Below are positions 1 to 29,526 of a stretch of DNA of 29,526 nucleotides, in pieces (position 1 is the first letter of the stretch; each line of letters begins with the position of its first letter). The notes beneath the pieces are model-generated. The model did not search any database and had not been told where the DNA came from. It worked only from the letters and a program-made list of their open reading frames with translations. Origin of the DNA: a virus; IMG/VR virus record IMGVR_UViG_3300034012_000267, positions 1 to 29,526 of that record; one strand, given 5' to 3'. Both the position numbers and the translations under genes were made by a program.

Positions 1-806
1 CCGCGCCCTAACTGATAGAACCAAATGGCGGTGTCGTCCCGATAACCCAAATCCCACGCGGTGTACACAGGGTAATTGGTGTCGTATGGCACTTGGCAGA
101 TGCGTCCCTGCTGCTCTGCCTCTCGCATTTCCTTGCCAAAAAAAGCGCCGAGGATTGCGGCTTCAAATGAAGTCTCGTACTCCTGTAGGTACTGATCCTC
201 GGCCAACTGCGCTCTGGCGGCGGCTAGCTCGGTCGCCGGGAGAATCCCGCTGGTTGAGGCGGGCAGGCGCAGCAGGAACCACTCGCTAGGGAGACGAGTG
301 GCGGTTTCGTAAATCTCCCAAAACTGGTTCTTGCCCTTGGGCGTACCGCCAAACACCGCCCACCCCTGCTTGTCTGACAGGGCAGGGCGTATGACGTTCC
401 CAAATACGCTCGGCTTAAAGTCACCGTATTCGTCCATGTACACGCCCGAAAAGCCCAAGCCGCGCATTGCGTCAGCGTTGTCGGCACCGTAGAGGCGTAT
501 CTGGCTGCCGTTCATCAGGGTGATGAGCAATTCCTGCTCGTTCTTGCTCTGGATAATTGGCTCTGCGAACTCCAGAAAGTATTGCCATGCAACGGCCTTA
601 CTTTGGGAGCGGTAGGGGGCGATGTAGGCGAACAGCCCACGCTCGCCTTGGTAGGTGATGGCGGCTCGGATGATGTCGTTGACGGCTGCGACTGTTTTAC
701 CAGCGCGACGATGAGCAACGAGGCAAGCCCACCGTTGCGTTCGGTTGTGGAACGGCATGAACGCCTTGCGAGGGCGATAGGGGATAACTACTCGGGAGCC
801 ATCCAT
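1..806 (-). CDS. terL: Terminase large subunit (partial, C-terminus off left edge)
   Basis: This is the ATPase/nuclease motor that packages DNA into the prohead and cuts the concatemer. The first 268 codons are present and no stop occurs before the edge. Visible motifs are an adenine-binding-like YRPR segment near residue 11, a Walker A HRRAGKT at residues 32-38, a Walker B VYMDE with D125 and E126, a GGTPKGKN coupling segment after it, and the start of the RNase H-like nuclease domain with TAWDLGYRDD near the edge (first catalytic Asp). The ATG at 806 lies 19 nt inside the small-subunit gene, which indicates translational coupling. The SD is weak (GAAG). The family usually has about 450-600 residues, so roughly half is missing. 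The identification is secure from the motif order; the packaging type (cos, pac or direct terminal repeat) cannot be told. Confidence 0.95.
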   Translation of the reverse strand, partial: MDGSRVVIPYRPRKAFMPFHNRTQRWACLVAHRRAGKTVAAVNDIIRAAITYQGERGLFAYIAPYRSQSKAVAWQYFLEFAEPIIQSKNEQELLITLMNGSQIRLYGADNADAMRGLGFSGVYMDEYGDFKPSVFGNVIRPALSDKQGWAVFGGTPKGKNQFWEIYETATRLPSEWFLLRLPASTSGILPATELAAARAQLAEDQYLQEYETSFEAAILGAFFGKEMREAEQQGRICQVPYDTNYPVYTAWDLGYRDDTAIWFYQLGR

Positions 807-1042
807 GTCACTTCTACCTTGATCTTGTCGCCGTTGTTGCCCGTGTGTTCGTGTCGGGCGAGCTTCGGCACATGGTATTCAATGACATCCATCATGCAGC
901 GCCATGCGGCTTCTGCGCCTTTTGTCTCGTAGATTTCGTCAAGCCAGATGTTAAGGCGATGGGCATTGCCGTCCACAAGACGGGCTATTGCCTCTCTGGC
1001 CTCTGCGGTTGCCTTGTTGGGCGATCCTTTAGGTCTTGGCAT
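788..1042 (-). CDS. terS: Putative terminase small subunit
   Basis: An 84-aa protein immediately upstream of and overlapping the large terminase gene. The N-terminus is of the PRPKGSPNKAT type, common in small phage DNA-binding proteins and small terminases. It is followed by helices (EAREAIARLVDG, HRLNIWLDEIY) and the segment VIEYHVPKLAR, which resembles the end of the helical core in short phage TerS-like proteins. The role would be recognition of the packaging site and loading of TerL. The protein is short for a TerS (usually 100-180 aa) but fits compact versions. No SD precedes the ATG; instead a CATAAA hexamer ends 6 nt before it, so the start may be leaderless or coupled to upstream translation. 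The function rests mainly on position and the N-terminal signature. Confidence 0.72.
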   Translation of the reverse strand: MPRPKGSPNKATAEAREAIARLVDGNAHRLNIWLDEIYETKGAEAAWRCMMDVIEYHVPKLARHEHTGNNGDKIKVEVTWMAPE

Positions 1043-1085
1043 GGCTTATTTATGCACAAATGAAACAATAATTAAAGAGTTGCCG

Positions 1086-1114
1086 TTGTTGACGTAACAA
1101 GACGGGCGTATACT
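1086..1114 (+). promoter_or_regulatory. Candidate sigma70-like promoter for the small plus-strand gene
   Basis: A TATACT hexamer at 1109-1114 matches the -10 consensus at 5 of 6 positions. Upstream lie TTGTTG at 1086-1091 (17-bp spacer, weak -35) and TTGACG at 1089-1094 (good -35, but only a 14-bp spacer). The -10 box ends 6 nt before the ATG at 1121, so transcription would begin at or next to the start codon and the mRNA would be leaderless. Confidence 0.4.
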
Positions 1115-1120
1115 GTGACT

Positions 1121-1342
1121 ATGAACGCAGAAACAGATATTCTGACCCCGTTCGTCAATACCGACGTCAAGATGCCAAAGTCAGTATTAGACGCCCTAAC
1201 GCTGCATGAGTTCTCATGCCAAGCCAAACAAGTTGCCACGGTATCGCCAGATGCGGTGCGCCAATTCTTGGCGGCACGGTACGGCGAAAAAATTGCGGCA
1301 AAGTTTAAGCCGGAATACCTCATTAAAGCCCCATGCGCTTGA
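1121..1342 (+). CDS. Small hypothetical protein in the gap between terS and its upstream neighbour
   Basis: A 73-aa reading frame on the strand opposite its neighbours. It fills the roughly 280-bp gap between the small terminase gene and the 407-aa gene and overlaps the end of the latter tail-to-tail by 20 nt. The composition looks protein-like and helical (SPDAVRQFLAARYGEKIAAKFKPEYL), and no known domain is recognised. The ATG at 1121 is preferred over the GTG at 1115. There is no SD, but a TATACT hexamer lies 6 nt before the ATG. The opposite-strand frame (1072-1323) has a less protein-like composition. It could be a small host-takeover or regulatory protein, but nothing in it shows a function, and it could be a chance ORF. 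Confidence 0.45.
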   Translation: MNAETDILTPFVNTDVKMPKSVLDALTLHEFSCQAKQVATVSPDAVRQFLAARYGEKIAAKFKPEYLIKAPCA

Positions 1343-2546
1343 GCATTTCTGCGGTAATTCGTCCGTAGTAAGGCTTCATTTGCAATGCGCGAACGTCAGT
1401 TTGGCGTGGCGTTCTTGAGTCAGGGATATTGCGAGCCTTCACTACCGGGTCTAGCAACTCGTACACGCGCACATCTTCCTTGATGCGGCCTACGCCCTCG
1501 CCCGGTACGCCGTAAGGGTAAGCGGGGTGGCCTGACTGTGCGATAAGCGGCTCGTCCGTAAAAATGCGTCCGACGTTCTGGATACCCGTATCGGGGGCGG
1601 TGTACTGGCGCGGATCGGTGACGGCTAACCGCGCTTCGCCAATGCCAAGGCCGCCACGCTCTCGGAAATTAACGTCTAGCTTTTGCTTGATCGTTTTGCG
1701 TACCGAGTCTTTTGCCTTGCGGAATTGTTCCACGCTTTCTGGGCTGCCCACCCCTGACCAATCAGGAATCAATTTCTTAATTTCGGCGTTCAGTTCTTTT
1801 TTGGCGGTTTTGCCAAGCGCAGCGTCAGCGTAGCTCAACATAGTTTCGCCGGTCATGCTGGCAAAGTCGCCCGCCGAGGGGGCCATTCGCCACGGGATGT
1901 ACAGCGGATCTTCGCCCGTGATGATTTTAACTTCTTCAGCCAGTTTCTTGATTTGTTTCGTTGGCCCTTTGCCAGACGCCCAGACCATGCCGGGATTTTC
2001 AAACATGAAATCCTGACCGCCCTGCAAATTCACCGGTTGGTTAAAGGTAACGTCGTTAATGCCGCGCAGAACGCTACCGGCAGCGGTGCGGTCGCTCATA
2101 CTGGTAATGAACGGACGACCTTCTAACTCGGTAATGGATATTTCTGGCGCGTTAACCGTGCCGCGTGACTCTACAACAGGCGTCAGGGCTTTTAATCGCT
2201 CCTGTTCTTTCACGCGAGGATCAAAACGCGGGTCAAATTCCGCGATTTTGCTCATGGCCGGGTCGTAACGTTTTAGCAGGCCAGCCAATCGGCCACCGGG
2301 AACAGCGCCCATCGTAGCCATCGCCATCCCAGCGGGGTCGTTAGCGCGTCTAGCGCGTTCTACGTCACGGGCGGCAAGTGCCTGACCTACGCCCGGAATG
2401 AAACTGGCTCCCGTCTCTACGGCAATATCGGCCATGTCCTGCTCTTGCGGGTCTAGCGAGGTAGCCCGTTGAAAGCGCCCGCGTAAGTCTGCTTTGTCTT
2501 GCAGGTAACGCAGCGCAGCAGCCACGTTTTCGCGGCGCATCGCCAT
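1323..2546 (-). CDS. Phage polyvalent / internal-virion-like protein of unknown function
   Basis: A 407-aa protein. The N-terminal 90 residues run from a helical segment into a Gly/Ala-rich stretch (GASFIPGVGQALAARD, then GAVPGGRLAGLL), a composition seen in phage proteins ejected with the DNA. The middle, about residues 145-320, carries a conserved-looking block with FITSMSDRTAAG, GGQDFMFENPGMVWASGKG and SAGDFASMTGETMLSY. From memory this block recurs in large polyvalent proteins of uncultured phages. The C-terminus ends in YYGRITAEMLKRMGL. The gene starts directly after the stop of the DUF5856-like gene and is followed by the terminase genes. No catalytic motif is recognised. It may be a virion protein encoded away from the main structural block, or an injected effector; the function is open. 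Confidence 0.7.
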   Translation of the reverse strand: MAMRRENVAAALRYLQDKADLRGRFQRATSLDPQEQDMADIAVETGASFIPGVGQALAARDVERARRANDPAGMAMATMGAVPGGRLAGLLKRYDPAMSKIAEFDPRFDPRVKEQERLKALTPVVESRGTVNAPEISITELEGRPFITSMSDRTAAGSVLRGINDVTFNQPVNLQGGQDFMFENPGMVWASGKGPTKQIKKLAEEVKIITGEDPLYIPWRMAPSAGDFASMTGETMLSYADAALGKTAKKELNAEIKKLIPDWSGVGSPESVEQFRKAKDSVRKTIKQKLDVNFRERGGLGIGEARLAVTDPRQYTAPDTGIQNVGRIFTDEPLIAQSGHPAYPYGVPGEGVGRIKEDVRVYELLDPVVKARNIPDSRTPRQTDVRALQMKPYYGRITAEMLKRMGL

Positions 2547-2915
2547 TTATTTAAAACGCTCCAGCTTGTACGAAAGGGAGGCAATCTCGCCCACGATCTC
2601 GTCAATGATGTTCTGCAAGTCGGTGTCTTTCGGCAGGTCGCCACGAATGCCTTTCACAAACGTCAGCAGCCCATCGGCGTACTTGGCTGCGTTGGCTTGT
2701 ACCTTGAAGCCATCGGGGTAGTCCGACAGCGGGATGATGCCGTAATGACCCTGATACGCCTCGGCGTACTTGTCAGCCAAGTCCACGATGTTCTCGTAGT
2801 AGTGACCGAGTGCTTTGTGGGCAGCGTAGCTGGCTGTCTGCAAATGCAAAAAGTGAGTGGCCGTGCTGCTATGGAGCAGTACACCAACGAATTCTGCGGC
2901 GTCTTTATGGCTCAT
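2547..2915 (-). CDS. DUF5856-like helical protein (possible ferritin/Dps-like fold)
   Basis: A 122-aa, largely helical protein beginning MSHKDAAEFVGVLLHSSTATHFLHLQT, followed by SYAAHKALGHYYENIVDLADKYAEAYQG. This pattern of spaced His, Glu and Asp in long helices matches, from memory, the phage family DUF5856, whose members look like Dps/ferritin-type four-helix bundles. H15, H21, H24, H33, E41, D45 and E52 are candidate metal ligands if the fold is right. The start overlaps the stop of the upstream methyltransferase gene by ATGA, so the two are translationally coupled. The cellular role is unknown; DNA or metal protection during infection is an inference from fold only. Confidence 0.72.
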   Translation of the reverse strand: MSHKDAAEFVGVLLHSSTATHFLHLQTASYAAHKALGHYYENIVDLADKYAEAYQGHYGIIPLSDYPDGFKVQANAAKYADGLLTFVKGIRGDLPKDTDLQNIIDEIVGEIASLSYKLERFK

Positions 2916-3523
2916 TGCGGCGTTAGCCTCAAGTTGGGCAGGATGATTGCAGTCGTAGCATCTCCCATCGCAAAACGCTCTGTCAACTGTCGTTCTGGCG
3001 GGTATACGAGGATGCGATTTGCGAGGTTAATCTGCATGGCGTTCCACACGCCTTTTTCTATGCCTTCAAAGTCGTCTAGCGTGATGATGGTATCGGGGTG
3101 GAACAGCCGCTCTAGGTGCGCCCGATCATCTGGCTGTAACCGCCCGTCTATGTGCAGGTGGTCTATCTGCCCATCTAGTTTGGCGAGCATTTCGGTGCTG
3201 CTGCTGTGGTACTGCGTGACGTTCGCGTAGATCGGGAGCTTGAAGTTATGCGTCATGTCGCACGTATGTACTTCGGCATCGCCCCGAGCCAGCACAAACG
3301 TGGATTTGCCAATGTACGTGCCGATTTCTACGACGCGCTTTGGCTTAAAGTAGCGTTTAACTGCCCAAAGGGCAATTAGGCTGGCGTTATTGGTGGAACC
3401 TGTCTGTTTAGCGGGGTCTAGCGCCTCAAGGTCGTCAAGGCGTTGCCACGGCAGGTCATCCAATCCGTCAAAAAGCGTATCCCAGATAGCCCTAGACAGT
3501 CGCTTACGATTTAAGTTCAGCAT
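2912..3523 (-). CDS. Class I SAM-dependent methyltransferase (Methyltransf_24-like)
   Basis: A 203-aa protein with the Rossmann methyltransferase core. Motif I is RVVEIGTYIGKST at about residues 63-75, followed by an acidic strand end (HTCDM, D89), HLHIDGRL (D126) and TLDDFEGIEKGVW (D150, D151). This arrangement fits small class I O-methyltransferases such as Methyltransf_24, which act on small molecules or sugars. The acceptor is not deducible. The ATG at 3523 is chosen because a GGGAGA SD lies 4 nt upstream; an in-frame TTG at 3535 is less likely. The gene is divergent from a glycosyltransferase whose ATG lies 11 bp away, and is coupled to the DUF5856-like gene downstream. A second methyltransferase lies 1 kb upstream. 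Confidence 0.85.
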   Translation of the reverse strand: MLNLNRKRLSRAIWDTLFDGLDDLPWQRLDDLEALDPAKQTGSTNNASLIALWAVKRYFKPKRVVEIGTYIGKSTFVLARGDAEVHTCDMTHNFKLPIYANVTQYHSSSTEMLAKLDGQIDHLHIDGRLQPDDRAHLERLFHPDTIITLDDFEGIEKGVWNAMQINLANRILVYPPERQLTERFAMGDATTAIILPNLRLTPQ

Positions 3524-3528
3524 ATATT
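3523..3528 (+). promoter_or_regulatory. -10-like hexamer ahead of the plus-strand glycosyltransferase
   Basis: TATATT matches the -10 consensus at 5 of 6 positions and ends 6 nt before the ATG at 3535, the same geometry as the element at 1109-1114. No convincing -35 is visible 16-18 bp upstream. No SD precedes this ATG, so a leaderless mRNA is possible. Confidence 0.3.
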
Positions 3529-3534
3529 CTCCCA

Positions 3535-4188
3535 ATGCGCTTTGTATTTTTCCACGTTGGCGACGATCTCGCCCTGCCGACCAAAATGGTTGCCAGTATT
3601 CATGCCCACAACCCCGGTGCTGAGGTGATCCAAGTCACCGACGGCATGACGCCTACCGTCCCCGGTGTCACTTGGTCGCATATCACCGAAATTGACCGCC
3701 AGTACCTCATGCTTGGTCGCACAGGGGCGTGGGCAGATTTGGGGCTAGATAGCCCTGCCCTATACCTTGACACCGACATGATCGTAAACGCCCCCATAGA
3801 CGTTGTGGGAGCGTTAGGCGAGGGGTCTGTGGCGATGTGTCGGCGGTCATACAACCGGGATGCCATCTTTAACGTCAAACAGCGTGGTTTGGATTTTTCG
3901 GAGTACGCAGGCAAGACGCTGGATGAGCTGTATCCGTGGGTAGGGTGCTGCACGATCACCCGTGACGCTTCGGTGTGGGCTGACCTGACCGAGTTGTATT
4001 ACGCCCTGCCTGATAAATTCTGGCGCTGGTACGGCGATCAGGAAGTGCTGCGCGAATACGCCAAGCGTCACGCGGTCGTGGAACTTCCCGAGGCGATCTG
4101 GGCGGGGCTGCCCGAATTTGGTGGTCGTCCCCTGATTACCCACTACAAGGGTCAACGCAAAGCCCTCATCTTGAATACTCCGGTTTGA
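3535..4188 (+). CDS. GT-A fold glycosyltransferase (GT8-like)
   Basis: A 217-aa protein that would transfer a sugar from a nucleotide-sugar donor. An N-terminal beta strand (MRFVFFHVGD) is followed by alternating beta/alpha segments and the metal-binding DxD motif in ALYLDTDMIV (D79, D81), as in GT-A enzymes of the GT8 type. Further on, a CCTITRD segment and WYGDQEVLREYA (D167 as a possible catalytic-side acid) also fit. The C-terminal FGGRPLITHYKGQRK carries the His-x-x-Gly/Lys pattern common near the end of such enzymes. It runs against its neighbours: divergent from a methyltransferase 11 bp away and convergent with the nuclease gene, overlapping it by 23 nt. There is no SD. The acceptor (host glycan, virion protein or DNA base) is unknown. 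Confidence 0.83.
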   Translation: MRFVFFHVGDDLALPTKMVASIHAHNPGAEVIQVTDGMTPTVPGVTWSHITEIDRQYLMLGRTGAWADLGLDSPALYLDTDMIVNAPIDVVGALGEGSVAMCRRSYNRDAIFNVKQRGLDFSEYAGKTLDELYPWVGCCTITRDASVWADLTELYYALPDKFWRWYGDQEVLREYAKRHAVVELPEAIWAGLPEFGGRPLITHYKGQRKALILNTPV

Positions 4189-4489
4189 TAGCCGCCTCGT
4201 ATGACTCCCACAGGGCGCTTATAGCGGCTTCTGCGTCACGGGCGACGTAATACTCGCCCCGAGCCTCAAACGTCTGTCGGAACGCCTCCTGCGCCTCCCG
4301 CAGCTTTCCCTTGGGCATCTTGATTTCCACCCAGCACACCCACGGCGTCCCGTCAGGGAGTAAGCGGGTAACGAGTTTGTCGGGGATGCCCTGCCCTGCC
4401 TTGCCAAAGTCGGTGACCGTAAACCCGGCTTTGCGTAGCGCCTCGGTGATAATGGCGTCATTCCCGTCACGGCGAGCCGCGTGTCTCAT
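4166..4489 (-). CDS. PD-(D/E)XK nuclease (VRR-NUC / Holliday-resolvase-like)
   Basis: A 107-aa nuclease-type protein. The N-terminal helix RRDGNDAIITEALRKAGF is followed by GQGIPDKLV (D37) and WVEIKMPKGKLREAQ (E55, K57). This gives the D...ExK catalytic pattern of the PD-(D/E)XK fold in the size range of small phage VRR-NUC-type nucleases. The helix EAQEAFRQTFEARGEYYVARDAEAA closes the fold. Likely roles are branched-DNA cleavage during recombination or trimming before packaging; sequence alone does not choose between them. The start overlaps the upstream methyltransferase stop by ATGA. The 3' end overlaps the convergent glycosyltransferase by 23 nt. Confidence 0.8.
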   Translation of the reverse strand: MRHAARRDGNDAIITEALRKAGFTVTDFGKAGQGIPDKLVTRLLPDGTPWVCWVEIKMPKGKLREAQEAFRQTFEARGEYYVARDAEAAISALWESYEAAIKPEYSR

Positions 4490-5205
4490 CGGACTTTTAG
4501 CACCAGCATTTGTGGGTAGTATTGCATTTCTGAAAACACCCCGTTTTTGCTGTCAATCATGCGAGCAAGAGCGTCAAACAAGTTGGTGATCTGCTTTCGG
4601 TCGTTTGGCAGGGTGCTCTTGAAGTGCTTACGGAACCGCGCTGCGTAACCGTCGTCATAGGTGCAGGCCATATCCTCAATGACGTAGTAACCGCCCGAGC
4701 GCACCCAGCCTTGGCAATGCACCAGCGTTTCTACGATGTCCTCGGCCATGTGGCTGCCGTCATCCACGAACAGGTCTAATGACTTGGCGGGCATGGAGTA
4801 TTGGCGCGGGTCAATAATCTGGATACGCACGTTGTCCAAGTCTTTGCACAAATTGGCGCACTCGGGGCGTATGTCAAAACCCCATATCACCGAGGTTGGG
4901 CAGTAATTAGCCCACATACGAAGTGACGCACCACACGCCACGCCAACCTCGGCAATCTGCAACGGAAAGCGTTTGTGCGGGGCAAGGTCAGCAATCAGCT
5001 TTTCGTAGACTTTGGTGTAGCCGTGCTTGATGTTGCCTTTGTCGCTGCCGTACAGGTCGGCAAGGCCAGTAAGCGATAACTCTGCAAGGTCAACTTCACC
5101 CGTTTGCGGCGTGTATTCCTCCGGCGTGACCGTATCAAGGTAACGGCGTACCCCTCCTCGTTCCTTGCCTCGTTGATCGCTCTGCCCAACCATATTTGCC
5201 ACCAT
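4486..5205 (-). CDS. Class I SAM methyltransferase, MycE/macrocin O-methyltransferase-like
   Basis: A 239-aa protein. After a variable N-terminus, LADLYGSDKGNIKHGYTKVYEKL (about 48-70) is the characteristic lead-in of MycE-type sugar O-methyltransferases. Motif I IAEVGVACGASLRMW covers about 84-98, then GFDIRPE with D111, DLFVDDGSHM (144-153) and GGYYVIEDM (171-179). In MycE-type enzymes the paired acidic residues after the DDGSH strand bind a metal and the sugar hydroxyl. The substrate is therefore more likely a sugar or small molecule than DNA or protein, an inference from the family. Starts at 5205 and 5193 are both possible; the second has GGTGG 5 nt upstream. The gene follows the 109-aa gene after 6 nt and is coupled to the nuclease gene by ATGA. 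Confidence 0.85.
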   Translation of the reverse strand: MVANMVGQSDQRGKERGGVRRYLDTVTPEEYTPQTGEVDLAELSLTGLADLYGSDKGNIKHGYTKVYEKLIADLAPHKRFPLQIAEVGVACGASLRMWANYCPTSVIWGFDIRPECANLCKDLDNVRIQIIDPRQYSMPAKSLDLFVDDGSHMAEDIVETLVHCQGWVRSGGYYVIEDMACTYDDGYAARFRKHFKSTLPNDRKQITNLFDALARMIDSKNGVFSEMQYYPQMLVLKVR

Positions 5206-5211
5206 ATTTGA

Positions 5212-5541
5212 TTACCCTTGTACTTGTTTAGCGGGGGAATTCGCACGTTTTAACTTCTCCACAGCCTTCTCGCCCCAAAGCTGACGTATCAGGCCAATAA
5301 CATCCCTATCCGACAGCACAGCAGCAGGGCCAGCCTCGCGCACTAACTCGGCTACACGCTCACGGTTTACCTCTATGCCTCTCGCTAACTGTGCGTCGTA
5401 GAAGCGCAGTCGGTTCAGCGGTGACTGTCGCACTAACTCATTCCATGTTGCCAAGTTGGAGTGAAGTGAGTGTTCTAGGTTATGACTGGGTTTAGGCTTT
5501 TCCTGTTTAACAGTCGGAGAGTAAGTGTATTCATCACCCAT
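5212..5541 (-). CDS. Hypothetical helical protein, first gene of the minus-strand auxiliary arm
   Basis: A 109-aa protein of no recognised family. The first 30 residues look disordered (SPTVKQEKPKPSHN). The rest is helical and charged, with LNRLRFYDAQLARGIEVNRERVAELVREAG and VIGLIRQLWGEKAVEKLKRAN. Nothing suggests a membrane segment or an enzyme motif. It lies directly downstream of the structured non-coding region 5542-5931 and is followed after 6 nt by the MycE-like methyltransferase, so it probably heads that transcript. A weak AGGT lies about 8 nt before the ATG. Confidence 0.7.
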   Translation of the reverse strand: MGDEYTYSPTVKQEKPKPSHNLEHSLHSNLATWNELVRQSPLNRLRFYDAQLARGIEVNRERVAELVREAGPAAVLSDRDVIGLIRQLWGEKAVEKLKRANSPAKQVQG

Positions 5542-5567
5542 GTTGATTACCTATCTGTGGTTTAAGA

Positions 5568-5647
5568 CTGATGACTGATGGTGAACTCTGCACGGTTAAG
5601 ACGGATTACGCCTAACGTGGATCGTGCAGAGAATTGATGACTGACGG
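5568..5647. repeat. Direct repeats flanking a 9-bp perfect hairpin
   Basis: CTGATGACTGATGG at 5568-5581 recurs as TTGATGACTGACGG at 5634-5647 (12 of 14 identical). Between the two copies, CTCTGCACG (5586-5594) pairs perfectly with CGTGCAGAG (5623-5631). Within the loop, GTTA (5595-5598) can pair with TAAC (5613-5616). The symmetric arrangement repeat-hairpin-repeat is unlike the surrounding DNA and suggests a protein-binding or processed site. Confidence 0.6.
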
Positions 5648-5805
5648 AGCCACCCTGCTGTCGGCTACTTTTCACAGGTTTCCCTGCTGTGGTTCGCGCT
5701 TCCCGACGACACGCTGCGCGTTCAGAGGCCCACCGCCCCGGTCTGAATTTAAGCCTGTTCTGCGCGTTGTTTCCCCGACCAGAACAGCCGAGGCGTAGAG
5801 GTAAG

Positions 5806-5833
5806 TTGACAGGGGGATTAACCGAGCTAAACT
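5806..5833 (+). promoter_or_regulatory. Candidate promoter P1 (small RNA promoter)
   Basis: TTGACA (5806-5811, perfect -35), a 16-bp spacer and TAAACT (5828-5833, 4 of 6). The spacer contains GGG followed by GATTAACC at 5816-5823, the same element as in P2 and P3. No ORF with an SD follows; the next feature downstream is a terminator-like hairpin. Confidence 0.55.
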
Positions 5834-5839
5834 ACTGCT

Positions 5840-5910
5840 ACGCCGAACTGCAACCCGAGCGTATAGGCAGCCAGCCTGCCGCGTCAAGCCCCCTAACGGG
5901 GGTTTGTCGT
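5840..5910 (+). ncRNA. Candidate small non-coding RNA, about 70 nt
   Basis: The interval runs from the predicted start of promoter P1 (about 7 nt after its -10 box) to a terminator-like hairpin. It contains one internal 5-bp hairpin (5866-5870 with 5876-5880) and no start codon with an SD. It is convergent with the Cro-like gene, whose stop is at 5932. This is an inference from promoter plus terminator geometry only. It could act as a regulatory RNA of the genetic switch, for example antisense to a read-through of the Cro-like transcript. Confidence 0.4.
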
Positions 5911-5915
5911 TTCTG
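5885..5915 (+). terminator. Rho-independent-like terminator
   Basis: CAAGCCCCC (5885-5893) pairs with GGGGGTTTG (5898-5906) across a TAAC tetraloop, with one G-T wobble, followed by TCGTTTCT. It is GC-rich with a modest T-rich tail on the plus strand. On the minus strand, downstream of the Cro-like stop, the tail is poorer. It may serve convergent transcripts from both sides. A second GC hairpin (5937-5941 with 5946-5950, followed by TTT) lies just inside the Cro-like gene. Confidence 0.5.
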
Positions 5916-5931
5916 GGTTCCGTAGAACGCA

Positions 5932-6099
5932 TTAGCGCCCCTGTGGGGGCTTTACCTGCCCAGCCTTGTACTGCCACAGCCTTGCCTGCGGGATGCGTCC
6001 ATTGCGTATCCAGCGGGATACGGCTGGAGGGCTGACCTTAAATGCCCGAGCTATGCCAGCCGGGGAACCAAACTTCTTAAGTGCCTGCTGAATGTCCAT
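5932..6099 (-). CDS. Cro/YdaS-type helix-turn-helix repressor
   Basis: A 55-aa DNA-binding protein: MDIQQALKKFGSPAGIARAF then KVSPPAVSRWIRNGRIPQAR. It has the compact Cro/YdaS pattern, with a short helix, FGSPAGIARAF as the second helix, VSPPAVSRW as the recognition helix, and a closing RIPQARLWQ helix. It lacks any oligomerisation or cleavage domain and so resembles Cro rather than CI. The ATG at 6099 is the only usable start because an in-frame TAA lies 9 nt upstream; GGGAAG directly abuts the ATG, an unusually close SD. The gene is divergent from the early operon and presumably represses the early promoters by binding the TTAACC-containing sites at 6108-6208. No partner CI-like gene is seen. 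Confidence 0.88.
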   Translation of the reverse strand: MDIQQALKKFGSPAGIARAFKVSPPAVSRWIRNGRIPQARLWQYKAGQVKPPQGR

Positions 6100-6107
6100 C
6101 TTCCCAC

Positions 6108-6208
6108 GTTAACCTAGGTTTATGCTTATTGCAACACCAGAATACATAGCATTGTGTGTATGTATTTTTGTGTTTGGGGTGTTGACGCAGGGTTAACCCG
6201 TGTTAACA
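6108..6208. promoter_or_regulatory. Candidate operator cluster between cro-like gene and early operon
   Basis: The divergent intergenic space contains GTTAACC (6108-6114), the palindrome AACCTAGGTT (6111-6120), the palindrome GGGTTAACCC (6190-6199) and the palindrome TGTTAACA (6201-6208). The last two fall in the spacer and on the -10 box of promoter P2. Repeated TTAAC-centred palindromes beside a Cro-type gene are the expected layout of repressor operators. Binding itself is inferred. Confidence 0.55.
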
Positions 6209-6209
6209 T
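6182..6209 (+). promoter_or_regulatory. Early promoter P2
   Basis: TTGACG (6182-6187), a 16-bp spacer holding GGGTTAACCC, and TAACAT (6204-6209). TATATT at 6209-6214 is a better -10 by itself but would need a 21-bp spacer. The layout aligns with P1 and P3. The first early gene starts 50 nt downstream with a TAGGAAG SD. Confidence 0.6.
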
Positions 6210-6259
6210 ATATTCCATAGACAGCGCGGTGCTGGCTACCACAGATAGGAAGCAAAGCA

Positions 6260-6532
6260 ATGGAAATTACGATGACGGTTCTTCGCCGAATTTATAAAAG
6301 CTGCCAGCTTGATATGTTGGCCGGACATTACGGTCTAACGCTGGTAAAAACCTCTAGCGGCTGCCAAAACACTCGCAGCGGCTGGACGTTTACGGGGTCA
6401 GTTGATGCTTGGCGCAAACTTGCAGATGACGTTGACTTCCGTAGCTCTGGTGGCTTTAGCAGCGATTGCGCGACTCGCAAAACTGACGGCTTGCATGGCC
6501 GCATCAACAAGTATCTCGCCAAAGCCAAGTAA
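6260..6532 (+). CDS. Hypothetical small basic protein, first early gene
   Basis: A 90-aa protein, rich in Lys and Arg, of no recognised family. It contains GHYGLTLVKTSSGCQNTRSGWTFTG and a C-terminal basic helix GRINKYLAKAK. The start at 6260 is supported by TAGGAAG 7 nt upstream; a second Met at residue 5 lacks a better SD. As the first gene behind P2 and adjacent to the repressor, it is in the place where phages often encode host-takeover or regulatory proteins, but nothing in the sequence shows which. Confidence 0.75.
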   Translation: MEITMTVLRRIYKSCQLDMLAGHYGLTLVKTSSGCQNTRSGWTFTGSVDAWRKLADDVDFRSSGGFSSDCATRKTDGLHGRINKYLAKAK

Positions 6533-6539
6533 TCAATAT

Positions 6540-6560
6540 GGCGGGGACTTCAAACCCGCC
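6540..6560 (+). terminator. Hairpin between the first early gene and promoter P3
   Basis: GGCGGG (6540-6545) pairs with CCCGCC (6555-6560) over a 9-nt loop, 8 nt after the stop of the first early gene. It has no T-tract, so it is at best a weak terminator or an mRNA 3' stabiliser. It ends 2 nt before the -35 box of P3. Confidence 0.35.
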
Positions 6561-6562
6561 TG

Positions 6563-6591
6563 TTGACTCGGGGAATAACCTCGGTTAATAT
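6563..6591 (+). promoter_or_regulatory. Early promoter P3 for the recombination operon
   Basis: TTGACT (6563-6568), a 17-bp spacer and TAATAT (6586-6591, 5 of 6) form a strong sigma70-type promoter. The spacer contains GGG followed by AATAACC, and GGTTAATA overlaps the -10 box, again resembling the candidate operators. An AGGAG SD follows at 6616-6620. Confidence 0.75.
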
Positions 6592-6628
6592 ATCCCACGT
6601 TGATAGACACAACACAGGAGCAACAGAA

Positions 6629-6895
6629 ATGTTCAAGGATAAGTATTCAGCCCTCGGCACCTTCTACGCCCTCGGCAACAAGTTTGAAGTTGACGTTGAG
6701 TATTCGCAGGACATGGACAACAGCGTGTTCGTAGAAAGCGCCACCCTGATCGGCATCTACTTGGACAACGACAAACACGCCTCCTCGCTTAACCACAACA
6801 TCAAGCTAGACCTAACCGACCTGTCAGCCGACGACGAGTTTGAGTTGACCGAGATTGCCACCCTTGATGCGCTCCGCAACGGGGGTCTGGAATGA
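6629..6895 (+). CDS. Hypothetical acidic protein
   Basis: An 88-aa acidic protein starting MFKDKYSALGTFYALGNKFE. No domain is recognised. Asp and Glu dominate the C-terminal half (LDLTDLSADDEFELTEIATLDALRNGG), so a DNA-mimic or protein-binding role is possible but unproved. The ATG at 6629 has AGGAG 8 nt upstream; an in-frame TTG at 6563 lies inside the promoter and is rejected. It is the first gene behind P3, and its stop overlaps the next start by ATGA. Confidence 0.75.
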   Translation: MFKDKYSALGTFYALGNKFEVDVEYSQDMDNSVFVESATLIGIYLDNDKHASSLNHNIKLDLTDLSADDEFELTEIATLDALRNGGLE

Positions 6896-7014
6896 AATCT
6901 CCTTGGCCGCAATTCATAGCCATTGCCATCCTGTTTCTGATTGCTGCCGCTTGTGACCCGTGCGGTGACGGCGGTTGCACACCGGCAGAGGAGCGAGCTA
7001 GCCATGCACGATGA
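6892..7014 (+). CDS. Very small lipoprotein-like membrane protein
   Basis: A 40-aa protein: Met-Lys start, hydrophobic helix at residues 8-20 (FIAIAILFLIAAA), then C21 and a short Asp/Gly/Cys-rich tail containing CDPCGDGGC. The AAA-C junction resembles a lipobox although -3 is Ala rather than the usual Leu. The remaining Cys residues (24, 29) could form a disulfide in the periplasm. The ATG overlaps the preceding stop (ATGA), supporting coupled translation. It lies in the early operon, far from the lysis genes, which argues against an o-spanin. A superinfection-exclusion-type envelope role is conceivable but is inference. Confidence 0.55.
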   Translation: MKSPWPQFIAIAILFLIAAACDPCGDGGCTPAEERASHAR

Positions 7015-7132
7015 TGACCTGACTTGGTGGCATCACCAAGACGAACTGATGCAGCAGCTTGAAGAACAAGAACGCATAGACGCCTGTAACCGGGCATTGG
7101 ATGAACTAAAGGAGAATGACGATGCAGAGTGA
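7004..7132 (+). CDS. Small acidic helical hypothetical protein
   Basis: A 42-aa protein starting MHDDDLTWWHHQDELMQQLEEQERIDACNRALDELKENDD, essentially one long, highly charged helix with coiled-coil potential. The ATG at 7004 has GAGGAG 10 nt upstream; a longer in-frame version from 6941 would run through the lipoprotein gene and is rejected. It overlaps the preceding gene by 11 nt and the ERF gene by 11 nt. Function unknown. Confidence 0.6.
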   Translation: MHDDDLTWWHHQDELMQQLEEQERIDACNRALDELKENDDAE

Positions 7133-7763
7133 AACCATCGGCGCATTGGCCGCCGCATTAAGCAAAGCCCAAGCCGACATTACGGGTGCGCTGAAAGACA
7201 GCAGCAACCCGTTTTTCAAGTCCAAGTACGCCGATCTGGCGGCGTGTTGGGATGCCTGCCGTAAGCAGCTCGCGGCAAACGGTTTGTCGGTGATCCAGAC
7301 CACGCAGATGACCGAGCAGGGCTTGATGCTCGTCACCACGCTGGCTCACGCAAGCGGTGAGTGGATTGCAGGACAGATGCCCGTGCTGACCAAGGACAAC
7401 AGCCCGCAGGGGCAGGGCAGCGGCATCACTTACGCCCGTCGTTATGCCCTCGCAGCCATCGTGGGTTTGGCGCAGATTGATGATGACGCCGAGGCTGCAC
7501 AGGGACGGTTTACCAACGACCCGCGTGGCGATCTGGGTAAGAAGTTTGACCAGAGCAAACGCGACTCGTTTGTGCAGCAGTTTCGTAGCGCGTTTGACCT
7601 AGACGCCGAGGAAAAAGACATTGCCCTTGCCGTACTAGCCGTGCATGAGGCGCTGAACCCTGACCATGACCTGTATATCGCCGTGGCAGATGTGCTGACG
7701 GCAAAGGAACGGTCAGCGATCAAGAAGTACATTCAAATGGCAAAGGAGCAGAACCGTGGATAA
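7122..7763 (+). CDS. erf: ERF-family single-strand annealing recombinase
   Basis: A 213-aa protein that anneals complementary single strands in phage recombination and genome circularisation. The family hallmarks are present: an N-terminal helix (ALAAALSKAQADI), then SNPFFKSKYADLAACWDACRKQLAANGLSVIQTT (about 28-61), VTTLAHASGEWI, and the signature SPQGQGSGITYARRYALAAI followed by VGLAQIDDDAEAA (94-126). The ATG at 7122 is preferred over 7116 because AAAGGAG ends 7 nt before it, whereas 7116 is only 1 nt from the SD. The C-terminal third is helical and variable, as usual. It is followed by an SSB-like gene and a nuclease gene, a typical annealing-recombination set. Confidence 0.93.
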   Translation: MQSETIGALAAALSKAQADITGALKDSSNPFFKSKYADLAACWDACRKQLAANGLSVIQTTQMTEQGLMLVTTLAHASGEWIAGQMPVLTKDNSPQGQGSGITYARRYALAAIVGLAQIDDDAEAAQGRFTNDPRGDLGKKFDQSKRDSFVQQFRSAFDLDAEEKDIALAVLAVHEALNPDHDLYIAVADVLTAKERSAIKKYIQMAKEQNRG

Positions 7764-8040
7764 ATTTGACCCCAATATGCGTGGAGTCCTGTTTAAGAAC
7801 GACAAGCAAGGGAATGAACGCAGACCTGACTTTCGTGGGTCTTGCGTGATCAACAACGTGGATTTCAACGTGTCGGGCTGGAAGAAAACGAGCCAGAAAA
7901 CGGGTGATACCTACTTGTCGCTCAAGTTTGAGGCGAAGGGCGAGGGCAAGCTGTCGCGTAGTGGCGAACCGCAGCGCCAGCCGACCAAGCAGCCGCAGAT
8001 AACCGAGAAGAACTGGGACGACCTTGATACACCCTTCTGA
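7756..8040 (+). CDS. SSB-like protein with acidic C-terminal tip
   Basis: A 94-aa protein. The N-terminal FDPNMRGVLFKNDKQGNERRPDFRG belongs to a small phage family seen beside recombination genes. A compact beta region follows (GSCVINNVDFNVSGWKKT, DTYLSLKFEAKGEGK), then a Gln/Pro linker and the final residues NWDDLDTPF. That ending closely resembles the acidic tip of bacterial SSB (DDDIPF), which recruits repair enzymes. The call of a single-strand DNA-binding protein is inferred from this tip, the beta-rich body and the position right after ERF. The start is a GTG with AAAGGAG 7 nt upstream, and the gene overlaps ERF by 8 nt. Confidence 0.65.
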   Translation: MDKFDPNMRGVLFKNDKQGNERRPDFRGSCVINNVDFNVSGWKKTSQKTGDTYLSLKFEAKGEGKLSRSGEPQRQPTKQPQITEKNWDDLDTPF

Positions 8041-8494
8041 CTTTGAGGCACGGTTTAGGGCTAGTCGCCCGGCAGAGATTGTCGTGGCGACTTACCTACT
8101 CAACCTTGGGCATACGGTGACGTTGCCCAAGCGTCGTATGGCAAAAGACTTTGCTGACCGCAAAGAGTTTGCCGATAAGGGCGACGTATATGCCTCGGGT
8201 AAACGGATAGAGGTGAAGCACATCAAGCATGATTTTCAGTACGAGGCGTGGCCGTTTGAGACAGCCGCTATTTGTGCCAAGAAATCGTTTGATGCTGCCG
8301 ATCCGCGCCCCGACTACTACTACATCGTCAACGCAAGCCTAACCGTGGCGGCGCTGGTGGATGTGCGAACCACGTTCCCTGATTGGTTGGTGCGGAAAAT
8401 CACCGATAAGGAGCGTGGATACGATTACGACGTTTACGCCGTTGCGCCCGAGTATTTGGCGTGGCGGTACATAGACTTTGAGGAACGCTTATGA
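8024..8494 (+). CDS. PD-(D/E)XK-type nuclease in the recombination operon
   Basis: A 156-aa protein with the pattern RPAEIVVATYLLNLGHTV (E18), GDVYASGKRIEVKH (D54, E63, K65), followed by FETAAICAKKSF. This fits the E...D...ExK core of the PD-(D/E)XK superfamily. It may be the exonuclease partner of ERF or a junction nuclease. It is smaller than lambda exonuclease (226 aa) and is not recognisably of that family. The start is a TTG overlapping the SSB-like gene by 17 nt, with GGGACG 3-4 nt upstream; the next in-frame ATG would delete the N-terminal helix. The ATGA overlap with the glycosyltransferase couples the two. Confidence 0.75.
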   Translation: MIHPSDFEARFRASRPAEIVVATYLLNLGHTVTLPKRRMAKDFADRKEFADKGDVYASGKRIEVKHIKHDFQYEAWPFETAAICAKKSFDAADPRPDYYYIVNASLTVAALVDVRTTFPDWLVRKITDKERGYDYDVYAVAPEYLAWRYIDFEERL

Positions 8495-9159
8495 CGGAAC
8501 TCCCCATCTTCATCGGCTACGACAGCCGTGAGGACATCGCGTATCGGGTAGCGCGGCGCAGCATTGAACGCCATGCGCGTAACCCCATCTACATCCAGCC
8601 GATTGACCAAGCGTATATGCGCTCGGTAGGACTGTACTGGCGTCCTGACGATCCGCTTTCGTCAACGCAGTTTAGTTTCACCCGGTTTCTTGTCCCCTAC
8701 CTTTGTGAGTACAAGGGTTGGGCGGTGTTTCTGGACTGTGACTTCTTGGTACGGCATGACCTGACGCAGATATGGCGCTATGTTGATAAAGCGAAAGCGG
8801 TCTTTTGCGTACACCACGACTACAAGCCTACCGAGGCGGTCAAAATGGATGGCAAGGCGCAGCATCCCTACGCTCGCAAGAACTGGTCGTCGTTTATGTT
8901 CATCAACTGCGAGCATGAGGCAACGCAACGCCTCACGCCAGAGCTGGTGAACAGCGAGACGGGGATGTATCTGCACCAGTTTAAGTGGTGCGCTGACGAT
9001 CAGATTGGCGAGCTACCCATGACCTTCAACTACCTTGAAGGTTGGCACACCAAGGCTGACGAATCTGACCCGGTGTGCGTACACATGACCCGTGGCGGGC
9101 CGTGGTTCCCCGGCTACCAAGACGTTGAGTATGCCGAGGAGTGGAAGGCGTACACATGA
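8491..9159 (+). CDS. GT-A fold glycosyltransferase in the early operon
   Basis: A 222-aa protein with an N-terminal strand LPIFIGYDSREDIAYRVARRSI, the DxD motif in WAVFLDCDFLV (D82, D84), RKNWSSFMFINC and a C-terminal VCVHMTRGGPWF. These are typical of a family of small phage and bacterial glycosyltransferases related to GT8/GT-A enzymes. It uses a nucleotide sugar and a metal ion. It is not obviously a duplicate of the enzyme at 3535-4188; only the DxD core is shared. Early expression among recombination genes suggests that its acceptor is present early, such as host envelope glycans, a host protein or DNA. The ATG overlaps the nuclease stop (ATGA). Confidence 0.85.
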   Translation: MTELPIFIGYDSREDIAYRVARRSIERHARNPIYIQPIDQAYMRSVGLYWRPDDPLSSTQFSFTRFLVPYLCEYKGWAVFLDCDFLVRHDLTQIWRYVDKAKAVFCVHHDYKPTEAVKMDGKAQHPYARKNWSSFMFINCEHEATQRLTPELVNSETGMYLHQFKWCADDQIGELPMTFNYLEGWHTKADESDPVCVHMTRGGPWFPGYQDVEYAEEWKAYT

Positions 9160-9560
9160 AACGCATTTTCCCCGCCAACACGCCGCCAGAACAGATAGCC
9201 CATGCGGTGCTGCGAATGGTCAGCGGGCTGCCTAATAAACCGTTAGCGGTGACCGTAGAGCTATGGAAGAAGCCGCGCACGAACCAGCAAAACGCTTACC
9301 TGTGGGGCGTGGTGTATCCGGCCATCATGGAAGGCGGTGGCGAGGCGCTAGGCGGCTTTACGCGGGATGATGTCCACGAATGGCTGCTCGGGGAATGTTT
9401 CGGTTGGCAGACGCTAGAGGGCTTTGGGCGCAAGCGTATGCGACCGCTTAAACGATCCTCGGTGCTAAACAAACAAGAATTCAGCGATTACCTGACGTTT
9501 ATAGACACCAAATGTGCCGAGTTCGGCATCGCAATACCGGAGCCTTATGAGCCTGCGTAA
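9156..9560 (+). CDS. ninB: NinB-family recombination protein
   Basis: A 134-aa protein of the NinB (lambda Orf) family, which binds single-strand DNA and SSB and acts as a recombination mediator. The diagnostic piece is WKKPRTNQQNAYLWGVVYPAI, followed by FTRDDVHEWLLGECFG and LKRSSVLNKQEFSDYLTFID. The ATG at 9156 overlaps the glycosyltransferase stop (ATGA) and has GGAAGG 7 nt upstream; the in-frame GTG at 9141 is less likely. Its presence with ERF, an SSB-like protein and nucleases completes a lambdoid-style recombination set. Confidence 0.9.
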   Translation: MKRIFPANTPPEQIAHAVLRMVSGLPNKPLAVTVELWKKPRTNQQNAYLWGVVYPAIMEGGGEALGGFTRDDVHEWLLGECFGWQTLEGFGRKRMRPLKRSSVLNKQEFSDYLTFIDTKCAEFGIAIPEPYEPA

Positions 9561-9834
9561 AGAAGCCCGAGGGCGTGGTTGTACCGTGCGTATACCGAGC
9601 GTCTGTAACTTCAATTCCGAAACAGTCGTGCTGGCGCATATCCGCGTAACAGGGGTTAGCGGCATGGGGCTGAAGTCACCCGATCTGCTTGGGGCGTGGT
9701 GCTGTTCTAGCTGTCACGACGAGGTAGACGGCAGAACGCATAAAAGCGGGCTGTCACGCGATGAGCTACGCCTAGCCCATTACGACGGTATGGCTCGCAC
9801 CATCATGCAATTACACAAAGAGGGGTTGGTATGA
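9547..9834 (+). CDS. YbcO-like (DUF1364) putative nuclease
   Basis: A 95-aa protein of the phage family DUF1364 (E. coli DLP12 YbcO), considered an HNH-like metal-binding nuclease. Visible features are LRKEARGRGCTVRIPSVCN (C12, C20), ETVVLAHIR (H31), SGMGLKSPDLLGAW and CCSSCHDEVDG (C53, C56, H57, D58), the cysteine/histidine set that would bind metal. The ATG at 9547 has CGGAG 5 nt upstream; the in-frame frame from 9514 lies inside ninB. In lambdoid phages YbcO-type genes accompany ninB, as here. The substrate is not established. Confidence 0.88.
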   Translation: MSLRKEARGRGCTVRIPSVCNFNSETVVLAHIRVTGVSGMGLKSPDLLGAWCCSSCHDEVDGRTHKSGLSRDELRLAHYDGMARTIMQLHKEGLV

Positions 9835-10382
9835 ACTTTTGGGCTGACACGCCTTATCTCACCGCGTACGTGCGTAACGAGTTCCTACACGACCATGAGA
9901 AGGGCAAAGGTGAATTTACCCTTTGCACGGTATTTGGTTTTCGTGCTGAACCCATGCGCGTACCCTACTTTCAAATCATGTTGGAGTCAGGCGCACAATG
10001 GGCGCGTATCCCGATTCACGCGCTCTGTAGCAAGCCCTGCCCCGAAATGGCGTTACAGCTTGCGGTGTGGTGGGATAGCTTTAGCCGCAACTGTCAGGTC
10101 AAAGAAGTAGCGTTCCTGCGTAACCACCGGGTCAAGGCTATAGGGCGTGACGGGGTGCAGCGCCCGGGAACGTACTTGATGACGGTGTTCTGGTGTGACG
10201 GTGGTTGGAGCGAGATACCCGACCAGAGCAAAGACCATCACATTATCGCGTTGGATACAGGCCAGTTTATTGCTTACCCTAATAACAGGTTGTTATGGGC
10301 TGACCCGAGTTGGATCAGGGGAGAGGTGCCGAGGGATTGGCGTAGTCCGTCAACCAACTACAGCGTGGAGGCATTACCATGA
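9831..10382 (+). CDS. Conserved-looking phage hypothetical protein
   Basis: A 183-aa protein of no recognised family. It is rich in aromatic residues and looks like a mixed alpha/beta globular protein (MALQLAVWWDSFSRNCQVKEVAFL, DHHIIALDTGQFIAYPNNRLLWAD). There is no membrane segment or metal-binding cluster. The ATG overlaps the YbcO-like stop (ATGA). It belongs to the early operon, so a role in replication, recombination or host takeover is likely but unspecified. Confidence 0.75.
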   Translation: MNFWADTPYLTAYVRNEFLHDHEKGKGEFTLCTVFGFRAEPMRVPYFQIMLESGAQWARIPIHALCSKPCPEMALQLAVWWDSFSRNCQVKEVAFLRNHRVKAIGRDGVQRPGTYLMTVFWCDGGWSEIPDQSKDHHIIALDTGQFIAYPNNRLLWADPSWIRGEVPRDWRSPSTNYSVEALP

Positions 10383-10504
10383 AACGGCTTATAAAGGCTT
10401 TATGGCGGTTCTGGCGCGAACGTAGCGCCGAGGCTAACCGAGAGTGGTCAAGCGTCCCTAATCCCGAGTGGCGGGCATCCAGAGGCGGAAGGGATTACTT
10501 TTGA
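10379..10504 (+). CDS. Very small basic protein
   Basis: A 41-aa protein: MKRLIKALWRFWRERSAEAN then REWSSVPNPEWRASRGGRDYF. The N-terminal 18 residues form a Trp/Arg-rich amphipathic helix that could bind a membrane or nucleic acid. The ATGA overlap with the preceding gene and the TTGA overlap with the next gene favour it being real. Function unknown. Confidence 0.6.
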   Translation: MKRLIKALWRFWRERSAEANREWSSVPNPEWRASRGGRDYF

Positions 10505-10707
10505 TAGATAACGAATCTCCGCCGGGGGCGTGGCGCGACGAGATGGCGCGGATGCCGTGGAAGTTCAGCCAGCAGGTCAAGGTAGAGCAGGCGCTGGCAG
10601 CGGTGCGTCAGGCGGGGTTGGTCGTAGAGGCGACCGTGCTGGCGCTAGAAATTAAGACGATCCAAGATGAGCTAAAAACATTGCGCGCTCGTCCTGACGG
10701 CGCTTAA
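10501..10707 (+). CDS. Small helical protein at the end of the early operon
   Basis: A 68-aa protein, MIDNESPPGAWRDEMARMPWKF then QQVKVEQALAAVRQAGLVVEATVLALEIKTIQDELKTLRARP, mostly one or two helices ending in a coiled coil. A TTG at 10501 is chosen because it overlaps the previous stop as TTGA and GGAAGGGA lies about 8 nt upstream; an alternative GTG at 10468 would overlap the previous gene by 37 nt. The 3' end overlaps the convergent endolysin gene by 56 nt, leaving no room for a terminator between early and late operons. Confidence 0.65.
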   Translation: MIDNESPPGAWRDEMARMPWKFSQQVKVEQALAAVRQAGLVVEATVLALEIKTIQDELKTLRARPDGA

Positions 10708-11146
10708 CCAATCCCGGTAGCACCCGTCCTGCCGCCTTTGTCCACATCAGGAAGACGTCAGCAGCGCCCTCTATGTCCCCCCGGTTGTAGCGCATCCGTA
10801 TGCTGCTGCGCTGTAGGTTCCCAAGCCCGACGTTAAAGGCAAAGCTCACCAGAGCATCAAATTGGCCTTGATGATTAACAGCAGCAGGGCAAAGTCGGGC
10901 CACGCCGCGCTCAAACCGCGCAAGGTCTTGAGCAAGGAGAGCGTCCACCTCTCCCATCGTGAGCTGGCGATCCCAGCCATCGGGTATCGGTAGGTTCTTC
11001 CGATCCTCATACTTCACCGCTGCGTGTGAGGGGTCAATAACGTGTCCGACTCCAACCGTCCATAGCAGAGCCGGACACCGATAAGGGCGCATCCTTACGC
11101 CCTCATGGCATTTGACCATGCGGATAGCAGCGTCGGATACCTTCAC
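10652..11146 (-). CDS. GH24 endolysin (T4-type lysozyme)
   Basis: A 164-aa muramidase that hydrolyses the MurNAc-GlcNAc bond of peptidoglycan to release progeny. The active-site segment has E15 (CHEGVRMRPY), C24 (YRCPAL) and T30 (LLWTVGVGH). That gives the E-8aa-(D/C)-5aa-T spacing of GH24 enzymes with Cys in place of the Asp of T4 lysozyme. FDALVSFAFNVGLGNL and LMWTKAAGRVLPGLVKRRQDE are the usual substrate-groove helices. No signal peptide or SAR helix is obvious, so release depends on a holin. The start is GTG, overlapping the upstream holin stop (GTGA). It is the last gene of the late operon. Confidence 0.93.
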   Translation of the reverse strand: MKVSDAAIRMVKCHEGVRMRPYRCPALLWTVGVGHVIDPSHAAVKYEDRKNLPIPDGWDRQLTMGEVDALLAQDLARFERGVARLCPAAVNHQGQFDALVSFAFNVGLGNLQRSSIRMRYNRGDIEGAADVFLMWTKAAGRVLPGLVKRRQDERAMFLAHLGSS

Positions 11147-11628
11147 TTTTTCTGGAACGCTTGCGTACCAAACCAGAAGGCAATGATGCTGGAGAGAATC
11201 AGCATTTCATCGTCGCTGAATACGTTTTCCATCGCAATCGCAAACGGGATGCCGGTGGTGTAGGCGTACCAAACGCCTGCGATGTTCAGCGCGACCAACT
11301 CCAGCACAAAAATGTACGTCACAACCGGACGCACCGAGGCGCGTAGGTTAATCATCCATTGCGAGGCACCCTTACCAATCTCAACGTCGTGGCTGTAAAG
11401 CGCCTGACGCTCCTCGGCAGCGGTCTGCGTCTGGATTTGCTCCAGCTTGATTTCCTCAACCCGTGCCTGCGCGATAAACCCACGTTCTGCGAGGGCTAAC
11501 TCGCGCTCCTTCTGTGCGGCAACCAACGCAAGCTCATGCTTCTTGTCCTGCCGATCTTGGAAGATTTGCAGAATTTTGGGCAAACCGCCCGCAAGGAACG
11601 ACAGAAACGTGCTGACCATCGTCATCAT
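11143..11628 (-). CDS. 3TM-type holin (GTA_holin_3TM-like)
   Basis: A 161-aa membrane protein. An amphipathic N-terminal helix (3-22) is followed by a long charged coiled coil (25-80) and two C-terminal membrane segments (about 101-123 PVVTYIFVLELVALNIAGVWYAY and 141-158 EMLILSSIIAFWFGTQAF). The motif WMINLRASVRPV before the first membrane segment is typical of the phage and gene-transfer-agent holin family with three membrane segments (PF11351). It would form the lesion that releases the adjacent endolysin. It is coupled by ATGA to the upstream membrane protein and by GTGA to the endolysin. Confidence 0.82.
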   Translation of the reverse strand: MMTMVSTFLSFLAGGLPKILQIFQDRQDKKHELALVAAQKERELALAERGFIAQARVEEIKLEQIQTQTAAEERQALYSHDVEIGKGASQWMINLRASVRPVVTYIFVLELVALNIAGVWYAYTTGIPFAIAMENVFSDDEMLILSSIIAFWFGTQAFQKK

Positions 11629-12032
11629 TTGCTTGCCCTCACTACGTCATCACCTTTGGTGACCGTGACATGATCGCCCTCTACGTCTACGCGCATCGGC
11701 ATTTCCTTGCGATCAAGCCGATCTAGTTTAGCGATCAATTCCTTGATTACCTCAAACTCGGGCTTGTCCTCTTTCTCCACCGTGCCAGCGATAGATGCCA
11801 ACATGGAGATAAGGGCGGTCAGCGAGGCACCAAGCAGCCCCATCACAGCAGCGATCTTTTCGCTATCCAGCGCAAGGCTAGAGAGAACGCCAATGACTAC
11901 GATAGCGGTGATGTATTTAAGGCCATCCTTGCCGATAGCCTTGCCCGCTACGTCTTTGGCGCTGCTCTGGGCTTCAAGGCGCTGTAACTCGGCCTTGATC
12001 TGCACCTTGAGCAGTTCAATGTCCTCGCTCAC
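11625..12032 (-). CDS. Two-span membrane protein of the lysis cassette
   Basis: A 135-aa protein. A helical charged N-terminus (1-38) is followed by two hydrophobic segments, about 39-55 (KYITAIVVIGVLSSLAL) and 60-83 (IAAVMGLLGASLTALISMLASIAG). The C-terminal 50 residues are soluble (EFEVIKELIAKLDRLDRK). No family is recognised. Its position directly upstream of the 3TM holin and endolysin suggests a second holin, antiholin or pinholin. The start is a GTG overlapping the upstream stop (GTGA) with a weak SD. Confidence 0.72.
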   Translation of the reverse strand: MSEDIELLKVQIKAELQRLEAQSSAKDVAGKAIGKDGLKYITAIVVIGVLSSLALDSEKIAAVMGLLGASLTALISMLASIAGTVEKEDKPEFEVIKELIAKLDRLDRKEMPMRVDVEGDHVTVTKGDDVVRASK

Positions 12033-12220
12033 TTTGCGGCGTCCAATAGCATGATAGCCATGCTGCCAAGCGCACCGAGCAGCACCAGAATGATCGCGCC
12101 GCCAATCTTGATCAGCAGGCTCTCAAGGCGCTTTAGACGCGCATGGATCGCCTCATAGCGCACCGTGCAAACGTCAATGTGACTCGTCACAGTCACCTCC
12201 AGCTCTTGCACCGTCGTCAT
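12029..12220 (-). CDS. Single-span membrane protein, XhlA-like
   Basis: A 63-aa protein with an N-terminal coiled coil (TVQELEVTVTSHIDVCTVRY, IHARLKRLESLLIKI) and one C-terminal membrane segment at about residues 38-59 (GGAIILVLLGALGSMAIML). This layout resembles XhlA-type lysis proteins, which help holin function at the inner membrane. The ATG at 12220 has GGAG 7 nt upstream and overlaps the previous stop as TAATG; an in-frame GTG at 12232 is less likely. Assignment to the lysis module rests on layout and context. Confidence 0.7.
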   Translation of the reverse strand: MTTVQELEVTVTSHIDVCTVRYEAIHARLKRLESLLIKIGGAIILVLLGALGSMAIMLLDAAK

Positions 12221-12531
12221 TACGCACTCCACGGCAGCGGCTTGGCGACGGTCGGCGGGTTGACCTGCATATCCAACTCACGCGCCACGTTTGCCTCAAC
12301 CTCGGCCTTGTCCACGCCGTTTGCCCAAATCCAACCCAGCACAATGTCCTCGGTCAAATCGGGGTAGGCCACGAAAACGTCGCCCGGTGACGCAAATCCC
12401 ATGCTGCCGTAGTTGGACGCGCTGTAGTCGCCGCTTGTAGCCGTACAGCGCCAAGTCGCCGTAACAACGACGTCGTTATGCGAGCCGTCTTGCGGCTTCA
12501 CGATCATGCTTTCCACTTTCCAGTTAGCCAT
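12220..12531 (-). CDS. Hypothetical phage protein downstream of tail fibre
   Basis: A 103-aa, probably beta-rich protein: MANWKVESMIVKPQ, DVVVTATWRCTATSGDYSAS, then LTEDIVLGWIWANGVDKAEVEANVARELDMQVNPP. From memory, similar short proteins lie near tail fibre genes in other phages, but no function is attached to them. The SD AAGGAG lies about 7 nt before the ATG. It overlaps the preceding 49-aa gene by 8 nt. Confidence 0.75.
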   Translation of the reverse strand: MANWKVESMIVKPQDGSHNDVVVTATWRCTATSGDYSASNYGSMGFASPGDVFVAYPDLTEDIVLGWIWANGVDKAEVEANVARELDMQVNPPTVAKPLPWSA

Positions 12532-12673
12532 TGTCCTGCTCCTTCTGTTCCGTCTGCGCCTTTACTTGCGCGTCAATTTTGACCAACAACGGCCACGCGC
12601 CGCTGCTCGTCGGGAGTTGTCCCAATACTTGCAGGATGGCCTGCACTTCTTCGGGTGTGAGTTCTAGTTTCAC
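12524..12673 (-). CDS. Very small protein between tail fibre and lysis genes
   Basis: A 49-aa protein: MKLELTPEEVQAILQVLGQL, then PTSSGAWPLLVKIDAQVKAQ and a charged end. The start is a GTG overlapping the tail fibre stop (GTGA) with GGAGG 4 nt upstream, a strong ribosome site that supports translation. The N-terminal helix begins with an LTPEEVQAIL cap motif, common in small phage proteins of this position. Function unknown; a role in fibre assembly is only suggested by position. Confidence 0.68.
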   Translation of the reverse strand: MKLELTPEEVQAILQVLGQLPTSSGAWPLLVKIDAQVKAQTEQKEQDNG

Positions 12674-15600
12674 TTTGCCTCCAATGCGGCGACCTTGGCT
12701 TCAAGTTCTTGGATTGCCTTAACCAAAATCGGAATGATGTTTTGGTAGGCCACATTTAAGTGGTTTGTGCCTTCCTGCACCACGCCCTCAAGGTACGGCT
12801 TACCCGCCATTGCGGTTTGCAATTCCTGCGCAATGAAGCCGGGCTGTACGCTCTGATCCTTGCTGTATTCTGGCTTATACTGGAATGTCACCGGACGCAT
12901 GGCCTTGATGACATCAAGACCCGAATCAAGCGATTGGATGTTGTCCTTCAGTCGTGCGTCAGAACCGTTGACGTAAGCGCCAGCGCCCCATACGCCTGTG
13001 CCGTTGCATTGCAGATTGTATGCACCTTGATCGGTAATGCCGACAATAACTTCGCCACCCGAACTGATACGCAACTGCTCTGTACCACGGAACTGCCAAA
13101 TCATTGTCGCTGGCGGGTTCCAATTTGAATCTGCGTCAGTATTAAAAACTGGGTTTATGCTTCCATCAAGATGCAGATTCGTGACTTGAAAATTTGCGTA
13201 AGCCCAAGATTGAATCGGGTTTGAGTTTCCAAATGTGCCGGAAGAATTCTGAACTCGTAACTTTGAGTTACCCGGTGCCGTAGTATTGATGCCGACGTTG
13301 CCAGCAAAATAATTGTTTGCCGTCCCTGCCATATAGCAGTTCCAACGGTTTGCGCCGGAGGCAATATTGCCAACAAATCCGTAGTTATTGGTGGCTTCCG
13401 TTAATGTGGATTCTGCTAAAAATCCATATTGATTTGTAATTGTTGAGCCAGCCCCTTTTGTTGCTGGATTTGCATAAAAATGACGGAATTCGCCTGTTGT
13501 AAAAGAGGCTGCTGATGTCGTAACTCTTGAAATAAAAGCATTTGTGCCTGCTGTAGAGCCACTTGGTATGGTTCCACGAACAGCAAAACCTGTTGAACTG
13601 CTGCTACCAGTTGGCAGCAACCCTTCAATTCCAACTCTGTCCTGTGATTGTGCTGTCCCGCCAATCCCGAGATTCCCCGACGTATCCAGCCGCATACGCT
13701 CGCTGCCGCCGGTATAGAAGGTCAGCGGCGTATACGAAGCGGTGCCGTTTATTTCAGAGGCAATACGAGAATCTGTAGTGCCAATTTGGAATACCGAAAC
13801 TGAAGGGGCATTGGTTGGGTCTGATGCTCCGTATCCGCGAAATCCCGCGCCGGTTCCGGTGCCGTTGGGAATTGCATTTACAGGGGTATTTGCGTTTGTA
13901 ACGCTGTTTTGAAATGCCAAACGGTTAGTTAATGTGGCATTAGCCATATCGCCCGTGATGCGCTGGCCGGTGGACGAGAAGGTGAGGTTGCCGCTTGTAA
14001 TCGTCGCCGTGCCTGCATTTGCAGATGTCACGCTAACCGTAACCGCTGCCAATGCCGCAACGCCCGTGATGGTGCCAGAGTCGTCCAAGATAACCGTACT
14101 GTTTTGGATCAACTTGCCGGTCGTCTGGTCAAAGCGCGTGATGGCGTTATCGGTAGCCGACGCGGGGCCGACCACATCGCCTGTACCGCCACCACCGCCT
14201 GCCGTTGTCCACGACAACGTGCCAGAGCCGTTAGTGGCAAGAACCTGCCCGCTGGTGCCGTCTGCCGAGGGCAGCGTGTAGGTCGTAGAACCTGCCGCTG
14301 CTGCGCCCTGCAATCCGACATAACCCGAGCTGCTGCCGAGGAGGCGCACAACCGCGTGGTTGATGGAGGTGATGGACGCTTGCGTACCCGAGAGGGTCGT
14401 GACGGTGCCGTTGGTGACAAGGGCGACCGCTGCGTTAATAGACCCGACCGACGCTTGTGTGGCCGTCAGAGTCGTAATGGCTGCCGTGCCTGCATTAGCC
14501 GACGCTACAGAGGCGCTGGTTGCCGTCAGGTTAATCACCGTGCCGGTCGTAATCAGGGCGACGTTGGCGTTCATAGACGCCGCAGACGCACCCGTAACAT
14601 CCAACCGCGTAACAAGTGCAGTCCCGATATTGGCCGAGGTGACCGACGCCCCTGCAACGCGCAGGTCGGTGACATTGGCGACCGCAGCATTAGCCGAGGC
14701 GACCGAGGCTGCGTTTACATCAAGGCGGGTCAGCGCGATGGTGCCGACGTTGGCTGATGCAATGGACGCGCTAGTAGCCGTCAAATTGGTGACGGTGGCC
14801 GTGGTCAGAAGCGCTACGTTGGCGTTCATGGAGGCAGCCGAGGCGCCCGTCACATCAAGGCGCGTGACAAGGGCGGTGCCGACGTTAGCCGACGCGATAG
14901 ATGCGCCTGTGGCCGTCAGCGCACCGACAACCGCCACGCCAAAGTTAGCCGAGGCGATTGATACGCCTGCAAGCGAGAGGCTGCCGATATTGGCCGAGGC
15001 GATAGACGCCCCGGTGGCCTGCAAGTTGGTGACCGTTGCGGTGGTCAGCAGCGCCACATTGGCGTTCATGCTGGCAACCGACGCACCCGTGGCTTGCAGC
15101 GAGTTGATAATGGCGGTTCCGGCATTGGCCGACGAGATAGATGCGCCTGATGCTCGCAAGTCGGTGATGATGCCGACCGCTGCCACCATCAACGCAGCAG
15201 ATACGTTTGGCAGGTCTGCCTTGCCGCCTACAGCCAGCGCCGAGGCGATGGATACGTTGGCGCCGAGCGTGGTGTTGCCGGTGACGGTGAGGGTGCCGTT
15301 GATCGTCGTGTTGCCGAACGAGTTGGCGGCGTTGATCATCTGGAAGCGGGTGCCGTCGTAAATGACAACGACAATCTCGCCCGAGTTGATGTCGCCAGCA
15401 GCGAGGGCGGTGCTACCGTCTCGGGTGACTGACTTGGCACCAAGGCCGTCAACGTTAAGCGTCACAGCGCCTGTGTTGGCACCCGAGGCGATGAAGTAGA
15501 ACAACTGACCGGCAGCGTAGGCGGTCAGCGTGGGCGACATGATGCCCGTGATGGTGTCCACACCTGCGATGCTGCCGATCAGCTTGGCAGCGGTAGTCTG

Positions 15601-15843
15601 CACCTGTCCCAAGTTGGCAGCGTCAGAGGCAAGCGTACCGTTTGCCAATCCCGTGATCTTGTTAGACCCCATCGGGATGTTGGCAGTCGGCGTACTCTGG
15701 CCGTCTTTGGTGATGCAGTTCGTCAGGCCGGTGGCAAGGTCAGCCGTCAGGGCGTTAAAGACCGTGGCCGAAATGACGGTGTTGGCGACTACGGGCTGCC
15801 CCGTAGAGTTGATGAGAAATGTACCGCTGCCGTTAAAGCTCAT
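12670..15843 (-). CDS. Tail fibre with C-terminal S74 intramolecular chaperone
   Basis: A 1057-aa receptor-binding-type fibre. Residues 1-200 form a particle-attachment and shaft region (TGQPVVANTVISATVFNALT, ITGLANGTLASDAANLGQV). Residues about 215-505 consist of 14 imperfect repeats built on SIASANxGTALxTxLxATGA. A Gly-rich hinge (GGGGGTGD, about 549-556) and a variable distal region with GNLGIGGT follow. The last 97 residues are a Peptidase_S74 chaperone: S961-D962-A-R-L-K-D-N-I contains the self-cleavage site and catalytic Lys, and the domain ends in a trimeric coiled coil (ILVKAIQELEAKVAALEAK). The chaperone trimerises the fibre and is then cut off. SD AGGAGA. It is the most likely host-range determinant. 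Confidence 0.92.
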   Translation of the reverse strand: MSFNGSGTFLINSTGQPVVANTVISATVFNALTADLATGLTNCITKDGQSTPTANIPMGSNKITGLANGTLASDAANLGQVQTTAAKLIGSIAGVDTITGIMSPTLTAYAAGQLFYFIASGANTGAVTLNVDGLGAKSVTRDGSTALAAGDINSGEIVVVIYDGTRFQMINAANSFGNTTINGTLTVTGNTTLGANVSIASALAVGGKADLPNVSAALMVAAVGIITDLRASGASISSANAGTAIINSLQATGASVASMNANVALLTTATVTNLQATGASIASANIGSLSLAGVSIASANFGVAVVGALTATGASIASANVGTALVTRLDVTGASAASMNANVALLTTATVTNLTATSASIASANVGTIALTRLDVNAASVASANAAVANVTDLRVAGASVTSANIGTALVTRLDVTGASAASMNANVALITTGTVINLTATSASVASANAGTAAITTLTATQASVGSINAAVALVTNGTVTTLSGTQASITSINHAVVRLLGSSSGYVGLQGAAAAGSTTYTLPSADGTSGQVLATNGSGTLSWTTAGGGGGTGDVVGPASATDNAITRFDQTTGKLIQNSTVILDDSGTITGVAALAAVTVSVTSANAGTATITSGNLTFSSTGQRITGDMANATLTNRLAFQNSVTNANTPVNAIPNGTGTGAGFRGYGASDPTNAPSVSVFQIGTTDSRIASEINGTASYTPLTFYTGGSERMRLDTSGNLGIGGTAQSQDRVGIEGLLPTGSSSSTGFAVRGTIPSGSTAGTNAFISRVTTSAASFTTGEFRHFYANPATKGAGSTITNQYGFLAESTLTEATNNYGFVGNIASGANRWNCYMAGTANNYFAGNVGINTTAPGNSKLRVQNSSGTFGNSNPIQSWAYANFQVTNLHLDGSINPVFNTDADSNWNPPATMIWQFRGTEQLRISSGGEVIVGITDQGAYNLQCNGTGVWGAGAYVNGSDARLKDNIQSLDSGLDVIKAMRPVTFQYKPEYSKDQSVQPGFIAQELQTAMAGKPYLEGVVQEGTNHLNVAYQNIIPILVKAIQELEAKVAALEAK
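14329..15201 (-). repeat. Tandem 45-75-bp repeats in the tail fibre gene
   Basis: About 14 in-frame units, mostly 60 bp (20 aa) or 75 bp (25 aa) with one of 45 bp, encode the shaft motif SxxSANxGTAxxTxLxATGA. Three 25-aa units that begin SAASMNANVAL or SVASMNANVAL are nearly identical and are spaced every three to four units. This gives a higher-order pattern consistent with past duplication of blocks. Confidence 0.85.
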
Positions 15844-15853
15844 CGTTTATCTC

Positions 15854-17731
15854 CTATTCCTGTCCTGCGCCAAACGCGCCGACACGACCTGATACTTGCC
15901 GCCCAAGCGCCTGCCCTGCGGCACGACGGCGCATATATTCCTGCATATTCCGCAACTCGGCCTGTGCAGGCTCGTCACGCAACATCAGCAGTTTTGCGAG
16001 GCGATTGCGTTGCTCCTCGGGCATCCCATATTGCGTGGCTTTTTGCTGCAAAAGTTGGAACGCACCGACCGGGTTAGTTGCCGCTTGTGAGGCTTGCAAC
16101 AAATCAAACGTGTCCTTTTGGTCTTGCGCTTGCGCCAAACGCTTAAACGTCTGCGAACCGCCGCCGACACGCTCTAATTTCTTCAGTTCTTCCTGCGACA
16201 AAATCATGCGCTGGAACTGACGGAAGTCATTGCCAAAGATGGCGCGGAGCTTGCCTTGCAACTCTGGCTCTTTGTACATATTCAACAAACGCGTCTGACC
16301 AGCTTGCGATCCTGCTACGCCACGCAAAGCGTCTACCGCACCAACGCGGAACGCTTCCAATTCGGATGGCGTTAGGTCTTTGGTCAGTTTGGACAGCGCT
16401 TCGGATGACTCCGATAACGCGCCGCGACCCAACTCTACCGCCGTTTCCAACTCGGCAAAGCCAGCATACGTTTCGCGGGCTTTGGCGTAATCAGGCGAAA
16501 GCGAATCAAGTTTTTTGACCAAATCTAGCCGCAAGCGGTCAAGGTCGGCAGCCTCGTTGTTCGCGCCCTTACGACGAGCAGCTTGCGCCTTGTCCCACAG
16601 GCTGCGCTTTAACTGATCGGCAGCCGCAAACGGCAACTGGTCACCTTGCTTGAGGCTACGCAACTGCGCGGTCGGTTCCCCTCGTCTGGTTGCCGTGCGC
16701 TGTGCCGCACCAAGGTCAAGACGGGCGCGGCCAAGGATGCTTTGCAATTCCTCGTCAACGGGGAACGTCACATCACGCAGTTTGCTGTAAAGCGGGCCAG
16801 CGGCATCGGCTTGGCGCTTGGCAAGGTTGGTCAGTTCATCCTCTGCGCTGCGTGTAACGCCTGTAGCGCGTTCGGCGGTTTCGGTGATAGCGCCGCCACG
16901 CCCCGCCGCCACTCGGCGCTGCTGCATCGTTAGCTGTCGTCCTGCGGTGCCGGGGAGGTTGGCGAGCATATCAATCTCTGCCAACGTGTTGCCGCCCGCT
17001 GCTGCAATCGGCGCTTCCTTGCCTAACTTACGCAGCCGAGCGGCTGTCATTACAGCTTCTTGCCCCGGCTCTACGCCCGTCATAATGCGAGCCTGTGCGT
17101 CACGCTCAAGCAATTCTGCAAGGCGTTCGCGTGGATAATCAGGGCGCACGTTATAGCCGCCTACTGCTTCGGGAGCCATGCCCATAACCCCCGGCATACG
17201 CGATGCAATCGGCGTGATGGCAGCGCCGCGAACAGCGCGACCTAAAACATTAGCGCCGCCACCAACGGCAAGCCCTGTGCCTGCGCCCATTGCAGCGCCT
17301 GATAATCGGTCGCCCTCATCGGCTGCGCCCGCGCCTGACAATGCGCCCTGCGCGGCAATATCGCCTGCGGTACGCGCCACGCGCCCCATCGTAGTAACGC
17401 CACGACCAAGCGAGAGAGGGCCGGTAAACGGCGCAGTAGCAAGACCGCCCGCAAGCTCAAGCCCTGCCGCCGTCATTGGGCGCTCGGCTGCGAACTGCTG
17501 CGTAGCGCCACGCACCACATCCCGATACTGCGGGTTTACAAGCCCCGCCATTTCATCGGCAAAGTTAAACGTAGCGCCCTGCGCTGCGGTCAATGCGCCT
17601 TGTGCAACTGGCGACATTTGAGCGCCGCGTTGCATTGCAGCCTTGCTTGCCATTGCCTGATCGTGCTTTGCGTAAGCCTCGTCAGGGTTTGCGGCTTCGT
17701 AAATTTGTCCCTCAATGCGGTATTGCGGCAT
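15854..17731 (-). CDS. Putative internal virion / DNA ejection protein
   Basis: A 625-aa protein. It starts MPQYRIEGQIYEAANPDEAY, a short module often found at the N-terminus of phage ejection-type proteins. It continues with an Ala/Gly-rich region (about 85-190: AAGLELAGGLATAPFTGPLSLG, GAMGAGTGLAVGGGANVLG) able to insert into membranes. Residues 200-620 are long and helical (ELLERDAQARIM, LPGTAGRQLTMQQRRVAAG, LRKLG). Such composition fits podoviral inner-core proteins that leave the head before the DNA and form a channel in the host envelope. No lytic transglycosylase motif is seen. SD GGAGA. It lies among two other internal-type proteins and the fibre gene. Confidence 0.72.
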   Translation of the reverse strand: MPQYRIEGQIYEAANPDEAYAKHDQAMASKAAMQRGAQMSPVAQGALTAAQGATFNFADEMAGLVNPQYRDVVRGATQQFAAERPMTAAGLELAGGLATAPFTGPLSLGRGVTTMGRVARTAGDIAAQGALSGAGAADEGDRLSGAAMGAGTGLAVGGGANVLGRAVRGAAITPIASRMPGVMGMAPEAVGGYNVRPDYPRERLAELLERDAQARIMTGVEPGQEAVMTAARLRKLGKEAPIAAAGGNTLAEIDMLANLPGTAGRQLTMQQRRVAAGRGGAITETAERATGVTRSAEDELTNLAKRQADAAGPLYSKLRDVTFPVDEELQSILGRARLDLGAAQRTATRRGEPTAQLRSLKQGDQLPFAAADQLKRSLWDKAQAARRKGANNEAADLDRLRLDLVKKLDSLSPDYAKARETYAGFAELETAVELGRGALSESSEALSKLTKDLTPSELEAFRVGAVDALRGVAGSQAGQTRLLNMYKEPELQGKLRAIFGNDFRQFQRMILSQEELKKLERVGGGSQTFKRLAQAQDQKDTFDLLQASQAATNPVGAFQLLQQKATQYGMPEEQRNRLAKLLMLRDEPAQAELRNMQEYMRRRAAGQALGRQVSGRVGAFGAGQE

Positions 17732-17734
17732 GGC

Positions 17735-19072
17735 TTATCTCCGACGCGGGGGCAAATCAATAACCTGCGACGCGCCAATGCTAGGCGGTTTGTAGCCAGC
17801 ACCGCCAGCGGCACCGATTTCTTGGATAGCAAGTTCTCGGTTCTGGCGCTTTTGCTCTAGCGTTGCGGGGTCATCGCCCGGCTGCGGAATGTATTGACGG
17901 CGAGCATTGGCAAATTCCTCGTCGCTGATGACCGCGCCTGATTCTTTACGCAGTACCGCGTTGATGAAGTTGCGCTCGGCTTGGAAGAATTGCCGCGATT
18001 CGGGCGCCAACATGACGTTGCCGACACCGCCCGGCAGGTTTTCCTTAAACCGCGAACCGAAACTCGGCGGCGGGGATTGCAGCATTGGCTCTGCTTGCGC
18101 CATGCGTTGCGCGTAAAGCCGTGCCGTTGATTGCCCTTCTGTTGGCGCTTTGCCTTCAGGGCGAACGCCCTCAATAACTGATGGCGGGCCGCCTGTCGGA
18201 TTTGGCTGGAAGAACACCGGATTACCTTGTGCATCCACGCCAGCAACGGGAGCGCCATAACGAACATCAACCGTAGTCTTTGGTGTACCAGCTTGCCGGA
18301 AATCCTCAAATGAGCCTTTATAACCTTGGCTACGTGCAAATTCATAATCGCGCTGGGTTGCGGTGGGCGTTTCTGAAGGTTTTTTAACGCCATCCAAATA
18401 ACGCACTTCACCAGCTTTGTTGACAACAAAAGCGCGGCCTTCAGCGTCAAATTGCGGCGTAGTTCCAAACTCTGCCGTTTTTGGCGTTTCAAGCATCTGC
18501 GCGAGGCGCTGCGCCATAATCGGGCGATCTTTCAGCGCAGCCGTGCCAAGGCTGGTAGACGCCATGCCCAACACTTCTTCCGGTGCGCGGCGGTACTGCG
18601 ATTGGCGCGTAACTTCTTTTAACTTATCTTCATCAAGAATTGCTGCGGTTTCATCGGGGATGGGCGCAGCCTGACCAACAAACGGTGTGGCAGCAATTCG
18701 CTGGTTGTACTGATCCAACGTTTCTTCGGGGCGCTTTGCCATCTGCTGCTCAAGGGCGGTGTTCGGCTGGTATGTGTACCCGCCTTCCATACGACCGAGC
18801 ATACGTTGGGCGTAATCTGCTTCCATGCCCTTTGCTTCTTCGGCAGCCTCACGCGCCTTGCGCCCCTCGCGGGCGGTCAGGTAGCCCTGCAATGCCTTCA
18901 CAAGCGGCGCAGCCTTCGGAATCGGCGCAACCGTCCCTTCCATCGGCTGATATTCCTGTTGTGCGAGGGCTTCAGCGAGGGCAGCACGGCGTCGTGCCTC
19001 CTCTAGCTGGCGCTCGTACTCGGTCGGAGCGCGGAACGTGCTGACGTAACGGACGCGATCACTCTGTGCCAT
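17735..19072 (-). CDS. Putative internal virion protein
   Basis: A 445-aa protein of predominantly helical, charged composition with a conserved-looking C-terminal segment. That segment contains ERNFINAVLRKESGAVISDEEF and ARRQYIPQPGDDPATLEQKRQNR, a motif set that recurs, from memory, in structural proteins of podoviruses and prophages. The N-terminal helix YERQLEEARRRAALAEALAQ may form a coiled coil. The ATG at 19072 with AGAGGGGA about 8-9 nt upstream is chosen over the in-frame GTG at 19096; it overlaps the previous gene by 14 nt. The likely role is in the ejected core or tail assembly. Confidence 0.7.
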   Translation of the reverse strand: MAQSDRVRYVSTFRAPTEYERQLEEARRRAALAEALAQQEYQPMEGTVAPIPKAAPLVKALQGYLTAREGRKAREAAEEAKGMEADYAQRMLGRMEGGYTYQPNTALEQQMAKRPEETLDQYNQRIAATPFVGQAAPIPDETAAILDEDKLKEVTRQSQYRRAPEEVLGMASTSLGTAALKDRPIMAQRLAQMLETPKTAEFGTTPQFDAEGRAFVVNKAGEVRYLDGVKKPSETPTATQRDYEFARSQGYKGSFEDFRQAGTPKTTVDVRYGAPVAGVDAQGNPVFFQPNPTGGPPSVIEGVRPEGKAPTEGQSTARLYAQRMAQAEPMLQSPPPSFGSRFKENLPGGVGNVMLAPESRQFFQAERNFINAVLRKESGAVISDEEFANARRQYIPQPGDDPATLEQKRQNRELAIQEIGAAGGAGYKPPSIGASQVIDLPPRRR

Positions 19073-19463
19073 AGTCAAAATCCCCTCTGTAGCCACCTCC
19101 CTGCGGGGTCGTTAAACCCGGAGAGCGTGGATAACCCTGTGCGCCGGGGCCGCGTGGGCGCTGCATCTGACCGCCAATCTGCGGCGACATTCTGTTGCCC
19201 ATCGGGCGACCCATGCCGCCCATGATGCCGCGTGAGCCAGTCAATCCCGGCTGCGGGGTCGTCATCGGGCCGCTAAAGTTCATCGCCTGCGGCGGCACAC
19301 CCGGTGCTGCGTTTGGCGTGGGCTGCGAGTACCCAAGTCCCGGCACCTGACGCATTGCCATGTCACGCTGCCCCGGAGGCGCAGTAAGTGAGCGGTTGCG
19401 CTCTTGGGCAGCAAGCATTTGGGCTAACTGCTGCGGTCTACGATCTGGTGTAAATCCGTTCAT
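19059..19463 (-). CDS. Pro/Gly/Met/Gln-rich low-complexity protein
   Basis: A 134-aa protein that is almost wholly low complexity. The N-terminal 30 residues are helical (RRPQQLAQMLAAQERNRSL); the rest is rich in Pro, Gly, Met and Gln (GIMGGMGRPMGNRMSPQIGG). No domain is visible. It sits between two internal-virion-type genes and has SD GAGGGC. It could be a flexible linker or minor virion component. Low complexity limits any assignment. Confidence 0.65.
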   Translation of the reverse strand: MNGFTPDRRPQQLAQMLAAQERNRSLTAPPGQRDMAMRQVPGLGYSQPTPNAAPGVPPQAMNFSGPMTTPQPGLTGSRGIMGGMGRPMGNRMSPQIGGQMQRPRGPGAQGYPRSPGLTTPQGGGYRGDFDYGTE

Positions 19464-19473
19464 GTATTAGCCC

Positions 19474-21900
19474 TCAAAGCATTCCGTAGTTGACCATCTT
19501 GTAGCCATCGTGACGGGTTACGACCGCCTCCGGTAGCACCGTCTCTACTTCGTCTGCCATAACGCCGCGCTGACGTTCGCCAGCAATGTCGTACTCGTAC
19601 ACGCCTATGCCAAGTGGGTGAATGCCGACGCGAACAATGTTGGACTTTAAGCGGCGGTCTGAAGTAAACAATCCTGCAACGCCCAATGGGCCGCCAGCAG
19701 CTGTTCCTAACGCGCCGGCAAGGCTTCCAAACATACCCATGTTGGCGTTGTATGCGCCGACTTGGTTCTGATAGTTGCGTTGCGCGAAGTCGCCCGCCGC
19801 CTGACCCGCTTGGAAGATGGGGGAGGGAGCCACGGTGACGCCGCTGTAACCTTGGAACTGCGGAACGCTGACCTGACCGCCTGACAACAACGCGCTGATC
19901 TCGTTGACCGGGATGCTGCGGATTGCTGCCTGCTGTGCCAACGCCTGCTGCGCTGCCGTATTGCGGAACTGCGCCTGCGCCATCGCTTGAGCATACTGCT
20001 GCTGCTGTGCGGCGTTGAGTGCGCCAAAGTAGTCCATCGCAGCACTTTGACGCTGTGCCAGAGCGGCGTTTTGCGCGGCCTGCACATCCATCTGCTGACC
20101 AAACAACTGCTGTTGCGCTTGGTTTGCGGCAGCCTGACGCGCCAACTCCTGCTGGTACGCCTGTGCCTGCGCTTGGTTGTAGAACTGCGCTTGTTCCTGC
20201 GACTGACCAGCCTGCTGTGCCTGACGGGCAAGGTTGGCTTGCTGTGCAGCAACCTGCTGTTGGAAGTTCTGCCCTGCTGCGGCGTTGGCAAGCTCTTGCG
20301 CCGACTGACCCATGCCAAACTGCTGCAACAACGCCTCACGGTTGAACTGCCCTGCGCCAAGCGCCTGTTGGTAGTTCTGCGCGATAGCGGCGTTCTGGGC
20401 CTGCTGTGCGGCCAGAGCCTGCTCAAAGTTCTGCCCAATCGCCTGATTGCCCATCTGCTGCGCGGCTTGCGACTGTGCAAAGTTCTGGGCAATGGCCTGA
20501 TTGATAGCCTGTTGCGCCTGCTGTCCCGTCTGGAACGACGCCAGTTGAGCCTCTCGGCCAAACTCGCCAGTCTGTAGGCGCTGCTGGAATGCCTGCTGCT
20601 GCGCTTGGTTCTGCGCCTGCTGCGTGGCAAGCGACTGCGACAGGTTTTGACCAAGGCCGGTGTTGTACAGCCCTGCCTGCTCCATGCCCGCACCAAAGCC
20701 CGAGAGAGCGGCTTGGTTGGCAAACATAGCGCGAGACTGCTGCTCGGAAAACGCCTGCTGTCGTGCGGCTTGGTCAAGGCTGATGCCCTGCGCGGCCGCT
20801 TGCAGCAGAAGGTCGTTTTCCTTCTGCATCTGCGCCGACATGGCAGAGTTATATGCCTCGCCACCCGGTCGCAAACCTTGGTTGATTAACTGCGTCTGAA
20901 GCTGCTGACGCTCGCCCTGCAACTGCGGTGACAAGCGCGACATGATCGCCTGCTGCGCCGTCGTGCCAGCGTTGACCGGGCCTTGCGGAAGGTTGGCAAT
21001 GTCAATCTGACCCTGCAACTGCGGGCCTTGGACAAACTGCTGCGCGTAGCCAAACTGCCCTTGTTGCGGGCCACCGGCCACACCGCCAAGGCCAGAAAGG
21101 TCAAGACCTTGCAGGTTTATGCCCTGCGGGCCGCCACCAGCCATGCCAAACAATCCACCTGCGGGGCCGCCCTGTGCGGTGCCAAACATCTGCCCACCGG
21201 GGGCTGACTGTGCATAAAACTGCGAGGCGTCTAACTGCCCGAGGTTAGTCGGTGCAGCGGGGCCAGCGCCTGCTTGCTGACCCGCGCCAACTTGTCCCGG
21301 CAAGTTTTCAAGGTAATACCCCGCCATCGGGTTATAGATGCCTTGCGGGGCGCCCATAACCGGGCCTGCGGCGCCTTGCCCAAGCGCACCGGCCTGACCC
21401 ATCTGGGTGATGTCGGTCGGGCGAGCAATAGCACCAACGCCCTCTGCGCCGTAAGTAAGGCTTGGGATTCCGCTAGGGTTAAATGCCGAGGCAATGCCGA
21501 GGTTTGACAAACCACCCGCAGCACCACGCGCTGCCTGCGACATATACAACTGCGCGAGTTCCTGCTCACGCAATGCCGCTTCCGCGTTCGGGTTGATGGT
21601 TTGGCGAACAGTCGGCTGCTCAATGTAAGTTGTGTATTGCTCTTGGGTTGGCGCTTCGCCAGCAAATTCCGGGTTGGTATACAGCTGGTTTTGCCACGCC
21701 TCCATTGCCTTGTTGTAAGCATCGGTGTCTACCGTAGGCGTTTTCGTCCACGTTACGGTCTGCGTACCCGTGGGCGAGTAGACGTTCGGATTGGACATAT
21801 ACGCCGACTGTTTGGCGGCGGCCAAGTTAGCCTCACCCTGCTTAATCGCAAGGGTGGTGTAGTCAGGCGCTGGTGGCGGTGCTGGTGATTTTTTGCCCAT
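19474..21900 (-). CDS. Gln/Ala-rich virion protein with short C-terminal S74-like domain
   Basis: An 808-aa protein. The N-terminus MGKKSPAPPPAPDYTTLAIKQG then ANLAAAKQSAYMSNPNVYSP, and the segment TGTQTVTWTKTP, match a recurring podoviral virion family. Residues 150-320 are Gly-rich. Residues 320-640 are a very long Gln/Ala-rich helical array with repeated AQQAxNQAxxQNFxQA-type units and Phe or Tyr at regular places. The last 62 residues look like a compact S74 chaperone: S747-D-R-R-L-K-S-N-I, then GVYEYDI, RGVMADEVETVLPEAV and DGYKMVNYGML. The protein may be a rod-like internal or tail component. The start overlaps the GNAT gene by 38 nt. Confidence 0.75.
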   Translation of the reverse strand: MGKKSPAPPPAPDYTTLAIKQGEANLAAAKQSAYMSNPNVYSPTGTQTVTWTKTPTVDTDAYNKAMEAWQNQLYTNPEFAGEAPTQEQYTTYIEQPTVRQTINPNAEAALREQELAQLYMSQAARGAAGGLSNLGIASAFNPSGIPSLTYGAEGVGAIARPTDITQMGQAGALGQGAAGPVMGAPQGIYNPMAGYYLENLPGQVGAGQQAGAGPAAPTNLGQLDASQFYAQSAPGGQMFGTAQGGPAGGLFGMAGGGPQGINLQGLDLSGLGGVAGGPQQGQFGYAQQFVQGPQLQGQIDIANLPQGPVNAGTTAQQAIMSRLSPQLQGERQQLQTQLINQGLRPGGEAYNSAMSAQMQKENDLLLQAAAQGISLDQAARQQAFSEQQSRAMFANQAALSGFGAGMEQAGLYNTGLGQNLSQSLATQQAQNQAQQQAFQQRLQTGEFGREAQLASFQTGQQAQQAINQAIAQNFAQSQAAQQMGNQAIGQNFEQALAAQQAQNAAIAQNYQQALGAGQFNREALLQQFGMGQSAQELANAAAGQNFQQQVAAQQANLARQAQQAGQSQEQAQFYNQAQAQAYQQELARQAAANQAQQQLFGQQMDVQAAQNAALAQRQSAAMDYFGALNAAQQQQYAQAMAQAQFRNTAAQQALAQQAAIRSIPVNEISALLSGGQVSVPQFQGYSGVTVAPSPIFQAGQAAGDFAQRNYQNQVGAYNANMGMFGSLAGALGTAAGGPLGVAGLFTSDRRLKSNIVRVGIHPLGIGVYEYDIAGERQRGVMADEVETVLPEAVVTRHDGYKMVNYGML

Positions 21901-22306
21901 ACCTCGGCTCCAAGAAACGACACTTGTCAGGTGTCAAAGTCATCAAAACAATATCCCCAGAGTCATGCGCGGCATCTTTAATTCGCGCTTCTTCCGAGAA
22001 TCCCATCTTGCTGACCAATGCGAGCGCCCGGGTATGGTTGCTGCTGATTGGCCCTATTATCTTATCAACTCCTGCGACGTTGTACGCATAATCGTACACA
22101 GCCGCCATGTATGTTGGGGTGACCCGCTCCCACGCGATGTGGCAAACGACGGATCGCCCGTTCCAATTCTCGTAAACCGTCCCGGCAACTAGTTTGCCGT
22201 CACGCTCAAGCCCTATGGCAACCGAGCGGTTGGGGTCAAACGCCCCTTCCGTCTGTGCGGTAACCCACGCCCCCACATGGGGGCCACTTACGATGCGCCA
22301 GCCCAT
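21863..22306 (-). CDS. GNAT-like N-acetyltransferase
   Basis: A 147-aa protein of GNAT-like layout. The first half is beta-rich (MGWRIVSGPHVGAWV, RSVAIGLERDGKLVAGTVYENWNGRSVVCHIAW). A helix with YMAAVYDYAYNVAG and the segment IIGPISSNHTRALALVSKMGFSEEARI follow, where the N-x-x-A-L-x-L-x-x-K-M-G-F pattern is typical of the acetyl-CoA-side end of GNAT enzymes. The classical Q/RxxGxG/A loop is not clear, so the activity is uncertain. The ATG at 22306 is preferred for protein-like sequence, although a GTG at 22339 is open. The gene overlaps both neighbours (19 and 38 nt), so it is embedded in the structural operon. Confidence 0.75.
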   Translation of the reverse strand: MGWRIVSGPHVGAWVTAQTEGAFDPNRSVAIGLERDGKLVAGTVYENWNGRSVVCHIAWERVTPTYMAAVYDYAYNVAGVDKIIGPISSNHTRALALVSKMGFSEEARIKDAAHDSGDIVLMTLTPDKCRFLEPRYGQKITSTATSA

Positions 22307-23865
22307 CCGAGTTGGTACACCACATCGGTTGACGCCCACTCCAAGGAGACGTTGCGGCTGGCGCTGTTAAAGACAAGACCGCCGCAATAGCCGATACCTT
22401 GGATGCCCACAAAGTTATTGGTGATGATAAGTTCAGCACCCCACACCGCCTGATTCCACAGGCCAACGTCCCATAACCCGTATTGCGTGGCGACATAAGA
22501 CAGCGCACCAAGGTCAGCGTTGGTCTGGAAATCTACGTTGATGCCAATATTTACGGTCGGCTGGCCGTTGCTATAAAGAGTTGGGCGAGCGCGGGTGAAA
22601 TACTTGATAACGCCTCGCGTCTCAAAGTAGTTAAACGCCTGCAATGCTCGGGTGTTGATGTCTAACCCGTCATCGTTAAACCCAGCAACACCGCTTCCTG
22701 ACGTCCAACAAACCGCCACATATCCATCACCGCCGAAATATGGCTTGTCGTTAAGCAGCGCAAAGCAGTTGGCGTTCCAGCCGGTAAACCGGCACCACGC
22801 TTTCGTGATGTTGTTCATCACAAATTGCTCTTGGCTGCCTGCCGCAATGGGAATGTTCACCATTAGGGCGTTGTTGAGCGGGTTGTAGAGCAATCCCCAA
22901 CCAAAATTAGACTTGTATGATCGCGCTGCTGCTGCAAATGCGCCTTGAATCTTGTCCGACAGGGCTACCTGCGGGTCAAGGCGTGACGATTGCAACGCCG
23001 AGGCGAACGGGATCAGCCCGTCTAGCGTCAAAATCAGCAAGTCACCGCCGTACTTTTGCAAGCAACGGCGAGAAATGGGTGCGCCAACGATCCAAACGCC
23101 AATTAGCGCCCACGTAGAGGCGCTGGTAGGATCGGTTCCGCGATAAACGATGACTTCGCCTTGATCTGTGACGAAAACAAGGTTGTCGTCTACACCGTAA
23201 CCTGCGTCAATCGTCCACGACGCCATTGCTACGATGGTGCCGCCTAAATGCGCGACCGAGGACAGGTCAAGGACGTTGGCCGCGCCTCCAACAGAGGCGG
23301 TCGGCAGATACCACGCCTTAAGCGAGTCCTTTTGGATAAACCACATCCTGTTTTTGAACAGGGTGGGCGCAAAAAGAGTGGTCGTGGTGACGCCTGTAAT
23401 AGCCGGCGTAGAAGCGCCGTCAATCGGTGTCCATGTAGAACCGTCAAACAGCAGCGGCTTGTCTGCGCCATTTGCGGCATACAGATACCCACCGCCCGAG
23501 GTTGTAATGTTGGTGTATTCCCAACGGCTATTACTCAAACTGGTGACTTTGGCCGCGCCTACTGCGCCCGCTGTCGTAACTTCAAAGATGTTGCCGCCAA
23601 CGACCGCAAACATTTTGTCGGTTCCGGCTGCGTTGTAAACGAGCAGGCTTTCCACCTGCCCCGTCATGCCGGTGGCGTGTTTGCTGTAACCTCCACGCAG
23701 GCTAACGCTAGAGACGCCGGGAAACAGGTTATCCAGCGTAACCGCATCAGTCGGTGCCATGTTTGCGAGCGAGTCGCGGGCATTCCACCCACCGACAGGG
23801 GCAGGCAAAGAAGCGACGTTGTTGGTCGTTCTCTGGATTAACCGACGGCGAACGGGCGACGCCAT
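22288..23865 (-). CDS. Putative tail nozzle / packaged-DNA stabilisation-like protein (P22 gp10 / T7 gp12-like)
   Basis: A 525-aa beta-rich protein starting MASPVRRRLIQRTTNNVASLPAPVGGWNAR, then DAVTLDNLFPGVSSVSLRGGYSKHATG. It continues with repeated short beta-strand blades (VESLLVYNAAGTDKMFAVVGG, YLYAANGADKPLLFDGSTW, LVFVTDQGEVIVYRG, LLILTLDGLIPFA), which indicates a beta-propeller. This matches phage proteins of the tail hub or nozzle that follow the head-tail adaptor in podoviruses. The role would be to close the portal channel and hold fibres. Order (adaptor, then this gene) supports the call. Start overlaps the previous stop as TAATG. Confidence 0.78.
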   Translation of the reverse strand: MASPVRRRLIQRTTNNVASLPAPVGGWNARDSLANMAPTDAVTLDNLFPGVSSVSLRGGYSKHATGMTGQVESLLVYNAAGTDKMFAVVGGNIFEVTTAGAVGAAKVTSLSNSRWEYTNITTSGGGYLYAANGADKPLLFDGSTWTPIDGASTPAITGVTTTTLFAPTLFKNRMWFIQKDSLKAWYLPTASVGGAANVLDLSSVAHLGGTIVAMASWTIDAGYGVDDNLVFVTDQGEVIVYRGTDPTSASTWALIGVWIVGAPISRRCLQKYGGDLLILTLDGLIPFASALQSSRLDPQVALSDKIQGAFAAAARSYKSNFGWGLLYNPLNNALMVNIPIAAGSQEQFVMNNITKAWCRFTGWNANCFALLNDKPYFGGDGYVAVCWTSGSGVAGFNDDGLDINTRALQAFNYFETRGVIKYFTRARPTLYSNGQPTVNIGINVDFQTNADLGALSYVATQYGLWDVGLWNQAVWGAELIITNNFVGIQGIGYCGGLVFNSASRNVSLEWASTDVVYQLGWAGAS

Positions 23866-24776
23866 TACTGGCCGTCCGTGCCGTAACCGCTGTCAGGGAT
23901 GTTGTCGTAGCCGATCAACACCGTACCCGGACGCGGGGCAAACGAAAGGTTAGCGGCTGCCGTATCCTGCGCGACCGCCGTTTCAAACTCCATCAGGTAA
24001 TCGCGGTAGAGCGCGGTCGTGTCAAAGCCCTTTGCCTCAAAATACTTGAGCTTGGTGCCAAGTACCATAAGGCGGTCAGGGTAGATACAGGTGTCATCGT
24101 CAGCCGTAAAGCTGTTTTGCGGCGTACCGTTTGCTGACTCTGCCCATCCCCTGCTGCGGTACTCAAACCCAAGCAGCTCGCCAGCGTTCATGCCCGGCCA
24201 AATCTGAAAATATTTGCCGAGCAATCGCCAGCGGATACGCGGGCCGGTGCTGATGTAGCCCGACAACAGCCACTCCCATTGCTGCGGTGACTCTGGGCCG
24301 AGCATTTCCCAACGCTTGCTCTTGTCCCAATGAGTGCGGTTGACCGTACTGTTGTAGTCAGCAGGCAGGTCGTACTTCACCTTCTGGAATATGACCTGTG
24401 AGTTGATTTGCGTAGAGGTGGGCTGGTAGTTAATAGTGACCGACGTAGAGCCTACCGAGGTGATATAGGTGGCATTTGGGATGCCATCGCCCTGCACCTG
24501 ATAGGTCGTATCTAGCCCAGCCGTAGAGGCAAGGCCGGTGATGGTTGCTACGCCCTCTGCCCACGATCCCGTCGCGGTCGTGGCTTCGGTGTAAAACGTG
24601 TGTTGGCGCGTCAGTTCACGCCAATCAGCACGACGGAGTAACTCGTAACCGCAAGCGTTCATCAGGGCAAGCAACTGCACAACGTCTTGACTGTTGTTGC
24701 CCGCTACGGTTGACGGCGTAGGAATTCCCAACTCTTGGGTGCATTCCTGTATCAAGTCCACCATCGTGCTGCCCAT
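23865..24776 (-). CDS. Putative head-to-tail adaptor (P22 gp4 / T7 gp11-like)
   Basis: A 303-aa protein. The first helices STMVDLIQECTQELGIPTPSTV and QLLALMNACGYELLRRADWREL are the hallmark of podoviral head-tail connector proteins of the gp4/gp11 class. A beta-rich central part and a long C-terminal helix (DRLMVLGTKLKYFEAKGFDTTALYRDYLMEFETAVAQ) follow. The adaptor would bind the portal ring and receive the nozzle. It is longer than P22 gp4 (166 aa) because of the central insertion. SD GGAGG lies 6 nt before the ATG at 24776. Context next to the nozzle-like gene is consistent. Confidence 0.82.
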   Translation of the reverse strand: MGSTMVDLIQECTQELGIPTPSTVAGNNSQDVVQLLALMNACGYELLRRADWRELTRQHTFYTEATTATGSWAEGVATITGLASTAGLDTTYQVQGDGIPNATYITSVGSTSVTINYQPTSTQINSQVIFQKVKYDLPADYNSTVNRTHWDKSKRWEMLGPESPQQWEWLLSGYISTGPRIRWRLLGKYFQIWPGMNAGELLGFEYRSRGWAESANGTPQNSFTADDDTCIYPDRLMVLGTKLKYFEAKGFDTTALYRDYLMEFETAVAQDTAAANLSFAPRPGTVLIGYDNIPDSGYGTDGQ

Positions 24777-24777
24777 A

Positions 24778-25320
24778 CTATGCCTCCGCTAATTTAGGCG
24801 GCCTGCCACGACGCTTTGGCTCGTCGTTGAGCAATGACGCCATTTGCGCTTGCAGTTCCGCAAGCTGCTTCTTGGTGTCCTCAAGTTCCGCATTTGTTTC
24901 GTTGCGGTTCTTGCGGTTAAGGTACAAACGCGCACGGTCGCGCAAGCCAATGCCACCCATGCCGACGCGCTGTAGTTGGGCGTCCGAGGCGAGGGCAAGC
25001 TGCTCCACCGTGACAAATTTGAGGATGTTCAACTCTGCAATCTGGTCGCGGTTGATTTCATCGGGAGCGTCTTTGTTCCATTGCGATAGCGGGGTGCCGA
25101 TCTGGGAGGCTGCGCCCTCGTTCTGCTGCATCTGGAAATACAGCCATTGACGGGGGAAACGCTCCTTGTGGTCATCGCGCAACGGCTGATCCAAAATGTT
25201 CGTTTTGTCACCCGGTGCCATGATGCGAACGTAGGTTTTGCCTGCGTTTGCGCCTTCGTCACGGGTGTAAAACTCAACGTGCAGTTGGGCGTCGGCGTTG
25301 TTGATGTCGCTATCTAATGG
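24778..25320 (-). CDS. Virion-associated protein with C-terminal AT-hook-like tail
   Basis: A 180-aa protein: MPLDSDINNADAQLHVEFYT, DKTNILDQPLRDDHKERFPRQWLYFQ, then IAELNILKFVTVEQLALASDAQLQRVGMGG, a coiled coil (ETNAELEDTKKQLAELQAQMASLL) and the end PKRRGRPPKLAEA. The last segment contains RGRPPK, the AT-hook DNA-binding core. The body belongs to a family seen near capsid genes in podoviruses, as remembered. The ATG at 25320 follows AGGAG; a longer in-frame start at 25398 overlaps the preceding gene and is rejected. The role may be structural, with DNA contact inferred from the AT-hook. Confidence 0.75.
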   Translation of the reverse strand, partial: PLDSDINNADAQLHVEFYTRDEGANAGKTYVRIMAPGDKTNILDQPLRDDHKERFPRQWLYFQMQQNEGAASQIGTPLSQWNKDAPDEINRDQIAELNILKFVTVEQLALASDAQLQRVGMGGIGLRDRARLYLNRKNRNETNAELEDTKKQLAELQAQMASLLNDEPKRRGRPPKLAEA

Positions 25321-25343
25321 CATTGTCCTTGCTCCTGTGGGGA

Positions 25344-26171
25344 TTACAGGTTGTTGACCTGTGTTACGGTACAAATGACCGAGGGGATTGCAGGCCATAC
25401 GCTTGTGGCGCTGGCTGCAAGAATTCTAACGCTTGTGTCATCAACTGCCCACATCAACTCAACATAGTGAGTAGGCTCAAGCTGAATGATGAAATTCCAT
25501 GCTGCAACGGTACGCGCAGCGGTGCCTTGGATGGCAACCGTACTTGCTGTATTTGGCACATTGGTGCCGTTTTTACGCAGCCAAATGTAGACGTTGCCTG
25601 CGCCGCCCGAGGTTTTATCTAATTGCGCCGAAAACTGGACGTTATAAACGCCCTGATAATCCACAACAAGTCGGGAAGTGGGCGACCCGATAGACACGCC
25701 GTTACTGCTGTCGGTGGTGTTAAACGTCATGCCGTAAGCGGTATTGATAGATGCTGCCGCTTGCAAAGACGTATCTGAAAAAGAACCGTAATGCAGAATA
25801 GGGACTGCTCGCCCAAACCCCTGCAATTCTTCCCAAACCGTATTGCTAACGGCAAAGAACAAAGCCGAGCAACCCGTGTTGATTAGTCCAGAACCTACGC
25901 TATTGATGCTGCTGTTGGCGTCATAGGGGTACACCAGCAACGGGTTTGCACCGCCATTACGCACAATGATGGTTTCGCCCATTTCGGTCTGCGGGAGTTT
26001 GACCCCAGCGCCCGATCCCACCGTCGTAACGTTGTTGTATACAAACGTCAGTTGCGTGGCGTTGCCCGCTGACGTTCCTGCTGCCGTCACCGAGGCATTG
26101 CCGTCGCCACAAATGGAAACGGTGGACAGGCTGTTGACGCCTGACCCTAACACGCGGGAGGGAATCGCCAT
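25344..26171 (-). CDS. Capsid-associated fibre with C1q/TNF-like C-terminal domain
   Basis: A 275-aa protein with an N-terminal module (MAIPSRVLGSGVNSLSTVSICGDG, TQLTFVYNNVTTVGSG, GETIIVRNGGANPLLVYPYDAN, ALFFAVSNTVWEEL) that recurs in phage structural proteins. Its C-terminal half looks like a C1q/TNF-type jelly roll (LVVDYQGVYNVQFSAQLDK, NVYIWLRKNGTNVPNT, NFIIQLEPTHYVELMWAVDD). Such domains trimerise and are used in phage head fibres. The sequence is rich in Ser, Thr and Asn. The start overlaps the DUF115-like gene stop (TAATG). Its position in the capsid block suggests a head fibre rather than a tail fibre. Confidence 0.75.
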   Translation of the reverse strand: MAIPSRVLGSGVNSLSTVSICGDGNASVTAAGTSAGNATQLTFVYNNVTTVGSGAGVKLPQTEMGETIIVRNGGANPLLVYPYDANSSINSVGSGLINTGCSALFFAVSNTVWEELQGFGRAVPILHYGSFSDTSLQAAASINTAYGMTFNTTDSSNGVSIGSPTSRLVVDYQGVYNVQFSAQLDKTSGGAGNVYIWLRKNGTNVPNTASTVAIQGTAARTVAAWNFIIQLEPTHYVELMWAVDDTSVRILAASATSVWPAIPSVICTVTQVNNL

Positions 26172-26947
26172 TAGGCCGCCTCGGCGCGTTCGTCACGCAC
26201 CCGCATAATCTCGGCAATCAGTCCCGGCCCTTTTACGTTTAAGTTTAGGTCAGGCATGACTTCAAACAGTTTCTGGAATTCGTTGGCCTGCTGGGCCATT
26301 GCCATGTTGCAGTTGAACTTCTTGCCAGTCGGGCCGCCTACCCAAATGTCTACAGTTGCGCCGGGGGTTGCGCCACAAAACTTCTTGCGCCCGTCCGGGC
26401 TATTGCAAGAGTCGTAACCGTACATCGTGAAATTGCGGTAGCCGAGGATGTAGCCAATATTGATGGCTCGCAGTCCTGACGTTGTGCCGCCGCCAATCGC
26501 CAGTTTGCCGGGGCCAATGGCTTCCATTTCGGGGCCGGGCGCCCATGAGTGCCACAGCAACACTTTCTTACCATTGAGGTAGTCAAAGGTGGTGGGTGGG
26601 CAGCGCGAGGCTGGCATATACGTCGTGTGGTCGTTGAGATGCTTGATGCCGCTGGTGCGGTCGCGTGGGTCAAGGTTGATCCACAGGTCAGGCTCTACGC
26701 CGTTCTCAACGAGGAAATCGTGTGTGGCCTTAATGGACACAATGGGGCGACCGGCTTTGCGGTGCGCCTTAATCTCGTCAATGTAATCAGGCATTGACCA
26801 CCCGCTCGCCACCAACACCATGTTGCCATCGTGTTTGATGGGAGCGAGGGTCAACTCTGGAAGATTACGGGCAAGAGCAGAGCGGATATTGGAGCAAAGC
26901 TCCTCCTCCGTCCCTGCCGCCTGCACCGTAATCTCCAGCGGCTTCAT
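26171..26947 (-). CDS. DUF115 / MptE-Maf-like protein in the capsid block
   Basis: A 258-aa protein. GNMVLVASGWSMPDYIDEIK then GRPIVSIKATHDFLVENGVEPDLWINLDP (about 41-93) is the core of the DUF115 family. The first strand-loop-helix would bind a nucleotide, and GVEPDLWINLDP is the signature second strand. VLLWHSWAPGPE, LAIGGGTTSGLRAINIGYILGYRNFTMYGYDSC complete the fold. DUF115 occurs in MptE pterin kinases and in the Maf family of flagellin glycosyltransferases, which add nonulosonic acids to Ser/Thr. No pterin pathway is nearby, so transfer of a sugar to capsid proteins is the more natural inference. It overlaps both neighbours (TAATG). Confidence 0.8.
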   Translation of the reverse strand: MKPLEITVQAAGTEEELCSNIRSALARNLPELTLAPIKHDGNMVLVASGWSMPDYIDEIKAHRKAGRPIVSIKATHDFLVENGVEPDLWINLDPRDRTSGIKHLNDHTTYMPASRCPPTTFDYLNGKKVLLWHSWAPGPEMEAIGPGKLAIGGGTTSGLRAINIGYILGYRNFTMYGYDSCNSPDGRKKFCGATPGATVDIWVGGPTGKKFNCNMAMAQQANEFQKLFEVMPDLNLNVKGPGLIAEIMRVRDERAEAA

Positions 26948-27420
26948 TAGGCGTTCAAGCCGGTCAGAACGTGCGGGTAACCCGCAATGCAGGTGACGTT
27001 GGAGGCGGTGACCGTGGAGGTCGTCGCTACCAAGCCCGCAATCAAACCAGCCGTCACGGTGGCGTCGTCAAGGACGCCCGCCGTTGCGGTGGTAAAGAGC
27101 GGGACGCTCGGCTGGCAGTTCGCCGCGACCAACACGCGAGGCTTACCGCCCAACTGCACCCAGCCGTAGTAGGCCGAGGCAATGGACACCTGCGCGAACC
27201 CGACAGCCTTTGAGCCTGCCGAGTTGGTCGTGGTCAACGGAACTACGGTGTTATCAACCAACACGGACACAGCCGAGTAAGTTGCCACCGTAGATGCCGC
27301 ACGAACGTACACAGCCTGACCGCCATCACTCAAGTTGACGGTCGTGCCAAGTGCGAACGAGGGCGACGTATCGGTGTACTCAAGCGAGACGCCGATCATA
27401 TTGGATACAGAAATAGACAT
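26947..27420 (-). CDS. Putative capsid decoration protein
   Basis: A 157-aa beta-rich protein: MSISVSNMIGVSLEYTDTSP, VNLSDGGQAVYVRAASTVATYS, FAQVSIASAYYGWVQLGGKPRVLVA. Ser, Thr, Val and Ala dominate and there are few charged residues, as in decoration or head-surface proteins located next to the major capsid gene. There is no direct sequence hallmark. A strong AAGGAGG SD precedes it, consistent with high expression. It may be glycosylated by the adjacent DUF115-like protein, which is an inference. Confidence 0.65.
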   Translation of the reverse strand: MSISVSNMIGVSLEYTDTSPSFALGTTVNLSDGGQAVYVRAASTVATYSAVSVLVDNTVVPLTTTNSAGSKAVGFAQVSIASAYYGWVQLGGKPRVLVAANCQPSVPLFTTATAGVLDDATVTAGLIAGLVATTSTVTASNVTCIAGYPHVLTGLNA

Positions 27421-27433
27421 TTTTGCGCCCTCC

Positions 27434-28459
27434 TTAAGCGATCAACACGCCTTGGAACTGGCTGCCCGAGCAGGTAAGGTTACCGGCCCAGCCAATCAGT
27501 TTCACAATGGCGTCTTGGTTGACGGCCTGACGCTCACCACCAATCGGAACGAAATTACGATCCTTGTGGGGGCGGAACATCAGGTACTTGGTGTTGAGGA
27601 ACCACATATGGTTCGCGTTGCCCGAGCCGCTGTTGTACGTGCTGGAACCGATACCACCGTCCAACACAACGTCAGACGCCATACCGGCACCGTAGTACTT
27701 CAACGACGCGAAACCCGCGCCAGCCATGCCAGAACCACTCTCGGTAATACGCTGAATCGCTTGGAGCGACTGCAAGTAGAAACGATAGTAGTTGTTGTCG
27801 GCCACGATCAGGTCAGGCTTGTCAGTTCCACGAACCAACTGCACCGCGAGGGCATCCATGTAGCCCTGAATGGTCGTGCTGGAGACAGCGCCCGCACCAC
27901 CGCCATCAGCGGAAGCCGAGAACTTCTTGGACTGCCAGAACGTCCACACACTTCTGTTTATTCCACCGTAGGTGCCAACAGTCGGGTCATCCGGCACAGC
28001 AGCAGCAAGACCCGTGAGGTTCTTACCCGCGTTGCCGGTGCCGTCGCCATACAGGTCACCGCTGATGCGGTTAGCCAGCTGGGCTTCGGCCACTTCCATG
28101 CGACCGTCAAGAAGGTCAATGATGGCCTCCTTACCCGAGTTCTGGATCATCTCCAGACCCGAGATGGTCACCGCAGAAGCGTACTGCGTGATGGAGAACT
28201 GCGCCGAGCTAATCGGGCTGTTCTGACCCACGTTCAGCACTTCGTAACCGGAGTAGCTGTTCGTGTTGTTCGTGGTCGGATCGGTGTACATGATTTCCTG
28301 CAAAATCACGTTACCGCCCGAGAACGTCTTGACGTTCCCACGCTCCTTAAGACGACGAAGCAACGCGTTGTTGTTCGTCACGTTGTCAGCAAGCTCACCG
28401 CTACGGCTCTGAATGGTGGTAGCAATGATGTCGCTGATACTTGAGTTGGCAAATGCCAT
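27434..28459 (-). CDS. Major capsid protein
   Basis: A 341-aa shell protein, very probably HK97-fold. The N-terminus SISDIIATTIQSRSGELADNVTNNNALLRRLKERG is the helical N-arm. FSGGNVILQEIMYTDPTTNN resembles the E-loop, QYASAVTISGLEMIQNSGKEAIIDLLDGRMEVAE the spine helix, and PDLIVADNNYYRFYLQSLQAIQRIT with YYGAGMASDVVLDGG the P/A-domain pattern of one podoviral and siphoviral capsid class. SD AAAGGAG lies 7 nt before the ATG. It follows the scaffold gene, as expected. Confidence 0.92.
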   Translation of the reverse strand: MAFANSSISDIIATTIQSRSGELADNVTNNNALLRRLKERGNVKTFSGGNVILQEIMYTDPTTNNTNSYSGYEVLNVGQNSPISSAQFSITQYASAVTISGLEMIQNSGKEAIIDLLDGRMEVAEAQLANRISGDLYGDGTGNAGKNLTGLAAAVPDDPTVGTYGGINRSVWTFWQSKKFSASADGGGAGAVSSTTIQGYMDALAVQLVRGTDKPDLIVADNNYYRFYLQSLQAIQRITESGSGMAGAGFASLKYYGAGMASDVVLDGGIGSSTYNSGSGNANHMWFLNTKYLMFRPHKDRNFVPIGGERQAVNQDAIVKLIGWAGNLTCSGSQFQGVLIA

Positions 28460-28482
28460 TTGATGACTCCTTTATCAGTTAA

Positions 28483-29472
28483 TTACAAACGCGGCTCTGT
28501 TTCGGAGAAAGCCTCCTCCAAGAGGGCGCGACGGTTTGCTGCCTTGGGAGCCGTGTTTGGGCCGGGTGTGGCACTTCTGACGCTCACCGCTGCTGCGCGG
28601 GCAGTTTTCGCTACCCGATTGGCCTCCTTCGCCTGTTTTGCAGCCACTTCAGCCTGTTGGGCTTTTAGCGTCTGTTCAAACAAGGTCGGGTCAAGCCGAA
28701 TGGCCTTATCATAGGCTTCATCCAACGTCTGCGCGACTCCGCTCTGTAGAAGCTGAATCATCGTTGGTCGGACTTCCTCAAAATGATCGGCCTTCAAACT
28801 AAATTGGTTGATCTCGTTGAGCAGGGTCTGGTTTTCCACCATTTCCTGCTGCTGTTTCCAGCCCATGACCTCGCCACGGACTTTGTTCAGTTCGTTTTGC
28901 AGTTGGTAGACCATCGGATCAACGCTGTTTGGCGCTGCTGTGGGGGCTTGCCCCTGCATTGCGCCTAGGTTGATGCCGTAGCTCTGCGCCAACTGCGCGA
29001 AATACTGCATTTTGGTCTGCGGGTCGCTGTTACGGAGCTTGTGGTCAGCTTCCATCAACGCGGCAACAGCCTTTTCTGGCTGCAAGCCAAGCCCTTGAAT
29101 CGTGTTCATGTAAGGGCTGATGGCTTCCTGCATCGCATCGGCAAACTGCGCCTTGGAGAGCAGCGGTTCCACGCCCGCTCGCATCTGCTCCTCACGCTGC
29201 CATGCGTATTCCTGCATCTTGGGGTCGGCTTTCTGCCAAACCTCATGGAAATCCTTTTTCCACGACGCAGGAGGACGACGCCATACTGGCGGTTCTTCTT
29301 CCTCTACCTCGGGTTCTGCCTCCACTTTGGCGGGTTTAGCGAAACGCCCGCCCTCATCGCGTGATCTGGCCTCAATCGGCTCGCCACGCTCGGCAGCCTC
29401 AAGCTGTTCCTCCAGCATTGCCCTGCGGTCAATCGTTTCAGCCTGTGGGGCTTCCTGATTCTCAACGTCCAT
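28483..29472 (-). CDS. Capsid scaffolding protein
   Basis: A 329-aa helical, acidic protein that would template prohead assembly. The N-terminal 60 residues are disordered and acidic (EVEEEEPPVW). Two helical parts follow (PASWKKDFHEVWQKADPKMQ, VYQLQNELNKVRGEVMGWKQQQEMVENQ), then a C-terminal helix-turn-helix-like basic end (QAKEANRVAKTARAAAVSVR, LLEEAFSETEPRL) that would bind the capsid protein. These features and its place between the upstream gene and the capsid gene are typical of podoviral scaffolds. SD GGAGAGG precedes the ATG, which overlaps the upstream stop as TAATG. Confidence 0.86.
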   Translation of the reverse strand: MDVENQEAPQAETIDRRAMLEEQLEAAERGEPIEARSRDEGGRFAKPAKVEAEPEVEEEEPPVWRRPPASWKKDFHEVWQKADPKMQEYAWQREEQMRAGVEPLLSKAQFADAMQEAISPYMNTIQGLGLQPEKAVAALMEADHKLRNSDPQTKMQYFAQLAQSYGINLGAMQGQAPTAAPNSVDPMVYQLQNELNKVRGEVMGWKQQQEMVENQTLLNEINQFSLKADHFEEVRPTMIQLLQSGVAQTLDEAYDKAIRLDPTLFEQTLKAQQAEVAAKQAKEANRVAKTARAAAVSVRSATPGPNTAPKAANRRALLEEAFSETEPRL

Positions 29473-29526
29473 TAGCCTCTCCTGTGGGGATTGGTGAAAT
29501 TCAACTCTTGGCGTAACTGTCTGATG
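29472..29526 (-). CDS. C-terminal fragment of an upstream gene, possibly portal
   Basis: An open frame enters from the right edge and stops at 29472-29474. Its last residues are IRQLRQELNFTNPHRRG. Only 17 residues are present, too few to identify a family. The next gene is the scaffold, so the portal gene is the usual occupant of this position, and the stop overlaps the scaffold start as TAATG. The call is by context only. Confidence 0.45.
   Translation of the reverse strand, partial: IRQLRQELNFTNPHRRG

Follow-up and report, generated by a model that had tools for sequence, protein, structure and literature searches.

Putative Cro operators at three promoters and a structured leader RNA in the early control region of a phage family

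By sequence comparison, a 14-bp dyad is common to three promoters, Pcro, P2 and P3, in the early region of the phage record IMGVR_UViG_3300034012_000267 (29,526 nt, analysed whole and referred to here as the window), and in related phages the dyad at these promoters, and not at a further promoter-like element, P1, tracks the class of the Cro protein encoded beside them. We propose that Pcro, P2 and P3 form a Cro regulon and that P1 and the element facing it, PII, lie outside this regulon, with a structured leader on the leftward transcript; we put the probability of this reading at roughly 0.85. A dimer of the 55-aa Cro-family protein would bind the dyad over the -10 boxes of the three promoters and, once enough Cro was present, RNA polymerase would be blocked at all of them, so that the early genes and cro itself would be turned off together. 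P1 would give rise to a terminated RNA of ~70 nt and PII to the mRNA of the leftward operon, headed by a structured leader of ~300 nt. Binding and dimerisation of Cro, repression, the transcription starts, the mutual exclusion of P1 and PII and the role of the leader are steps that we infer, and another regulator, not seen here, may exist that shares the specificity of Cro.

Related control regions were collected with an ERF query, which gave 80 loci, and with a Cro query, which gave 30; a scan with a conserved string from the leader reached at least 120 IMG/VR stretches. The cro gene is present in 189 loci, 131 of them distinct. The relatives keep the gene order p109 (leftward), cro (leftward), a rightward variable gene or none, p110 and ERF. 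In the window, p110 is the first gene past P3 (6629-6895, plus strand, with its ATG at 6629) and is conserved in relatives, and it is followed by a gene for an ERF-type single-strand annealing protein (7116-7763, plus strand; Pfam ERF, 1.6e-23; PHROG 2324).

The Cro protein and its putative operators in the window

The leftward cro-like gene (5932-6099, minus strand) encodes a 55-aa member of the P22-type Cro family: the protein scores 32.5 bits against P22_Cro (PF14549; E 7e-8), over the Pfam cut-off of 30.2, and PDB profiles match it to the Cro proteins of P22 (1rzs), N15 (2hin) and Xfaso (3bd1). The original prediction had labelled it Cro/YdaS; the first half of that label stands and the second falls, the score against YdaS (PF15943) being 27.5 bits, under the curated cut-off of 30.

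Promoter-like sequences do exist where they had been placed, at P1 (5806-5833, plus strand; TTGACA-N16-TAAACT), at the early promoter P2 (6182-6209, plus strand; TTGACG-N16-TAACAT) and at P3, the promoter of p110-ERF-SSB (6563-6591, plus strand; TTGACT-N17-TAATAT). These three are the sole sigma-70-type matches between 5200 and 7200, where 1.2 would be expected, and a search of the record with TTGAC-N3-GGG-N-WTAACC, at most two mismatches being allowed, likewise matches only P1, P2 and P3. The claim that all three share an operator-like element held up for P2 and P3 and failed for P1: a whole-record scan with the dyad TTAAC-N4-GTTAA gives its top three scores in 29.5 kb to P2, P3 and Pcro, the last of which is the third site. 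Nor does the element lie wholly in the promoter spacer, as had been suggested; the right half of the 14-bp dyad is part of the -10 box.

The putative operators are TTAACCCGTGTTAA in P2 (6193-6206; dyad score 10/10, the top in the record), TTAACCTAGGTTTA in Pcro (6109-6122) and ATAACCTCGGTTAA in P3 (6575-6588), the latter two tied for second at 9/10. Pcro itself (6106-6134, minus strand) has a -35 box TTGCAA at 6134-6129, a 17-nt spacer and a -10 box TAACGT at 6111-6106. The palindromes described earlier in P2, GGGTTAACCC and TGTTAACA, were confirmed, as was a GTTAACC at 6108 before the cro start, which proves to be half of the dyad inside Pcro. The dyad score of P1, 8/10, is background and is equalled at eight other places in the record. 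Taken alone, GTTAAC is not enriched in the record (4 found, 5.6 expected), and GGGNTTAACC, with one mismatch allowed, is mildly enriched (10 found, 5.1 expected).

A structured leader RNA and two facing promoter-like elements

Between PII and p109 lies a candidate leader RNA for the leftward operon (5542-5851, minus strand; conserved core 5569-5851), ~300 nt long with about ten helices. Across 39 diverse sequences its 52 minus-strand pairs are paired in 98.9% of cells and 19 of them have changed on both sides; covariation is 0.262 compared with 0.115 in shuffles (0 of 500 reaching the observed value), and when the partners are slid by 1-3 columns only 29-44% remain paired. We place the leader on the minus strand because its G-U wobbles and GNRA loops read only there: among non-Watson-Crick standard pairs, wobbles occupy 163 cells on the minus strand against 4 on the plus strand, and the loop of one variable hairpin reads GAAA, GCAA or GUAA. 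The hairpin in the P1 spacer, with Watson-Crick ends required, also favours the minus strand (21 wobbles against 3). The strand of the first 100 nt is less certain, since this domain folds slightly better when read as plus. A plus-strand RNA was first considered for the P1 region because of a terminator at 5885-5906; for 5569-5800 it was rejected on the same loops and wobbles. RNAalifold applied to a 63-sequence alignment was uninformative, as the variable hairpins fail to align.

The leader is probably a new class of RNA, absent from Rfam 15, in which neither the window nor nine relatives match any family over the gathering threshold. The hairpin at 5701-5789 (minus strand) aligns weakly with the Betaproteobacteria-1 RNA (RF02932), the two having GGUCGGG...AAA in common, at 19.1 bits where the cut-off is 49.4 (E 0.52); the nine relatives give no match to it. 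We note that TGATGACTGA(T/C)GG occurs twice, at 5569-5581 and 5641-5655, that it is nearly invariant and that it flanks the last hairpin of the leader.

Given its position, the leader most likely acts on the leftward operon by controlling elongation or translation. The first gene of that operon, p109 (5212-5541, minus strand; aligned in 23 sequences), has a helical model with a mean pLDDT of 72, for which fold searches returned no significant match. The put RNA of HK022 sits on the early operons, with ~70 nt and two stem-loops (PMC9378689), and resembles the leader in being a structured RNA right downstream of a phage promoter and ahead of an operon, whereas the leader is longer, at ~300 nt, and has about ten helices. 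It is unlikely, if conceivable, that the RNA instead has a trans role or is processed into a stable species: its size and strength of structure are closer to those of large phage RNAs than to those of simple attenuators, and it is conserved across those IMG/VR stretches reached by the scan, yet its end lies right ahead of the start codon of p109, where a terminator scan found no minus-strand terminator. Large and widespread in IMG/VR, the leader in its proposed cis role would, from its position, be suited to control of the whole operon.

P1 and PII are a conserved pair of face-to-face promoter-like elements. PII (5858-5887, minus strand; TTGACG-N18-TACGCT) is kept as TTGACR-N17/18-TANNNT in all 104 distinct modules, spacers of 13-20 being allowed, and P1 as TTGACW-N16-18-YANNNT in 100 of the 104, compared with 10% in shuffled spacers. 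The RNA predicted from P1, ~70 nt (5840-5906, plus strand), would begin at a start placed from the -10 box and end at a terminator-like hairpin (5885-5906), found by the terminator scan and conserved in the alignment. The predicted starts, ~5840 (plus) and ~5851 (minus), are so close that polymerase would be unlikely to hold both elements together, and their occupation is thus probably mutually exclusive. The PII spacer (5863-5882 in the window) forms an almost perfect inverted repeat, with arms that vary in almost every phage; in 62 distinct sequences, 286 of its 290 pairs are Watson-Crick, and its wobbles favour neither strand.

Another possibility, which we regard as quite improbable, is that neither element is a promoter and that the fixed positions (TTGACA, A and T) belong to the leader RNA or to a DNA site for some other protein. 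P1 does lie inside the first hairpin of the leader, the arms of which covary, and the spacer of PII is a near-perfect, variable dyad. The fixed positions are, however, those of the sigma-70 boxes, kept at the spacings given above while the intervening sequence varies freely, and a leader RNA needs a promoter, for which PII is in the right place and on the right strand. The P1 spacer is a variable hairpin near the 5' end of the leader, which accounts for the occurrence of TTAACC at P1 in part of the family.

Operator class and the Cro recognition helix in relatives

Cro classes were defined by the recognition helix, PAVSRWIR in class A, to which the window belongs, and GAVSQWVK in class B. With a class A cro, Pcro carries the dyad TWAAC-N4-GTTWA in 22 of 24 cases and P2/P3 carry it in 37 of 42; with a class B cro, the dyad GTTTAG-N4-CTAAAC is present in 30 of 30 and 31 of 36, respectively. 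As the operator classes were named after the promoters had been inspected, these scores confirm a pattern and are not a blind prediction. The dyad of the opposite class was found at Pcro, P2 or P3 in no class A and in no class B relative, and random windows attain the class A and class B scores in 0.4% and 0.1% of cases. A regular-expression count restricted to promoters with a YANNNT -10 box gives the own-class dyad in 31 of 34 (A) and 31 of 34 (B); the loci being related, such class counts are not independent events, and cro, Pcro and P2 lie side by side and are in part inherited together. The operators of classes C and D were resolved to a lower standard than those of A and B.

P3 is informative in this respect. 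In three class B phages (L012, L008 and L007) the P3 dyad is GTTTAGACGACTAAAC, and the 5' UTR and p110 start that follow are homologous to those of the window; their p110 and ERF share 80-98% identity with those of the window. The P3 operator has therefore been swapped within a homologous flank, and linkage is not by itself a sufficient explanation of the correspondence. It is thus barely tenable that the correspondence reflects block inheritance of cro, P2 and P3 with no functional coupling: the loci are indeed related and Pcro and P2 lie within ~100 bp of cro, but P3 is 0.3-0.8 kb off behind unrelated cargo, with a homologous flank downstream of a differing operator, and P1, 290 bp beyond the other side of cro, has no class match, while linkage by itself would not swap P3 and yet spare P1.

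A further set of cro genes, with the helix PAVSRWVK, also has TAAC-type dyads, which suggests that the residues of the helix determine the operator class. PAVSRW helices pair with TTAAC half-sites and GAVSQW helices with TTTAG, so that the recognition rules of the smallest Cro proteins become testable, and the phage family provides naturally occurring pairs of matched repressor and operator.

P1 does not take part in this pattern and was rejected as a Cro target. It attains the own-class operator score in 0 of 23 class A and 1 of 30 class B relatives, and TTAAC is about as common in P1 spacers with a class B cro (10 of 30) as with class A (10 of 23); in L004, whose Cro is identical to that of the window over all 55 aa, P1 lacks TTAACC. 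The original prediction had placed the early gene at P2, the recombination operon at P3 and a possible small RNA at P1 under one regulator; the first two remain, their dyad tracking the Cro helix, and P1 with its small RNA drops out. A single regulon of P1, P2 and P3, with Cro reading TTGAC-N-GGG-N-TTAACC in all three spacers, would account for the (A/T)TTAACC or AATAACC in each of them in the window and for the P1 score of 8/10, but this comparison largely refutes it, GGG not being kept in P2/P3 of the relatives either, and we consider it very improbable.

The layout of Pcro is alike in class A and class B relatives, with a similar spacing between the -10 box and the ATG. From this distance the predicted start falls on the ATG or immediately beside it in both classes (6097-6111, minus strand, in the window), and the cro mRNA is therefore probably leaderless or nearly so; in class C the predicted start is within a few nt of it. 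In L030 and other class C loci, divergent overlapping promoters lie ~9-49 nt upstream of cro on a palindrome, TTGACA-N4/6-TGTCAA, which is flanked on both sides by TATCCT -10 boxes.

The variable early-gene slot and known systems

P2 and P3 flank a slot (6210-6562 in the window) that holds a 90-aa cargo gene (6260-6532, plus strand) belonging to no family; it has no Pfam match, and a scan for its relatives returned nothing. Between P2 and P3, relatives carry at least 14 unrelated families of small ORFs, nearly all of them in class A and B phages; none of ten slot genes examined matches a Pfam family over the cut-off. In class C phages and some others the slot is empty and one promoter directly serves p110. 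The slot looks like an exchange place for early genes under the repressor of the phage itself, and as such an operator-flanked slot would mark exchangeable early genes, possibly for host takeover or counter-defence. The Aca autorepressors of anti-CRISPR operons, in which a small HTH protein shuts off small variable early genes, offer a parallel in the pairing of such a protein with a cluster of this kind, the differences being that cro here is divergent from the cargo and that the cargo genes examined include no recognised anti-defence family.

The Cro proteins of P22, N15 and Xfaso belong to the same family by profile, and their O_R operators, like the putative ones at P2, P3 and Pcro here, are short inverted repeats that overlap early promoters. 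Here the recognition helix varies jointly with the half-site, a correlated change proposed for lambdoid Cro proteins by Hall et al. (2005), as cited in PMC4997575. The Cro of phiKO2 reportedly binds only OR3 and does not repress its own synthesis (PMC4997575), whereas here the same putative operator is also present in the promoter of cro. In P22-type systems a CI/C2 partner competes for the same operators; here, 18 records contained no S24-type repressor, in a search that would miss a repressor lacking the S24 domain, and neither a tyrosine integrase (PF00589) nor a resolvase (PF00239), the records being possibly fragments. ERF relatives and the leader core were absent from 84,980 species genomes, among which the host species may be missing. 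The phage family is apparently virulent. It is quite possible, and we suggest it tentatively, that in a phage with no CI-type repressor or integrase a Cro-only autorepressor silences a plug-in slot and that the specificities of repressor and operators are exchanged jointly between phages, while two mutually exclusive face-to-face promoters, one of them starting a new class of structured leader of ~300 nt, set the leftward operon.

A DNA-level phage search gave no match; by capsid, the nearest named phages are Myxococcus phage Mx8 (53%) and Stenotrophomonas phage BUCT555 (52%). Among the rightward genes of the window there is also a ferredoxin-like auxiliary gene (phrog_3704; 9831-10382, plus strand).
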